The notes beneath the pieces were generated by a model, which saw nothing but the letters and a program-made list of their open reading frames with translations, searched no databases and had not been told where the DNA came from. The translations under genes were made by a program, and so were the position numbers. From an uncultured Clostridia bacterium (GTDB lineage: Bacteria > Bacillota > Clostridia > Christensenellales > CAG-314): a stretch of DNA of 58,770 bases. Location: positions 1 to 58,770 of the forward strand of contig CANQND010000008.1 in assembly GCA_947625115.1 (NCBI GenBank). Direction: 5' to 3'. Below, piece after piece: positions 1-58,770 of this stretch (position 1 is the first letter of the stretch; every line of letters starts with the position of its first letter).

Positions 1-198
1 GTTTTTCTTTAATGTGGGGGATTCGGACCCGCGGAGAGCGCGGGACACAAACCCGAATCCCGTCTCCCGCTCCATTGCTCGGACAGAGATGTCCGAGCGT
101 TTTTCTTTAATGTGGGGGATTCGGACCCGCGGAGAGCGCGGGACACAAACCCGAATCCCGTCTCCCGCTCCATTGTTCGGACATTTTGTCCGAGCAAT
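1..198 (+). repeat. 98-bp tandem repeat with tRNA-tail-like end and terminator, two copies
   Basis: Two near-identical 98-bp units start at 1 and 99. Each holds a nested hairpin: outer stem GGGATTCGG/CCGAATCCC (18-26 with 53-61) and inner stem CCCGCG/CGCGGG with loop GAGAG (28-44). The stretch ATCCCGTCTCCCGCTCCA follows, which resembles the 3' end of a tRNA (glycine type), but no cloverleaf is present. Each unit ends in a terminator-like hairpin: GCTCGGACA/TGTCCGAGC at 77-98, and a version at 173-197 whose stem is extended by two pairs. The window begins on the T-run that would end a preceding unit, so the array probably continues upstream. Open frames across it are a by-product of the repeat. 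Confidence 0.85.
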
Positions 199-250
199 TT
201 TATATATTGTATGTCGGACCCGCGTGGATCGCGGGACCCCCGAATCCCGT
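199..250 (+). repeat. Degenerate third unit of the 98-bp repeat
   Basis: The inner stem CCCGCG/CGCGGG is kept (219-224 with 230-235), but its loop is TGGAT instead of GAGAG. The outer stem is reduced to TCGG/CCGA (214-217 with 240-243), and the 3' flank still reads GAATCCCGTC. The tRNA-tail-like part is missing. Conservation of the stem with a changed loop suggests that the structure rather than the sequence was kept. Confidence 0.7.
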
Positions 251-259
251 CATTTACTA

Positions 260-299
260 AAAAACAGGTGTTTTTAACCAAAAACGCCTGTTTTTCTTT
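260..299 (+). terminator. Rho-independent terminator after the repeat array
   Basis: A 16-bp stem (260-275 with 280-295, one G-U pair, loop AACC) is followed by CTTT. It occupies the same place after the third unit as the smaller hairpins do after units one and two. Confidence 0.75.
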
Positions 300-360
300 G
301 TTTTTTGCCCGATTTCTAGGGATAAGTAACCAAAATCACTTTGTGCGTTACATTCCGATT

Positions 361-570
361 TTGCCGATTTTCGCCTGTCGGATAATAAAAATTTACACCT
401 AAAAAATGGTGCAAATCTGCTTTGAGTAATATTTTTGGTAACATTGAATGCTAAATTTGTACCTACTTTGTTGATTTTCACCCGTCAGACAATAAAAATT
501 AGCAACTTAAAAATGGTGCAAATTTGTGTTTGGTAACATTCTTGGTAACATTGGGTGTAAAATTTTTACC
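361..570. repeat. Diverged AT-rich tandem duplication, period about 107 bp
   Basis: Segments of about 100 bp starting near 361 and near 469 share GATTTTC(G/A)CC, then a run like ACAATAAAAATT, then AAAAATGGTGCAAAT, GGTAACATT and a final TTT(G/T)TACC in the same order. The copies have diverged by substitutions and small indels. No coding frame runs through them. Confidence 0.7.
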
Positions 571-940
571 TAAGGTTTTGCCAAAAGGTGCATTTTTTTT
601 CAAGTATTACTTGAACACCTATTAAATTTTTAGTGAATTGAAATTTCCAAAATAATTTTCTTTGTTTGGGACAAGCGGTACATTCAAACCATTGTGGCTT
701 GCAGGGCTGTTAAACCCCGTTCTTACGCCGTATAACGATTGGAAAGGCGATTAAATAAATAATGCAAGTTAGGGTATTCCTCTAAATAAGTCGCTTTGCA
801 GGAAGTCAATTACAAGTTCGGGTATAAACCGATATTTGTATTTATTTCCGCGTGTGGTGCGAAAAGCGTGTTTGCACAAATTCTTGCTTTGTAAAACAAA
901 GTTTTTATTTGAAAGTTCTTTTTTGTTTGGGCGTAAAAGA
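571..940. other. Gene-free stretch
   Basis: I see no gene of credible length. A 13-base palindrome CAAGTATTACTTG lies at 601-613. A short open run of about 30 codons ends near 754 (reading LFGTSGTFKPLWLAG and on) and could be a gene remnant, but I do not recognise it. A weak hairpin CTTTGT/ACAAAG with a following T-run lies at 887-906. Confidence 0.5.
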
Positions 941-969
941 TTGCAAGAATTTTTCTTTTAAGTTAAAAT
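941..969 (+). promoter_or_regulatory. Sigma-A type promoter, 7 bases before the GNAT start
   Basis: A TTGCAA -35 box (941-946), a 17-base spacer and a TAAAAT -10 box (964-969). The expected start point falls on the A of ATG 976, so a transcript from here would be leaderless. Confidence 0.65.
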
Positions 970-975
970 GAAAAT

Positions 976-1489
976 ATGTATGTGGAATTGCACACGGCGC
1001 GGCTTGCGTTATGCCCGATAAGATTGGGCGACCTTAAAACCGCACATAAATACGCGATCGATCCCTACGTGACGAAATATATGCTTTTTCTGCCCTATAA
1101 AACCGAAACATACACGTTCAATTTCTTGTCGTTTGCGGAAAGCGAATGGCAAAAGGACAATCCCGACGATTACGAATTTGCAATTTGTCTTGACGGCTCA
1201 CACAGGCGGAATTAACCTCGCACGTATCGGCGATGGCGTTTACGAAACGGGTGGGATAATAGACAAATCGTTTCAAGGCAAAGGCTATTGCACAGAGGCG
1301 GCAAAAGAGGTAGTGCGTTTTGCCCAAAGCATAGGTGCAAGGAAAATAATTGCGCAGTGCGATTGGCGTAATAGCGCGAGTTGTCGCGTTATGGAAAAAT
1401 TGGGAATGACCCTCACGGAAACAGGGAAGCGCACCTATCGCGACGGTCGTGGAACAGCCACGGAATACACTTATATGTTGTCTTTTTGA
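976..1489 (+). pseudogene. GNAT N-acetyltransferase, frameshifted
   Basis: The first 70 or so codons (976 to about 1200) read as the N-terminal half of a GNAT acetyltransferase of the ribosomal-protein or RimJ-like type. They begin MYVELHTARLALCPIRLGDL. The continuation, with GGINLARIGDGVYETGGI, the acetyl-CoA site FQGKGYCTEA and the usual C-terminal NSASCRVMEKLGM, is in the next frame (frame 1 to frame 2), ending at 1489. The join lies near 1195-1205. Joined, the two parts make a normal-length protein of about 170 residues, so one small indel broke the gene. A sequencing or assembly error is the other explanation. Substrate unknown. Confidence 0.8.
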
Positions 1490-1519
1490 AAACAACTACA
1501 CAACAAAACGGAGAAAATT

Positions 1520-2206
1520 TTGAAATACGAAACATTACTGTTTGACGCAGACAATACTATTTTAGATTTCGACAAGTCGGAAGAACAGGCTCTTAAAAAG
1601 TGTTTTCGGGATATGGGGTGGAGGTTTTCACAAGAAATTCTCGCCGTGTACCGTCGCAACAACATTGCGCAATGGCAGCTTTTTGAACGGGGCAAACTTA
1701 CCAAGTCCGAAGTGCTAAGCAGCAGATTTGTAAATACGTTTGCCGAATTGGATCTTCCTCTTGCAGAGGTCAACAAGGTTTCGATTTTATACGAAGAGTA
1801 TCTGAAATTGGGCTTTTACGTTGTGCCGCACGCCAAAACCGTGCTACGTTCGTTGCAAAAAGATCACCGACTGTACGTTGTAAGCAACGGCGTTGTAACT
1901 ATACAGAACAGTCGAATGAAAGGCAGCGGTTTGGACAAATACTTTATTTCGAGGTTTGTTTCCGAAGAAGTGGGTTATCCCAAGCCGCAAAAGCAGTACT
2001 TTGACTTTTGTTTCGAGCAGATAGGCAATGTGGATAGGTCAAAAGTCCTTATCGTAGGCGACAGTTTGACAAGCGACATACAGGGCGGTGTAAACGCCGA
2101 AATCGACACGTGCTGGTTCAATTTTTCGCACAGCGTAAACGGTACCTCGTTGCAACCTACTTTTGAAATAGACGATTTGCGGCAAATTTTGAAAATTGTC
2201 CGTTGA
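1520..2206 (+). CDS. HAD-superfamily hydrolase, YjjG-type 5'-nucleotidase
   Basis: A 228-residue cytosolic phosphatase of the HAD superfamily, closest in layout to YjjG-like pyrimidine nucleotidases. Motif I is FDADNTILDFDKSE at the N-terminus, giving the nucleophile and acid/base aspartates. Motif II is VSNG, motif III the lysine in GYPKPQK, and motif IV VGDSLTSDIQGG. The cap lies between motifs I and II. The start is TTG 1520, with GGAG 1510-1513 at proper spacing. It follows the broken acetyltransferase by 30 bases. A house-cleaning role against non-canonical nucleoside monophosphates is known for the family; the substrate here is inferred. Confidence 0.88.
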   Translation: MKYETLLFDADNTILDFDKSEEQALKKCFRDMGWRFSQEILAVYRRNNIAQWQLFERGKLTKSEVLSSRFVNTFAELDLPLAEVNKVSILYEEYLKLGFYVVPHAKTVLRSLQKDHRLYVVSNGVVTIQNSRMKGSGLDKYFISRFVSEEVGYPKPQKQYFDFCFEQIGNVDRSKVLIVGDSLTSDIQGGVNAEIDTCWFNFSHSVNGTSLQPTFEIDDLRQILKIVR

Positions 2207-2292
2207 CCGTTACGAAATTTAATTGTTGAAAATCTTTGGATTTGACCGAAAAGTACTGATATTTTATACTTAACGAAAAAGGAGATAAACTT

Positions 2293-2457
2293 TTGGTGTG
2301 TAGAAATTGCAACGCCGAAAACCTCGACGACGCATTGTTCTGCAAAAATTGCGGTTGCAAATAAAAAATAGATTCTACTTGTCCGAAATGCGGCGCGGAA
2401 AACGAAAGCAAACGCTTGACGTACATTCTTTGGGACTGTACTGAATGTGTGTTTTAG
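2293..2457 (+). pseudogene. Small zinc-ribbon protein interrupted by an in-frame stop
   Basis: After GGAG (2281-2284), TTG 2293 opens a frame reading MVCRNCNAENLDDALFCKNC, with two CxxC pairs typical of a zinc ribbon. TAA at 2362-2364 stops it after 23 codons. The same frame continues with TCPKCGAENE, a second half-ribbon, and ends at TAG 2455-2457. I read this as a decayed double zinc-ribbon protein; a real 23-residue peptide is less likely. Function unknown. Confidence 0.6.
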
Positions 2458-2492
2458 TAACAGACAAAACAAGTCCTGCTTGGATAAAATAT

Positions 2493-2519
2493 GACCCTGC
2501 GGTTGTCGCAGGGTCTTTT
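2493..2519 (+). terminator. Rho-independent terminator
   Basis: A GACCCTGCG/CGCAGGGTC hairpin (2493-2515) followed by TTTT ends the short plus-strand group before the convergent rdgB gene. Confidence 0.85.
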
Positions 2520-2577
2520 GGTAGCGTAAACTTCGATTCGGCTTTTATCGTCTGAAAAATTATTTCAATTGCTTATT

Positions 2578-3159
2578 TTAATCTGCGTTGTCTAATTTAT
2601 TCAGCAAGTTGGCAATCGCTCTGCCGCGGTGACTTACCGACAACTTTTCCCGTTCGGTCGCTTCGGCAAACGATTTGTTAAGTTCGTGGCAGAAGAACAA
2701 ACTGTCGTAACCGAAACCGCACGAGCCGTGTTCTTCCGTCAAAATGTATCCGTCCACGCGCCCGTTTGCCGTAACGTAACTGCCGTCGGGATAGCGTAAA
2801 ACCACCGTGGTAGTGAAGTAAGCGGACCTATCCTTTTTGTCTTTCATTTCATAAAGGAGTTTAATTCTGTTTGCCGCGCCGTCGTGACTGCAAGCGTAGC
2901 GTGCGGAATATATTCCCGGGCGGCCGTTCAAGGCGTTTACGCACAGCCCCGTGTCGTCAGCCAAAACGGCTTTGTCGGTGTAGTGGGCGACGGCATTGGC
3001 TTTCAACAATGCGTTTTCCAAAAAAGTTTTTCCCGTTTCCTGCGGATCGCAGGCAATTCCGTCCTCTTGCAAACTGCAAATGCTTTCAAAACGTCCTTGC
3101 AACGCAAGTTTTATTTCGGAAATTTTGTGTTGATTATTGCTCGCTATCAGTAGTTTCAT
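2578..3159 (-). CDS. rdgB: XTP/dITP diphosphatase (RdgB/HAM1)
   Basis: A 193-residue house-cleaning pyrophosphatase that hydrolyses XTP, dITP and ITP to the monophosphates, keeping deaminated purines out of DNA and RNA. Family marks are the N-terminal SNNQHKISEIK phosphate-binding segment, VLADDTGLCVNALNGRPGIYSARYA and the C-terminal SHRGRA. Length is normal. Its first 26 bases overlap the 3' end of the upstream membrane-protein gene on the same strand. With no clear ribosome binding site of its own, it is probably translated by coupling. Confidence 0.96.
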   Translation of the reverse strand: MKLLIASNNQHKISEIKLALQGRFESICSLQEDGIACDPQETGKTFLENALLKANAVAHYTDKAVLADDTGLCVNALNGRPGIYSARYACSHDGAANRIKLLYEMKDKKDRSAYFTTTVVLRYPDGSYVTANGRVDGYILTEEHGSCGFGYDSLFFCHELNKSFAEATEREKLSVSHRGRAIANLLNKLDNAD

Positions 3160-3601
3160 TTTGTTGCGTTCTGTAAAAAACTATGTTGCCGTTGAGGCTT
3201 AACAGCAGGTCTTTGAATTCGTCGAATTTTTGCGGACGTATGGAAACAAGCGCGATGACGGGATCGGGTCCTTTCCACAAATAACTGATGTACAATTTGT
3301 CGTTGTCGATAACTATGTTGAGTATTTTGTCTATCCGTATTCTGTTGCCGAGCATATCGATAAACGCGATATTCAGATGTAGGTAATCTTTGTCCACCTT
3401 GTAGTGAATGGTCAAAAAAAGCAATGATACCGCAAGCGTCAGACTGCACGCGCTAACCAACAGCGTTGCCTGTCCCGTCGTCGCCTCGATATGCACTCCC
3501 GCAAAAATCAAAATTCCGACAACAAGCCCGATAACGCTTATCGCAAAAATTATCCACAAAAATATTTGTATTGTAAGTGGTGACGTAAAGCGAAATTTCA
3601 T
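3134..3601 (-). CDS. Small membrane protein with PH-like C-terminal domain
   Basis: A 155-residue protein starting MKFRFTSPLTIQIFLW. Two hydrophobic segments (about residues 10-36 and 46-66) form a hairpin in the membrane. The soluble remainder, with alternating strands around LHLNIAFIDMLGNRIRIDKI and ending in a helix, resembles the bacterial PH-like domains of YcxB-type proteins; this is inference from pattern only. The frame is open for another 60 codons upstream, but the upstream residues look like non-coding translation. A promoter sits immediately before ATG 3601 and there is no Shine-Dalgarno sequence, suggesting a leaderless message. It is co-transcribed with rdgB. Confidence 0.7.
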   Translation of the reverse strand: MKFRFTSPLTIQIFLWIIFAISVIGLVVGILIFAGVHIEATTGQATLLVSACSLTLAVSLLFLTIHYKVDKDYLHLNIAFIDMLGNRIRIDKILNIVIDNDKLYISYLWKGPDPVIALVSIRPQKFDEFKDLLLSLNGNIVFYRTQQNETTDSEQ

Positions 3602-3607
3602 ATTTAT

Positions 3608-3636
3608 AGTATAGCAAAAAAGAGGCGCATTGTAAA
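3608..3636 (-). promoter_or_regulatory. Promoter of the minus-strand PH-like/rdgB pair
   Basis: Read on the minus strand: TTTACA (3636-3631), a 17-base spacer and TATACT (3613-3608). The -10 box ends 7 bases before the A of ATG 3601, so the predicted start point coincides with the start codon. Confidence 0.75.
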
Positions 3637-3692
3637 CACGTTTTCGCGCATATCGTTTGTTCTTGAAGTAAAAGAATGTGAGGGGGTTGTCG

Positions 3693-4685
3693 GTGAAGCA
3701 CCTTAATTTTGAAGCATTAAACAAAAATATCGCGTATTTCAAGTCGGTTATCGGCGAAACGAAGTTGTGCACGGTTGTCAAAAATGACGCTTACGGTCAC
3801 GGGCTTTTACATATCGCTACGCACATCGCGCCGCAAGTACATTGTTTCGGCGTTGGGACATTGAACGAGGCGGAGCAGATTTCCTTTTTGGGCAAAGACG
3901 TGTTGATTTTGCTTCCGCAAAACGAACGCGCCGCCAAATCGGCAGTTTTACAAAATTATATTCTCACTTTGGACAGTTTCGATACCCTTTCTCGGATATT
4001 AGGCGCGGCAAAACAAACAAATAATATTGCGCGCGTTCATATCAAAATCGACAGCGGAATGTCGCGATTGGGGTTTACGCTTGACGAGTTGCCCGCTTTG
4101 GCGGAAAAATTGCAAAATCAACCCGTTGTTGTCGAGGGCGTTTTCTCCCATTTTTACGGGAATACGGTTGAAACGTGCGACGTGCAGTTTGAATATTTTA
4201 TGCGGTGCGCGGCAGTTTTGCAAAAGACTTTCCCCGACGTTTTGCTGCATATAGCCAATACGTCCGCAACGCTGTTGTCGCCTAAGTATCATCTCGATAT
4301 GGTTCGAATCGGTTTGGGACTTTTCGGTTACGGCGACAACGCGCTTACTCCCGTAAAAAGCGTGTGTGCCGATGTGATTTCCGTAAAAAGTATTTGCGCG
4401 GGCGCGGCGGTGGGTTACGGCGGAATTTACCGTCCTACAAAACCAACAAAAATAGCAACGGTAAATATCGGCTACGCGCACGGACTGCCCCGTGTTCTTA
4501 CGGGAAGCAAAATTTCCATAAAAGGAAAAAAGTATACTGTCGTTGCGGTGTGTATGGCAATGACTCTTGTGGATATAGGCGACGACGACGTGCGCGTGGG
4601 CGACGTAGCCGTTTTCTTGGGAGAGGGAGTAAATATTTCCGATGACAGAGTAATTATTTACGAATTGTTGTGTAATTTGCGATAA
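3693..4685 (+). CDS. alr: Alanine racemase
   Basis: A 330-residue PLP enzyme converting L- to D-alanine for peptidoglycan. The PLP lysine is in VVKNDAYGHG (Lys30), and the second catalytic base Tyr261 is in GYAHGLPR. The active-site loop reads VCMAMTLVDIG, where the family normally has Met-Asp (here Ala289), and GYAHG replaces the usual GYADG. GTG 3693 is preferred because AGGGGG lies 6 bases upstream and the next residues match family N-termini; GTG 3678 is also possible. It is shorter than the usual 360-390 residues. First of a run with rsmD, coaD and aroF. Confidence 0.93.
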   Translation: MKHLNFEALNKNIAYFKSVIGETKLCTVVKNDAYGHGLLHIATHIAPQVHCFGVGTLNEAEQISFLGKDVLILLPQNERAAKSAVLQNYILTLDSFDTLSRILGAAKQTNNIARVHIKIDSGMSRLGFTLDELPALAEKLQNQPVVVEGVFSHFYGNTVETCDVQFEYFMRCAAVLQKTFPDVLLHIANTSATLLSPKYHLDMVRIGLGLFGYGDNALTPVKSVCADVISVKSICAGAAVGYGGIYRPTKPTKIATVNIGYAHGLPRVLTGSKISIKGKKYTVVAVCMAMTLVDIGDDDVRVGDVAVFLGEGVNISDDRVIIYELLCNLR

Positions 4686-4703
4686 TGTTGTAAAATAGAG
4701 GTG

Positions 4704-5240
4704 ATGAGAGTTATTACGGGAAAGTACAAGGGCAGAAATCTTGTTTCGCCCAAAAGCGCGGCGCGTCCTACTTTGGACAGAATGAAAGAAACGTTGTTCA
4801 ATATAATAAACGACAAGATACGCGGATCAACTGTTTTGGACCTGTTTGCAGGGTCGGGGCAGCTTGCGATCGAATGTCTGAGCCGCGGCGCGGAACGCGC
4901 AGTTCTGTGCGACAACAGCAAAGAGGCGATAGAGGCAATAAAAATCAACTTTGCCAAGATTGGCGAAACGCCCCATATCGTATTCGGAGATTTTCGCGAT
5001 TGTTTGAAACGGTTTCAAGGCAAAGCGGACATAATTTTTGTCGATCCGCCATACAAATCGGGTTTTTACGAAGAAGCGTTGAACGACACGGACAAGTACG
5101 ATCTGTTAAGCGAGGACGGTATCGTCGTTTGCGAACACGCCGCCGAGGACGTTTTGCCCTCTGCAACAGGAAACCTTGTGTGCTACGACTGTCGAAAAAT
5201 CGGCACGGTTAAATTCAGTTTTTACAAAAGGAGTAAGTAA
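4704..5240 (+). CDS. rsmD: 16S rRNA (guanine966-N2)-methyltransferase RsmD
   Basis: A 178-residue SAM-dependent enzyme that methylates G966 in helix 31 of 16S rRNA in the assembled small subunit. MRVITGKYKGR is the usual N-terminus. Motif I is VLDLFAGSGQLAIE and the catalytic motif IV is FVDPPYKSG. I chose ATG 4704 over GTG 4701 by the family N-terminus. A TAAAAT box at 4691-4696 just before the start may be a promoter. The rsmD-coaD pairing is widespread. Its stop overlaps the coaD start by one base. Confidence 0.95.
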   Translation: MRVITGKYKGRNLVSPKSAARPTLDRMKETLFNIINDKIRGSTVLDLFAGSGQLAIECLSRGAERAVLCDNSKEAIEAIKINFAKIGETPHIVFGDFRDCLKRFQGKADIIFVDPPYKSGFYEEALNDTDKYDLLSEDGIVVCEHAAEDVLPSATGNLVCYDCRKIGTVKFSFYKRSK

Positions 5241-5716
5241 TGCGAACGGGAGTTTTTGCAGGTTCATTTTATCCGATAACAAAAGGACACGTAGACGCAA
5301 TCGAACAAGCGGCGCGTTTGGTGGACAAGCTGTTTGTTGTGGTGGGTATCAACGCCGCCAAGCAGTACGCGATTCCGTTGGAAGCAAGGCTCGGAATGTT
5401 GAAAAAATCTATCGCGCACATACCCAATGCGGAAGCCGTTTCTTACGAGGGAATGATGACGGATTTTTGCAAGAGCGTAGGGGCGACCGTTATGATAAAA
5501 TCCATTCGCAATGCGACGGATTTGCAGTCCGTTATCGATCTGTCTGACGTCAACAAGCAGTATTGGGACGGCGACACCGTGTTTGTCGTCGGCGCAAAGG
5601 AGTACAGGCATATTTCGAGTTCGCTCGTGAGAGAGTTGGCTCAACTCGGACAGGACATTTCGCCTTATGTGCCGTCGTGCTGTCTTGATGAAATAAAAAA
5701 ATATACAACAAGGTAA
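5240..5716 (+). CDS. coaD: Phosphopantetheine adenylyltransferase
   Basis: A 158-residue enzyme that joins ATP and 4'-phosphopantetheine to dephospho-CoA, the penultimate step of CoA synthesis. The nucleotidylyltransferase motif is TKGH (residues 14-17), with the late motif ISSSLVREL. The preceding loop reads GSFYP where GSFDP is standard (Asp to Tyr at residue 11), a departure worth noting although the rest is regular. It begins on the last base of the rsmD stop codon, so translation is probably coupled. Confidence 0.94.
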   Translation: MRTGVFAGSFYPITKGHVDAIEQAARLVDKLFVVVGINAAKQYAIPLEARLGMLKKSIAHIPNAEAVSYEGMMTDFCKSVGATVMIKSIRNATDLQSVIDLSDVNKQYWDGDTVFVVGAKEYRHISSSLVRELAQLGQDISPYVPSCCLDEIKKYTTR

Positions 5717-5718
5717 AT

Positions 5719-6702
5719 ATGCTCACAGAACAAAAGAAGTTGTTATCTCCCCAAGAGTACAAAACGTCCGTTCCGTTGAGCGTGAATTTGCTTGCTATCA
5801 AAAGAGCGTTGGACGAACGTTTGAAAGAAAATTTGGCTACTCGCCGAAAATTTACCGTTATTTGCGGACCGTGTTCTGCCGACGACCCCGTGGCAATGGA
5901 ACGGTATTTGTCGCAACTCAAAAAAATCTCGGACGAATGCCAAAACTTACTTGTCGTTGCCAGAATTTATACTTCCAAACCTCATTCCAACGGCGACGGC
6001 TACAAAGGGACGGCTTTTCAATTGCATAGCGACGACCCCGTAGATATAAATGCGGGAATTGTTCGTTGCCGCCGTATGATGATTGGCTGTATCGAATTGG
6101 GGCTTCCCGTCGCGGACGAATTGTTATATCCCGAAATTTTTCAATGTCTGGACGATTTGGTCAGTTATTGGTTTGTGGGCGCGCGTTCCGCCGAGGACAG
6201 TTTTCACCGCAATCTCGCGTCCTCTTTGGAGGTGTGTTGCGGCGTTAAAAATCCCACCGACGGCAGTATCGACAAAGCGGCGGACTCTCTTTACGCGATA
6301 ACTCGCCCCTGCGTTTTTCCCTTTAACGGCGCGCAAGTCGTTACGGACGGTTGCAAATACGCCCACATAGTGTTACGCGGCGGTTTGAGGGACGGCGTTT
6401 TTAGCTCGAATATATCGCCCGCTCAAATTGCGCAGGTAAAAAAGATGTTGCGCGAACGCGGAATGAACGATTTTGTTCTGGCAGATCTGAATCACGCCAA
6501 CAGCGGGAAAATCGCATTTAATCAAATACCAAATGCGCGCGTTGCGTTACAAGGCGGCGCGGACGGCGTGATGATAGAGAGTTACCTCGGCGCAGGAGGG
6601 CTTTCCTCCCAATTCGGCGTTTCTCAAACGGACGATTGCCTCGATTTCGCCGCAACGGAAAGTTTACTTAGAGAGTTGAACGCCGCTTTCGGAAAGAGGT
6701 AG
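5719..6702 (+). CDS. aroF: 3-deoxy-7-phosphoheptulonate synthase, AroG/F/H type
   Basis: A 327-residue DAHP synthase condensing phosphoenolpyruvate and erythrose 4-phosphate, the first shikimate step. Motifs are VICGPCSADD, KPHSNGDGYKG, GARSAEDSFHR, CGVKNPTDGS and HIVLRGG. The N-terminal extension before the barrel and these motifs match the class I-alpha enzymes of enterics rather than the I-beta form common in Bacillota. Feedback specificity cannot be read here; the aroF symbol is generic. It follows coaD by two bases and is the last gene of the run, with no other aromatic gene nearby. Confidence 0.92.
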   Translation: MLTEQKKLLSPQEYKTSVPLSVNLLAIKRALDERLKENLATRRKFTVICGPCSADDPVAMERYLSQLKKISDECQNLLVVARIYTSKPHSNGDGYKGTAFQLHSDDPVDINAGIVRCRRMMIGCIELGLPVADELLYPEIFQCLDDLVSYWFVGARSAEDSFHRNLASSLEVCCGVKNPTDGSIDKAADSLYAITRPCVFPFNGAQVVTDGCKYAHIVLRGGLRDGVFSSNISPAQIAQVKKMLRERGMNDFVLADLNHANSGKIAFNQIPNARVALQGGADGVMIESYLGAGGLSSQFGVSQTDDCLDFAATESLLRELNAAFGKR

Positions 6703-6738
6703 CGGTTTTTTGAAAAAACTATCACAGTATTCGATTGT

Positions 6739-6762
6739 AAGCACCTTTTTGAGGTGCTTTTT
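6739..6762. terminator. Bidirectional terminator between aroF and ylbJ
   Basis: The AGCACCT/AGGTGCT hairpin has a T-run on its plus-strand exit and, read the other way, an A/T-rich flank (GAAAAAGCACC). It lies between convergent genes and probably serves both. Confidence 0.8.
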
Positions 6763-7646
6763 CAAAACGCCAACGTTACAAGGCAGAAACTTATCAAAGT
6801 GGCGATTGCCGCCTGTACGAGTTTCATTTTTACTATGTCGAGAATTTTTACTCCCTTTTGGCTAAGAAAGGCGTAGCATTGAAAAAACACGCACACCCCG
6901 CCGAACGCGGTAAGGCAACTGCACAACACGGTAGCGACGGCGATATTTGTGATGTTGCAAATTGCAAAAACGCCGTTTGTCATCTCAAATATTCCTATAC
7001 AAAACGCGACGACAACATTACTTTGCAACGCGGCGGGTAAAAAACTTTTAACCATATCCGACAGCATATAAAACAGTGCGATCAACCCGCCCACGGAAAT
7101 GACGGACAAAGCGGAGCTTGTTATCGTGTCGCCGAAGTCTTTTGCCTCGAATTGTTGTTTTGAAAGTAAACTTACGTCCTTTTTGCTTCTGAAAAACATT
7201 CCGTTCAAAATTGCGGAAAGAATTTGCGAAATCAACAGTATCGCCGTTGCCGTACCGTTACGCAACAATTTTGCTCCGACTGTGGCAATTAAAAAAACAG
7301 GTCCCGCAGTGGAGCAGAAAGAGGATATGCGCGTTGCCGTCTGCGCGTCCGCATTGCTGTCGGCAATGGCTTTTGCGCCTATCGGATAGCCGCAAAGTAT
7401 GCTTGCCGCCCAAATGTCGTCGCAACTTACTCCGAAAAGTTTTTTCGTAACGGAAAATTTATGTTCGGGTTGAATTTTAAGTGTGAGAGTTGTCAATACG
7501 GTAAACGGGAACAGCGCGGGCAAAACGTTGTACGCCCAAACCGTAATTCCGTCAAAAAAACTCTGCATATATTTTGTCGGCGCGGAAATAAACAATCCTA
7601 CGACTACGGCAAAAAGAAAAGTAAGCGTAACTTTAAGATATTTCAC
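6762..7646 (-). CDS. ylbJ: YlbJ-like integral membrane protein (nucleoside-recognition/Gate domain)
   Basis: A 294-residue polytopic membrane protein with about eight hydrophobic segments. The core CGYPIGAK and SSFCSTAGPVFLIATVG are typical of YlbJ, needed in Bacillus for spore cortex formation, and of related Gate-domain proteins. It is shorter than B. subtilis YlbJ (about 400 residues). Starts at GTG 7646 with no Shine-Dalgarno sequence; a TATACT box (7657-7652, minus strand) ends 6 bases upstream, though no good -35 box is seen. If it is a true YlbJ, the lineage sporulates or descends from spore-formers; that is inference. Confidence 0.75.
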   Translation of the reverse strand: MKYLKVTLTFLFAVVVGLFISAPTKYMQSFFDGITVWAYNVLPALFPFTVLTTLTLKIQPEHKFSVTKKLFGVSCDDIWAASILCGYPIGAKAIADSNADAQTATRISSFCSTAGPVFLIATVGAKLLRNGTATAILLISQILSAILNGMFFRSKKDVSLLSKQQFEAKDFGDTITSSALSVISVGGLIALFYMLSDMVKSFLPAALQSNVVVAFCIGIFEMTNGVFAICNITNIAVATVLCSCLTAFGGVCVFFQCYAFLSQKGVKILDIVKMKLVQAAIATLISFCLVTLAF

Positions 7647-7765
7647 ACAGTAGTATATTGTCTGCTAACCTTTCGTATGTTTTGAAGAAGTTGTGCGAAG
7701 CGGTCGTTGTCGCGTACATTTGTTTATTTTTGTTTTGAGTTTGTCGTTTTTGGCGATTTTGTAGA

Positions 7766-7788
7766 GTACTATTTTAGACATAGTATGC
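7766..7788. promoter_or_regulatory. Recurring palindrome, copy A
   Basis: The arms GTACTAT (7766-7772) and ATAGTAT (7780-7786) flank TTTAGAC, and GC follows. The same element occurs at 22918 and, with a worn second arm, at 36527. It lies about 120 bases upstream of ylbJ and past the terminator of tmcAL. Function unknown. Confidence 0.5.
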
Positions 7789-7824
7789 CTGAAAGCCTTA
7801 TTTTGAGGCGAATTTCAGTCAAAT

Positions 7825-7853
7825 GCAAAGAAAAACAGCCCGTTTGGGCTGTT
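7825..7853 (-). terminator. Terminator of tmcAL
   Basis: On the minus strand, AACAGCCC/GGGCTGTT with an AAAC loop (7834-7853) is followed by TTTCTTT. Confidence 0.85.
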
Positions 7854-7864
7854 GCGATAAAAAT

Positions 7865-8926
7865 TCAATCGTCGTACACGGGTAAAAAGTTCGGCGGCGA
7901 TTTACCCGTCAGCGCGCCGTACAATTTGTCCGCTCTGTCCGTTACGGGGTCTGTTCCGTCCTTTACAAGTCTAAGCAACGTTGTCGCGCTTCTTTTTACG
8001 GCGAGAACTTTTGTCTGCGGAAAGTTTTGTTTTTGTTGGATAACGCAATCTTTTGTTATTTGTAAAACGGCGTTGAGCATTATTCTTTGAAGTTTCAGCA
8101 TAGTGTAGCGTTTTGTTTTTATTTCGCTCACCATCTGTTCGTAACCGCGAGATTTGTCCGCTCTGAAAATACGGTTTTCCAATCCCTCCGTTACGCCCTC
8201 CGTCAAAGCGAGTTGCGACGTACTCATCACCGACATAAAGGCGGGAATCATTTGCTTGTACTTGTTTTCAACATCGTCGTCTATGTCTTGCGACACGTAG
8301 TCGAACGTGTACTTTTTGCGTAAAGACGGGTCTTTCCTCAACATTGCGGAAGAGGCGTATTCTCCCGCCGTCGCTATTTCGGCGTTAAAGTTGTCGTCGC
8401 GTTTTACTGTTAGCGGCGTTGCGGTGCAGTTTTGTTTTTGCAGCGCGCGGATATATTCTATGGCGAGTACGTTGTTGGGCTTGTCCAATTCCGCCAAACC
8501 CGTTGCGAGAGCAAGTGCTTTCGGGTAGCTCACGCCCGAAGCGACTTGTTCTTTTACGCGTTGTTGGTTTTCGCGTAGATCGATGGCGTTTGCGCAATTT
8601 TGCAAAACGCTTATGTTTCCGCATTCGCTTCCGAAAATCAGGTAGTCGCAACAAAGCGTTTTCGCGATAGCCACGCCGCCGAACGCAAAGTTTTCCGCCG
8701 AAGCGGCGGCAAATACCGTCGGCAACTCCACAACGAGATCCGCTCCTGCCAAAACGGCGTGTTTTGCGCGGGCGTATTTGTCGGCGCAAGCGGGTAAACC
8801 CCGTTGGGTAAAGTTGCCGCTCATAATACAAACCGTTTTGTCGGCAACGCTTTTCGCATAGTCCAACAAGCGTTTGTGTCCCGTGTGCAAAGGATTAAAT
8901 TCACATATGATTGCCGCTGATTTCAT
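7865..8926 (-). CDS. tmcAL: tRNA(Met) cytidine acetate ligase TmcAL
   Basis: A 353-residue protein (formerly YlbM) that activates acetate with ATP and forms N4-acetylcytidine at the wobble position of elongator tRNA(Met). The N-terminal nucleotidyltransferase domain has the signature FNPLHTGHKRLLDYA and SGNFTQRG. DLVVELP and FGSECG are also family segments. Length is slightly under the usual 390-400. ATG 8926 is preceded by GAGAG. The divergent neighbours pta-ackA make acetyl phosphate and acetate; a functional link to acetate is suggestive but unproven. Confidence 0.93.
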   Translation of the reverse strand: MKSAAIICEFNPLHTGHKRLLDYAKSVADKTVCIMSGNFTQRGLPACADKYARAKHAVLAGADLVVELPTVFAAASAENFAFGGVAIAKTLCCDYLIFGSECGNISVLQNCANAIDLRENQQRVKEQVASGVSYPKALALATGLAELDKPNNVLAIEYIRALQKQNCTATPLTVKRDDNFNAEIATAGEYASSAMLRKDPSLRKKYTFDYVSQDIDDDVENKYKQMIPAFMSVMSTSQLALTEGVTEGLENRIFRADKSRGYEQMVSEIKTKRYTMLKLQRIMLNAVLQITKDCVIQQKQNFPQTKVLAVKRSATTLLRLVKDGTDPVTDRADKLYGALTGKSPPNFLPVYDD

Positions 8927-8950
8927 TTTACATTCTCTCTGCGTATTTTG

Positions 8951-8979
8951 TTTACAACAAAATTTTACTATGATATAAT
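8951..8979 (+). promoter_or_regulatory. Promoter of pta-ackA
   Basis: TTTACA (8951-8956), a 17-base spacer and a perfect TATAAT (8974-8979). The leader to ATG 9057 is about 70 bases. Confidence 0.8.
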
Positions 8980-9056
8980 TTAGCTTGCGAAATAACTTTT
9001 GGGTTTATTATACACCAAACGTCGCGATAAATAAAGCGTTTCAAAAGGAGATTGTT

Positions 9057-10052
9057 ATGAGCGTATTGGAACAAATCAAAAGCAAAGCGTCCAAATTGCA
9101 TAAAAGAATAGTGCTTTGCGAGGGTGAAGACAGCCGCGTTGTAAGGGCGGCGCAAATGGCAACGCAGGAGGGAATTGCGCAAATCGTTCTTTTGGGGAAC
9201 GAAAACGCGATAAAAAATGCCAACCCCGACGTTGACCTCACGGGAGTGGAAATAGTGGATCCGCTAACGAGCGACAAGCTCGGCGCATACAATGCCAAAC
9301 TTGTGGAATTGCGCGCCTCTAAGGGAATGACCGTCGAACAAGCTACGGAACTGCTTAAAGACGGAACCTATTTCGGAGCAATGATGCTAAAAATGGGCGA
9401 TGTGGACGGACTTGTTTCGGGCGCGTGCCATTCTACCGCAAACACGCTTCGTCCCGGTTTGCAAATAATCAAAACCGCACCGGGAGTGTCTGCTGTGTCC
9501 AGCTTTAACCTTATGATTTGTCCGCCGCAGGGCAATCAATATTGTCCCGACGGGTTGGTAGTTTTCGCCGATTGCGGCTTGAACCCCACCTATACCTCGG
9601 AGGGGCTTGCCGACTGCGCGATTTCTACCGCTCAATCCGCAAGAGCCATTGCGGGCATCGAACCGAAAGTTGCTATGCTTTCCTTTTCTTCCAAGGGAAG
9701 CGCGAAACATGACAACGTGACGATGGTGCAGGAAGCTACGAGAATTGCCAAAGAGAAAGCTCCCGATCTCAAACTTGACGGAGAACTGCAATTCGACGCG
9801 GCGATTGTGCCGTCCGTCGGCGAAATGAAAGCCAAAGGAAGCCCCGTTGCAGGACACGCCAACGTGTTTATCTTCCCCGATTTGCAAGCGGGTAACATCG
9901 GATACAAAATTGCCGAACGTTTGGGCGGCTTTATGGCGGTGGGTCCCATTTGTCAAGGTTTTGCAAAGCCCCTCAACGACTTGTCGCGCGGTTGCAAAGC
10001 GGAGGACATCGTTGCCGCCGTTGCGATCACGGCACTTCAAACACAGTTTTAG
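9057..10052 (+). CDS. pta: Phosphate acetyltransferase
   Basis: A 331-residue enzyme interconverting acetyl-CoA and acetyl phosphate; with AckA it makes ATP and acetate in fermentation. The sequence is the short single-domain Pta type without the N-terminal regulatory part. It has LCEGEDSRVVRAA near the start, the DGLVSGACHST segment, and PDLQAGNIGYKIAER and GPICQGFAKPLNDLSRG near the end. ATG 9057 is chosen over an upstream in-frame start because AAAAGGAG lies 7 bases before it. It leads the pta-ackA operon, 12 bases before ackA. Confidence 0.96.
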   Translation: MSVLEQIKSKASKLHKRIVLCEGEDSRVVRAAQMATQEGIAQIVLLGNENAIKNANPDVDLTGVEIVDPLTSDKLGAYNAKLVELRASKGMTVEQATELLKDGTYFGAMMLKMGDVDGLVSGACHSTANTLRPGLQIIKTAPGVSAVSSFNLMICPPQGNQYCPDGLVVFADCGLNPTYTSEGLADCAISTAQSARAIAGIEPKVAMLSFSSKGSAKHDNVTMVQEATRIAKEKAPDLKLDGELQFDAAIVPSVGEMKAKGSPVAGHANVFIFPDLQAGNIGYKIAERLGGFMAVGPICQGFAKPLNDLSRGCKAEDIVAAVAITALQTQF

Positions 10053-10064
10053 CGAGGTAAATCA

Positions 10065-11267
10065 ATGAAAATTCTTGTAATCAATTCGGGAAGTTCTTCT
10101 CTTAAATATCAACTCATCGATATGGAAACGGAAAACGTGCTTGCAAAAGGTTTGTGCGAGCGCATAGGAATTGCCAACTCCAATTTCGTCTACAAGGCGC
10201 ACGGGCAGACAATTGAGCAACAAATCGATATGCCCACGCACGAAGCCGCAGTCAAAATTGTCCTTGACACATTGACCGACAAGCGCGTTGGCGTGATAAA
10301 ATCAATGGACGAAATTGACGGAGTGGGTCACCGCGTGGTGGCTTCCGGCGAAGCGTTCAAAAAGCCTACGCTCGTAACGCCCGAAGCGATGAAACTTATG
10401 GAGGAAATAAAGGACTTGGCTCCTTTGCACAATCCCGCCGCAATAGTGGGGGTAAACGCCTGCCTTGCGCAAATGCCCCACACGCCGATGGTTTTGGTGT
10501 TCGATACGGGTTTCCACTTTACGATGCCCGACTACGCTTATATGTACGCGGTTGACTACTCCCATTACGAAAAGTACAAGATTCGCCGTTACGGCGCGCA
10601 CGGCACAAGTCACAAGTACGTTGCCGAGGAAGCGGCTAAATATTTGGGAAAAGACCTATGCGATCTCAAAATTATCACCTGCCACCTCGGTAACGGTTCC
10701 TCCATTACGGCGGTAAAGGGCGGTAAATGCGTGGACACGTCTATGGGCTTTACGCCTCTTGCGGGCGTACCTATGGGAACGCGTAGCGGCGACATCGACT
10801 TTGCCGCGGCGGAATACATCGCCGAGAAAGAGGGTATGGACGTATCTGAAATGCTGACGTATCTCAACAAAAAATGCGGTATGCTTGGAATTTCTGGCGT
10901 ATCGAGCGATTTCAGAGATCTGTCCGCAGCAGCGGAAGAGGGCAACGATCGCGCGCGCTTGGCTTTGGATATGTTTGCGTACGCCACCAAAAAGTACATC
11001 GGCTCCTACGCGGCGGTACTCAACGGCGTGGACGTCATCGTGTTTACTGCGGGTATAGGCGAAAACGACGATAAAGTTCGCGCGGCTTCTTTGAAAGATA
11101 TGGAATATCTCGGAGTAAAGTTGGACGATTACAAGAACGCGCACTGCCCGAGAGGCACGGTGGCGGAGATACAGGCGGACGATTCGAGGGTAAAAGTACT
11201 TGTTATCCCAACCAACGAAGAGCTTGTCATTGCGCGTGAAACGGTGCAAGAGGCAAAGTTGGCGTAA
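10065..11267 (+). CDS. ackA: Acetate kinase
   Basis: A 400-residue ASKHA-fold kinase transferring phosphate between acetyl phosphate and ADP. Signatures are ILVINSGSSSLKYQL at the N-terminus, VFDTGFHFTMP, RRYGAHGTSHKYV, HLGNGSSITAV, MGTRSGDID and FTAGIGEND. Length is standard. It follows pta directly and shares its promoter. No terminator is evident; the yceD promoter begins 5 bases after its stop. Confidence 0.98.
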   Translation: MKILVINSGSSSLKYQLIDMETENVLAKGLCERIGIANSNFVYKAHGQTIEQQIDMPTHEAAVKIVLDTLTDKRVGVIKSMDEIDGVGHRVVASGEAFKKPTLVTPEAMKLMEEIKDLAPLHNPAAIVGVNACLAQMPHTPMVLVFDTGFHFTMPDYAYMYAVDYSHYEKYKIRRYGAHGTSHKYVAEEAAKYLGKDLCDLKIITCHLGNGSSITAVKGGKCVDTSMGFTPLAGVPMGTRSGDIDFAAAEYIAEKEGMDVSEMLTYLNKKCGMLGISGVSSDFRDLSAAAEEGNDRARLALDMFAYATKKYIGSYAAVLNGVDVIVFTAGIGENDDKVRAASLKDMEYLGVKLDDYKNAHCPRGTVAEIQADDSRVKVLVIPTNEELVIARETVQEAKLA

Positions 11268-11271
11268 ACCG

Positions 11272-11300
11272 TTGACAAAATAACGCCGATTTTGTATAAT
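11272..11300 (+). promoter_or_regulatory. Promoter of yceD-rpmF, predicted leaderless
   Basis: A perfect TTGACA (11272-11277), a 17-base spacer and a perfect TATAAT (11295-11300). The GTG start codon is at 11308, so the start point falls on or within a base or two of it. Confidence 0.85.
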
Positions 11301-11307
11301 AACAATT

Positions 11308-11805
11308 GTGTTTGAAAAGGTTATCATAGATTTGACGGATAATTTCGCGCACGAGGGCGAAGCGATAGAGTTTTGTACCGAGTACAAGCCTACCGAAAAC
11401 CTGTTGCCTTATCCCAATGCGGAACTGAGCAATGTTTCCGTTCGGTTGACTGCAACTTTCACAAAGCCGAACGTGCTTTTGCAGGGAACGTTAAGTTGTT
11501 ACATTCGCGGGTTTTGCGACAGATGTCTTGCGGAAATTTCTCGTCAGACCGACTTGTCATTTAACCAAATTTTCTACAAAGACGTTGCCGACGACGAGGA
11601 CGGGTATGTTTACTCGGGCAGTAAGTTGGACGCAACCAAAGCGATATGCGACGAGATCGTTTTGTCTTTACCTATCGCCTTTCTTTGCAAAGAAGATTGC
11701 AAAGGGCTTTGTCCGAAATGCGGAACAAACCTGAATGACGGGCAATGTGATTGCGACGTTTCTCGCGAAAACGCCTTTGCCGCACTTAAAAATCTAAAAT
11801 TCTAA
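11308..11805 (+). CDS. yceD: DUF177 (YceD-like) protein
   Basis: A 165-residue protein of the DUF177/YceD family, nearly always encoded just before L32 and linked to large-subunit rRNA or ribosome biogenesis. FCDRCLAEI and the C-terminal CKGLCPKCGTNLNDGQCDC, with paired cysteines, are family features and could bind metal. The GTG start lies 8 bases after a consensus -10 box and has no Shine-Dalgarno sequence, so the message is probably leaderless. rpmF follows after 15 bases with its own strong AACGGAGG. Confidence 0.9.
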   Translation: MFEKVIIDLTDNFAHEGEAIEFCTEYKPTENLLPYPNAELSNVSVRLTATFTKPNVLLQGTLSCYIRGFCDRCLAEISRQTDLSFNQIFYKDVADDEDGYVYSGSKLDATKAICDEIVLSLPIAFLCKEDCKGLCPKCGTNLNDGQCDCDVSRENAFAALKNLKF

Positions 11806-11820
11806 CGGAGGTGCATTACT

Positions 11821-12009
11821 ATGGCAGTACCCAAGAGAAAAACATCTAAACAAAGAAAGCACACGAGAGCAGCCAATTGGACGGCTAACGCTGCTTCTTT
11901 GGTGGAATGTCCTCAATGCCACGAGTTGAAGGTTGCCCACAAAGTTTGCGAGAACTGTGGTTACTACGACGGTAAGCAAGTGGTGGAAGTTTCCGCAGAC
12001 AACAAGTAA
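11821..12009 (+). CDS. rpmF: Large ribosomal subunit protein bL32
   Basis: A 62-residue ribosomal protein. It begins MAVPKRKTSKQRKHTRAANW and carries the zinc ribbon CPQCHELKVAHKVCENCGYY, so this is the zinc-binding C+ form. A strong GGAGG lies ahead of the ATG. Co-transcribed with yceD, as is usual. Confidence 0.97.
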   Translation: MAVPKRKTSKQRKHTRAANWTANAASLVECPQCHELKVAHKVCENCGYYDGKQVVEVSADNK

Positions 12010-12028
12010 TTCGGAAAAGATTTCAATC

Positions 12029-12063
12029 GAAACCACCGACAAAATTTGTCGGTGGTTTCTTGT
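12029..12063 (+). terminator. Terminator of yceD-rpmF
   Basis: The GAAACCACCGAC/GTCGGTGGTTTC stem (12029-12059) is followed by TTGT. The T-run is short but the stem is perfect. Confidence 0.8.
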
Positions 12064-12129
12064 CGCGTGAAACAATCGGATATTTTTGATATATTTTGTG
12101 AAACATCGCCTGATTTTACCGTTATACCA

Positions 12130-12158
12130 TTGCAAAAAAGCCGTTTATGGTATATAAT
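12130..12158 (+). promoter_or_regulatory. Promoter of rnc-smc-ftsY
   Basis: TTGCAA (12130-12135), a 17-base spacer and TATAAT (12153-12158). The leader to ATG 12193 is about 28 bases and shows no clear Shine-Dalgarno sequence. Confidence 0.7.
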
Positions 12159-12192
12159 TATAAATACTGTATAGATACGGCGAATACTTTGT

Positions 12193-12858
12193 ATGGACAC
12201 ACAAGCTATCAACGAGATAGAAAACAGAATAAGATACCGTTTTAACGACAAGCGATTGTTGGTAAGGGCGTTTACTCATTCCTCTTTCGCCAACGCCGAA
12301 AACGTTTCGGATAACGAAGTTATGGAATTTTTCGGGGACGCTATTTTGGAATATCTTTCCTCGGAATATCTGTATGCCCGCTTCGCAAGCAGACGTGAGG
12401 GCGACCTTACTTCAATGCGTTCGCATATCGTTTCCGCCGAGGGTTTGTATCCCGTTGTGAAAAAGTTGGATATCGGACGTTATTTGCAAATCCTGAACGG
12501 AGAACTCTCTCACAAGACATTTGCCAATCTGTACGAGGCGTTGCTTTGCGCAATATATCTCGACGGCGGTATGGAAGCGGTGCGTAAATTCTTTTTGTTT
12601 TCGCTTGCGGACTTGCTCAAAACGGTAGGAACTTTGTCTTTCAAGGACAGTAAAACGCTGTTGCAGGAATATTGTCAAAAGAACAAAATGACATTGCGCT
12701 ACAAAACAGACGATCGCGAGGGTCCCGACAACAAACCTACTTTTCATTGTGAGTTGTTTGTGGACGGTGTAAAACAAGCGGACGGCTTTGGAACGAGCAA
12801 AAAGAATTCCGAGCAGGACGCGGCAAAAAAAATAGTAACCAAATGGAGAATTGATTAG
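12193..12858 (+). CDS. rnc: Ribonuclease III
   Basis: A 221-residue double-strand-specific endonuclease for rRNA and mRNA processing. The catalytic signature is NEVMEFFGDAILEYLSSEYL, with downstream acidic residues near TFANLYEALLCAIYLDGG. The C-terminal double-stranded RNA-binding domain spans about residues 150-220 and ends in NSEQDAAKKIVTKW. Its stop shares a base with the GTG start of smc, so the two are coupled. rnc-smc-ftsY is the standard order in Bacillota. Confidence 0.97.
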   Translation: MDTQAINEIENRIRYRFNDKRLLVRAFTHSSFANAENVSDNEVMEFFGDAILEYLSSEYLYARFASRREGDLTSMRSHIVSAEGLYPVVKKLDIGRYLQILNGELSHKTFANLYEALLCAIYLDGGMEAVRKFFLFSLADLLKTVGTLSFKDSKTLLQEYCQKNKMTLRYKTDDREGPDNKPTFHCELFVDGVKQADGFGTSKKNSEQDAAKKIVTKWRID

Positions 12859-15800
12859 TGCTTTATCTGAAAAAAGTAGAAATGTACGGTTTCAAAAGTT
12901 TTGCCGACAAGGTAGAACTCAAATTCGACCAGCCGATAACGGGTATCGTCGGACCTAACGGTTGCGGCAAAAGCAACATATCCGACGCTATACGCTGGGT
13001 GCTTGGCGAACAGAGTACAAAAAATCTGCGCGGCAAGCAAATGCAGGATTTGATTTTTAACGGCACGGATTCGCGTAAGTCTATGAGTTACTGCGAAGTT
13101 TCGCTGTACTTTGACAATACCACGCGTTTGTTCAATATCCCGATGGACGAAATAATCATAAGCCGCAAATTGTACCGCAACAACGAAAGCGAATACTTGC
13201 TCAACAGAAACGTGGTGCGTTTGCGCGACATTTTGCAATTGTTGCGCAACGTCGGGTTGGGCAAAGACGGCTACTCCATTGTCGGACAGGGACGTATGGA
13301 CGCCGTTCTGAACGCTCGCGCCGAGGACAGGCGCGCCATTTTCGAGGAGGCGTTGGGCATTTCCTCTTTCCGCGTACAAAAAGTGGATACCGAACGTAAA
13401 TTGGAAAGAACGCGCACAAATATGCAGCAGATTGCCATTTTGATGGAAGAAATAAAACACCATATCCCCGAATTGAAGCGGCAATCCACAATTGCAAAGA
13501 AGTACATCGAAATGTACAACGAGCTTCGCCTTTTGGAGATAAACGCCTATATATACGGGTACGACAACGCCAGCAGGGAGAAAGAGGAAGGTCAAGCCGA
13601 ACTTGAAGAGTTAAAAGAAAAGTACAATCTTAAAGAAGCGATATTCGCCGAATTAAACGACAAGCACGACGCCGCTTTCCACAGGCGCAACAACATCGAC
13701 GTCGAAATTGCCGAATTGAGGGATAGACAGGTCAAATTGGCTGTGGAAGTGCAAAAAAACGCGGGCGAAAAGGATTTGATTCAGGAAAGGATCAACAATT
13801 GCGAACGCGACATTCAGTCCAACGAGGAAGCGATTGCCGCAGATTTGCAGGAAATCGAACGTCTTGAACAAGCCAACAAAGATCTTGAAGCCCTGCTTGC
13901 GCACCGCAACGAAGAGCGCGTTGTTTTGGAAAACGAAATAGGCGCAACAAACGAGCAACTTGCCGATGTAAACAAGCGCGTTGAGGAAGTAAACGAACGC
14001 GCGGCAACTTTACGTCAAAAGTTGGACGAGGCGATACACTCCGTTGCCGAAATGAAAAACAAATCCGTCGCATTGCAAACGGAAAAGAACACTTTGCAAG
14101 AGAGATTGGAGCAGATTGCGCGCAACGAAGAAGAACTCACCCAAAAGTTAAAGGAAACGGCGGGCGAAGAGGGCGGTTTGTTGGAACGCTACGACTCGTT
14201 GCGTAAAGAAAAAGACAAAACGGAATTGTCCCTCCGTCAGGTTACGCAACAGATAAAAGATTTGGAGTTTCAACAATTCAACCTCAACAAGGAACTTGCC
14301 AACAGGCAACAGGCTTACTCGGGCGAAAAGGGCGGAATAGATATGTTGAACGATTTTGCCGCCAACTATCGCGGATATCAGCCGACGATACAATATTTGA
14401 TGCAAGACGCCAAGCGCGACGGCGAACTTGCCTCGCATATATGCGGCTCCGTTGCGGATTTGATAAAGGTTGAACCCCGTTTGCAAACGGCTATTGAGGC
14501 GGCGTTGGGCGGCAGATTGCAAAATATCGTCACCGAGAACGAGGACGATGTTAAATATCTGATAAACTATCTAAAAATAAAAGACTACGGTAAAGCGACG
14601 TTCTTGCCCGTCAGCTCTATGAAGCCGCACGGTATAGACCGCGCCGAAGTGTTGAACGAAAAAGGTGTGTTGGGCGTGGCTTCGGACTTGATTAAATACG
14701 ACAAACACTACTCGAACGTTGTAGAATCGCTGTTGGGCGGCGTTGTAGTAGTGGATACGTTCGATACCGCCGTTGCCATAAGCAGAAAATACCGTTACGC
14801 ACACCGTATGGTTACGTTGACGGGGGAAAGAATTTCCAACGACGGTTCTTTCGAGGGCGGCAGTAACAGAAAACAGAACGGTTACAGTATTCTTTCTTAC
14901 GAAACGGAGCTTGCCGAACGCAAAGAAAAACTTGCCGTCTTGCTCAAAGAATTGCAACGTACCGAGGCGGAAAAAGCAAAACTCGACGCGCGCTTGAACG
15001 AGCTAAGGGACAATGCCGCCAAATTGAACGAAACTCTCAACACGTTGAAAGTGGATATTGCCACTGCAAAGGAAAAAATAGAAACGTCCAACACGTTGAG
15101 CAACTCGGACAAAAAGACGGTGTTGCGCCTTTCGGAAGAAAAAGAAAAAATAACGGCGCGCCTCAATCAAATAGACATCGACATAAAAAAGACGGAATTG
15201 CGCCTTGGCGAGTTGGAGTCTGCCGAAAAACAACTGCGCGAGAAAAACGACCATATACGCGAAATTATGCAGTTGGAAATTTCCGCAAAAGATACCGTTT
15301 CGGGCAGTTTGTCCGACAAACGCTATCGTCTGGCTGTTTTGACTTCCAATATCGAGTCTACGCAAAAGGACATAAAAATCAACAACGGCTCCATCGTGTC
15401 GCTTCGCGAGGGGATAGCAAGTCGCCAAACCTACATTGCGCAAGTTCGTCTGGCAATAGACGGATTGTACGCCACAATGAACGAAAGCGTCACCGACGAA
15501 AAACTTCAAGAAGAAATGGCGTCGCTTTTGGAACAGATAAAACAAACGGACACCTTGAAAGCGCAATTGGACGAGGAATTCAGAAAACTTTCCGACGAGA
15601 GAATGAAGCTCGGCAATGAAGTGAAAGAATTGGAGGCGAGAATTGACAAACAGGTGTACGTTATCAACAAAATAGACGACGATTTGCTTGCATTGCAACA
15701 AAGAGTAGAGGAAGAGTACGGGATAAGTTATTCCGCCGCAATGCAGTACAAAGATGAAAATTTCGACAGAGCAGCGGGCAAAGAACGTATTGCTCAGCTG

Positions 15801-16439
15801 AAACAGGATCTGCAAAAAATCGGTCCCGTGAACGTTGGCTCGATACAGGCGTTGGAAGTAGAGCAAGGACGTTACGACGACCTTAACACGCAAATGGACG
15901 ACCTGAAAAAAGCCGAAGCGGACCTCAAAAACGCTTTGACGGAATTGGAGGGCGACATAAAGAGCCGTTTTGCGGACGGAATGGAGCAAATAAACGAAAA
16001 TTTCAAGCACATCTTCCGCGAGCTGTTTAACGGCGGCAACGCGCGTCTGTATATCGACAACGATCCTACCAAAGCCTCGCTCGACCAAGGTATAGAAATA
16101 GAAGCGCAACCTCCCGGGAAAAAATTGCAGAACATTTCTTTGCTGTCGGGCGGAGAACGCACGATGACTGCCGCGGCGATTTTGTTCGCGATACTCAAAT
16201 TCAATCCTATGCCGTTTTGCGTATTGGACGAAATAGAGGCGGCTTTGGACGACGCCAACGCGGAAAGAATTGCCCTGTACTTGCGCAAGTTTTCGCAATC
16301 CACTCAATTTGTGGTTATCACGCACAAAAAGCCCACAATGGAACACTCCGACGTGCTTTACGGCGTGACGATGGAGGAAAAAGGCGTATCAAAAATAGTT
16401 TCCGTAAAACTGACGGAAGCAATCAAACAAGCTATGTAG
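12858..16439 (+). CDS. smc: Chromosome partition protein SMC
   Basis: A 1193-residue SMC ATPase that organises and segregates the chromosome with ScpAB. The N-terminal head has Walker A GPNGCGKS (residues 32-39). Long coiled coils flank a hinge at roughly 505-665. The C-terminal head has the signature LSGGERTM (about 1096) and Walker B FCVLDEIEAALDD (about 1119). Length is normal. The start is GTG 12858, one base into the rnc stop. A near-continuous open frame runs antisense to its 3' part but is a coding-bias artefact. Confidence 0.98.
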   Translation: MLYLKKVEMYGFKSFADKVELKFDQPITGIVGPNGCGKSNISDAIRWVLGEQSTKNLRGKQMQDLIFNGTDSRKSMSYCEVSLYFDNTTRLFNIPMDEIIISRKLYRNNESEYLLNRNVVRLRDILQLLRNVGLGKDGYSIVGQGRMDAVLNARAEDRRAIFEEALGISSFRVQKVDTERKLERTRTNMQQIAILMEEIKHHIPELKRQSTIAKKYIEMYNELRLLEINAYIYGYDNASREKEEGQAELEELKEKYNLKEAIFAELNDKHDAAFHRRNNIDVEIAELRDRQVKLAVEVQKNAGEKDLIQERINNCERDIQSNEEAIAADLQEIERLEQANKDLEALLAHRNEERVVLENEIGATNEQLADVNKRVEEVNERAATLRQKLDEAIHSVAEMKNKSVALQTEKNTLQERLEQIARNEEELTQKLKETAGEEGGLLERYDSLRKEKDKTELSLRQVTQQIKDLEFQQFNLNKELANRQQAYSGEKGGIDMLNDFAANYRGYQPTIQYLMQDAKRDGELASHICGSVADLIKVEPRLQTAIEAALGGRLQNIVTENEDDVKYLINYLKIKDYGKATFLPVSSMKPHGIDRAEVLNEKGVLGVASDLIKYDKHYSNVVESLLGGVVVVDTFDTAVAISRKYRYAHRMVTLTGERISNDGSFEGGSNRKQNGYSILSYETELAERKEKLAVLLKELQRTEAEKAKLDARLNELRDNAAKLNETLNTLKVDIATAKEKIETSNTLSNSDKKTVLRLSEEKEKITARLNQIDIDIKKTELRLGELESAEKQLREKNDHIREIMQLEISAKDTVSGSLSDKRYRLAVLTSNIESTQKDIKINNGSIVSLREGIASRQTYIAQVRLAIDGLYATMNESVTDEKLQEEMASLLEQIKQTDTLKAQLDEEFRKLSDERMKLGNEVKELEARIDKQVYVINKIDDDLLALQQRVEEEYGISYSAAMQYKDENFDRAAGKERIAQLKQDLQKIGPVNVGSIQALEVEQGRYDDLNTQMDDLKKAEADLKNALTELEGDIKSRFADGMEQINENFKHIFRELFNGGNARLYIDNDPTKASLDQGIEIEAQPPGKKLQNISLLSGGERTMTAAAILFAILKFNPMPFCVLDEIEAALDDANAERIALYLRKFSQSTQFVVITHKKPTMEHSDVLYGVTMEEKGVSKIVSVKLTEAIKQAM

Positions 16440-16448
16440 AGGTTTGAA

Positions 16449-17342
16449 ATGGGATTTTTCAAGAAGATAATCGACGGGTTAAAAAAGACCAAGGAAAAGA
16501 TTGGGTTTAAGTTAAATCAACTCTTCAAACGCGGTATTTTCGACGAAGATTTTTACGACGAATTGGAATTTATTCTGCTTTCGGCGGACATCGGCGAGGA
16601 AACCTCTGCGGAAATAATCTACGAGCTTCGCGAACGTATGGGCAAGGATCGCGTTTCCGACCCGGACAAAGCCAACAAATATCTGCGCGACGTTTTAGCC
16701 GATATTTTGGGCGACGAAAAGTTCGTTTTTTCAACCCCATGTGTTATTTTGGTGTCGGGCGTAAATGGCGTTGGCAAAACTACTACGATAGGTAAACTTG
16801 CAAATATCTTCACCAAACAGGGCAAATCGGTAGTCATTGCCGCGGCAGACACTTTTCGCGCGGCGGCGGGAGAACAACTCGAAGTATGGGCAAATCGCGC
16901 AAAAGTTCGCATAATAATGCACGAGGAGGGCAGCGACCCTGCGGCGGTAGTGTACGACGCGCTTTCTTCGGCTAAGAGCCGCGGTACGGATATAGTGTTG
17001 GTTGACACGGCGGGACGGCTTCACAACAAAAAGAACCTTATGGAAGAGTTGAAAAAGATAGATCGGGTTATCGACAGAGAATTTCCCGAAGCTGACCGCA
17101 AAAATTTGATTGTTCTCGACGCGACAACGGGACAAAACGCCATTCAGCAAGTGGATATATTCAACGAGGCAATCGATATTGACGGAATTGTTTTGACAAA
17201 ATTGGACGGTACCGCAAAAGGCGGAGTGGTGCTTGCTATCAAACACGATATGGATATTCCCGTGTATTTTGTCGGTGTGGGCGAGGGAATAGACGATCTT
17301 ATGGAGTTCGACGCCGCAAGCTACATCGAGGGAATTATTTGA
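16449..17342 (+). CDS. ftsY: Signal recognition particle receptor FtsY
   Basis: A 297-residue SRP GTPase that docks Ffh-ribosome complexes at the membrane. It is essentially the NG core: the N four-helix bundle, G1 GVNGVGKTT (about residue 103), AADTFRAAAGEQLEVWA, G3 DTAGRLHNK, G4 TKLDGTAKGG and the C-terminal VGEGIDDL. The long acidic A domain of enteric FtsY is absent, as is usual in Bacillota. It is 9 bases after smc and last in this operon. Confidence 0.97.
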   Translation: MGFFKKIIDGLKKTKEKIGFKLNQLFKRGIFDEDFYDELEFILLSADIGEETSAEIIYELRERMGKDRVSDPDKANKYLRDVLADILGDEKFVFSTPCVILVSGVNGVGKTTTIGKLANIFTKQGKSVVIAAADTFRAAAGEQLEVWANRAKVRIIMHEEGSDPAAVVYDALSSAKSRGTDIVLVDTAGRLHNKKNLMEELKKIDRVIDREFPEADRKNLIVLDATTGQNAIQQVDIFNEAIDIDGIVLTKLDGTAKGGVVLAIKHDMDIPVYFVGVGEGIDDLMEFDAASYIEGII

Positions 17343-17350
17343 TAAATTTT

Positions 17351-17378
17351 CAAGGCGTGAAAAACGCCTTGTTTTTTT
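17351..17378 (+). terminator. Terminator of rnc-smc-ftsY
   Basis: The CAAGGCG/CGCCTTG stem is followed directly by seven T residues. Confidence 0.88.
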
Positions 17379-17576
17379 GTCAAGGCGTAGCAGAGTCAAG
17401 CCGCGAAATTATGCCGCGAAAATTTATGTAAATGTTTACGGTAACGCCAAATCGTTTTTTTTGTTGAACAAAATATCGGCAAAGCGTACTTTTTGTCCAT
17501 AATAAACAAAATGTCTGTTTTTGTGCGGTAAGGGCTATTAGTCGCGATAAAATTTTTTGTAAATAGCGTAAATAGC
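17379..17576. other. Intergenic stretch between ftsY and ylxM
   Basis: AT-rich with no credible gene. GTCAAGGCGTAGC right after the terminator repeats the terminator arm CAAGGCG. Nothing else is recognisable before the ylxM promoter. Confidence 0.5.
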
Positions 17577-17605
17577 TTGACTGTTTTGGGAAAATAATAT
17601 AAAAT
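17577..17605 (+). promoter_or_regulatory. Promoter of the ylxM-ffh operon
   Basis: TTGACT (17577-17582), a 17-base spacer and TAAAAT (17600-17605). Confidence 0.7.
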
Positions 17606-17608
17606 AGT

Positions 17609-17634
17609 GCTGTAAAGTGAAAAAACTTTACAGC
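17609..17634 (+). promoter_or_regulatory. Hairpin at the 5' end of the ylxM-ffh message
   Basis: A perfect inverted repeat, GCTGTAAAGT and ACTTTACAGC with a six-base loop, sits between the -10 box and the GAGGG ribosome site. The start point should fall within its first arm, so it is either an operator or a 5'-terminal stem protecting the message. Confidence 0.55.
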
Positions 17635-17646
17635 CCGAGGGCGAGT

Positions 17647-17952
17647 ATGTCATTGACAAAAATTCAACTATCCGAACTGTTGTCCGTATACGGCGCGTTG
17701 CTTACAGACAGACAGCGCGACGCACTGTCGATGTACTGCGATTGCGATTGTTCCCTCGCCGAGATAGCCGACGAAATAAATATTTCCAGACAGGGTGTGC
17801 GCGACGCGATCGTAAAAGGAGAAGCTACCCTTGTAAAATTGGAACAGGCTTTGTTTCTTGCCAAGTTGCGGGAGGAACTTACCCTCGCTGTGGAACGGAA
17901 CGACGCCGAAACGGCATTTCAGGTGGCTAAACGCTTTGTATCAAAGGAGTAA
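17647..17952 (+). CDS. ylxM: YlxM-like SRP-associated DNA-binding protein
   Basis: A 101-residue all-helical protein with a sigma-70 region 4-like helix-turn-helix: LTDRQRDALSMYC, then SLAEIADEINISRQGVRDAI. YlxM is encoded beside ffh throughout Bacillota and Mycoplasmatota and has been reported to modulate SRP assembly. ATG 17647 is chosen because GAGGG precedes it and the family begins here. It ends 3 bases before the ffh start. Confidence 0.9.
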   Translation: MSLTKIQLSELLSVYGALLTDRQRDALSMYCDCDCSLAEIADEINISRQGVRDAIVKGEATLVKLEQALFLAKLREELTLAVERNDAETAFQVAKRFVSKE

Positions 17953-17955
17953 AAC

Positions 17956-19266
17956 GTGGCTGCATTTGCAAATCTGACGGACAGAATAAATCATATATTT
18001 GCCAAACTGCGCAATCGCGGTGCGCTTACCGAATTGGAAATAAAACAGGCAATGCGCGAAGTTCGCGTAGCTCTTTTGGAAGCGGACGTCAACTTTACCG
18101 TTGCCAAAGATTTTATCAACAAGGTAACGGAATTGGCTGTCGGAGAAGAAATTCTCAAAAGTTTGACCCCGGGTCAACAGGTTATCAAAATAGTAAACGA
18201 GCAACTTGTTGAACTGCTCGGTTCCACTCAAAGCAAACTCGGAGTCAGCCCCAAACCTCCCACGATAATAATGATGTGCGGATTGCAAGGCGCGGGCAAA
18301 ACTACAATGTGTGGTAAGTTGGCGCATTATTTGCAAAAGCAGGGCAAGCGCGTGTTGCTTTGCGCGGCGGATATTTACAGACCTGCCGCAATCAAACAAT
18401 TGGAGATCGTTGCGGGAAAGAGCAAAGCGGGTTTCTTCGAGATGGGGCAAATAGATCCCGTCAAGATCGCCAAAAACGCAGTATCTTATGCCGAGAAAAA
18501 CGGTTTTGATACGGTTATCATCGATACGGCAGGACGTTTGCACATAAACGAAGAGTTGATGAACGAACTGAAAGCCATAAAAAAAGCCGTAAACGTGTAC
18601 GAAACTCTGTTGGTTGTGGACTCGATGACGGGACAAGACGCCGTAAATGTCGCCAAGACTTTTGACGAGCAGTTGGACATTACGGGCGTAATAATGACCA
18701 AGTTGGACGGCGACACTCGCGGCGGAGCAACGCTGTCCATAAAAGCCGTAACGGGCAAGCCGATAAAGTTTGTCGGCACGGGAGAAAAGACGGAAGATAT
18801 CGAACCGTTTCACCCGGACAGAATGGCTTCGCGTATTTTGGGTATGGGAGATGTTCTTACGTTGATAGAACGTGCCCAAACTGCGATAGACGAGGAGCAA
18901 GCGCAAAAGCTCGCGCGCAAAATAAAGGAGTCCAACTTCGATCTCAACGATTATCTCGAACAGTTTGAGCAGGTTGCCAAGATGGGCGATCTGAACGATA
19001 TAGTAGGTATGATCCCCGGGGCAAGCAAACTTAAACTCGGCGACAAGAAAGTAGACGAGGCGCAAATCAAGCGGAATAAAGCCATTATTCAATCGATGAC
19101 GAAAGAAGAGCGCGCCAACCCCAAGATACTCAATTATTCGCGCAGAAAACGTATCGCAAAAGGTTGCGGCTTGCAGGTACAGGACGTAAACCGTCTGATA
19201 AAACAATACGAACAGACTTGCGATATGATGAAGAAAATGACAAAATCAAGGCGTTTGCCTTTCTGA
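17956..19266 (+). CDS. ffh: Signal recognition particle protein Ffh
   Basis: A 436-residue SRP54 homologue that binds 4.5S/6S RNA and signal sequences and targets ribosomes to FtsY. Order is N domain, G domain with G1 GLQGAGKTT (about residue 108), G3 DTAGRLH and G4 TKLDGDTRGG, then the methionine-rich M domain from about residue 300. The RNA-binding SRRKRIAKGCG is present. The C-terminal tail is shorter than in many homologues. Start GTG 17956 has AAAGGAG 6 bases upstream. Confidence 0.98.
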   Translation: MAAFANLTDRINHIFAKLRNRGALTELEIKQAMREVRVALLEADVNFTVAKDFINKVTELAVGEEILKSLTPGQQVIKIVNEQLVELLGSTQSKLGVSPKPPTIIMMCGLQGAGKTTMCGKLAHYLQKQGKRVLLCAADIYRPAAIKQLEIVAGKSKAGFFEMGQIDPVKIAKNAVSYAEKNGFDTVIIDTAGRLHINEELMNELKAIKKAVNVYETLLVVDSMTGQDAVNVAKTFDEQLDITGVIMTKLDGDTRGGATLSIKAVTGKPIKFVGTGEKTEDIEPFHPDRMASRILGMGDVLTLIERAQTAIDEEQAQKLARKIKESNFDLNDYLEQFEQVAKMGDLNDIVGMIPGASKLKLGDKKVDEAQIKRNKAIIQSMTKEERANPKILNYSRRKRIAKGCGLQVQDVNRLIKQYEQTCDMMKKMTKSRRLPF

Positions 19267-19324
19267 CAAAAAGACAGATAAACTATCTTTGAAATAAAAA
19301 ACTAACACATTGGAGGAACAAAAA

Positions 19325-19585
19325 ATGGCAGTAAAAATGAGATTGACAAGAATGGGTGACAAAAAAAGTCCTTTCTACCGCGTTGTCGTGATCGACAGCC
19401 ACAAGGCGCGCGACGGTCAGTACGTTGATTTGGTGGGAACATACGATCCTCTCAACGACAAAGTTGAAATCGACGTTGAAAAGGCGAAAAAATGGGTCGC
19501 CTGCGGCGTACAACCCACCGAAACGGTTCGCTCTCTGCTTGTCCGTGAAAACATACTTGAACCGCGTAAATCTCACAAAGCATAG
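19325..19585 (+). CDS. rpsP: Small ribosomal subunit protein bS16
   Basis: An 86-residue ribosomal protein, MAVKMRLTRMGDKKSPFYRV, with VGTYDPLND. The start follows TTGGAGGAAC; an earlier in-frame TTG would put the ribosome site inside the gene and is rejected. Order ffh-rpsP-khpA-rimM-trmD is standard. Confidence 0.97.
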   Translation: MAVKMRLTRMGDKKSPFYRVVVIDSHKARDGQYVDLVGTYDPLNDKVEIDVEKAKKWVACGVQPTETVRSLLVRENILEPRKSHKA

Positions 19586-19598
19586 TTGAGGTGCGAGT

Positions 19599-19832
19599 AT
19601 GCAGGAACTTGTAACTTATATCGTTAAACAGCTTGTGGACGACAAAGAAGCGGTAAACGTTACCGCCGAGGAAAACGACGAGGGCGTTATCACTCTTACC
19701 ATTCACGTTGCGGAAAGCGACATCGGCAAAGTGATAGGTCGTCAAGGCAAAATAGCTATGGCGATCCGTACTTTGGCTAAGTCGGTAGGTACTCGCGAGG
19801 GTAAGAAATACAACGTCGAAATAGAAGATTGA
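19599..19832 (+). CDS. khpA: KH-domain RNA-binding protein KhpA
   Basis: A 77-residue single KH domain with the RNA-binding loop IGRQGK and a downstream AIRTLAKSV helix. KhpA pairs with KhpB/Jag in Bacillota and binds many RNAs, affecting cell elongation and division. It lies between rpsP and rimM as usual. A strong hairpin follows its stop. Confidence 0.95.
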   Translation: MQELVTYIVKQLVDDKEAVNVTAEENDEGVITLTIHVAESDIGKVIGRQGKIAMAIRTLAKSVGTREGKKYNVEIED

Positions 19833-19837
19833 CTCTG

Positions 19838-19866
19838 TTGCCACAAGTTCGCTTGTGGCAATATTT
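19838..19866 (+). terminator. UUCG-loop hairpin between khpA and rimM
   Basis: A perfect 10-bp stem TTGCCACAAG/CTTGTGGCAA closed by TTCG (19838-19861) is followed by TATTTTG. It lies inside the operon, 7 bases before the rimM start, so it may be a partial terminator, a processing end or a block on ribosome access. Confidence 0.65.
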
Positions 19867-19873
19867 TGCGGGA

Positions 19874-20371
19874 ATGAAAATAGAAGTAGGGAAAGTGCTT
19901 AAAGCACAGGGCATAAAAGGCGAAATCAAGGTGGCTTGCTATCTTGACGAAACGTCGATGCTTAACGATTTGAAACAACTTTATATCGGCTCAAATGCGT
20001 ATTCCGTCGAACATATACGCTCGGACGGTAGATTTTGCTATGTTAAATTGGCGGGCGTTTCCGACAGAAATTCCGCGGAAGCGTTGAGCAATTGGACGGT
20101 GTACGCAGACAAAGAAAGTATTTCCATTCCGCAAGGCAGATATTTTGTTGAGGACTTGATCGGTTGCAACGTTGTTGCAGACGGACGCTCGGTGGGCGTT
20201 GTCGCGGATATGTTGCAGTACGGCGCGGCGGACGTTTTTGTGTGCGAATTGCACGGAAAACGCGTTTCTTTCCCTTTTTTGAAAGACGTTGTGCTGTCGG
20301 TCGATCTGACGCGCAAGACAATTGTCGTAGACTCCAAACGTTTTTCGGAGGTGGCGGTATATGACGATTGA
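19874..20371 (+). CDS. rimM: Ribosome maturation factor RimM
   Basis: A 165-residue factor that binds S19 in the 30S head and helps late assembly. The N-terminal domain starts MKIEVGKVLKAQGIKGE; the PRC-barrel half includes RYFVEDLIGCNV and ADVFVCELHGK. The frame is open to 19829, but that would translate the hairpin, so ATG 19874 is preferred. Its end overlaps trmD by 11 bases. Confidence 0.94.
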   Translation: MKIEVGKVLKAQGIKGEIKVACYLDETSMLNDLKQLYIGSNAYSVEHIRSDGRFCYVKLAGVSDRNSAEALSNWTVYADKESISIPQGRYFVEDLIGCNVVADGRSVGVVADMLQYGAADVFVCELHGKRVSFPFLKDVVLSVDLTRKTIVVDSKRFSEVAVYDD

Positions 20372-21035
20372 CGTTTTGACCCTTTTCCCCGAAATGTTTG
20401 ACGCGTTGAACAGCTCTTTGACGGGTAAAGCCCGAGAAAAGGGCTTATATCAATTGCATTGCCATAACATTCGCGACTATTCCAAAGACAGACACAAAAA
20501 ATGCGACGATACGCCGTTCGGAGGCGGAGTGGGAATGGTTATGACTCCGCAACCGATACACGATTGTATTTGTTCCGTTGACCCCGACCACACGGCTAAA
20601 CGGATATATATGTCGCCGCGCGGAAAAGTGCTTACCCAAAAAGTCGTAAAAGAACTGTCCGAAGAAAGTCATATTCTTATTTTGTGCGGTCACTACGAGG
20701 GTGTGGATCAGCGCGTTTTGGATTTGGATATCGATATGGAAATTTCCATTGGCGACTACGTACTTTCGGGCGGAGAGATACCCGCGATGGCGGTTATCGA
20801 CGCCGTTTTACGCTACGTTCCCAACGTTCTCGGCAACAGCGAATCCACCGTGGACGAATCTTTTTCGCAACCGATGTTGGAGTATCCTCAATACACAAGA
20901 CCGCAGGTTTTTTGCGGAGTGAGCGTGCCTGAGGTACTTGTGAGCGGCGATCACGCCAAAGTCGATCAATGGCGGCGCGAACAATCGTTGGAGATAACGC
21001 GGAAAAACCGCCCCGACTTGTTGGAGGAAAAATGA
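20361..21035 (+). CDS. trmD: tRNA (guanine37-N1)-methyltransferase
   Basis: A 224-residue SPOUT enzyme making m1G37, which prevents +1 frameshifting. It begins MTIDVLTLFPEMF. The trefoil-knot SAM site is ILCGHYEGVDQRV and SIGDYVLSGGE, and the catalytic aspartate is in DDTPFGGGVGM. The start lies within rimM and the stop overlaps the rbgA start (ATGA), indicating coupled translation. Confidence 0.97.
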   Translation: MTIDVLTLFPEMFDALNSSLTGKAREKGLYQLHCHNIRDYSKDRHKKCDDTPFGGGVGMVMTPQPIHDCICSVDPDHTAKRIYMSPRGKVLTQKVVKELSEESHILILCGHYEGVDQRVLDLDIDMEISIGDYVLSGGEIPAMAVIDAVLRYVPNVLGNSESTVDESFSQPMLEYPQYTRPQVFCGVSVPEVLVSGDHAKVDQWRREQSLEITRKNRPDLLEEK

Positions 21036-21880
21036 ATATTCAATGGTTTCCCGGACATATGACCAAGGCGTTGAGAATGATGGAGGAGAACGCAAAGCTC
21101 GTTGACGCAGTAGGTTACGTGTTGGACGCGCGCGCGCCCGCTTCCTGTTTTAATCCGCAATTTCAATCGATAGTGGGCAAAAAGCCCTGCGTTTTTATTT
21201 TGAACAAGTGCGACCTTGCCGATAGCGCAAAGGTTGAAAGGTGGCGTCTTTTTTTTGACAGAAGCGGTTTGCCATACGTAAAGATAACGGCTACCGCGTC
21301 GGCGGAAGCAAAAAAAATCGTTGCCGTATTTGATAAAGTTACGGCAGAATTGCAGGCAAAAAACCGCGCCAAAGGCGTTTTCAAACCGATTAGATTTATG
21401 ATTATCGGTGTGCCAAATTGCGGCAAATCGACGATAATAAACTGTCTTGCGGGCAAAAAAAGCGTTATTACGGGCGACAGACCGGGCGTGACAAAGGGAA
21501 AACAATGGGTCAGATTGTCTTTCGGGTTGGAATTGTTGGATACCCCCGGTACTCTGTGGCCCAAATTCGATGACGAAAACGTTGCCTCGCGACTTTGTTT
21601 TATCGGGAGCGTAAAGGACGACGTGACGGACGTGTGCGAAGTGGCGAGTTCGCTTGTACAACAGCTTTCGGTTTTGTACCCGCAAAGCATTCCGCAACGG
21701 TACGGCGTTGATTGCGGCGAAAAAGAACCTGCTGTAATTATCGACGAGATAGCGCGAAAAAGAGGTTTTTTGCTTCGCGGCGGAGAAGTGGATCGCGAAC
21801 GTTGCGCCAAAGCGTTGTTGGACGATTTTCGCAAAGGTAAATTGGGCGGTATAACTTTTGATTTGCCCTCCGAGCAGTAG
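21032..21880 (+). CDS. rbgA: Ribosome biogenesis GTPase RbgA (YlqF)
   Basis: A 282-residue circularly permuted GTPase acting late in 50S assembly. The order of motifs shows the permutation: G4 NKCDLAD (residues 58-64) comes before G1 GVPNCGKST (about 125) and G3 LLDTPGT. MNIQWFPGHMTKA is the invariant start. A longer frame to 20969 is rejected because GGAGG lies directly before ATG 21032. It overlaps trmD by four bases. Confidence 0.96.
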   Translation: MNIQWFPGHMTKALRMMEENAKLVDAVGYVLDARAPASCFNPQFQSIVGKKPCVFILNKCDLADSAKVERWRLFFDRSGLPYVKITATASAEAKKIVAVFDKVTAELQAKNRAKGVFKPIRFMIIGVPNCGKSTIINCLAGKKSVITGDRPGVTKGKQWVRLSFGLELLDTPGTLWPKFDDENVASRLCFIGSVKDDVTDVCEVASSLVQQLSVLYPQSIPQRYGVDCGEKEPAVIIDEIARKRGFLLRGGEVDRERCAKALLDDFRKGKLGGITFDLPSEQ

Positions 21881-21909
21881 CCGTCAGTCAATAGCGAGAG
21901 AAGCGGTTT

Positions 21910-21939
21910 TTGAAATTATTTTCGGTACAGAAGTAAAAT
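21910..21939 (+). promoter_or_regulatory. Possible promoter before rnhB
   Basis: TTGAAA (21910-21915), an 18-base spacer and TAAAAT (21934-21939). The -10 box touches the annotated start and lies 11 bases before ATG 21950. Confidence 0.45.
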
Positions 21940-21940
21940 T

Positions 21941-22540
21941 ATGATAGATATGTTGCAATACGAAAAACAAATGCTGGCGACGGGCGCGCGCTACATCGGC
22001 GGAATAGACGAGGCGGGCAGGGGTCCGCTTGCAGGTCCCGTTGTGGTGGCGGGTGTAGTTATGCCCCTTGACGAACCGATAGAGGGCGTGAACGACAGCA
22101 AAAAACTCTCGGCAAAAAAGAGAGAAATTTTGTTTGAAGAGATAAAGGCAAAGTGTCTGGACGTAACCGTTGCGATAATAGACAACGAAACTATCGACGA
22201 AATAAACATTCTCAACGCAACAAAACGAGGAATGACGCAGTGTATCAACTCTTTTAAGCAAGTTGACTGCGTGTTGATAGACGCCGTTAAACTTTCTGCA
22301 AAAGTACCCGTTTTGTCCATAATACACGGCGACGCGTTGAGTTACAGTATCGCCGCCGCGAGCATTATCGCCAAGGTTACCCGCGACAGGCTTATGACGG
22401 AATACGACAAATTGTATCCGCAATACAATTTTGCCAAGCACAAAGGGTACGGAACGGCGGAACATATCGCGCTTTTGAAGAAGTACGGTCCCTGTCCTAT
22501 CCACAGAAAAACATTTATCGGACATTTTGTTGAACTATGA
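21941..22540 (+). CDS. rnhB: Ribonuclease HII
   Basis: A 199-residue enzyme that cleaves RNA in RNA-DNA hybrids and removes single ribonucleotides from DNA. The DEAGRGPLAGPVVVA motif gives the catalytic Asp-Glu, with further acids in VNDSKKLSAKKRE and INILNATKRG. HKGYGTAEH is also conserved. ATG 21941 and ATG 21950 are both possible starts and neither has a good Shine-Dalgarno sequence. It overlaps yraN by four bases. Confidence 0.96.
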   Translation: MIDMLQYEKQMLATGARYIGGIDEAGRGPLAGPVVVAGVVMPLDEPIEGVNDSKKLSAKKREILFEEIKAKCLDVTVAIIDNETIDEINILNATKRGMTQCINSFKQVDCVLIDAVKLSAKVPVLSIIHGDALSYSIAAASIIAKVTRDRLMTEYDKLYPQYNFAKHKGYGTAEHIALLKKYGPCPIHRKTFIGHFVEL

Positions 22541-22881
22541 ATACGCGAGCGGTAGGGCAACGGGGAGAGGACATCGCCGTTAAATATTTGAAGAAACAAA
22601 AATATAAAATACTCGACAGAAATTTTTCCTGTCATTTCGGAGAAATCGATATTGTCGCGTCGGATAGATCCGCCGTCGTATTTGTGGAGGTAAAAGCCCG
22701 CGCCAACGACAAATTCGGTATGCCACGAGAAGCGGTAAACAAATTCAAACAACAAACGATAGTGCAATGCGCCAACTATTGGTTGTACAACAAAAAGCGC
22801 GTCGGCGTTCCCGTACGGTTTGACGTGATAGAAATTCTCAACGGGCAAGTAAACCATATCGTGGACGCATTTCGCGCATAA
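22537..22881 (+). CDS. yraN: UPF0102 (YraN) nuclease-fold protein
   Basis: A 114-residue protein of the YraN family with the endonuclease-like core GEDIAVKYLKKQ, FGEIDIVA and VFVEVKAR, matching the D-(E/Q)xK pattern of restriction-endonuclease folds. Biological role is unsettled. Pairing with rnhB is common in Bacillota. No terminator is evident after it. Confidence 0.92.
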   Translation: MNTRAVGQRGEDIAVKYLKKQKYKILDRNFSCHFGEIDIVASDRSAVVFVEVKARANDKFGMPREAVNKFKQQTIVQCANYWLYNKKRVGVPVRFDVIEILNGQVNHIVDAFRA

Positions 22882-22917
22882 ACTTGTTTACAATATCGAA
22901 ATCGGGACAAATGTATA

Positions 22918-22940
22918 ATACTATTTTTGACATAGTATGC
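22918..22940. promoter_or_regulatory. Recurring palindrome, copy B, overlapping a -10-like box
   Basis: ATACTAT (22918-22924) and ATAGTAT (22932-22938) flank TTTTGAC. A perfect TATAAT (22914-22919) runs into the first arm, as an operator over a promoter would. No -35 box is convincing. It lies 230-250 bases upstream of rplS. Confidence 0.55.
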
Positions 22941-23056
22941 GAAATAGGCGGTTTTAAGGCAAAAATTTGTCGATTTGGGCAGAATAAATCAATTTTTTCT
23001 GCTTTTGGCAAGCGGAATATTTAATTAAATTTCCTTGTTAAAACGCTGAAAAACAG

Positions 23057-23085
23057 TTGCTAAAAGTATAAAAATATGGTAACAT
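23057..23085 (+). promoter_or_regulatory. Promoter of rplS
   Basis: TTGCTA (23057-23062), a 17-base spacer and TAACAT (23080-23085), preceded by TGG as an extended -10. Confidence 0.65.
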
Positions 23086-23091
23086 ATACAA

Positions 23092-23160
23092 GTGACTTCG
23101 GGCGGTCCTCTGACTTGAACAAGTGTATGAACGCTTAGTTAACAAAAATTATTTGGAGGA
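23092..23160 (+). promoter_or_regulatory. rplS leader
   Basis: A leader of about 75 bases with the palindrome ACTTGAACAAGT (23113-23124) and GACTTCGGGCGGTCC before TTGGAGG. An L19 autoregulatory leader is known in Bacillus; whether this one is homologous cannot be told by eye. Confidence 0.4.
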
Positions 23161-23168
23161 AAAGTCAA

Positions 23169-23507
23169 ATGGACATCATCAAACAAATCGAATCGGAATC
23201 TTTAAGACAAGTTACCGACTTCCATGTTGGCGACACTGTGCGCGTCAACTTCAAGGTTATCGAGGGTAACAAGGAAAGAATTCAGGCGTACGAGGGCATT
23301 GTGATCGCTCGTAAGCACGGCGGACTTCGCGAAACCTTTACCGTGAGGCGCATTTCCAGCGGTATCGGCGTGGAAAGAACGTTCCCCGTTCACAGCCCGA
23401 AAATCGAAAGTATCGTTGTCGTTCGCCAAGGTGAAGTGAAGCGTGCCAAGCTCTACTATCTGCGTCAACGCACGGGCAAAGCCGCCAAAGTTAAATCTTC
23501 AAGATAA
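23169..23507 (+). CDS. rplS: Large ribosomal subunit protein bL19
   Basis: A 112-residue ribosomal protein at the subunit interface. Signatures are [40 protein letters not shown] and KRAKLYYLR. It has its own promoter and terminator, separated from trmD-rbgA, whereas many bacteria have it in the trmD operon. Confidence 0.98.
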
Positions 23508-23520
23508 CTTCGACAAAATC

Positions 23521-23546
23521 AAGCGACCTGCAAAGGTCGCTTTTTT
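23521..23546 (+). terminator. Terminator of rplS
   Basis: AAGCGACCT/AGGTCGCTT with a GCAA loop, followed by TTTT. Confidence 0.9.
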
Positions 23547-23610
23547 GTGCGCACATATTTTAAGGTATAAAAATCAACAATATTTTTGTTATTAAATGTA
23601 TTAAAAGCTC

Positions 23611-23639
23611 TTGCTAAAATTTAATTTCGTAGTTATACT
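23611..23639 (+). promoter_or_regulatory. Promoter of comM-dprA-topA
   Basis: TTGCTA (23611-23616), a 17-base spacer and TATACT (23634-23639). It lies inside a longer open frame and argues for ATG 23671 as the comM start. Confidence 0.65.
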
Positions 23640-23670
23640 TATACGTAGATTGTTCACAACGGAGAAAAAT

Positions 23671-25194
23671 ATGCTTGCTTTGATAAAAAGTTACGGGCTA
23701 AAAGGTTTGGACGGTTTTCCCGTGCAAGCGGAAATCGATATGCATTCGGGAATGCCGTCCTACGATATAGTGGGGCTGGCGGACACTGCCGTCAAGGAAT
23801 CGAAAGAACGCGTTCGTTCCGCTATGAAAAACAGCGGCTATCAATATCCCGTGGCTGCTGTTGTAGTAAATCTCGCTCCCGCCGACATAAAAAAGGAGGG
23901 CAGTTTGTACGATCTGCCGATAGCGATAGGTATGCTTGCCGCAAGCAAGCAGATACCGTACGAAACTCTTCGCCGCCCGATAATTCTCGGTGAACTTTCA
24001 CTTAACGGCGAAGTGCGCAAAGTCAACGGGTTACTGCCAATGCTCATCAGCGCGGTGCAACAAGGCGAAAAAACCTTTGTAATTCCCAAGGGCAACGCGC
24101 CCGAGGCGGCTTTTATCGAGGGGGCTACCGTGTACGCCGTCGAAACGCTGCGCGAGGCGGTGGGCTTTTTGACGGGTACGGCGGAGTTGGATCCGATAGA
24201 AATTCGCAGTTGGCAAAGCGATATTCAACAAAATCACAGCGATAACGACTTTAAGTATATCAAAGGGCAGTATGCGGCTAAGCGGGCAATGGAGATTGCC
24301 GTTGCGGGCGGACACAACATTATAATGATAGGTCCTCCCGGCGCAGGCAAAACAATGCTTGCAAGAGCCGTTCCGTCCATTATGCCCAACCTTACTTTTG
24401 AAGAAGCGTTGGAAGTGGCAAAAATACACAGCGTTTCGGGACAATTGGACGGTTTCATTTACGAACGCCCGTTCCGTACGCCTCATCACTCCTCCACGAT
24501 GGTTGCGTTGACGGGCGGAGGCAACAAGGCTCGCCCGGGAGAAATCAGTTTGGCGCATAACGGTGTTCTTTTTCTCGACGAATTGCCCGAATACAACCGT
24601 CAAACATTGGAAACGCTCAGACAACCGTTGGAGGACGGAGTTATCACCGTTTCGAGAAACGCCATTTCCGTTACCTATCCCGCCGATTTTATGTTGATAG
24701 CAAGTATGAACCCCTGCCCTTGCGGAAACTACGGTAGCGCGACGGCGGAATGTAAGTGTACCGCGTCGCAAATACACAGATACCTCAACAAACTTTCGGG
24801 ACCTCTGCTCGATAGAATAGACATACACATCGAGGTGGACAACGTAACGTACGATCAATTGCAAGAGGACAAGCTGGCGGAACCGTCGTCGGTGATAAGG
24901 GAGAGAGTGAACAAAGCTCGCGCTATTCAACTCGACCGTCTTGCGGGATCTGGGCGCAGGTGCAACGCCCAAATGACCCCCGCGGACATAAAAAAATATT
25001 GCAAAATCGACAAAGAAAGCGCGCTTTTGTTGGAAGAATCGTTCAAAAAACTCAATCTCACGGCGCGCGCGTATAATCGCGTATTGAAAGTTGCCCGTAC
25101 GATAGCGGACTTGGAGGGCGCGGAAAAAATTACTGTCAAGCATATAGCGGAGTCGCTCCAATACCGTCAGTTAGACAGAAAATACAGGGTGTAA
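23671..25194 (+). CDS. comM: YifB/ComM family Mg-chelatase-like AAA+ ATPase
   Basis: A 507-residue AAA+ protein. It begins MLALIKSYGLKGLDGFPVQ with the Lon-S5-like ChlI domain, has Walker A GPPGAGKT (about residue 221) and Walker B LFLDELPEY, and a C-terminal helical domain ending LQYRQLDRKY. In naturally competent bacteria ComM is a helicase promoting branch migration during transformation. A cysteine cluster CPCGNYGSATAECKC lies after the sensor region. ATG 23671 follows CGGAG. dprA starts immediately after its stop. Confidence 0.93.
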   Translation: MLALIKSYGLKGLDGFPVQAEIDMHSGMPSYDIVGLADTAVKESKERVRSAMKNSGYQYPVAAVVVNLAPADIKKEGSLYDLPIAIGMLAASKQIPYETLRRPIILGELSLNGEVRKVNGLLPMLISAVQQGEKTFVIPKGNAPEAAFIEGATVYAVETLREAVGFLTGTAELDPIEIRSWQSDIQQNHSDNDFKYIKGQYAAKRAMEIAVAGGHNIIMIGPPGAGKTMLARAVPSIMPNLTFEEALEVAKIHSVSGQLDGFIYERPFRTPHHSSTMVALTGGGNKARPGEISLAHNGVLFLDELPEYNRQTLETLRQPLEDGVITVSRNAISVTYPADFMLIASMNPCPCGNYGSATAECKCTASQIHRYLNKLSGPLLDRIDIHIEVDNVTYDQLQEDKLAEPSSVIRERVNKARAIQLDRLAGSGRRCNAQMTPADIKKYCKIDKESALLLEESFKKLNLTARAYNRVLKVARTIADLEGAEKITVKHIAESLQYRQLDRKYRV

Positions 25195-26283
25195 ATGTAC
25201 AGTTTAGAAGAAAAAATTTGCATATTGTTTGGCGAAATCGGTCTTAGCTCGAACAAGTTTTTTCAATTGACGGATTTGTTCGACGGAGCGGAAGAATTGG
25301 TCGCCGAATTGGGGCATAGTGCAGACGCGGAAAAACTTCTCGGAGATGGTTATCCCGCGCTGTGCAACGCGCTGAAAAAACATTACTACGACAAAATCGT
25401 TGAAAAAGCCGAAAAAAACGATATTGTCGCCGTAACTTGGTATTCGGAGGATTATCCCGAGCAATTGCGCAACATAGACGACAAACCTTACGTGCTGTTT
25501 TGCAAGGGGGACGTTTCGCTGTTGAAAAGCGAGTGTCTTTCCATCATCGGCACGCGCAAGGTTTCTTCCTACGGGCGGCGTATCGCCAAAGATTTTACCG
25601 CTGTGCTGTGCGATTACTTTACCATTGTCAGCGGTCTTGCGTTCGGCGTAGATACAATCGCGCACGAAACGACTTTGGACGGCGGCGGCAAAACTATCGC
25701 CGTGCTTGGCGGAGGGTTGCTTAACGTTTATCCCGCCGCAAACAGCGGATTGGCAGATAGAATAACGGAAAACGGCGGCTTGGTCGTTTCGGAATACGGG
25801 CTTACGGCTCAACCCTTTTCTTTCCGCTTTCCTCACAGAAACCGTATCGTGTCGGGTTTGTCTAAGGGTGTGTTGGTTTGTCAGGCACCCGCTAAAAGCG
25901 GTACAAATTCCACCGTGGAATTGGCGTTGGAGCAGGGCAAAGACGTATTTGTCGTACCGGGCGAAATTTACGATATGGGTTTTCATGGCAGTAACCGCTT
26001 GATAAAAACGGTGCAGGGAGCCTGCGTTACGTCGCCGAGGGATATTGTGGATTTCTACGGTTTGGACAATCCTGCCGTAAGCGGCGAAAGCTATCAAATG
26101 AGTATCGAAGAACAAACCGTTGTCAACGCTTTGTCGGAGGGACCGCTTTCCTTTGACGATTTGGTGATAAAAACGGGACTGCCTCCCGCCGAACTGAATT
26201 TTTTGTTGGCAAATTTGGAATTAAGGAGTATAATTGCTAAGTTGGCAGGCAACACCTACCGACTTTATGGAGGAATTGAATGA
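25195..26283 (+). CDS. dprA: DNA processing protein DprA
   Basis: A 362-residue protein that loads RecA on incoming single-stranded DNA in transformation. The Rossmann core has SIIGTRKVSSYGRRIA, SGLAFGVDTIAHE, GGKTIAVLGGGL and FRFPHRNRIVSGLS. An N-terminal SAM-like domain and a C-terminal winged helix (about residues 300-360) complete it. Its stop overlaps the topA start. Together with comM it suggests at least ancestral DNA uptake; no uptake machinery lies in the window. Confidence 0.96.
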   Translation: MYSLEEKICILFGEIGLSSNKFFQLTDLFDGAEELVAELGHSADAEKLLGDGYPALCNALKKHYYDKIVEKAEKNDIVAVTWYSEDYPEQLRNIDDKPYVLFCKGDVSLLKSECLSIIGTRKVSSYGRRIAKDFTAVLCDYFTIVSGLAFGVDTIAHETTLDGGGKTIAVLGGGLLNVYPAANSGLADRITENGGLVVSEYGLTAQPFSFRFPHRNRIVSGLSKGVLVCQAPAKSGTNSTVELALEQGKDVFVVPGEIYDMGFHGSNRLIKTVQGACVTSPRDIVDFYGLDNPAVSGESYQMSIEEQTVVNALSEGPLSFDDLVIKTGLPPAELNFLLANLELRSIIAKLAGNTYRLYGGIE

Positions 26284-28499
26284 AACTTGTTATTGTCGAA
26301 TCCCCCGCGAAAGCCAAGACGATAGGCAAATATTTGGGACCCGACTATCGCGTGGACGCGTCGCGCGGTCATATATGGGATTTGCCCGACAAAGAAATGG
26401 GCATAGATTTTGAACACAACTACGAACCGTCGCTGGAAGCGCGCAAACCGGAACAGCGCGAAACCATCGAACGCCTGAAAAAAGAAGTGGCGCGTGCCGA
26501 AAGAGTTTACCTCGCTACCGACCCCGATCGCGAGGGCGAGGCGATCTCTTATCATTTGCAATGCGCGTTGGAATTGGACCCCAAGGAAAAGAACAGAATT
26601 ATGTTCAACGAAATTTCCAAGAAAGCCGTCAACAACGCGATAGCGAACCCCGACTATATCAACACGGGCTTGGTAGCCGCGCAACAGGCTCGTCGCGTGT
26701 TGGACAGGTTGGTGGGCTACACGTTGTCGCCCGTTTTGTGTAAAAAGATAACGGGAAAACTTTCAGCGGGTAGAGTACAGTCTGCGGCATTGCGAATTAT
26801 CGTAGACCGTGAAAAAGAGATAAAGAAGTTCAAACCGGAAGAATTTTGGCACGTATCCGCAATTTTGGAAAAGCCAAGAACCAAGCCTCAATTCAAGGCT
26901 GTTTTGACGGAATTGAACGGCAAAAAGATCAAACTGAAAAACAAAGAGCAATGCGATGAAGTACTCAAAATTCTGGACGGCGAGTACACGGTTTCGTCTG
27001 TAAAAAAATCCGTTACGCAATCTCGTCCGCAACCGCCCTTTACCACAAGCACAATGCAACAGGACGCGGTGAACAAATTGAGAATGTCGTCCAATGCAGT
27101 TATGTCTGTGGCGCAACAGCTGTACGAGGGTTTCGACATAGCGGGAATGGGACACGTTGCGTTGGTTACGTACATTCGTACCGATTCGGTGCGCGTTTCC
27201 GCCGAAGCGGTTGCCGCCGCGCGCGAACGCATTTCGCAACTTTACGGAGAGAAATATATCCCCGAAAAGCCCAATTTCTACGCAACGAAAAAACAGGCGC
27301 AAGACGCTCACGAAGCAATTCGTCCCATAAATCTTGAACTTACGCCCGAGTCCATCAAAGATAAAGTTTCTCGCAGTCAGTACTTGCTGTACAAACTTAT
27401 TTACGAACGTTTTTTGGCAAGTCAGGCGGCTCCCGCAACGTTCAACAGCGTGTCCGTGTCTATTGCTTGCGGCGCGTGCGGTTTGACGGCAACGGGCAAA
27501 ACGCCGTTGTTCGACGGCTATCTTGCCATCTACGGCGAGGGCAAAGGCAAAGACAAGGAGGAAACGGACGAAAATCCCACCTTGCCGCAATTGGAAGCGG
27601 GAGATAAACTCAAACTTGTAAAACTCAATCACGAACAGCGTTTTACTAAGCCGCCCGTGCGCTATACGGAGGCGAGCATAATCAAAACGATGGAAGAAAA
27701 GGGCATAGGACGTCCGAGTACTTACGCTACGATAATGCAAACGCTGTACAAGCGCGAATACGTTACCAAAGACGGCAAGTTCCTTGTTCCGAGCAATCTC
27801 GGCATACAGGTAACGGAATACTTGCAACAGTATTTCAGCGAAGTAGTGGACGTGCAGTTTACCGCCGAAATGGAAGATCGTTTGGACGCTATCGAGGACA
27901 ATGGCGAACCTTGGTACAACGTTGTGGACAGCTTTTACAAACCAATGCTCAAAGAAGTGGAAACGGCAATGCACTCTCGCAAAGTTGCCGTGCAGGACGA
28001 GGTTTCCGACGTCATCTGCGACAAATGTGGTGCGCCGATGGTGATTCGTACGGGCAAGTACGGTAAGTACCTTGCTTGCAGTAACTATCCCGCGTGTTCC
28101 AACATAAAGAGTATGAAAGAAAAAGTTCCTCCCAAAGAAACGGACATCGTTTGCGAGATATGCGGAGCCAAGATGTTGGAACGTCAGGGCAAATACGGTA
28201 AGTACTTGTCGTGCAGTAACTATCCCGCGTGTCGCAACACCAAGCCGATAACCGAAACCGTTGCCAAATGTCCGAAATGCGGCAAAGACGTAACGAAGCG
28301 CGTTTCAAAGAGAGGAATAACGTTCTACGGCTGTACGGGCTGGCCCGCGTGCGACTTTGTTTCGTGGGATATTCCCACGGGAGAATTGTGTCCCGTTTGC
28401 GGCGCGCACTTGGTTTACAAAACTTCGCACGGCAAAAAGTTTGTGCGTTGCTCCAACAAGGAATGTAAATACGACGGCGGTGAAGTGAGTGAGAGCTAA
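26280..28499 (+). CDS. topA: DNA topoisomerase I
   Basis: A 739-residue type IA enzyme relaxing negative supercoils. The Toprim domain starts MKLVIVESPAKAKTIGKYLG with DPDREGEAISYH; the active-site tyrosine is in TYIRTDS (about residue 297). The C-terminus has four successive zinc ribbons: CDKCGAPM, CEICGAKM, CPKCGKDV and CPVCGAHL, each with a distal cysteine pair. The first two are nearly identical, consistent with internal duplication. Four-base overlap with dprA. Confidence 0.98.
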   Translation: MKLVIVESPAKAKTIGKYLGPDYRVDASRGHIWDLPDKEMGIDFEHNYEPSLEARKPEQRETIERLKKEVARAERVYLATDPDREGEAISYHLQCALELDPKEKNRIMFNEISKKAVNNAIANPDYINTGLVAAQQARRVLDRLVGYTLSPVLCKKITGKLSAGRVQSAALRIIVDREKEIKKFKPEEFWHVSAILEKPRTKPQFKAVLTELNGKKIKLKNKEQCDEVLKILDGEYTVSSVKKSVTQSRPQPPFTTSTMQQDAVNKLRMSSNAVMSVAQQLYEGFDIAGMGHVALVTYIRTDSVRVSAEAVAAARERISQLYGEKYIPEKPNFYATKKQAQDAHEAIRPINLELTPESIKDKVSRSQYLLYKLIYERFLASQAAPATFNSVSVSIACGACGLTATGKTPLFDGYLAIYGEGKGKDKEETDENPTLPQLEAGDKLKLVKLNHEQRFTKPPVRYTEASIIKTMEEKGIGRPSTYATIMQTLYKREYVTKDGKFLVPSNLGIQVTEYLQQYFSEVVDVQFTAEMEDRLDAIEDNGEPWYNVVDSFYKPMLKEVETAMHSRKVAVQDEVSDVICDKCGAPMVIRTGKYGKYLACSNYPACSNIKSMKEKVPPKETDIVCEICGAKMLERQGKYGKYLSCSNYPACRNTKPITETVAKCPKCGKDVTKRVSKRGITFYGCTGWPACDFVSWDIPTGELCPVCGAHLVYKTSHGKKFVRCSNKECKYDGGEVSES

Positions 28500-29790
28500 G
28501 GTTATCGGCGGCGGTTTTGCAGGGTGCGAAGCGTGTTATCAATTGTTGAAACGCGGCGTAGACGTAACTTTGACGGAAATGAAACCGTTAAAAAAATCTC
28601 CCGCTCACCACTTGGACACGTTGTGCGAAGTTGTCTGTTCCAATTCTTTCAAGAGCGATCTTCTTGACACGGCAAGCGGTTTGCTTAAAGCGGAAATGAG
28701 GCTTTTGGACAGCTTGGTGCTTGATGTCGCGGAACAAACAAAAGTACCCGCCGGCGGCGCGCTTGCTGTTGACAGGTACGCCTTTTCCGCAGAGATGACA
28801 AGGCGTTTGGAAGCGTTTCCCTCTTTTAACAGGGTCGAGGCTGTGGAAACAAGCCTTTCTGACGAGGGTTACGACTTTGTTATCGTAGCCACGGGACCGC
28901 TCACCGACGAGGCGTTGGTTCCCGCTCTTCAAAAAGTTTTCGGAAGCAAATTTTTGTACTTCTTCGACGCGGTTGCTCCCATTGTGACGGCAGAAAGCAT
29001 AGATCTTGACAGCGCGTTTGTCGCCAGCAGATACGGAAAGGGCGAAGCCGACTACTTGAATTGCCCGATGGACAAGCAGCAGTATCTGGCTTTTTACGAC
29101 AATCTCGTATCTGCGGAAACGGTGCAACTTCAAGAATTTGAAAACAACGTGTTCGAGGGGTGTATGCCGATAGAGGTTATGGCTAAGCGCGGCGTTGATA
29201 CAATGCGTTTCGGACCGTTAAGACCTATTGGTCTGCGAGATGAGCGCACGGGCGAAAAGCCCTACGCCGTGTTGCAATTGCGCAAAGAAAATATCGACGG
29301 CACGCGCTATAATCTTGTGGGATTTCAGACAAATCTCAAATACGGCGAACAAAAGCGAGTATTCTCGATGATCCCCGCCTTGCGGGAAGCGGAATTTGTG
29401 CGATACGGCGTTATGCACAGAAATACGTATATCGACGCGCCTAAATTTCTTGACAGAAATTTTCAACTGAAAACCGATAAGAAGTTGTTTTTTGCGGGTC
29501 AATTGACGGGCGTCGAGGGGTATATGGAATCCGCTGTGAGCGGATTGGTCTCCGCTTTGCAGGCGTACCGCATTTTCAGCGGTTTAGCTCCCGTTCCGTT
29601 TAGTTCGGAAACTATCACGGGTGCGCTTTGCGATCACGTTTCGTCGGACTTCGGAGAGTACTCGCCGATGAACGCAAGTTTCGGAATACTTGCTCCTTTG
29701 TCGGAAAAAATAAGAGATAAGTCGCAAAGAAAAATAGCCTATTCCCATCGGGCGATAGAAAATATGAAAAAAACAGTAATCAATATATAA
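28489..29790 (+). CDS. trmFO: Methylenetetrahydrofolate-tRNA-(uracil-5-)-methyltransferase TrmFO
   Basis: A 433-residue folate- and FAD-dependent enzyme forming m5U54 in tRNA. It begins [20 protein letters not shown], the FAD-binding dinucleotide fold. [12 protein letters not shown] and [10 protein letters not shown] are family segments, and [20 protein letters not shown] lies near the end. GTG 28489 lies within the last codons of topA. The topA-trmFO-hslVU order is the Bacillota norm; the xerC usually found between trmFO and hslV is missing. Confidence 0.96.
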
Positions 29791-29800
29791 GGAGAAAATT

Positions 29801-30352
29801 ATGTCAGAAGTTTTTGCCGATTCCATAAAGGGTACAACTATTTGTGCGGTCAAACGCGACGGTAAAATAGCCGTAGCGGGCGACGGACAGGTCACGCAGG
29901 GTCAAAACGTTATTATGAAAGGCAATGCGGTAAAGGTGCGCCGTATCTACGACGGAAAAATTGTAACGGGCTTTGCAGGCTCTGTTGCAGACGCCTTTAC
30001 TTTGTCGGAAAAATTTGAAGAGATGTTGCAAAAATTCAGCGGTAATTTACTTCGTTCGGCTGTCGAGGTCGCTCAACTGTGGCGCAGAGATAACGTTATG
30101 CGCAAGCTCGAAGCTATGATGATCGTTGCCGACAAAGAAAACATCTACTTGCTTTCGGGCAGCGGCGACGTGATAGAACCCGACGACGGCGTGTGCGCAA
30201 TCGGCAGCGGCGGCAATTACGCTCTTGCCGCGGCAAAGGCACTTTTACGCAACACCGACCTTTCCGCCAAGGAAATAGCCGCCAAGGCACTTGAAATCGC
30301 AAGTGAAATTTGCGTATTTACCAACGGTCATATAACCGTAGAGGAGGCTTGA
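29801..30352 (+). CDS. hslV: HslV protease subunit with 11-residue propeptide
   Basis: A 183-residue proteolytic subunit of the HslUV ATP-dependent protease. The catalytic threonine is Thr12 in [13 protein letters not shown], followed by [13 protein letters not shown] and [12 protein letters not shown]. In most HslV the threonine follows the initiator methionine directly; here 11 residues ([11 protein letters not shown]) precede it and must be removed. The start is firm because AAGGAG lies 7 bases before it. hslU follows after one base. Confidence 0.95.
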
Positions 30353-30353
30353 A

Positions 30354-31637
30354 ATGACGCCAAAACAAATTGTAAACGAACTTGACCGCTATATCGTGGG
30401 GCAATTCAACGCAAAAAAAGCGGTGGCGATAGCGTTGCGGAACAGATACCGCCGCAGTCAATTGCCTGCCGCCGACAGAGAGGAAATCACTCCCAAAAAC
30501 ATTATTATGAAAGGACCGACGGGCGTAGGCAAAACGGAAATCGCCCGTAGGCTTGCCAAACTTGTAAAGGCTCCTTTCCTCAAAGTGGAAGCCACCAAGT
30601 ACACCGAGGTCGGATACGTAGGCAGAGATGTAGAAAGTATGATCCGCGATTTGGTGGAAGTTTCCATTCGCCTTGTAAAAGACGAACGCTACAAAGAAGT
30701 GGAGGCTCGCGCTTTTGAACGCGCCGTGGACAGAGTTGCCGATCTGCTTTTGAAACAGTCTAAGGAATTGCCCGAGGGTATAACGAAAGTTGCCGTTATC
30801 GACGAGGTTTCCAAGCACAATCTCGACCAAATGCAGGTGGAAATCGCCGTTGCGGACGCTCCCAAGCCCGTAGAATTGCAACCCGGTGCGGGCGAGATAA
30901 ATATCGGCAGTATTTTCGGCGATATACTCCCGAAGAAAACAAAAAAACGTACGGTAACGGTAGAAGAGGCGTTGCGCATACTCGCCGCCGAAGAAAGCGA
31001 AAAGCTGATCGATCTGGACAGCGTTGAAGCTGAGGCGTTAAGACGCGCGGAAAACGACGGCGTGATATTCATCGACGAAATGGACAAGATAGCGGGCAAA
31101 TCTTCTCAAAACGGCCCCGACGTATCGCGCGAGGGTGTACAACGCGACATTTTGCCTATCGTCGAGGGTTGCACGGTAACCACCAAATACGGCAACATAA
31201 AAACCGACTACATTTTGTTCATTGCAAGCGGCGCGTTCCACGTGAGTAAGGTGTCAGATCTGATACCCGAATTGCAGGGACGTTTCCCCGTGCTGGTGGA
31301 GTTGGACAGCCTCGGCGTGGAAGATTTTATCAAAATTCTTACCGAACCCGAAAATGCCATAACACAGCAGTACAAGAAACTTCTCGCTGTGGACAACATC
31401 GAGTTGAGCTTCACCGAGGACGGTATCGCGGAGATAGCGAACGTAGCCTACGATCAAAACAATACCCTCGAAGATATCGGCGCGCGTCGCCTGCAAAGCA
31501 TTATGGAACATATCGTAGAGGATATTTCTTACGACATAAACGAGGAGGGGGAAACGAAAAAAGTTGTAATCGACAAAGATTACGTACTTAAAAATTTCCG
31601 TACCGAATCCCGCAACCTCAAAAAATACGTTTTGTAA
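30354..31637 (+). CDS. hslU: HslU ATPase subunit
   Basis: A 427-residue AAA+ unfoldase that feeds HslV. TPKQIVNELDRYIVGQ is the usual N-terminus; Walker A is GPTGVGKTE (residues 54-62), the pore loop lies near YVGRDVESM, Walker B is VIFIDEMDKIAG and the end is LKKYVL, the tail that inserts into HslV. The intermediate domain is slightly short. No ClpP or ClpX is in the window. Confidence 0.97.
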   Translation: MTPKQIVNELDRYIVGQFNAKKAVAIALRNRYRRSQLPAADREEITPKNIIMKGPTGVGKTEIARRLAKLVKAPFLKVEATKYTEVGYVGRDVESMIRDLVEVSIRLVKDERYKEVEARAFERAVDRVADLLLKQSKELPEGITKVAVIDEVSKHNLDQMQVEIAVADAPKPVELQPGAGEINIGSIFGDILPKKTKKRTVTVEEALRILAAEESEKLIDLDSVEAEALRRAENDGVIFIDEMDKIAGKSSQNGPDVSREGVQRDILPIVEGCTVTTKYGNIKTDYILFIASGAFHVSKVSDLIPELQGRFPVLVELDSLGVEDFIKILTEPENAITQQYKKLLAVDNIELSFTEDGIAEIANVAYDQNNTLEDIGARRLQSIMEHIVEDISYDINEEGETKKVVIDKDYVLKNFRTESRNLKKYVL

Positions 31638-31651
31638 CTTAGGAGAAAGTA

Positions 31652-33448
31652 ATGTCAGAACTACTAAACGGTCAACGTCGCAGTATGATGTGCGGCGATG
31701 TTACGACCGAACAAATCGGAAAAGAATTGACTCTTATGGGTTGGGTCCACAGACGGCGCGACTTGGGCGGACTTATCTTTTTGCAATTGCGCGACAGAAG
31801 CGGCATTATGCAAATTGTTTTCGATACGGACGTTTGTAGCGGAGATTTGCTGGACAAGGCGTCTACGCTCAAATTGGAGTACGTCGTATCCGTTACGGGC
31901 AAAGTACGCCTTCGCGTGGGAAACAACGTCAACCCCAATATGAAAACGGGCGAGGTGGAACTTGTCGCCGAGCAGTTGAAAATACTGTCCGAGGCGGACA
32001 CAACTCCCTTTTCCATCGGCGACGACGGTGCCAACGAAACGTTGCGTTTGAAATACAGATATTTGGACCTGCGCAGAGAATCGTTGCAACAAAACCTCGT
32101 TACGCGTAGCAAAATTTACAGCATAACGCGCAACTATCTTGCAGAACACGGCTTTATTGAGGTAGAAACGCCTATGCTCGGCAAATCCACGCCAGAGGGC
32201 GCGCGCGATTATCTCGTTCCAAGCAGAATACGACAGGGCAGTTTTTACGCTTTGCCGCAGTCGCCGCAACTGTACAAGCAATTGCTTATGATCGGCGGAA
32301 TGGACAGATATTTTCAAATTGCAAAGTGCTTCCGTGATGAGGACTTGCGCGCCAACCGTCAGCCTGAATTTACTCAAATCGACCTCGAAATGAGTTTTGT
32401 CGATCAGGAAGAAGAGGTGATGACCTTGACGGAGGGTTTGCTCGTCAAGATGTTCCGCGAAATTCGCGGCGTTCAACTCCCCGAACACTTTTTGCGTTTG
32501 CCTTGGACGGAGTGTATGAACCGTTTCGGCTCGGACAAGCCCGATATGCGTTTCGGTATGGAAATAGCCTGCCTTGACGAGGCGGTGCGCAACAGCAATT
32601 TCGTTGTGTTTTCCAACGCGTTGGCAAACGGCGGAACGGTGAGAGCTATCGTATTGAAACAGGGCGCGGACAAACTTTCGCGTAAAGATCTGGACAGGCT
32701 TGCGGAGTTTGTAAAAACCTACAAAGCCAAAGGGCTTGCTTGGTACGGACTTGGTAAAGAGGGCGTTAAGTGCAGTTTTGCCAAAGCCGTTTCGGAAAGC
32801 GAACTTACTGCCATATCCAACGTTTTGGGTATGGAACAGGGCGACATCGCCTTGATAGTTGCCGATAACGATTGGCAAACGGCGGTTGTCGCGTTGGGCG
32901 CGCTTCGTTGTCATTTGGCGGCGAAATTCGAACTGTACAAAAAGGGCGATTTTGCGGCTTTGTGGGTGGTGGACTTTCCGCTGTTTGAGTACTCCGATGA
33001 AGAGGGCAGATACGTTGCTATGCACCACCCGTTCACAAGCCCCAAAAACGAAGACTTGCAGTATATGAAAACCGACCCCGCGCGCGTACGCGCCAAAGCC
33101 TACGACGTGGTGATAAACGGCGACGAAATGGGCGGAGGCTCAATGCGTATATACAACCGCGACGTGCAAACGTTGATGTTTGAAACGCTTGGTTTCAGCG
33201 ACGAACAAATCGCGGAGCGGTTCGGTTTCTTTGTGGACGCGTTCAAATACGGAACGCCGCCGCACGGAGGATTGGCTCTCGGACTTGACCGTTTGGTGAT
33301 GGTGTTGACGGATACGAATAATATAAAAGACGTTATCGCTTTCCCGAAAATGCAAAACGCAAGCGATATGATGAGCGACGCTCCCTCCGAAGTGGAGGAA
33401 AAACAACTTAAAGAACTCGGAATTTGTTGCGAGGCGCACGATGACTGA
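31652..33448 (+). CDS. aspS: Aspartyl-tRNA synthetase, bacterial type
   Basis: A 598-residue class IIb synthetase. The N-terminal OB anticodon domain includes LMGWVHRRRDLGGLIF; motif 2 is CFRDEDLRANRQPEFTQID; a GAD insertion domain lies at about 290-410; motif 3 is GGLALGLDRLVM. Length and the GAD domain mark the bacterial type. Discriminating or non-discriminating status cannot be judged here. The last eight bases overlap the next gene. Confidence 0.97.
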   Translation: MSELLNGQRRSMMCGDVTTEQIGKELTLMGWVHRRRDLGGLIFLQLRDRSGIMQIVFDTDVCSGDLLDKASTLKLEYVVSVTGKVRLRVGNNVNPNMKTGEVELVAEQLKILSEADTTPFSIGDDGANETLRLKYRYLDLRRESLQQNLVTRSKIYSITRNYLAEHGFIEVETPMLGKSTPEGARDYLVPSRIRQGSFYALPQSPQLYKQLLMIGGMDRYFQIAKCFRDEDLRANRQPEFTQIDLEMSFVDQEEEVMTLTEGLLVKMFREIRGVQLPEHFLRLPWTECMNRFGSDKPDMRFGMEIACLDEAVRNSNFVVFSNALANGGTVRAIVLKQGADKLSRKDLDRLAEFVKTYKAKGLAWYGLGKEGVKCSFAKAVSESELTAISNVLGMEQGDIALIVADNDWQTAVVALGALRCHLAAKFELYKKGDFAALWVVDFPLFEYSDEEGRYVAMHHPFTSPKNEDLQYMKTDPARVRAKAYDVVINGDEMGGGSMRIYNRDVQTLMFETLGFSDEQIAERFGFFVDAFKYGTPPHGGLALGLDRLVMVLTDTNNIKDVIAFPKMQNASDMMSDAPSEVEEKQLKELGICCEAHDD

Positions 33449-33953
33449 GCAAGGCACCGTTCTCTCGGTAAAAAACGGTTACGCAAACGTCCGAATAGGC
33501 AGAAACAGCGCGTGCGCTTCTTGCGGGAAATGCGGAATGACCGAACGGCAAAAATACGTCGATTTTTACGCGGTAAACAGCGTGAACGCGAAAGAGGGCG
33601 ACGTCGTTGTGTTGGAAATTCCCGAAACAAACAGCGCGAAATTCGCCTTTGTGGGATATTTTCTTCCCATAATCCCCGCGCTCGGCTTACTTGCGTTGGC
33701 ATTGGGACTTCAATGGGAAGTGTGGATCGCCGCATTGATGTTTTTGGCGGGACTTGTGATAGGATTTTGTATCGTCGCGCTTGTTGAAAAGTTGCGCCGT
33801 CACAAATGGATAGAAACTCCGCAAATTGTGGAAATCGTACTCATACGGCACGAAAAGGACGTACAGGCGGCAGAAAAAGGCGAAACCGATGGCGCAGGAC
33901 AGTCGGAGAACGACGTTGTTGCGGACTTTGCGGAACAGGAAAACAAAAAATAA
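33441..33953 (+). CDS. RseC/MucC-like membrane protein
   Basis: A 170-residue protein whose N-terminal 30 residues carry the RseC cysteine motif CASCGKCG. Two adjacent membrane segments (about residues 75-91 and 93-115) follow. RseC proteins occur with Rnf-type electron transport and SoxR reduction, but here the gene overlaps aspS and precedes thioredoxin. The C-terminal tail is acidic and low in complexity. Redox or Fe-S function is inference from the family and the neighbour. Confidence 0.85.
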   Translation: MTEQGTVLSVKNGYANVRIGRNSACASCGKCGMTERQKYVDFYAVNSVNAKEGDVVVLEIPETNSAKFAFVGYFLPIIPALGLLALALGLQWEVWIAALMFLAGLVIGFCIVALVEKLRRHKWIETPQIVEIVLIRHEKDVQAAEKGETDGAGQSENDVVADFAEQENKK

Positions 33954-33974
33954 ACAATCAAGGAGATATAAACA

Positions 33975-34286
33975 ATGAGTAAATTACCCGATGTGACAGA
34001 AAATTTCGACGAATTTATTTCGAGCGGTACGGTTGTCGTGGACTTTTGGGCAACGTGGTGCGGACCTTGCAAGATGTTGTCGCCGATATTGGACGAAGTT
34101 GCGGACAAATTGCCCGACGTGAAGTTCGGCAAAGTGGACGTTGACAACGCAATGGAATTGGCAAAACGTTTCAAAATCGTGTCCATTCCCAATGTGTGTA
34201 TTTTCAAAAACGGCGAACTTGTTGACAGAATTATCGGCTTGTGCAACGAGGACGAACTGACGGAAACAATTTCCAAACACATTTAA
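33975..34286 (+). CDS. trxA: Thioredoxin
   Basis: A 103-residue disulfide reductant with active site FWATWCGPCKM, the cis-proline segment FKIVSIPNVCIF and the terminal helix ELTETISKHI. One extra cysteine sits in the cis-Pro segment (IPNVC). AAGGAG precedes the ATG. It is the last gene of the run from comM and ends at a strong terminator. Confidence 0.96.
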   Translation: MSKLPDVTENFDEFISSGTVVVDFWATWCGPCKMLSPILDEVADKLPDVKFGKVDVDNAMELAKRFKIVSIPNVCIFKNGELVDRIIGLCNEDELTETISKHI

Positions 34287-34302
34287 TCAGATTTGTCGAT
34301 AC

Positions 34303-34333
34303 AGCCAACCTCGAAAGGGGTTGGCTTTTTTTT
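34303..34333 (+). terminator. Terminator after trxA
   Basis: AGCCAACC/GGTTGGCT stem followed by about eight T residues. Confidence 0.92.
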
Positions 34334-34400
34334 GTCTGCTTCGTTGGTTTGGCGCGCAAAAAATTTTGTAGGCAACTTTATTTCATTATTTTGCATTTGT

Positions 34401-34451
34401 TTGCCTAAAACGTTTGACTTGCGACTATAATAGTAGTAAACTATTCATAGT
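34401..34451 (+). promoter_or_regulatory. iscR promoter with overlapping palindromic operator
   Basis: TATAAT (34426-34431) has a TTGCCT at 19-base spacing (34401-34406). Two overlapping inverted repeats begin in the -10 box: AATAGT/ACTATT (34429-34445) and ACTAT-TC-ATAGT (34440-34451). IscR-type Rrf2 regulators usually repress their own operon, so this is the likely autoregulatory site. Confidence 0.6.
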
Positions 34452-34470
34452 AAATTAGTAGGAATTGAAA

Positions 34471-34872
34471 ATGAAAATGTCCTCAAAGGCAAGATACGGG
34501 CTGTATGTGGCTGTTGAGCTTGCCAAAAACTATCAATCGGGAGAACACCTAAACGTGTCGTCGTTGTCGCAAGCTACGGGAGTGAGCGACAAGTATCTCG
34601 AACAGATAATCGCCTTGATGAAAAAGGCTGATATCGTTTTGGCGACGCGCGGCGCAAACGGAGGATATATTCTGTCGGATAGCCCCGACCGTATCACCGT
34701 CGGACAGGTTTTGCGCGCAGTGGAAAATCTCGAAATAGTGGACTGCCTGCACAGCGAATGCGCCCAGCGCGGCAATTGCGTTGCGCACAACTTGTGGGGC
34801 AGATTGTACGACAACATAAATTCCTATCTCGATACGATAACTCTTACTCAACTTGCGGAGGACAATATATGA
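34471..34872 (+). CDS. iscR: Rrf2-family regulator, IscR type
   Basis: A 133-residue winged-helix regulator. MSSKARYGLYVAVELA and the recognition helix around DKYLEQIIALMKKADIV are Rrf2 features; ATRGANGGYIL is the wing. Three cysteines, Cys92, Cys97 and Cys103 in DCLHSECAQRGNC, match Fe-S ligands of IscR, so it probably senses cluster status and controls iscSU. ATG 34471 follows TAGGA; a TTG at 34465 is also in frame. ATGA overlap with iscS. Confidence 0.92.
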   Translation: MKMSSKARYGLYVAVELAKNYQSGEHLNVSSLSQATGVSDKYLEQIIALMKKADIVLATRGANGGYILSDSPDRITVGQVLRAVENLEIVDCLHSECAQRGNCVAHNLWGRLYDNINSYLDTITLTQLAEDNI

Positions 34873-36050
34873 AAGTTTACGCAGACTATGCCGCTTCGAC
34901 TCCTTGCGACGAGCGCGTAGTTAAGGCAATGTTGCCGTACTTTACCCAAGATTTCGGCAATGCTAACAGTCAACACTCCTTTGGCAGAGATACTGCAAAA
35001 GCTCTTGCCGACGCGCGGGAGGTTGTGGCTCGGATACTCGGTTGCGACCCCAACGAAATTTACTTTACGAGCGGCGGCACCGAAGCGGACAATTGGGCGT
35101 TGAAAGGAGTCGCGCTCCACAAACGCGACAAGGGCAATCACGTCATAATTTCGTCGATAGAACACCACGGAATACTTTCTCCCGCCGATTGGTTGGAAAG
35201 CAACGGTTTCAGGGTAACTCGATTGCCCGTTGACAGCACGGGGCTGGTGCGCGTGGAAGATTTGGAAAAAGCGATCGACGACGAAACGACGATTGTGTCC
35301 GTTATGTACGCCAATAACGAAGTGGGAACAATTCAACCCGTAAAAGAGTTGGCGGAAGTGGCGCACAGGCACGGAGCGTTGTTCCACACCGACGCGGTGC
35401 AGGCAATTCCGTATATGAATATCAACGTCAGAGAAATCGGCGCGGATCTGATGACGATTTCGGGACATAAATTTTACGGTCCGAAAGGGGTCGGCGTGCT
35501 GTACATTCGCAACGGCGTAAAGTTGGACAAACTGATTTGCGGCGGCGGACAGGAGCGTTCTCAACGCGCAGGAACGGTAAACGTACCCGCGATAGTGGGC
35601 TTGGCAACGGCTTTGGAGCTTTCTCGCAGGACGTTGACGGAAGATTGCGCGCATATCGCCGCATTGAGAGATCACTTTGAGGAACGCGTGGAACGCGAAA
35701 TTCCCTACATTCGCCAAAACGGCAACAAACTACATCGTGTTCCGAGCATTGCCAATTACAGCTTTGAATACGTTGAGGGCGAGGGAATACTTATGCTTTT
35801 GGATTTCAACGGTATAGCCGTTTCCAGCGGTTCGGCTTGCAGCAGCGGCAGTTTGGATCCGTCGCACGTGTTGTTGGCGATGGGCGTACCTATCGAAGTG
35901 TCGCACGGATCTATTCGGTTCAGTTTCGGCAAACACAACACCCTCGAAGAGGTAGACTATATCGTAGACAAGCTCAAAGAAACAATTTCCAGATTGCGCG
36001 AGATGTCGCCGCTGTTCGATTTGAAAAACGGAGGAACTTACAATGTATAA
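34869..36050 (+). CDS. iscS: Cysteine desulfurase, IscS/NifS type
   Basis: A 393-residue PLP enzyme releasing sulfur from cysteine for Fe-S assembly. The PLP lysine is in TISGHKFYGPKG; the catalytic cysteine is in the loop SSGSACSSGSLDPSHVL, the long-loop IscS-like class. It begins MKVYADYAASTPCDERV, after GCGGAGG. An open frame extends upstream into iscR but is not credible as coding. It overlaps iscU by eight bases. Confidence 0.97.
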   Translation: MKVYADYAASTPCDERVVKAMLPYFTQDFGNANSQHSFGRDTAKALADAREVVARILGCDPNEIYFTSGGTEADNWALKGVALHKRDKGNHVIISSIEHHGILSPADWLESNGFRVTRLPVDSTGLVRVEDLEKAIDDETTIVSVMYANNEVGTIQPVKELAEVAHRHGALFHTDAVQAIPYMNINVREIGADLMTISGHKFYGPKGVGVLYIRNGVKLDKLICGGGQERSQRAGTVNVPAIVGLATALELSRRTLTEDCAHIAALRDHFEERVEREIPYIRQNGNKLHRVPSIANYSFEYVEGEGILMLLDFNGIAVSSGSACSSGSLDPSHVLLAMGVPIEVSHGSIRFSFGKHNTLEEVDYIVDKLKETISRLREMSPLFDLKNGGTYNV

Positions 36051-36447
36051 TCAAAAAGTTTTGGAAGCATTTGCACACCCGCAAAACGTCGGCGAGATAG
36101 AAAACCCCGACGGGGACGGCACGGTAGGAAACGCCACTTGCGGAGATATTATGCGCATAACGTTGCGCATAGTAGACGACGTGATAGTGGACGCCAAATT
36201 TCAGACATTCGGTTGCGCGGCGGCGATCGCCACGAGTTCTACCGCGACGCAAATGGTTATCGGTATGACCGTTGACGAAGCGTTGAAACTTACCAACGCG
36301 CGCGTGGTGGAAGAACTTGAAGGGCTTCCTCCGCAAAAAATTCATTGCTCGGTGCTTGCCGAAGAGGCTATCAAAAAGGCAATAGAAAACTACCGCGCCA
36401 AAAAAGCCAACAAACCCGTTGACAACGGACCCATTGAGTACGTTTGA
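36043..36447 (+). CDS. iscU: Fe-S cluster scaffold IscU
   Basis: A 134-residue scaffold with the three cluster cysteines in NATCGD, TFGCAAAIATSS and KIHCSVLAEEAI, plus the neighbouring Asp and His. FGCAAA replaces the more usual FGCGAA. The short tail after the last cysteine fits the IscU/NifU N-terminal type found with iscR-iscS in Clostridia. Ends the operon; no clear terminator is seen. Confidence 0.95.
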   Translation: MYNQKVLEAFAHPQNVGEIENPDGDGTVGNATCGDIMRITLRIVDDVIVDAKFQTFGCAAAIATSSTATQMVIGMTVDEALKLTNARVVEELEGLPPQKIHCSVLAEEAIKKAIENYRAKKANKPVDNGPIEYV

Positions 36448-36522
36448 TAAAAATTATCTCTTGTAAAATTTGGCGAGTGATTAGTCCAAAACGCCTAAAT
36501 TACAGCGATAATCGGCAAATTA

Positions 36523-36549
36523 TATAATACTATTTTAGACATATCATTA
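36523..36549. promoter_or_regulatory. Recurring palindrome, copy C, on a TATAAT box
   Basis: TATAAT (36523-36528) runs into ATACTAT (36527-36533), then TTTAGAC and ATATCAT, where the second arm has drifted. TTACAG lies 17 bases before the -10. The next gene is the 40-residue protein at 36621. Confidence 0.5.
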
Positions 36550-36620
36550 TTTTTGCGGCGTTTTTGCATAATTTTTCCGTTACTATCCACAATAACGACA
36601 GTAACGTTTATGGAGGAATT

Positions 36621-36743
36621 ATGAAAAAACTTTTGATTGGTATGGCTTTGGGAGCGGCAGCGGGAATGATCGTAAGCGAAATTCCCCAAGTAAAGCAGTT
36701 GCTCAACAAAGGCAAAAAGAAAGTAAAAGAAATGACAAAGTAA
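36621..36743 (+). CDS. 40-residue YtxH-like membrane peptide
   Basis: MKKLLIGMALGAAAGMIVSE opens a short protein with one glycine/alanine-rich membrane segment (residues 4-18), followed by a lysine-rich tail ending KVKEMTK. ATGGAGGAATT provides a strong ribosome site. Layout recalls YtxH/DUF-type small envelope proteins. It has a candidate promoter (copy C region) and its own terminator, so it is probably a real single-gene unit. Function unknown. Confidence 0.7.
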   Translation: MKKLLIGMALGAAAGMIVSEIPQVKQLLNKGKKKVKEMTK

Positions 36744-36754
36744 CGTTCAACATT

Positions 36755-36779
36755 AAGATCGCCGTTGCGCGGTCTTTTT
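36755..36779 (+). terminator. Terminator of the 40-residue gene
   Basis: AAGATCGC/GCGGTCTT stem with one G-U pair, followed by TTT. Confidence 0.75.
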
Positions 36780-36805
36780 GTTTTGTACTATTTGGGCAAA
36801 TTGCC

Positions 36806-36835
36806 TTGTCAAATGTCTTTCTTGTGTGTTATAAT
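36806..36835 (+). promoter_or_regulatory. Promoter of yqgF
   Basis: TTGTCA (36806-36811), an 18-base spacer and a perfect TATAAT (36830-36835). The start codon is 11 bases downstream, leaving a leader of about four bases. Confidence 0.75.
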
Positions 36836-36845
36836 AGCTGTTACT

Positions 36846-37259
36846 ATGGGACGAATTATGGCATTGGACGTGGGTAACGTCCGTATCGGAATAGCTGTTT
36901 CCGACCCGATGGGTATTATCGCAAATCCTTTGGAAACCTATGTTCGCAAAGGTTTGCAACAAGACGCTGAATACGTTGCTAAACTTGCCGTTGGCAAAGA
37001 CGTTTCCTTGATAGTGTCGGGCTTGCCGCTTGATTTGAAAGGCAGAGAAATGGAGCAGGTGGCAAAAACGCGCGAATTTATCGACGAACTTTCCAAACAT
37101 TGCGATATTCCCATAGAGTACCTCGACGAACGTTTTACCACAGTTTCCGCCGAAAGGTTGCTTATTGAGGGCAACGTGCGGCGCGAGGACAGGAAAAAGG
37201 TCATCGACAAGGTGGCGGCGACAATAATTTTGCAAAACTATCTGGACAGAAAAAGATAA
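36846..37259 (+). CDS. yqgF: YqgF/RuvX RNase H-fold nuclease
   Basis: A 137-residue RNase H-fold protein implicated in pre-16S rRNA 5'-end processing and, in older annotation, Holliday junction resolution. The acidic active site is seen in MALDVGNVRIGIAVSD, SLIVSGLPLDLKG and YLDERFTT. ATG 36846 or ATG 36858 could start it; the extended upstream frame is excluded by the promoter. There is no Shine-Dalgarno sequence. The DUF1292 gene follows, as in Bacillus yrrK-yrzB. Confidence 0.93.
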   Translation: MGRIMALDVGNVRIGIAVSDPMGIIANPLETYVRKGLQQDAEYVAKLAVGKDVSLIVSGLPLDLKGREMEQVAKTREFIDELSKHCDIPIEYLDERFTTVSAERLLIEGNVRREDRKKVIDKVAATIILQNYLDRKR

Positions 37260-37274
37260 AAAACGGAGGAATTT

Positions 37275-37628
37275 ATGAAAGAAGAAGAAAAAGTGGAACA
37301 AGAATGTGATTGCGGTTGCGAGGACGAAGCGGACGTCATTATGCTCGAAGACGAAGAGGGCAATCAATATCCGTACTATCACGTGGCAACCATCGAGTAC
37401 GAGGGTAAGGAATACGCTTGCCTCGAAGAGGCTGACGAGAATGTTGAAGAACCGCAGATCGAATTTTTCGAGTTGGAAGAAGTCGAGGGCGACGACGGTT
37501 ATTACAATCTTTTGCCCGTAGACGACGAACTGTACGAAATTCTCGAACACAAACTTGCCGAATTGGTGGAAGAGCAGGGCGATGAGTGCGACGACCCCGA
37601 TTGCGATTGCCATCATCACAACGACTGA
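37275..37628 (+). CDS. yrzB: DUF1292 (YrzB-like) acidic protein with Cys/His-rich ends
   Basis: A 117-residue very acidic protein. The core is DUF1292: IMLEDEEGNQYPYYHVATIE, YACLEEADENVEE and IEFFELEEVEG. Unlike the usual short members it has an N-terminal CDCGC and a C-terminal CDDPDCDCHHHND, both plausible metal-binding tails. GGAGG precedes the start. Function of the family is unknown; the link to yqgF is conserved. Confidence 0.88.
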   Translation: MKEEEKVEQECDCGCEDEADVIMLEDEEGNQYPYYHVATIEYEGKEYACLEEADENVEEPQIEFFELEEVEGDDGYYNLLPVDDELYEILEHKLAELVEEQGDECDDPDCDCHHHND

Positions 37629-37899
37629 TACGCAACATTTTGTTTTAATTTAGCGCGTAGACAAGTAGTAAAAGCCTTTTCTCGTTGTAGGGAGAGGGCT
37701 TTATCGCAATTTTCGCTTGCTATTTTGTCGGTTTCCAATTCGGAAAATGTGCTTCCCTATGTTCTTCGCAGACGTTTCGGTGATTTTTGTAAACATATTT
37801 TCGTCTGTTGACAATCGACAAAAGCGGTAAATCGGGCGCGGTATATGTAAAATTGAAAATATCGTTTAATATAATAAATAAAAAGTGTCTGTTTTTTGA
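37629..37899. other. Intergenic stretch before rpsB
   Basis: No gene. A 13-bp hairpin with three G-U pairs lies at 37671-37702 and may terminate the yqgF unit, although the T-run is poor. A TTGACA occurs at about 37807, but no -10 box fits it. Confidence 0.45.
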
Positions 37900-37928
37900 T
37901 TGCAAAATACAGGCACTTGTGCTATAAT
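37900..37928 (+). promoter_or_regulatory. Promoter of rpsB-tsf
   Basis: TTGCAA (37900-37905), a 17-base spacer and a perfect TATAAT (37923-37928). Confidence 0.8.
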
Positions 37929-37934
37929 CTACAC

Positions 37935-38049
37935 GGTTTAATTCGCATTTGCGCAAGATTTGTTCGTTGTGCCGAGGTTTGCCTCTCGGTTGCGGGCGGA
38001 GTTGACGGCGCAAAGAGGTTAAAAACAACAAAAAAGGAGAAAGAAAAAT
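37935..38049 (+). promoter_or_regulatory. rpsB leader
   Basis: A leader of about 115 bases with stem CCGAG/CTCGG in the middle and a GC-rich region before AAAAAGGAG. Autoregulation of rpsB by S2 is known in several bacteria; the structure here would need covariation support. Confidence 0.4.
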
Positions 38050-38811
38050 ATGGCAGTTGTATCAATGAAACAGCTTCTGGAAGCGGGCGTGCATTTCGGT
38101 CACCAAACCAGAAGATGGAACCCCAAAATGAAAAAGTATATCTACACGGAACGTAACGATATACACATTATCGATCTGCAACAGACGGTTGCGCAGGCGG
38201 AAGTTGCTTACAAATTTGTTCGCGACATTGCCGCGGAGGGCAAACCCATTTTGTTCGTAGGTACCAAAAAGCAAGCGCAGGACGCTATCAAGACGGAAGC
38301 GGAGCGTTGCGGAATGTACTACGTCAACAACCGTTGGTTGGGCGGCACTCTTACCAATTACAAAACGATCAAATCGCGTATCGAACGCCTCCACCAAATC
38401 AATCAAATGGAAAAGCTCGGCGAGTTGGACGTTTTGCCCAAGAAAGAAGTTGCAAAACTGTTGGAAGAACGCGACAAGTTGGAAGCCAACCTTGGCGGAA
38501 TAAAAGATATGAAAGGTATGCCCGGTTGTATCTTCATCGTAGACCCCAAAATGGAAGCTATCGCCGTTGCGGAGGCTCACGCGCTTAACATTCCCATCGT
38601 TGCGATTGTGGACACTAACTGCGACCCCGATCAGGTGGACGTAGTTATACCCGCCAACGACGACGCTATCGGCGCAATCAAGATCATCGCTTCCATTATC
38701 AGCGGAGCGGTTATCGAGGCGAAAGAGGGTATCGTTATGACCGCGCCCGAAGAGGACGAGGAAACAGATAAATCTCAGGAAACTATCGAAGAGGAGGCAA
38801 ACAATGGCTAA
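38050..38811 (+). CDS. rpsB: Small ribosomal subunit protein uS2
   Basis: A 253-residue ribosomal protein. [46 protein letters not shown] and [19 protein letters not shown] are invariant features. The C-terminal tail is acidic. It overlaps tsf by eight bases. Confidence 0.98.
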
Positions 38812-39736
38812 TTTCACAAATCAAGATGTTATGAAACTGCGCGAACAAACGGGCGTAGGAATGATGGACTGCAAAAAGGCTCTTGTAGCTACGGACGGTA
38901 ACTTTGACGAAGCGGTCAAGTATCTCCGCGAAAAGGGTATGGCGTCCGCCGCCAAAAAGGCAAGCCGCGTTGCAGCGGAAGGTCTTGTTAAGTGCCTTGT
39001 TTCCGACGACAAAAAGACTGCCGTTGCGGTGGAAGTGAACTGCGAAACGGACTTTGTTGCCCGTAGCGATCAGTTTGTGCAACTTACCGAAACGATTGCA
39101 AAGCATTTGCTTGTTTCCAATGCGACCACAGTTGAACAGGTGTTGGAAGAAGTTTACTGCGAAGAATGCGGCAAAACGGTCAACGTTTTGATCGCGGAAG
39201 CTACCGCGGCAATCGGAGAAAAAATTTCTCTGCGCAGATTTACCAAGTTCCAACTTGACGGCAACGGACTTATTTCCAGCTACATTCATATGGGCGGAAA
39301 AATCGGCGTATTGTGCGAATTTGCAAGCGACGCCAACCAAGAAGATATTGCCGAACTTGCGTTTAACGTGTGTATGCAGATCGCCGCAAGCAAACCGCAA
39401 GTTATCGCCATTGCCGACGTAGACGCAAGCCAGCTCGAACAGGAAAGAGAAATTCTTCGCGTTCAGGCTCGCAACGAGGGCAAGCCCGAAGCTATCATAG
39501 ACAAAATGGTAGAGGGACGTATCCACAAGTACTACAAGGAAGTTTGCCTGTTGGAGCAAGAATATGTTCGCGACTCCGCTTTGTCGGTCAAACAGGTTGT
39601 AGCCGATGTCGCCAAGAAAGTCGGTCACGACATTACCGTTACAAGATTTGTCCGTTACGAAATGGGCGAGGGTATTGAAAAGCGCGTTGATAATTTCGTA
39701 GACGAAATTGCCGAACAGCTTAAAAACATCAAGTAA
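38804..39736 (+). CDS. tsf: Elongation factor Ts
   Basis: A 310-residue nucleotide exchange factor for EF-Tu. The N-terminal UBA-like domain with [17 protein letters not shown] is followed by core [16 protein letters not shown] and [10 protein letters not shown]. It is longer than the short Bacillus form and of the two-subdomain type. Starts inside rpsB, so translation is coupled. Confidence 0.98.
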
Positions 39737-39747
39737 ATTTGATTGAT

Positions 39748-39784
39748 AAGGGAACAATCGAATATTGATTGTTCCCTTTTTGCA
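39748..39784 (+). terminator. Terminator of rpsB-tsf
   Basis: AAGGGAACAATC/GATTGTTCCCTT stem followed by a T-run. Confidence 0.92.
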
Positions 39785-39807
39785 AAAAACTTTTTTGAGA
39801 GGGCGAT

Positions 39808-40506
39808 ATGTCTAAATACAAGCGTATACTACTGAAAATCAGCGGCGAAGCGTTGTCGGACGGACAAATGAATATATGCGGCGCAAACGCTCTTAACGTT
39901 GCCGATCAAATAAAACGAATTGTGGCGACGGGCGTGGAGTTGGGCGTTGTCGTGGGCGGCGGAAACATCTGGCGCGGACGCACGATCGACTCTATGGACA
40001 GGGCGACAGCCGACTACATAGGAATGCTTGCGACCGTTATGAACGGATTGGCACTCGGCGAGGCGTTGACGTCTGTGGGAGTGGAAAACAGAGTTGTTTC
40101 CTCTTTTGCCATCGACAAAGTTGCGGAAACCTACTTTTTGCCCAACGTAAAACAGTACCTGAGCGACGGCAAGGTAGTCATTTTTGTGGGCGGCACGGGT
40201 TCTCCGTATTTTTCGACGGATACGGCGGCGTCGCTAAGGGCGTGCGAAATTCACGCGGACGCGCTTGTGTGCCTCAAAGCCGTGGACGGAATTTATGCGA
40301 GCGATCCCAAAACCGATCCCAACGCGGTAAAATACGACGAGATTTCCTACGATAAAATTATCGCGGACAATCTCAAAGCGTTGGACTTGACGGCGATAGC
40401 TATGTGCAGAGAATTCGGGATGAAAGTGATTGCCATCGGCAAAGATGAACCCAACGGAGTAGTGCGCGTGCTTAACGGCGAAAAATTGGGAACAATAGTT
40501 AAATAA
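39808..40506 (+). CDS. pyrH: UMP kinase
   Basis: A 232-residue amino-acid-kinase-fold enzyme making UDP from UMP. LLKISGEAL, VVVGGGNIWRG, FVGGTGSPYFSTDTAA and CLKAVDGIYASDPKTD are family marks. GAGAGGG precedes ATG 39808. Usually followed by frr; here frr has its own promoter. Confidence 0.98.
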   Translation: MSKYKRILLKISGEALSDGQMNICGANALNVADQIKRIVATGVELGVVVGGGNIWRGRTIDSMDRATADYIGMLATVMNGLALGEALTSVGVENRVVSSFAIDKVAETYFLPNVKQYLSDGKVVIFVGGTGSPYFSTDTAASLRACEIHADALVCLKAVDGIYASDPKTDPNAVKYDEISYDKIIADNLKALDLTAIAMCREFGMKVIAIGKDEPNGVVRVLNGEKLGTIVK

Positions 40507-40509
40507 ATA

Positions 40510-40538
40510 TTGAAATATTCGGCGACTTATTGTACAAT
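40510..40538 (+). promoter_or_regulatory. Promoter of the frr-uppS-cdsA run
   Basis: TTGAAA (40510-40515), a 17-base spacer and TACAAT (40533-40538), four bases after the pyrH stop. Confidence 0.7.
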
Positions 40539-40569
40539 AAAAGAAATATAACTATATATGGAGGGTGCT

Positions 40570-41145
40570 ATGAACTACGCCACACCGCAAATAGAAGAAA
40601 TATTTTTGACATTTGAAATGGATTGCGACAAAGCAATCGAATATATGAAAGGCGAATACAATCTTATGCGCGCAGGTCGCGCCAACCCCAAGTTGGTGGA
40701 GGGCATACGCGTCAACTACTACGGTACGCCTACCGCAATCAAAATGATGGGGAACATCTCCATTCCCGAACCTCGTTGTCTTGTCATTACTCCGTGGGAT
40801 AAATCCACCCTTAAAGATATTGAAAAGGCGATTTTGGCGGCTAATATCGGCGTAACTCCCCAAAACGACGGCACGTTGATAAGATTGACTTTTCCCGTTT
40901 TGACGGAAGAACGCCGCAAAGAGCTTGTAAAACAAGTTAAAAAACTTGCGGAGGACACCAAAGTTGTGTTGCGCAATGCTCGCAGGGACGCAATGGACGC
41001 TTTGAAAAAGGAAAAGAACGCCAAAACCGTTTCGGAGGACCTTATCGCCGACTACGAGGAGGAAATCGACAAGGCTCTCGCAAAGCAGATCGAAGCGGTG
41101 GACAAACTTGCAAAGGACAAGGAAGCGGACGTTATGTCCGTGTGA
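40570..41145 (+). CDS. frr: Ribosome recycling factor
   Basis: A 191-residue two-domain factor that splits post-termination ribosomes with EF-G. LMRAGRANPKLVEGIRVNYYGTP, ITPWDKSTLKDIEKAI, LTEERRKELVKQVKKLAED and RNARRDAMD are conserved. An in-frame ATG at 40558 lies in the ribosome site (GGAGGG), so ATG 40570 is chosen. Confidence 0.98.
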   Translation: MNYATPQIEEIFLTFEMDCDKAIEYMKGEYNLMRAGRANPKLVEGIRVNYYGTPTAIKMMGNISIPEPRCLVITPWDKSTLKDIEKAILAANIGVTPQNDGTLIRLTFPVLTEERRKELVKQVKKLAEDTKVVLRNARRDAMDALKKEKNAKTVSEDLIADYEEEIDKALAKQIEAVDKLAKDKEADVMSV

Positions 41146-41148
41146 TCG

Positions 41149-41352
41149 ATGACGGATCTCAACCAGCTGGTCGGACTTGAAGTTTGTGAAGCCGAGCGTG
41201 TTTTGAACAAGTTGGGTATAACAGACTTCAAGTTTGTTTATTATGTAGACAGAAAACAAAAAGAATATGACAGGGAGTTGGTGACGGCGGTACGCACGGT
41301 TGACGGCGCGTTAAATCTTGTTGTTTGCCGTTACAAATTTGAGGTTAAATGA
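41149..41352 (+). CDS. Small uncharacterised protein between frr and uppS
   Basis: A 67-residue protein not named in the standard operon. LVGLEVCEAERVLNKLGI then strand-rich FKFVYYVD and NLVVCRYKFEV looks like one PASTA-like alpha/beta unit (helix after a G-L-x-x-x-E-A motif), but this is pattern inference. It has no signal peptide. It starts 3 bases after frr and overlaps uppS by four bases, and codon use matches its neighbours, so it is very likely translated. Confidence 0.8.
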   Translation: MTDLNQLVGLEVCEAERVLNKLGITDFKFVYYVDRKQKEYDRELVTAVRTVDGALNLVVCRYKFEVK

Positions 41353-42032
41353 TTTTTCCTACACACGTGGCGATTATTATGGACGGAAACGGACGTTGGG
41401 CAAAGGCGCGAGGCTTGGCTCGTTTGCACGGGCATAAGCGCGGTTTGGACGTTGCGGAACGTATCATAGAACATTCGTTGGAGGTGGGTATCAAGTACCT
41501 TTCTCTGTACGTGTTTTCCACCGAAAATTGGAAACGTCCTCCTTTGGAAGTTCAAAATTTGTTCTCTCTTGCAGACAAATATTTAAGTCGATTTGAAAGT
41601 TTCTGTAAGGATCGAATTCGCGTGGTGGTATCTGGCGAAAGAGAGGGTTTGCCCGATAAGTTGGCAAAAAAAATCGATTACATCGAAAAAAACACCGAAA
41701 AGTTTGACGCAATTTGCGTAAATTTGTGCATAAACTACGGCGGACAAAAGGAAATTGTCGAAGCGGTAAAAAAACTCAACGAAAAGGGCGAGGAAATAAC
41801 CGTAGAAAACATTAGGCGCAATTTGTACAACGCTTTGCCCGACCCCGATCTCATTGTTCGCACAGGCGGTCAAAAGAGATTGTCCAACTTTTTGCTTTTC
41901 CAAAGCGCGTACTCCGAATTGATTTTTACCGACACGCTTTGGCCCGATTTCACAAACGAGGAATACGACCGTATTCTCGAAGAATATTCGAGGCGTACCC
42001 GTAACTTTGGAGGGATAAATGGCTCTGAATAA
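41349..42032 (+). CDS. uppS: Isoprenyl transferase (undecaprenyl diphosphate synthase)
   Basis: A 227-residue cis-prenyltransferase elongating farnesyl diphosphate for the peptidoglycan carrier lipid. HVAIIMDGNGRWAKARG, HGHKRGLD, YVFSTENWKRP, RTGGQKRLSNFLLFQSAYSE and WPDF are the conserved regions. It overlaps both neighbours. Confidence 0.97.
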   Translation: MIFPTHVAIIMDGNGRWAKARGLARLHGHKRGLDVAERIIEHSLEVGIKYLSLYVFSTENWKRPPLEVQNLFSLADKYLSRFESFCKDRIRVVVSGEREGLPDKLAKKIDYIEKNTEKFDAICVNLCINYGGQKEIVEAVKKLNEKGEEITVENIRRNLYNALPDPDLIVRTGGQKRLSNFLLFQSAYSELIFTDTLWPDFTNEEYDRILEEYSRRTRNFGGINGSE

Positions 42033-43059
42033 AAAATCTTTGCTCAACCGCGTTTTGGTGGGCATTGTGATTTTTATAATAATGATAGGAATGATACTCC
42101 TGAATGTATTTTTGCCTAATTATGTAAAGGATAACGGCAAATGGGAGGGATTTATCAGCGGCAGAGCGATCAATTCGTTTTTGATCGGCGCGTTGATTTT
42201 GCTTTCCGTTATCGAAATGCGCCGCGCTTTGGGCAGAGATCGCATACCCGACTGTTTCAGTTGGCTGTTGTGGCTGTACGGAGTGGGGCTTATGCCCGCA
42301 TACGTGCTGTTCGGTTTCGTGGGCATTTTGTTCTTCTCTTTGATAGTGTTTATCGCTTCGGTTGTAACCGCTTTGGTGCATAACCGAGCTGACAGCTTGA
42401 TCTACATAGCGTTTATGTTGGTGTACCCCGGGTTGTTTATGTCAACGTTACTGTACCTAAACCGTAGTGCGGCAACCAACATCTATGCCGAAAACAGCGA
42501 TATGTACCCATATCTCGAAAATGATATTTGGGTGTACATAAACAAAATATTGGGCGAACTCTCAACCGCTCGGCAGACGAATTTGCTACCGCTAAACGCG
42601 ATCGCGCTGTCTTTTGTGTTTGCGGTGTCCACGTTTACGGATATGTTTGCGTACTTTGTGGGCAGTCTGTTCGGCAAACGTAAACTTTGCCCCGAGATTT
42701 CCCCCCACAAAACGCTCGAAGGCGCGATCGGCGGCTTGTTCGGCGGAATGTTGGGTTCGTTTGTGGTGTACGTCGTTTTCGATTGGACGCATTTCTTCGG
42801 GTACGGAACGCAATTCGGCTTGACGTTTTCGGGGTTGGGGCTTTCCACCCTGAACACCGTGCTGACGTACGTTATCATCGGTTTGTTTGGCTCTGTGGCT
42901 ACTCAAATTGGTGATTTGGTGGCAAGTATGGTAAAACGCTATTGCGGGATAAAAGATTACAGCCGATTGTTGGGAGAACACGGCGGAATTATTGACCGTT
43001 TTGACGGGATAATGTTCAATTCGGTCCTTGTTTCCTTTGTGTTTATGTTTATTCTGTGA
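42019..43059 (+). CDS. cdsA: Phosphatidate cytidylyltransferase
   Basis: A 346-residue polytopic membrane enzyme that forms CDP-diacylglycerol. The C-terminal signature is SRLLGEHGGIIDRFDGIMFNS, preceded by LCPEISPHKTLEGAIGG. It is longer than typical 260-280-residue homologues because of an extra loop region around residues 150-190 with few membrane features. Fourteen-base overlap with uppS. Confidence 0.95.
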   Translation: MALNKKSLLNRVLVGIVIFIIMIGMILLNVFLPNYVKDNGKWEGFISGRAINSFLIGALILLSVIEMRRALGRDRIPDCFSWLLWLYGVGLMPAYVLFGFVGILFFSLIVFIASVVTALVHNRADSLIYIAFMLVYPGLFMSTLLYLNRSAATNIYAENSDMYPYLENDIWVYINKILGELSTARQTNLLPLNAIALSFVFAVSTFTDMFAYFVGSLFGKRKLCPEISPHKTLEGAIGGLFGGMLGSFVVYVVFDWTHFFGYGTQFGLTFSGLGLSTLNTVLTYVIIGLFGSVATQIGDLVASMVKRYCGIKDYSRLLGEHGGIIDRFDGIMFNSVLVSFVFMFIL

Positions 43060-44156
43060 TGAAAAGAGTAGCGGTATTGGGCAGTACCGGTTCTATCGGT
43101 ACGCAAACATTGGATATTATTCGCGCAAACGGCGACGCGCTGAAAGTCGTTTCGCTTGTGGCGTATTCCGACAAAGAAAAGTTGGAACGGCAGAGTCGCG
43201 AGTTTTCTCCGCGCTATTCCGCTTTGATAGCCGAGTCGGGTGAGGAATGTTTGACGGAGGCGGTCAAAGGTGCGGATATTGCGGTGGTGGCGACTCGCGG
43301 GATAGCGGCTATCGAGGCGATACTTTACTGTTTGAGCAACGGCATAGACGTTGCTTTGGCAAACAAAGAAGCGTTGGTGTGCGCGGGCGAATTGATAATG
43401 CGGCAAAAGGGCGCAAGGGTGCTTCCCGTAGACAGCGAACACTGCGCAATCGGCAGATGTCTATTGGGTCGTTCTTCTGACAAAACGGACAAAATTTTGT
43501 TGACCGCAAGCGGCGGTCCGTTTTACGATTTGCCGAAAGACGCTCTTTCCTCAATCACCGCTACGCAGGCGTTGAAACACCCAAATTGGCATATGGGGTC
43601 GAAAATTACAATAGACAGTGCTACTATGATGAACAAATCATTGGAAGTTGTGGAAGCGAAATTTTTGTTTGGCGTTCCCGTAGACAAAATACAAATCGTC
43701 GTTCATCGACAAAGCATAGTACACTCTTTGGTGCAATTCGATAGCGGCGAAGTGGCGGCGCAACTCGCTTCGCCCGATATGCGTTTGCCGATACAAATAG
43801 CTCTGCTCGGCGACGACGGAAAGTACGTCTGCCAAAACATCGATTTCTCCCGCCTGATGACGTTGACGTTTGAGAAACCCGACTTTGAAAAATTTCCCTG
43901 CGCGCGTCTTGGTTACGAAATCGACCGATATCCGCCGCTATGCCGAACGGTAATGAATTCCGCCAACGACGTGTGCGTTGAAAGATTTTTGAACGGGCGG
44001 TTTTCTTTCTGCGACTTTTACAATACAATAGTAAAGACCGTTGACCATTTTCGGGAGGCGGCGGCAAACGCCGTTCTCGACGTGCGCAATATAAAAAATT
44101 TCGATACGGAAACAAGGTTGTACGTAAACAACCTGTTAGACGGAGTGCAATGCTGA
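43059..44156 (+). CDS. dxr: 1-deoxy-D-xylulose 5-phosphate reductoisomerase
   Basis: A 365-residue NADPH enzyme making MEP, the committed isoprenoid step. VLGSTGSIGTQTLDII binds NADPH; ALANKEALVCAGEL, PVDSEHCAIG and NWHMGSKITIDSATMMNKSLEV form the catalytic site. ATG 43059 shares its A with the cdsA stop; GTG 43056 is an alternative. With ispG downstream it shows the MEP pathway is used. Confidence 0.97.
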   Translation: MKRVAVLGSTGSIGTQTLDIIRANGDALKVVSLVAYSDKEKLERQSREFSPRYSALIAESGEECLTEAVKGADIAVVATRGIAAIEAILYCLSNGIDVALANKEALVCAGELIMRQKGARVLPVDSEHCAIGRCLLGRSSDKTDKILLTASGGPFYDLPKDALSSITATQALKHPNWHMGSKITIDSATMMNKSLEVVEAKFLFGVPVDKIQIVVHRQSIVHSLVQFDSGEVAAQLASPDMRLPIQIALLGDDGKYVCQNIDFSRLMTLTFEKPDFEKFPCARLGYEIDRYPPLCRTVMNSANDVCVERFLNGRFSFCDFYNTIVKTVDHFREAAANAVLDVRNIKNFDTETRLYVNNLLDGVQC

Positions 44157-45439
44157 ATCTTTTGTGCGACTTTGCGTCGGTGATGAAAACCATCGGTTAC
44201 GTGCTGTTGGCTTTTATCATTTTGATGTTTATGGTGCTTATACACGAAACGGGTCACTACACCGCGGGCAAAATTCTCGGTTTCAAGATAAACGAGTTTG
44301 CTATCGGTATGGGACCGAAAATATTTTCAAAGAAGAAGAAAAACGGCGAAATTTTTTCGTTGAGATTGTTGCCGCTTGGCGGATATTGCGCTTTTGAGGG
44401 AGAGGGCGAGGATAACAAAAATCCCAAAGCGTTCAATTCGCAAAAACCTTGGAAAAGGCTTATCGTCCTCTTTTCGGGTGCTTTTTTCAATTTCGTGTCG
44501 GCTATCCTCATCGCGATAATAACTTTTGCCGCCTACGGAGAAACGGTTGTCGCCGTCAACAATGTGTACGGTTACTCGCCCGAGGCAAACAGACAATTGC
44601 AAAGCGGCGATTTGATATACAAAGTGAACGGCAAGCGCGTTTATATGTTGGACAGTTTGAGCAGATACCTTACCGACGGCGAAATGAGCGTTGTGGTGTT
44701 GCGCCCCAAAACCCAAGACGGTACAACGTTGTACGAACAAGTAACTCTCGACGGGATAACTCAAAAGCAGTTTTATTCAGCAACGCTCACAAAGGCGGAG
44801 GGTAACTTTTCGTCGAACGGTCGCACCCTGAAAGCGGGGGACACGCTGTACAAGTTTAACGGAGAATATATCGACGAGCAGGGCGAACTCGAAAGGCTTT
44901 TGCGAACGGCGGAGGGCGAAATAACGTTGACGGTCACGGACGGATCGGAATTTTTTGACTATCACGTACACAAAAGCGATTTTAACGGAGCATTGGTTGC
45001 GGAAGAACAAGCCTACAAAGGGTTGGGAATGTCCGTCCACTACGAAAAATACAAGTTCGGTTTCGGCGAGGTGTTGCTTCGGGTCGTTCCATATTGTTGC
45101 GAAGTGGGTATGTTGGTTTTGCGTACGCTCGGCGGCTTGCTTACGGGAGCGGTGGGCGTAGAGTCGGTCAGCGGTCCCATTTCGACCATTGCAATGACAA
45201 GCGAAATCGTTGCTACGGGCTTCGGCAACGTGTTGATGTTGATTGTGTTGATATCCGTCAATCTCGCCGTGTTCAATCTGTTGCCCGTACCTGCGTTGGA
45301 CGGTTGTCAGATGGTTTTCGTTTTGATCGAATGGATAGCGCGCCGTCCGATAAACCGCAAAGTGCAAAGCTATATTAACGGGATCGGTCTTGTTGTGTTG
45401 ATTGTGTTGATGTTGCTGGTGGATATTTTGAAACTATGA
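44150..45439 (+). CDS. rseP: Site-2 protease RseP/RasP
   Basis: A 429-residue membrane zinc metalloprotease for regulated intramembrane proteolysis. The HExxH motif is IHETGHYTAG (His32, Glu33, His36) in the first membrane segment. LRLLPLGGYC and one PDZ-like domain (about 185-290) follow, then NLLPVPALDGCQMVF, with the Asp zinc ligand, near the end. Potential roles are anti-sigma factor and signal peptide clearance. It overlaps dxr and ispG. Confidence 0.96.
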   Translation: MLNLLCDFASVMKTIGYVLLAFIILMFMVLIHETGHYTAGKILGFKINEFAIGMGPKIFSKKKKNGEIFSLRLLPLGGYCAFEGEGEDNKNPKAFNSQKPWKRLIVLFSGAFFNFVSAILIAIITFAAYGETVVAVNNVYGYSPEANRQLQSGDLIYKVNGKRVYMLDSLSRYLTDGEMSVVVLRPKTQDGTTLYEQVTLDGITQKQFYSATLTKAEGNFSSNGRTLKAGDTLYKFNGEYIDEQGELERLLRTAEGEITLTVTDGSEFFDYHVHKSDFNGALVAEEQAYKGLGMSVHYEKYKFGFGEVLLRVVPYCCEVGMLVLRTLGGLLTGAVGVESVSGPISTIAMTSEIVATGFGNVLMLIVLISVNLAVFNLLPVPALDGCQMVFVLIEWIARRPINRKVQSYINGIGLVVLIVLMLLVDILKL

Positions 45440-46485
45440 GAAACGTTACAAGAGAAGTTGCGATAAGAAATATCGCTATCGGCGGAAAAAATCCCATTGC
45501 CATTCAATCTATGACCAACGTCCCCGTAACGGACGTAGAGGCAACTCTTGCGCAAATAGAGCGTTGCCGCGCAAACGGTTGCGACATTATGCGCATTGCC
45601 GTACCCAACGCGGCTTCCGTAAGCTCTTTTGCGGAAGTGCGTTTGCGCACGGATATGCCTCTTGTGGCTGACATTCATTTCGATTACCGCTTGGCGATAG
45701 CGGCGATGGAGGCGGGTGCGGACAAGATACGCATAAATCCGGGCAACGTCACTCTTGCGCAGTTGGACAAAGTTGTGGACTGCGCCAAAATGCACAATAT
45801 TCCGCTACGTATCGGCGTAAACGGCGGATCCGTAAACAAAGACGCGCTGAAACGCGCAGAGGGCAACAAAGAGCAAGCGTTATTCGACAGCTTGCAAGAA
45901 TACGTCCGTCGGATAGAAGCGCGCGCCTTTTACAATTTGGTGCTGTCGGTAAAGAGCAGCGACGTAAGAGAAACGGTAAAGGCAAACCGCTTGATTTCCA
46001 AGTTAGGCTATCCGCTTCATCTCGGCGTTACCGAAGCGGGACTTATCCGACAGGGTTTGGTAAAAAATTCCGTCGGGATCGGTTCGCTTTTGTTAGAGGG
46101 AATAGGCGACACGGTGCGCGTTTCCCTCACGTCGGACCCTTGCGACGAGGTGCAAGCCGCCAAAGATATGCTGATCGCGCTCGGATTGCGGCAAGGCGTG
46201 ACGTTCGTTTCCTGTCCTAAATGCGGACGTTGTTCGATAGATCTGGAAAACGTCGCCCAAGAGGTTTACGACTACGCAAAAAATATAGACAGAAATATCA
46301 AAATTGCGGTAATGGGGTGCGAAGTAAACGGTCCGGGAGAGTGCGCCGACGCCGATTTGGGCATTGCGGGCGCAAACGGTAAATTTGTGTTTTTCAAACA
46401 CGGTTTGCGTTATAAAACGGTATCGGAAAAGGACGCTATACGGCAATTCAAAGAGGAAATCGACTTACTGACAAATGATAATTGA
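45436..46485 (+). CDS. ispG: (E)-4-hydroxy-3-methylbut-2-enyl diphosphate synthase IspG
   Basis: A 349-residue [4Fe-4S] enzyme of the MEP pathway. The TIM barrel part has IAIQSMTNVPVTD and ADIHFDYRLAI; cluster cysteines are in FVSCPKCGRC and MGCEVNGPGE. Its cluster depends on Fe-S assembly such as the iscSU system at 34.9-36.4 kb. Overlaps the next gene by 11 bases. Confidence 0.97.
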   Translation: MRNVTREVAIRNIAIGGKNPIAIQSMTNVPVTDVEATLAQIERCRANGCDIMRIAVPNAASVSSFAEVRLRTDMPLVADIHFDYRLAIAAMEAGADKIRINPGNVTLAQLDKVVDCAKMHNIPLRIGVNGGSVNKDALKRAEGNKEQALFDSLQEYVRRIEARAFYNLVLSVKSSDVRETVKANRLISKLGYPLHLGVTEAGLIRQGLVKNSVGIGSLLLEGIGDTVRVSLTSDPCDEVQAAKDMLIALGLRQGVTFVSCPKCGRCSIDLENVAQEVYDYAKNIDRNIKIAVMGCEVNGPGECADADLGIAGANGKFVFFKHGLRYKTVSEKDAIRQFKEEIDLLTNDN

Positions 46486-48118
46486 TTCTTTGCATAAACA
46501 ATATCCCGAAATGGCGGATTTGCGAATGAGAGAAATTCGCGTTGACAAAAGGCAACGTACCGTTTCCTGCGTTTTGTCCTATCCGTTTATTCTCGGTTTC
46601 GACAATTCGGCTAAGATAAAAATAACCGATTTCGTCCGCACGATGATCCCGAAAGGATATTTTTGTCAAGTTAAATTTGTGGACGACGCCTTTAACAAAA
46701 ATACTTTTACGCGCAATCTGCTGGAATTGCTTGCGGACAAATATCCCATCTACGCCGACATCGGCAAAAACGACATAGACGTTTGCGTCGAGGGCAAGCA
46801 AATAAACGCCACTTTTTTTGTTGACGCGGTAACTTGCCGAAATATGGAATTGGCTGATTTCTGCCGACAGATCAACGATTACTACGCGGAATACACGTCG
46901 TACAACGTTACGATAGCGTTGAGCAAAAAGAATACCGAAAAGTCGGACGCAAAGGTATCCGAGCAGGAAAAACTTGTGCAACTTGCCATTAACAAAGAGC
47001 TTTTGAAACCGTCGCGCCATTTTGTCGTGACGGACAAACGCAGACTTTTCGGTAAAAATATCGATACCACGCCTATGTACATTGCGGACGTTCGCAACCC
47101 GCTGGACGGTTGCACATTGTGCGGCGTAACTTCCAACAAAATTTGCCGCAAATCCAAAAGCAATCCTTTGTTGTACGTCTGTTCGTTTACGCTTAGCGAC
47201 GATTCGGGCGGAACATTGCCCTGTATCGTTTTTGCAAGGCTGCAAATAACGGACGTTGAAACGATAATGAGCGAAACGGGCAAGGGAGAAGCGGAGGCAA
47301 AAACTTTGTCCGAAAAACGCCTGCTTGCCAATGATAAAAAACTGAAAGGTTTGCAATGGTTGGCAAACGGAATGTCCGTGGTGGTACACGGCAAACTTGC
47401 CTACGGACAGACGGGCGAATTGGAACTGCACGTATATGATCTGGCTACTTGCAGAATTTCGCCGCTCAATCCGGATCACGAATTCAAAAGACCCGTTGCC
47501 GACGAATATCTTTTGGTAAAGCCCGAAACGTTTACCGAGTACCGCCAAATAAATTTCGTCGAGTTATCGCACGGGCAGTCCTTGATAGGCGACAAAAGTC
47601 TTGTTGTTTTGCACGTGAACGCAACGGGTTTGGGCAAGGTGACCGAGGACAAATTTTTGGCTGTTTGCGCCGTAAAAGTTATCGACGGCAAGGTGACGGA
47701 ACGTTTCTTTTCCTATCTCAACCCCGAAAAAGAAATTCTCGACGCGCGAATGTTGGAAGATTGCAGGCTCGCTCAATCCAAATTGATTTTTTATCCCACG
47801 CTGACGGAGATAATTTCCGATTTGTACAAGTTCGTCTACGGTTGCGATATTGTGGGCAACGATTTGGAACAGATAGTGCAGATACTCAACTACTACGCCG
47901 CGCCTATGGACTACAATTTCTCCAACGAGCTTGTTTCGCAGTCGGAATTGTTTTCCGCTTTGTGGGAACGTAGCGGGTTTGAATCAAGCGTCAACTGTTC
48001 CAAACTTGACGACGTTGCAAAAAAATGCGGTTTATCGAGTAAAAATTCGGCGTTTTGCTACGAAACCGCGTTGGTTGCGGCGCGTTGTCTGAGCGTTCTG
48101 TCGGATAACGCAAAGTAA
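46475..48118 (+). CDS. PolC-derived protein lacking PHP and polymerase domains, exonuclease fold degenerate
   Basis: A 547-residue intact frame in the slot (after ispG, before rimP) where Clostridia carry DNA polymerase III PolC. Residues 1-150 fit the PolC N-terminal region. Residues 203-327 form an OB-like domain. INFVELSHGQSLIGDKS (359-375) resembles the very start of PHP, but the rest of PHP is missing. Residues 375-540 follow the DEDD exonuclease: LVVLHVNATGL aligns with the DxETTGL motif but carries His380 and Asn382; AHNxxFD is replaced by VGNDLEQ and the HHRAxxD motif by SAFCYETA. No polymerase part follows. I infer a non-catalytic PolC relic or paralogue with a binding role; the replicative PolC must be elsewhere. 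Confidence 0.75.
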   Translation: MIIDSLHKQYPEMADLRMREIRVDKRQRTVSCVLSYPFILGFDNSAKIKITDFVRTMIPKGYFCQVKFVDDAFNKNTFTRNLLELLADKYPIYADIGKNDIDVCVEGKQINATFFVDAVTCRNMELADFCRQINDYYAEYTSYNVTIALSKKNTEKSDAKVSEQEKLVQLAINKELLKPSRHFVVTDKRRLFGKNIDTTPMYIADVRNPLDGCTLCGVTSNKICRKSKSNPLLYVCSFTLSDDSGGTLPCIVFARLQITDVETIMSETGKGEAEAKTLSEKRLLANDKKLKGLQWLANGMSVVVHGKLAYGQTGELELHVYDLATCRISPLNPDHEFKRPVADEYLLVKPETFTEYRQINFVELSHGQSLIGDKSLVVLHVNATGLGKVTEDKFLAVCAVKVIDGKVTERFFSYLNPEKEILDARMLEDCRLAQSKLIFYPTLTEIISDLYKFVYGCDIVGNDLEQIVQILNYYAAPMDYNFSNELVSQSELFSALWERSGFESSVNCSKLDDVAKKCGLSSKNSAFCYETALVAARCLSVLSDNAK

Positions 48119-48142
48119 ATATATTTATTTTTACATAAATAG

Positions 48143-48171
48143 TTGTCAAACGCGTTTTGTTGTGGTATACT
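48143..48171 (+). promoter_or_regulatory. Promoter of the rimP-nusA-infB operon
   Basis: TTGTCA (48143-48148), a 17-base spacer and TATACT (48166-48171). Confidence 0.78.
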
Positions 48172-48177
48172 TTATAC

Positions 48178-48310
48178 AACAAATTCTTCGGATTTGTTGA
48201 GTTTCGTTTGAATGTGCGTAAAGCGCGTCAAACGACCCTGTTTCGCCAAATAATTTTTACTTGGTGAGAGTGGAGGTTTCTCCACTCTCAACTTGATGTA
48301 AGGAGTCTTT
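48178..48310 (+). promoter_or_regulatory. Structured leader of the nusA operon
   Basis: Two perfect hairpins: TCGTTTGA/TCAAACGA with a small inner stem (48204-48235), and TGAGAGTGGAG/CTCCACTCTCA with loop GTTT (48265-48290). The second ends about 10 bases before AAGGAG of rimP. No T-run follows either, so they are not plain terminators. In enterics this leader region carries a tRNA gene and is autoregulated by NusA; none of that is visible here beyond structure. Confidence 0.6.
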
Positions 48311-48769
48311 ATGGGAAAAGTGTCCGACGCCGTGTACAAGCTGGCTGTTCCTATCGCCGAGAGTTTGGGCTTGGAAGTTGTGGAAGTGCTTTACGAAAAG
48401 CAACGTTACGGAATGGTTTTGACTATCGTGATCGACAAAGAGGGCGGCGTTACGCTCAACGATTGCGAGAAAATGCACAACGCCGTAGACGGACCGTTGG
48501 ACGAACTCGATCCCATCGAAACGTCGTACACGCTCAACGTTTCCTCTCCCGGGTTGGACAGACCGTTGAAAACGGAACGCGACTACCGCAGAAACCTCAA
48601 CAAGCGCATTACCGTCAGGCTCTACAAACCCGCCGACGGGAAAAAGGTCTTTAACGGCATACTGCGCGCGTTTGACGAAGATACTTTTACGATAGAATCG
48701 GAAAAAGGCGAACAAATTACATTTTACAAAAAAGATACGGCAAAGGTTGAGCCGATAATCGAATTTTAG
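48311..48769 (+). CDS. rimP: Ribosome maturation factor RimP
   Basis: A 152-residue 30S assembly factor. VYKLAVPIAESLGLEVVEVLYEK and YTLNVSSPGLDRPLKTERDYRRN are family regions, followed by the C-terminal SH3-like domain. It starts at ATG 48311 with AAGGAG. First gene of a ten-gene run to 56793. Confidence 0.96.
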   Translation: MGKVSDAVYKLAVPIAESLGLEVVEVLYEKQRYGMVLTIVIDKEGGVTLNDCEKMHNAVDGPLDELDPIETSYTLNVSSPGLDRPLKTERDYRRNLNKRITVRLYKPADGKKVFNGILRAFDEDTFTIESEKGEQITFYKKDTAKVEPIIEF

Positions 48770-48780
48770 GAGGAACAATT

Positions 48781-49860
48781 ATGATCAGCAAAGAATTTTT
48801 CCTTGCTCTCGACGAGTTGGAAGAAACCAAAGGCATAAGCAAGGACAAGGTTATCGAATCTTTGGAAACGGCGTTGACTATCGCGTGCAAAAAGCATTAC
48901 GGCGAGGCAACCAATATCGTTGTCAAAATCAACCCCGAAAAGAACACGATAAAGGTTTACACCTGCAAAACCGTGGTGGAAACGGTGGAAACGCCCGAGC
49001 GGGAAATCTCCCTTGAAGACGCTCAACAAATAAAAAAGAGTTACAAATTGGGCGACGAAGTGCTTACGGAAATCAACCCGCGCGATTTTAGCCGTATTGC
49101 AACTCAAAACGCCGTTCAGGTCATAAAAAACAGCCTTCACCAAGCCGAGAGAGATGTTACTTACTCGCAGTTCTCCGACAAAGAGAACGAGTTGCTGATA
49201 GGTATTGTTTCGCGCGTAAAGGACGACGGCACGATTTACGTTGAAATAGGCAAAAACCAAATGGAGGGCGTTTTGACCGTGCAGGAGCAGATCCCCGGCG
49301 AAAAATTCCACGCGGGCGACAGAATAAAGGTTTTGGTAAAACGCGTACGCGACAGTGTTGGCGGAACGCAGGTTATGCTTTCTCGCGCGAGCTATATGTT
49401 TATCAAACGCTTGTTTGAAAACGAAGTACCTGAAATTCGCGCCGATATCGTGCAAATAAAAAGCATTGTTCGCGAAGCGGGCTTCCGCACAAAAATGGCG
49501 GTTTATTCCACCGATCCCGAAATTGACGCCGTTGGCGCGTGCGTAGGCAACAAGGGCGTTCGCGTAAACGCGATCGTTTCCGAAGTAAACGGAGAAAAAA
49601 TCGACATTATCCCTTGGAGCAGCGACATTCTCGACTATATCGCCAGAGCGTTGTCCCCCGCCAAGGTTTTGATAGTTCAGGCAGACGAGGACGCCAAGGA
49701 AGCGAAAGTGGTCGTTCCCGACGAAAAACTTTCTCTCGCAATAGGCAGAGAGGGGCAAAACGCTCGTCTTGCGGCGCGTTTGACGGGTTGGAAGATAGAC
49801 GTCAAGTCCTATTCCGCCGCGTTGGCAAGCGGTATGTTCGACGAGGTTGAAGAAAATTGA
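48781..49860 (+). CDS. nusA: Transcription termination/antitermination protein NusA
   Basis: A 359-residue RNA polymerase factor: N-terminal domain (1-125), S1 (about 135-200), KH1 and KH2 (about 230-350) with [21 protein letters not shown]. As in other Bacillota it lacks the acidic repeats of E. coli NusA. It controls pausing and termination and is a candidate regulator of its own leader. Confidence 0.97.
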
Positions 49861-50117
49861 GCGGCACGAAAAAAAATCCCGAAAGAATGTGCGTCGTTTG
49901 CCGCCTTATGAAACCCAAAAAAGAACTCATACGCATTGTGAATACCGAAAACGGCGTTGTCGTTGACGGTACGGGCAAACTCAACGGCAGGGGCGTGTAC
50001 ATTTGCAGGTGCAAAGAATGCGTTTCCAAAGCCGTCAGAGGTAAAGGCTTTTTTAAGCAGTACGGGTTTTCGTTGGAAACGGTAGCGGACGAATTGGAGA
50101 AAGCAGTTGAACGGTAA
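49857..50117 (+). CDS. ylxR: YlxR (DUF448) RNA-binding protein
   Basis: An 86-residue protein with ERMCVVCRLMKPKKELIRIV and NGRGVYICRCKECV, the YlxR signature. It starts at TTG 49857, overlapping the nusA stop. The family is linked to RNase P modulation and nucleoid-associated regulation in recent reports; role here inferred from the conserved place in the nusA-infB operon. Confidence 0.94.
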   Translation: MSGTKKNPERMCVVCRLMKPKKELIRIVNTENGVVVDGTGKLNGRGVYICRCKECVSKAVRGKGFFKQYGFSLETVADELEKAVER

Positions 50118-50388
50118 AGTACAGACCTATATCGGTTTTGCAATAAAAAAGGGTTCCGCCGTGTTCGGGTGCGACAAAATCAAGCTGTGCAAAAAAAGAA
50201 TGTACGCGATACTGTACACCCGTACTCTGTCGGAAAATTCGTCGTCGCAACTCAAACGTATCGGAGAGCGTTGCGGCAGTCCGATTTTTGAAATCGACGA
50301 TCTTGAAATTTTGCAAAAGAGAAATTGTAAAGCCATTGCCATTTGCGATAAATCTTTGGCAAAGGCAATATCGGAAAATTTGATGTAG
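50107..50388 (+). CDS. ylxQ: L7Ae-family ribosomal protein YlxQ
   Basis: A 93-residue L7Ae/L30e-fold protein: [18 protein letters not shown], then [19 protein letters not shown] and a final [13 protein letters not shown]. These bind kink-turn RNA. Starts at TTG 50107 inside ylxR. Standard position between ylxR and infB. Confidence 0.9.
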
Positions 50389-50407
50389 ATGCCTTGGGAG
50401 GGAAAAT

Positions 50408-52918
50408 ATGGCAAATACAACCAACAATCAAAAAGCAAGAAGTATCGAGAACATTAAAACGGTAAAAACCAACGTTTTGAACGTTGCTCGTGCTTTACAA
50501 CAGACTTTGTTGACGGTAAAACAGCGTGCAAACGCTTTGTCCGAAACGATCAAGGAAAAGAAAATCGAATTCCGCCGGATCGAATTGGAAGCGCAAGCCG
50601 CCGAAAATGCGGAAAACGTCGAACAGGTACAGGAAGAAGCTCCCGTCGAACAACAGGCGGAAGAGCAAGAACAACCTGTCGTCGAAGAAGAGGTAGTCGA
50701 AGAGCCGCCTCAACCGCAGGAGAAACCCGCCGTTCAACCGAAAGTTGATATAACGGTAGAAAACGGTCGCGAAATAAAGCGTTATACCGATGAAAAGGGT
50801 AACGTCAAGATACGTAAATTTTTGGACGTGTCAGCAACCAAAGCAAACAATTCTTCCGCAGGTCGTTCCCAAGCGGCCGCTCCCAAGCAACGTGCCGCAA
50901 AAGACGGTTCGTCCTCTGCCAAAACGCCGCAAGCGCGCGGCGGTGCGCAGAAGAAGTTTACTCCCGTGGTGGAAGTGCCGCGCAATGAACCGCAAAAATC
51001 TCACGGTAACAAAAACAAAAGCAAGGATCACCCCGACGAAAAGCGTCAGAGCAATCTCAAAAAGTTGCTTACGCGCGACTATACGGCGGACTACGACGAA
51101 GATAAAGTTGTACGTCGCGCCCGCACCAAAAAGAGCGATTCGGGCAACGTCGCCGCCGCTCCGAAAATTACTCATGCGGTAGTCAACGACAAGGAAGTTC
51201 CCATCAAGCTGTTGAGCGAAAGGATAGGCGTATCGGCGTCGGAAATTATCAAGCAATTGTTCAAAGAGGGCGTAATGAAAACCATAAACGATACCATCGA
51301 TTTCGACTACGCCGAATATATTGCGGGAATGTACGGAGTTACTTTGGAACTCAAACAGGAATTGACCGCAGAGGAAATCATTGTTGACGCCGACGCGGAC
51401 GACGGGTTGGAAAACAACGTCAAACGTCCGCCGATTGTAACCGTTATGGGACACGTAGACCACGGCAAAACCTCTTTGTTGGACGCAATCCGCAACACCA
51501 ACGTAACAAGCGGAGAGGCGGGCGGAATAACGCAACACATCGGCGCGTACACCGTAACGGTCAAGGGCGAAACGATAACGTTCATCGACACGCCGGGACA
51601 CGCCGCATTTACGGCTATGCGTGCGCGCGGTGCCAAAATAACAGACGTGGCTATCATCGTGGTGGCGGCCGACGACGGAGTTATGCCGCAAACGATCGAG
51701 GCGATAAACCACGCCAAAGCCGCGGGCGTTTCCATTGTTGTTGCCATTAACAAAATGGACAAACCGCACATCGATCCCGACAGAGTTAAGCAACAATTGA
51801 CGGAATACGAACTTGTACCCGAAGAATGGGGCGGAGATACCATAATGGTACCCGTATCCGCCAAGACGGGAATGGGCTTGGACAAATTGTTGGAAAGTCT
51901 GTTGCTCGTGACGGAAATAAAAGAGTTGAAAGCCAACCCCGAAAAACGCGCGACAGGTACCGTTATAGAAGCCAAATTGGATAAAGGCAGAGGTCCCGTT
52001 GCGACGGTGCTTATCAGTAACGGAACTTTGCACGTGGGCGACAGCCTTATCGCAGGCGCGGCGACGGGCAAAATACGCGCTATGTTTGACGACAAGGGCA
52101 AGAAAGTGAAGAGCGCGGGTCCGTCTATGCCCGTGGAAGTGTTGGGCTTTTCGGAAGTGCCTCAGGCGGGCGACTATATGTATGTCGCCGACGAAAAGCT
52201 CGTCAAAAAAGCGGCGGAAGAACGCAAAAACAAAATCAAGTTGGAAAATGCTCGTCAAACTCCCGCAATCACTTTGGGCGATCTGTTCGGACGTATTTCG
52301 GAGGGACAGCTTAAAACGCTCAATCTTATCATAAAAACCGACGTACAGGGCAGTTTGGAAGCGTTGAAAGGCAGTTTGGAAAAAATCTCCAACGACGAAG
52401 TTAAGGTCAGCGCAATACACGGCGGAGTAGGCGGTATAACCGAAACGGACGTTATGCTTGCTAAGGCGTCGGAAGCGATCATCATCGGCTTCAACGTCCG
52501 CGCGGATAACAACGCTAAATCTCTTGCGGAAAAAGAGGGCGTGGATATTCGCCTGTACAATGTGATTTACGACGCGGTGGACGACGTAACTGCCGCAATG
52601 AAAGGACTTCTCGCACCCAAATTCCGCGAAAATATTTTGGGAAGCGCGGAAGTGCGCGAAGTGTTCAAAATCACGGGCGTCGGCTCCGTTGCGGGTTGCT
52701 ATGTTACCAGCGGCAAGGTGTTGCGTAGCGGCAAAGTACGTATTTACCGCAACGACATAAGCATTTACGACGGCAACATACTCGCCCTGAAACGTTTCAA
52801 AGACGACGTAAAGGAAGTCGCTTCGGGTTACGAGTGCGGTATATCCATTGAAAACTACAACGACATAAAAGTCGGCGATATTTTTGAAATCTATCAAATG
52901 GAAGAAATTCGGCAATGA
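50408..52918 (+). CDS. infB: Translation initiation factor IF-2
   Basis: An 836-residue GTPase that places fMet-tRNA on the 30S subunit. The N-terminal 270 residues are low in complexity: a Glu/Val/Gln-rich stretch (75-120), then Lys/Ala/Ser-rich. The IF2-N domain (about 255-310) precedes the G domain with GHVDHGKTS (about 347), DTPGHAAF and NKMDKPH. Domains II-IV end in [21 protein letters not shown]. It starts at ATG 50408 after TTGGGAGG. Confidence 0.98.
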
Positions 52919-53274
52919 ACACGAGAACGGATAAATTAAACTCGGAATTTAAGCGTCTTATTGTAGAAGTGCTAACAAAAAAAGTCAAAGATCCGCGCAT
53001 TACCGAAATGTTTACGATTTTGGACGTGGACTGCGACAGAGAACTCACCGTTGCCAAAGTGTACGTGAGCATATACTCCACAGACGTACAAAAAGCGGCG
53101 ACTACCTTTGCCGCCATAAAGGACAACGAACCTGTTGTGCGCAGAGAGTTGTCTAAGGCAATGCACATACGCAAAGTACCCGAATTTCGCTTTTTGTTGG
53201 ATACGTCAATGGAATACGGTCAAAAAATTGACGAATTGCTATATGAGATCAACAAGAAAAACGGCGAGCATTAG
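52915..53274 (+). CDS. rbfA: Ribosome-binding factor A
   Basis: A 119-residue KH-fold 30S maturation factor: [21 protein letters not shown] and VYVSIYSTD, then [22 protein letters not shown] overlap with infB; its 3' end overlaps the DHH gene. Confidence 0.96.
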
Positions 53275-54208
53275 TCAGGTTGCAAAACTTCTTTTTGCAA
53301 AAGATCGCGTCGCGCTGTTTTTGCATACCAATCCCGACGGCGACGCAATAGGCGCGTCCGTGGCGTTGGCTTTGTCGCTACAACGCGCGGGGAAAACCGT
53401 CGGCGTTTTTTGCGATATGCCCATCGGCGACAAAATTACCTCGTCGTTTGCCGAAACCAAAATCATCTCCGACAAGTTTTCGGGCAAGTACGATTTAATG
53501 GTGGCGGTGGACTGCGGCGACGCAAATCGTTTGGGAAAGTTTTCTGCCGCTTTCTGCAATTTTGCGGAAACGTTGACCATCGATCACCACGGCGGCGAAT
53601 ACTACTCGGCTTACAACCTTGTTTTGCAGTACGCAAGCTCCTGTCAAATAGTCTACGAAGTTCTGCGGCAGTCGCAAATAGAAATAGACGACGTTATCGC
53701 AACGTACCTGTATATGGGGCTATGCACCGACACGGGAAACTTTTCTCACAACTACACCGATAGAGCGTGCTTTTTGACGGCGGCAGACTTGTGTTCTTGC
53801 GGGGCGGATATGGAACGCGTAAACAGAGTGTTTTTCAAAGATACCACGTTGACGGAAACTCGCCTGCTTGCTCGCGCGTTGTCGCATATGAGAATATTTT
53901 ACGACGGTCAAATGGTGCTGTTGTATCTCACGCAAACAGATTTGAAAGAGTTTGACGCCGATTTGGGCGACACATCGGGTATCGTTCAGTACGCGATAAA
54001 CGTAGACACGGCAAAAATAGGCGTTATGCTAACAGAGTGTTCTCCGCACACCTACAAAGTAAGTATGCGCGGAAAGGACTTTCCCGTCAGAGATGTGTGC
54101 CGTCAGTTCGGCGGCGGCGGACACCTTTATGCTTCGGGGTGTATGCTAAGCGGCTTTTTGGAGGACGTGATCGAAAAAATCGTTCGCACGGTCGGGTTTT
54201 CGATATGA
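53243..54208 (+). CDS. nrnA: DHH/DHHA1 phosphoesterase, NrnA type
   Basis: A 321-residue nuclease that degrades 2-5 nucleotide RNAs and may hydrolyse pAp. Metal sites are LHTNPDGDAIGAS, VAVDCGDANR and the DHH motif in LTIDHHGGEYYS; GLCTDTGNF follows. The DHHA1 half ends in CRQFGGGGHLYASGC. The position after rbfA is typical. ATG 53243 lies 32 bases inside rbfA; the much longer frame upstream is an rbfA shadow. Confidence 0.94.
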   Translation: MRSTRKTASISQVAKLLFAKDRVALFLHTNPDGDAIGASVALALSLQRAGKTVGVFCDMPIGDKITSSFAETKIISDKFSGKYDLMVAVDCGDANRLGKFSAAFCNFAETLTIDHHGGEYYSAYNLVLQYASSCQIVYEVLRQSQIEIDDVIATYLYMGLCTDTGNFSHNYTDRACFLTAADLCSCGADMERVNRVFFKDTTLTETRLLARALSHMRIFYDGQMVLLYLTQTDLKEFDADLGDTSGIVQYAINVDTAKIGVMLTECSPHTYKVSMRGKDFPVRDVCRQFGGGGHLYASGCMLSGFLEDVIEKIVRTVGFSI

Positions 54209-55065
54209 ACGGATTTGTAAACGTGTTGAAGCCCGTAGGGGCAACCGCAAGCGACGTTGTTGTGTGCGTCAAGCATATTCTGCACGAAAAGAAAGTCGGT
54301 CATCTCGGTACTCTCGACCCGGGAGCAAGCGGCGTTCTGCCCGTGGCGGTGGGGCAGGGAACCAAGTTGTTCAACTTGTTGACTAACAAAGTTAAGCGTT
54401 ACCGTGCGTTTTTCACTTTCGGCAAGACAACCGACACTTTGGACTCATACGGCGCGGTGATCGGCAAATGCGAAAAAATCCCCACCGAACAGGAGTTGCT
54501 TGCCGTTTTGCCGTCATTTGTTGGCCAAATCGATCAAGTCCCGCCCGAATATTCGGCTATTTCCGTCGGCGGCGTACGTGCTTACAAACTTGCGCGGCAG
54601 GGCGAAAATATTTCGCTAAATGCACGGAAAATAACTATATACGAGATTGATTTGCTTTCTCAACGAAGCGCAGATACCTTTGTAGCGGACATAAAGTGCA
54701 GCGGCGGTACATATATTCGTTCGATTGCAAGAGATTTGGCTGCCGCTTGCGGAACCGTCGGATATATGAGCGGTTTGATACGCCTTTCGTCGGGTTGTTT
54801 TGAACTGTCGAACGCGTACACCTTGGAGGAGATCGGCAATTTGGGCAGGTCTTGCGTATTGGATATAACTTATCCGCTTGCCGATTTGCCTGTGTATAAC
54901 GTAGAAAGCGAACGTTACGACGACCTCGATCACGGCAGGATCGTACGCGCGAACTTCGATGAATATCGCAAGATATATTGCCAAGGGACTTTTTTCGGAG
55001 TGGGACGTGCTTCAAACGGCATTTTGAAACTCGAATACTATCTCAAAAACGCATTGCAGGAGTAA
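54205..55065 (+). CDS. truB: tRNA pseudouridine-55 synthase
   Basis: A 286-residue enzyme making the universal psi55 in the T-loop. MNGFVNVLKPVGATASDVV, then the catalytic aspartate in VGHLGTLDPGASGVLPVAVG; QVPPEYSAISVGGVRAYKLAR and CSGGTYIRSIARDLA are conserved. ATGA overlap with nrnA. Confidence 0.97.
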   Translation: MNGFVNVLKPVGATASDVVVCVKHILHEKKVGHLGTLDPGASGVLPVAVGQGTKLFNLLTNKVKRYRAFFTFGKTTDTLDSYGAVIGKCEKIPTEQELLAVLPSFVGQIDQVPPEYSAISVGGVRAYKLARQGENISLNARKITIYEIDLLSQRSADTFVADIKCSGGTYIRSIARDLAAACGTVGYMSGLIRLSSGCFELSNAYTLEEIGNLGRSCVLDITYPLADLPVYNVESERYDDLDHGRIVRANFDEYRKIYCQGTFFGVGRASNGILKLEYYLKNALQE

Positions 55066-55067
55066 AT

Positions 55068-55952
55068 TTGCAACTAATACAATTCGGCGAACAACTAAAT
55101 ACTCCGATAGTCGTGTGTTTGGGCTACTTTGGCTGTATGCACGTCGGACACGCAAAACTTGTCGAACGCGCCAAATTGCTTGCCAAACAAAGCGGTGCCA
55201 AAGTTGCGTTGTTTACTTTCTCAAACGACGTTCTGCCGCTTCTGAACAAGTCGGGAAAGGCGATATACGCTTTTGACGAACGCTTGAAGTTGTACGAGAA
55301 CATCGGAGCAGACTATGTGTTGGCGGCAAATTTCGACGAGGAATTTCGCAGTCGGACGGGAGATGAGTTTGTTTCGCAATTGAAAAACTATCCTCTTAGC
55401 GGCGCGGTGTGCGGATTTGACTACACCTACGGACGGGACAGAAACGGTTGCAACGCTTTGTTAAAAGCAATTGCTCCCTGCCCGTTGGAAGTTGTGGAGC
55501 CTGTCTGTTTCAACGGAGAAAAGGTCAGTACCACATTGGTGCGCACTATGTTGGAGAACAACAGGATAAAGGACGTAAACCGTTTGCTTTCCGAACCGTA
55601 CTTCTTGTCGGGAGTGGTTGTGCATGGCAATCATATCGGCACCGAGCTGGGCTTTCCCACGGCGAACGTACAAGTAAATTCCGACAAATATCTGCCTACG
55701 GGCGTTTATTCGGGGAATATGGCATTGGAGGGCAAAGTCTACAAAGCTGTCGTGAACATAGGCGGTCAACCAACTTTCGGCGGTGCAGAAACTCGCGCGG
55801 AAGCCTATCTTGCCGACTTCGACGGCGATTTGTACGGACGGTTTGTAAAGATTTCGTTGACGGATTTTTTACGTCCCGTTCAAAAATTTGCGGACAGAAA
55901 CGAGCTTGTCGCTCAGTTGAAAAAAGATTGTAGAAAGGTGTTGAATGATTAG
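55068..55952 (+). CDS. ribF: Bifunctional riboflavin kinase/FAD synthetase
   Basis: A 294-residue enzyme converting riboflavin to FMN and FAD. The adenylyltransferase half has VVCLGYFGCMHVGHAKLV, and the kinase half TELGFPTANVQ with YSGNMALEGKVYKAVVNIG. GYFGCMHVGH replaces the usual GxFDGxHxGH (Asp-Gly to Gly-Cys). TTG 55068 is preceded by AGGAG. Standard truB-ribF pairing. Confidence 0.93.
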   Translation: MQLIQFGEQLNTPIVVCLGYFGCMHVGHAKLVERAKLLAKQSGAKVALFTFSNDVLPLLNKSGKAIYAFDERLKLYENIGADYVLAANFDEEFRSRTGDEFVSQLKNYPLSGAVCGFDYTYGRDRNGCNALLKAIAPCPLEVVEPVCFNGEKVSTTLVRTMLENNRIKDVNRLLSEPYFLSGVVVHGNHIGTELGFPTANVQVNSDKYLPTGVYSGNMALEGKVYKAVVNIGGQPTFGGAETRAEAYLADFDGDLYGRFVKISLTDFLRPVQKFADRNELVAQLKKDCRKVLND

Positions 55953-56793
55953 ATTCGGTCCAAGCGGAAACAGCAAAAGGTTTTACGACGAGGGGCATAT
56001 TTCAAGCGTAGACGCGCCAAAATGGCTTGCCGATATGGGACTGAACGCCTACGAATACTCCTTTGGAAGAGGAATAAATATCTCCGACGAAAAAGCCAAT
56101 GCGATAGGCGAACTCGGCAAAGCGTTTGACATCGCTATTTCGGTACACGCCCCGTATTACGTAAATTTTGCCAACCCATCAGAGGAAATGGCGCAAAAAT
56201 CTTTCGACTACGTGTTGCGCAGTTGCCGCAAAGTGCGCGCTTTCTACGGCAACAGAGTTGTTTTCCATCCGGCAACGGTGGGCAAAATGACCCGCAAAGA
56301 GGCGGTGGAACTTACGCAAAAGCGTATTGCTACCTTAGCGCGGCTCATTGTGGAAAACAAAATGGACGATTGCATTTTCTGCCCTGAAACAATGGGCAAA
56401 ATCAACCAAATCGGCGACGCAGAGGAAATTGTGGAATTTTGCAAAACAGCCGATTTCTTTGTGCCGACAATCGATTTCGGACATCTCAACGCGCGTACTT
56501 ACGGCAGTCTTAAAACGGAAGAGGACTTTGAACGGATAATTGCTTTGTTGATAAACGGCTTGGGTTTTGAACGGGCAAGCAAGGTTCATATACACTTTTC
56601 CAAGATAGAGTACTCGGCAGGCGGAGAGGTGCGGCACCTCACCTTTGCGGATACGGTGTTCGGACCGCAATTCGAGCCGCTTGCAAAAGTTCTCAAAAAG
56701 TACAAGTTGGAACCCGTTGTTATCTGCGAATCGGACGGCACGCAAGCCGACGACGCATTGACGATGAAAAATATTTACGAAAATATCATTTGA
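55945..56793 (+). CDS. Endonuclease IV-like TIM-barrel protein
   Basis: A 282-residue TIM barrel of the AP endonuclease 2 family. Most metal ligands of E. coli Nfo have counterparts: His68 (SVHAPYYVNF), His108 (VFHPAT), Glu148 (PETMGK), Asp177 and His180 (IDFGHLNA), His215 or His217 (VHIHFSK), His231 (VRHLTF) and Glu262 (VICESDG). The one equivalent to Asp229 is Val. SKIEYSAGGEVRHLTFAD is more like archaeal homologues than bacterial Nfo. Eight-base overlap with ribF. DNA repair of abasic sites is inferred. Confidence 0.82.
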   Translation: MIRFGPSGNSKRFYDEGHISSVDAPKWLADMGLNAYEYSFGRGINISDEKANAIGELGKAFDIAISVHAPYYVNFANPSEEMAQKSFDYVLRSCRKVRAFYGNRVVFHPATVGKMTRKEAVELTQKRIATLARLIVENKMDDCIFCPETMGKINQIGDAEEIVEFCKTADFFVPTIDFGHLNARTYGSLKTEEDFERIIALLINGLGFERASKVHIHFSKIEYSAGGEVRHLTFADTVFGPQFEPLAKVLKKYKLEPVVICESDGTQADDALTMKNIYENII

Positions 56794-56806
56794 ACGGAGG
56801 GACTAA

Positions 56807-57874
56807 ATGAAAGACACGGAAAAACTTTTTGAATTGATAAAAGCCGACGCTGTGTTGATTATCAGTGAGAAAAACCGAATGTATTTTACGGGCTTTGCTT
56901 CCACGTTCGGTTATCTTGTGCTTATGCGCGGCAACAAAAACATTTTCATTACCGATCCGAGATATTACGAAATGGCGCAGTCGCTTGTCCGCGATGGGGT
57001 GGAAGTTGTCCAAATCGCCAACGGCGGCGCGATCACGGATACTTTGACGGAGATTTTCCTCCAAAACAATATCGCAATTGTCGGCTATGAAGATACCGAA
57101 CTTACCGTGCAACAGTTTACGTCCCTGAAACACAGCCTTTCGGGCATAAAACTTGTGGCGGTGGGCAATGAAATATGCTATGTTCGCAGTTTTAAGACGG
57201 AAACGGAAATTGAATACATCAAAAAAGCCCAATCGATAACGGACGCCGCCTTTACCGAAATATTGAAAGTGATAAAACCCGGTATCAGCGAACGCGACGT
57301 GCAAGTGGAGTTGGAATATCTTATGGCGAAAAACGGTGCGGAGGGGTTGGCTTTCGATACGATAATCGCCTCGGGCATAAATTCCTCCAAACCGCACGCG
57401 CACCCCACGGACAAACTCATAGAGTCGGGCGATCCCGTCACAATGGATTTCGGCGCGCGTTACCACGGATATTGCTCGGATATGACGCGTACCGTGTTTG
57501 TGGGACAGCCGAGCGAGGAACTGCACAAAATCTACAACGTTGTGTTGCTTGCTCAAAAAATGGGCATAAACAACGCCTATTGCGGAATGGGCGGCAGAGA
57601 ATTGGATTCGTTTTGCAGAGAAGTTATCAAATCCAACGGCTACGAAAAGTACTTTGTTCACAGCACGGGACACAGCTTGGGAATTGACATTCACGAAACC
57701 CCGAGTGCTTCCGCACGTTCGACCGATACGCTCAATGCAAAACAGTTTATCACCTGCGAACCGGGCATTTATATCCCGGGAGTGGGTGGCGTGAGAATAG
57801 AAGATTTACTTCTTGTTGAGGAAGATGGTATAACCGACTTGACAACATCTGACAAAAATATTATAATTTTATAG
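56807..57874 (+). CDS. pepQ: M24 Xaa-Pro aminopeptidase
   Basis: A 355-residue metallopeptidase removing residues next to proline. The N-terminal creatinase-like domain (1-125) is followed by the pita-bread fold with metal ligands in DFGARYHGYCSDMTRT, STGHSLGIDIHE and CEPGIYIPGVGGVRIED. The gene directly precedes efp, the normal pairing in Bacillota (yqhT-efp). Whether it is aminopeptidase P or a dipeptidase cannot be decided; the symbol is tentative. Confidence 0.92.
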   Translation: MKDTEKLFELIKADAVLIISEKNRMYFTGFASTFGYLVLMRGNKNIFITDPRYYEMAQSLVRDGVEVVQIANGGAITDTLTEIFLQNNIAIVGYEDTELTVQQFTSLKHSLSGIKLVAVGNEICYVRSFKTETEIEYIKKAQSITDAAFTEILKVIKPGISERDVQVELEYLMAKNGAEGLAFDTIIASGINSSKPHAHPTDKLIESGDPVTMDFGARYHGYCSDMTRTVFVGQPSEELHKIYNVVLLAQKMGINNAYCGMGGRELDSFCREVIKSNGYEKYFVHSTGHSLGIDIHETPSASARSTDTLNAKQFITCEPGIYIPGVGGVRIEDLLLVEEDGITDLTTSDKNIIIL

Positions 57875-57898
57875 GAATAACTTAGGGAGGCAAAATTT

Positions 57899-58459
57899 AT
57901 GATTTTAGCAGGCGATTTCAGAAAAGGCGTAACGTTCGTTTACAACAGCGGTATCTACGTTATTGTCGATTTCCAACACGTAAAACCGGGCAAAGGCGCG
58001 GCTTTTGTGAGAACCAAAATAAAGAACGTAGTTACAGGCGCGGTACGCGAAGAAACCTTTAACCCGTCCGAAAAATTTGAACTTGCTCACATTGAAAACA
58101 AAGAAATGGAGTACCTGTACACCGACGGCGACCTGTACTACTTTATGGATAGCGAAACCTACGAACAGGTTCCTCTCAACAAAGGACAAGTGGAGGACGC
58201 GTTGCAATTCCTCAAAGAGAATATGACCGCCACAATAAAATTTTACAAAGGCGAAGCGTTTTCGGTGGAACCTCCCAACTTTGTCGTTTTGCAGGTGGTA
58301 AGTTGCGAACCTGCCGTTGCGGGGAATACCGCGACCAACGCAACCAAGCCCGCAACCGTTGAAACGGGTTACACGCTTATGGTGCCTATGTTTGTCAACG
58401 AGGGAGATATGATCCGCATTGACACTCGCACAGGCGAATATATGGAACGCGCAAAGTAA
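57899..58459 (+). CDS. efp: Elongation factor P
   Basis: A 186-residue factor that relieves ribosome stalling at polyproline. [20 protein letters not shown] opens the KOW domain; the loop [12 protein letters not shown] places Lys32 at the position that is modified in many bacteria. No modification enzyme is in the window. The C-terminal OB domain ends [26 protein letters not shown] precedes the ATG. Confidence 0.98.
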
Positions 58460-58488
58460 TCGACGACCGACAACTAAATAAACAGAAT

Positions 58489-58526
58489 AGTAAATATGGC
58501 GAATTATATGTTCGCCATATTTTACT
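58489..58526 (+). terminator. Terminator of pepQ-efp
   Basis: The AGTAAATATGGCGAA stem (58489-58503) pairs with TTCGCCATATTTTACT with one bulged T. The distal arm is AT-rich, so no separate T-run is needed. Confidence 0.6.
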
Positions 58527-58770
58527 AAGCGAAAATATTGGCATTTGTCAGCGAACGATCCGATATAAATCAAATCGGTTTGATACAGGTATTATCACAC
58601 GCTATGTCGGTAGTTGGGGCGTGGGTGATTTAGAAATTGTCGAAAATTCGGTTTGTAGTCGGTTGTAGTGGACTTATGGCGGAATATACTTTCGTTAAAG
58701 TCGGAACGTCGTAATAGTTTGTTGAATTTTACTTGTATTTGATATAATTATCAATGTATACTCCATAAAT
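58527..58770. other. Intergenic right edge with a possible promoter
   Basis: No gene of credible length. TATAAT at 58743-58748 with TTGAAT at 58722-58727 (15-base spacer, short) may be the promoter of a gene beyond the window. Confidence 0.35.

Follow-up and report, generated by a model that had tools for sequence, protein, structure and literature searches.

To our knowledge, RtT repeats have been regarded mainly as an oddity of tRNA operons in enterobacteria, for example tyrT. The E. coli tyrT/tyrV locus, taken here as a yardstick, contains 3.1 copies of a 178-bp unit in tandem behind the tRNA gene, each ending in a 19-nt copy of the tRNA-Tyr tail with CCA. Within each unit an inverted copy of the T-arm, matching at 19 of 22 positions (0/2000 shuffles), pairs with this tail. 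The Rfam RtT model (RF00391), run on tyrT as a positive control, gives four matches, and the annotated E. coli RttR ends exactly at CCA. Release of the RtT RNA from the transcripts of tRNA operons has been reported (PMC4986893), and the repeat was described as similar to BIME repeats (PMC2965389).

Copies of a tRNA 3′ end are also left behind by integrated elements. Reading fragments of a tRNA tail as integration scars is standard, and for Islander an integrase must be present and the tDNA and the fragment must be at least 2 kb apart (PMC4383910). In Dehalococcoides, 11 copies of the 20-bp end of ssrA are located downstream of ssrA and are linked to integration (PMC2764846).

The array described here lies in the draft genome (83 contigs) of an uncultured Clostridia bacterium, and the stretch that was analysed, referred to as the window, comprises bases 1–58,770 of contig C8. 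Positions 12–261 contain two 98-bp units and a decayed third unit (Table 1). TRF reports a 98-bp unit in 1.9 copies with 98% match over positions 1–183, and the first 77 bases of the window recur exactly at an offset of 98. Each unit carries, in this order, the tRNA-Gly(GCC) T-arm in inverted form, a short hairpin, a 22-nt copy of the tRNA 3′ end down to CCA and a terminator. In finer detail, GGGATTCGGACCCGCG (18–33) precedes a loop of 5 nt and CGCGGG, after which a linker leads to the 22-nt tail CCGAATCCCGTCTCCCGCTCCA, which is identical in its two copies (53–74 and 151–172) to the 3′ end of tRNA-Gly(GCC) in the relatives. Both complete units fold stably (−46.8 kcal/mol, z −4.1 for unit 1; −44.2 kcal/mol, z −4.8 for unit 2), and none of 200 shuffles folds as well.

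An earlier note on this DNA, made from the sequence alone, had proposed this 98-bp plan of a nested hairpin, a tRNA-Gly tail with CCA and a terminator, and the TRF result, the folds and the 22-nt identity bear it out. The same is true of its observation that the second terminator stem is longer by two pairs, as the terminator-like sites at 76–99 and 172–198 have 10 and 12 pairs, correspondingly. The third unit was said to keep the inner stem with a different loop, and it does retain the 6-bp stem (219–224/230–235) with the loop TGGAT; TCCCGCTCCA is lost, and the fold of unit 3 as a whole is no better than chance (z −0.5 versus shuffles). A terminator in every unit, as the note had it, holds for units 1 and 2, but the one behind unit 3 (260–295) belongs to the remnant of an integrated element. 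The array was also described as entering from the left in mid-unit. It is indeed cut at the left edge, but the window starts exactly at the start of contig C8, so that the cut reflects a break in the assembly and the number of units counted is a lower bound.

Table 1. Features at the left end of the window (positions in the window).
Positions	Strand	Feature	Evidence
1–11	+	End of T-tract and spacer of a preceding unit or of the tRNA-Gly terminator, cut at contig start	Identical to the sequence after the unit 1 terminator; same after the tRNA-Gly terminator in G019
18–33	+	Unit 1, inverted tRNA-Gly(GCC) T-arm copy GGGATTCGGACCCGCG	Reverse-complemented T-arm matches at 16/16 nt; 0/2000 shuffles as good
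28–44	+	Unit 1, inner hairpin CCCGCG-GAGAG-CGCGGG	Fold; between species the loop is variable and the stem mostly conserved
53–74	+	Unit 1, 22-nt tail copy of tRNA-Gly(GCC), from T-loop to CCA	Same 22 nt at the 3′ end of tRNA-Gly(GCC) in relatives
76–105	+	Unit 1, intrinsic-terminator-like hairpin and T-tract	Near-identical to the tRNA-Gly terminator in G019
116–131	+	Unit 2, inverted T-arm copy	Identical to unit 1
151–172	+	Unit 2, tRNA-Gly(GCC) tail with CCA	Identical to unit 1
172–204	+	Unit 2, longer terminator-like hairpin and T-rich tract	Terminator scan
207–261	+	Unit 3, decayed; inner stem 219–224/230–235 kept, tail shortened to CCGAATCCCGTC (240–251)	Covariance model R1, 43.3 bits, E 8.5e-10
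253–663	+	Putative remnant of an element that had been integrated in a tRNA-Gly tail (integrase-proximal, attL-side arm)	Matches the tRNA-adjacent region of G009 and G021; 228–306 matches the attL region of G012
705–830	+	Relic of an older unit of the long type, similar in tail, linker and spacer to the units of G005, G018 and G006	Local alignment scores 39–62 versus shuffle maxima 26–32
976–1489	+	GNAT acetyltransferase gene bordering the locus in the genus; split into two frames in the window	

The array is similar to tyrT/RtT in that tandem units behind a tRNA gene end in its 3′ tail with CCA, an arrangement that is seen directly in relatives and is deduced from synteny in the window genome, and in that the inverted T-arm copy of each unit pairs with the tail. 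The E. coli repeat differs in its association with tRNA-Tyr, its occurrence in enterobacteria, its 178-bp units and the absence of any sequence in common with the window; the window units, unlike tyrT/RtT, carry intrinsic-terminator-like hairpins. At its gathering score the RF00391 model has no match in the window or in the loci of relatives that were tested, and the array is not a member of this family. Tandem tDNA islands, such as those of Islander and at Dehalococcoides ssrA, resemble the array in having copies of a tRNA 3′ end downstream in the same orientation (here the tails at 53–74 and 151–172, both ending at CCA), in that these copies begin in the T-loop and in the use of the tRNA-Gly tail by integrase elements in relatives. 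The starting point of the 22-nt tail in the T-loop is also that of the target-site copies of the integrated elements in G013, G017 and G010. Unlike the Islander and Dehalococcoides cases, the units here are of 98–190 bp, gene-less and equipped with an inverted tail. The array matches neither RtT nor integration scars alone; it is an RtT-like plan at an integration site.

No tRNA or tmRNA gene is present in the window, and tRNA-Gly(GCC) was not found in the contigs of this draft genome, which has a contig break at the array. Contig C3 of the same genome terminates with tRNA-Gly(TCC) and tRNA-Arg(TCT), which are the first two genes of an eight-tRNA cluster. In relatives this cluster reads Gly-Arg-His-Gln-Lys-Lys-Leu-Gly; its last gene is tRNA-Gly(GCC), and the element lies directly behind it, between the cluster and GNAT and HAD genes. 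The GNAT and HAD genes follow the array in the window as well, with ackA ~10 kb beyond them both there and in relatives. Given the cluster end on C3 and this synteny, tRNA-Gly(GCC) is most likely to lie just left of position 1, in the assembly gap. The same element after the same tRNA and before the same downstream genes supports the suggestion of the earlier note that the repeat derives from tRNA-Gly and sits beside a tRNA cluster. Contigs of several relatives likewise break within a few hundred bases of tRNA-Gly(GCC). Several other tRNA genes of the window genome (G000) are found exactly at contig ends (C7, C35, C36 and C61), as expected if these sites are occupied differently among strains. 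The GNAT gene is also broken or shortened in G009, G019 and G021.

Several layers can be distinguished in the locus. Segment 253–663 is without an integrase gene and holds the terminator at 260–295 and 107-bp direct repeats at 366–572, found by TRF. In G012 the tRNA-adjacent sequence runs on into the apparent end of an integrase gene, and 253–663 is read, from these similarities, as an element arm that has lost its integrase. The two 107-bp repeats are diverged, contain the motif TTTGGTAACATT and are possibly integrase arm sites. From left to right the locus would comprise younger units, the element remnant and an older unit, where the order of age is judged from decay. Among the ORFs of the first 12 kb of the window, examined by reading and in part scanned against Pfam, no integrase-like ORF was noticed.

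The 3′ end of tRNA-Gly(GCC) is also an integrase attachment site. G013 contains at this tRNA a 17-kb element with an integrase, bounded by copies of the tail (G013:C4:101000-118300; L062/L107/L061), and in G012 and G017 integrase elements at the tRNA-Gly tail are indicated by sequence. The ORFs of the 17-kb element, named from reading alone, presumably encode repeat-domain surface proteins, a DNA methyltransferase-like protein and a phosphoadenosine-phosphosulfate-reductase-like protein.

The covariance-model search of the genome and its relatives, which the earlier note had suggested, did find further copies. Matches to the unit occur in ten genomes of the genus, including that of the window, and always at the tRNA-Gly(GCC) locus; those inspected elsewhere are the tRNA itself. 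When 396 genomes of the order were scanned with a pattern allowing up to 3 mismatches, the form with the variable loop was present in the genus only, and matches outside the genus were almost all the minus strand of the tRNA itself. A dispersed REP-like repeat was considered for the tRNA-Gly unit and rejected, as the unit is present at one locus only. The element is patchily distributed across the genus. Its presence and absence need 6 changes on the tree and 51 of 500 shuffles are as low, so that neither one origin nor clustering is shown by this distribution. In G019, G021 and G008 the unit terminators resemble the terminator of tRNA-Gly in the same genome, which points to local duplication; the terminator hairpin is not retained in the units of G005, G006 and G018. 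The public records in which the pattern occurs exactly belong to uncultured Clostridia with isolate names beginning with “Lapin”, which suggests a rabbit source. An exact pattern scan of viral contigs found neither the unit nor the tail, and two phage records have the 22-nt tail alone in common with the unit.

The changes among the units had been taken in the earlier note as signs that structure is maintained, and a family of small RNAs had been proposed. Pairing in the two stems amounts to 87% across 15 units taken from ten genomes, and shuffles reach equal counts. Double changes are found at 2 pairs in these 15 units, as many as in 68 of 500 shuffles, while most departures break pairs and the older units break the hairpin. 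The Rfam scan of the window returned no family. A scan of positions 1–1000 for sigma-70-like promoters found one site, at 941, which is fewer than in shuffles, and none near the array. Neither proposal is supported for the window array, where covariation does not exceed that of shuffles and neither a promoter nor an Rfam family was found. The conserved stem with differing loops could also reflect correction from the tRNA.

Modules of the same build and of unrelated sequence follow many other tRNAs of the genus, so that the repeat is real and exemplifies a poorly known type of tRNA-attached repeat. In four genomes of the genus, 7 of 70 distinct tRNAs are followed within 800 bp by another copy of their own 20-nt tail, and 1 of 70 has such a copy upstream. 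A second family (model R2), reached from tRNA-Ser(UGA) of the window genome, has no recognisable sequence in common with the tRNA-Gly unit. The model search finds R2 modules in 22 of 25 genomes of the genus and in none of 56 others. A same-strand tRNA is located within 500 bp upstream of 25 of the 33 distinct R2 units and downstream of none, and the R2 core is almost always 113–120 bp after the tRNA end; among the 8 units lacking an upstream tRNA, 6 have less than 300 bp of upstream sequence. The host tRNAs number at least ten, namely Ser-UGA, -CGA and -GCU, Val-UAC, -CAC and -GAC, Met, Arg-CCU, Pro-CGG and Glu-CUC. The genus-specific R2 modules, of ~190 bp, occur at loci L219, L234, L242, L265, L218, L249, L263 and others. 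Rfam at gathering scores has no family for the module, and no earlier description of such tRNA-attached modules was found in the literature searched.

An R2 module consists of a stem from CCA onward, a terminator-like stem and, at the far end, a hairpin formed by an inverted tail and the tail of the host tRNA. The stems directly behind CCA differ in sequence from module to module and pair in each, as in GGATGTGCCC/GGGCACATCC, TTGAGCGGC/GCCGCTCAA and GGCGAGCG/CGCTCGCC, and this covariation is reached in 0 of 2000 permutations. RNAalifold on whole modules recovered chiefly the terminator stem, as the outer stem is not brought into register by the alignment; this stem was tested by permutation instead. 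The inverted tail pairs with its own tail as well in 4 of 2000 permutations (0 of 5000 in an earlier set). The tail pairing is lost in several modules. At tRNA-Ser(UGA) both states of the site are seen. It is empty in G012, where the terminator AAACAGAATAATACGAACCC immediately follows CCA, and occupied in G009 and G004, where a module of 190 and 183 bp, correspondingly, precedes the same terminator and ends in the species' own tail. This is the pattern that precise insertion at the tRNA end would leave, and it could also result from precise deletion. The inverted arm of the G009 module (L219) is nearer to the tail of tRNA-Ser(CGA) than to that of its current host, which would fit a transfer of the module from one tRNA-Ser gene to another.

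A third form is found outside the genus. In G031, which belongs to another genus of the family, identical 99-bp units are located behind tRNA-Ile(GAT), and each contains a terminator, ATGAGTGGGCTC (the inverted tail), a loop and GAGTCCACTCATTCCTACCA. These units are unrelated in sequence to those of the window and alike in plan and length. The G031 array (L277, minus strand) is interrupted by an assembly run of N, and three 41-bp terminator repeats lie beside it.

The explanation that we favour, with a probability of about 0.7, is an RtT-like array of tRNA-tail hairpin repeats that is located directly behind tRNA-Gly(GCC) and grows at the 3′ end of the tRNA. A unit consists of a terminator and then a hairpin, the 3′ strand of which copies the last 22 nt of the tRNA and the 5′ strand of which is an inverted T-arm copy. 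Units would be added or duplicated at the tRNA end, presumably through recombination at the T-loop/tail core, which is the site used by integrases as well, and distal units would decay. Any RNA would be produced by read-through from the tRNA and have a tRNA-like CCA end, by analogy with E. coli RtT. Observations that back this explanation are the anatomy, the place, the restriction of this sequence family to one genus, the recurrence of the plan at other tRNAs and one empty-versus-occupied site. Against it, the hairpin at this locus has no support from covariation and is broken in older units, tRNA-Gly(GCC) was not found in the window genome, the terminator hairpin is lost in the units of G005, G006 and G018 and the tail pairing in several R2 modules, and the intact integrase elements at tRNA-Gly(GCC) carry end sequences other than those of the units. 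A serious rival for the tRNA-Gly array, to which we give somewhat less than an even chance, is that it is only debris at an integration hotspot, that is, attachment-site scars of successive elements and local tandem duplications, homogenised through recombination with the tRNA and functionless. It overlaps the growing array on origin and differs in denying the hairpin any role. The integrase elements occupying the tRNA-Gly tail in G013 and, by sequence, in G012 and G017, the element remnant inside the locus, the lack of covariation in the tRNA-Gly units and their decay toward the distal end all fit such an origin, as do the integration-linked 20-bp ssrA ends of Dehalococcoides (11 copies; PMC2764846). 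However, an inverted T-arm is not expected of simple scars, the inverted-tail plan is found again, with unrelated sequence, in E. coli and behind other tRNAs, and the sister modules have covarying stems at a fixed distance from the tRNA. On account of this covariation we hold that the class, taken together, amounts to more than debris, and a functional hairpin at tRNA-Gly becomes, by analogy, more plausible.

It is unlikely that the units are small-RNA genes, whether released from the tRNA transcript in the manner of RtT or made from promoters of their own, and selected as tRNA mimics, for example as substrates or decoys of RNase P or another tRNA-processing enzyme. The stable folds ending in CCA, the covarying stems of the sister modules, the reported release of RtT RNA from tRNA operon transcripts (PMC4986893) and the end of RttR at CCA are in line with this possibility, but there is no promoter-like site near the array, every unit lies behind a terminator, the tRNA-Gly units do not covary and their presence in the genus is patchy. 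An assembly artefact, namely a collapsed or chimeric repeat at the contig end, is highly improbable. The window does begin exactly at a contig end, its first 77 bases repeat exactly and many contigs of relatives also break at tRNA-Gly(GCC), but the units differ from one another and the array is present in independent assemblies. In G005 three units lie in the middle of a 119,828-base contig, which contradicts the collapsed-repeat artefact allowed for in the earlier note. Integron cassette arrays (attI/attC) grow at one fixed site, and each of their units ends in a hairpin-forming inverted-repeat site. By a working analogy, the units and sister modules might be gene-less cassettes inserting at the T-loop/tail of tRNAs, where the tRNA is the fixed receiving site, the inverted-tail/tail hairpin an attC-like folded recombination site, a terminator for the tRNA is supplied by each cassette and new cassettes join next to the tRNA. 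We regard this as a rather improbable variant; unlike integron cassettes, the units carry no genes and their fixed site would be a tRNA gene.

The same plan of tRNA tail, inverted tail and CCA exists in at least three sequence-unrelated forms in uncultured Clostridia, and the tRNA-attached repeat plan recurs independently. The tRNA-Gly form has units of 98 bp and the tRNA-Ile form units of 99 bp, while the form of ~190 bp follows about ten further tRNAs and has covarying stems and an empty site with which it can be compared. If the plan is general, tRNA 3′ ends would repeatedly spawn hairpin repeats that mimic their own acceptor/T-arm end, and this would connect, in a testable way, the role of tRNA genes in integration with tRNA processing and with the origin of small RNAs linked to tRNAs.

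Two other arrangements were observed at tRNA-Gly(GCC). In G010 (L063:5510-6107), ~600 bp rich in TATATCATCA-type repeats lie between the tRNA and a second copy of the tail and represent a different filling of the site. In G021 (L055), a slightly altered second tRNA-Gly(GCC), with a tRNA-Leu end in front, is located downstream of the array and represents a larger duplication at the same locus.
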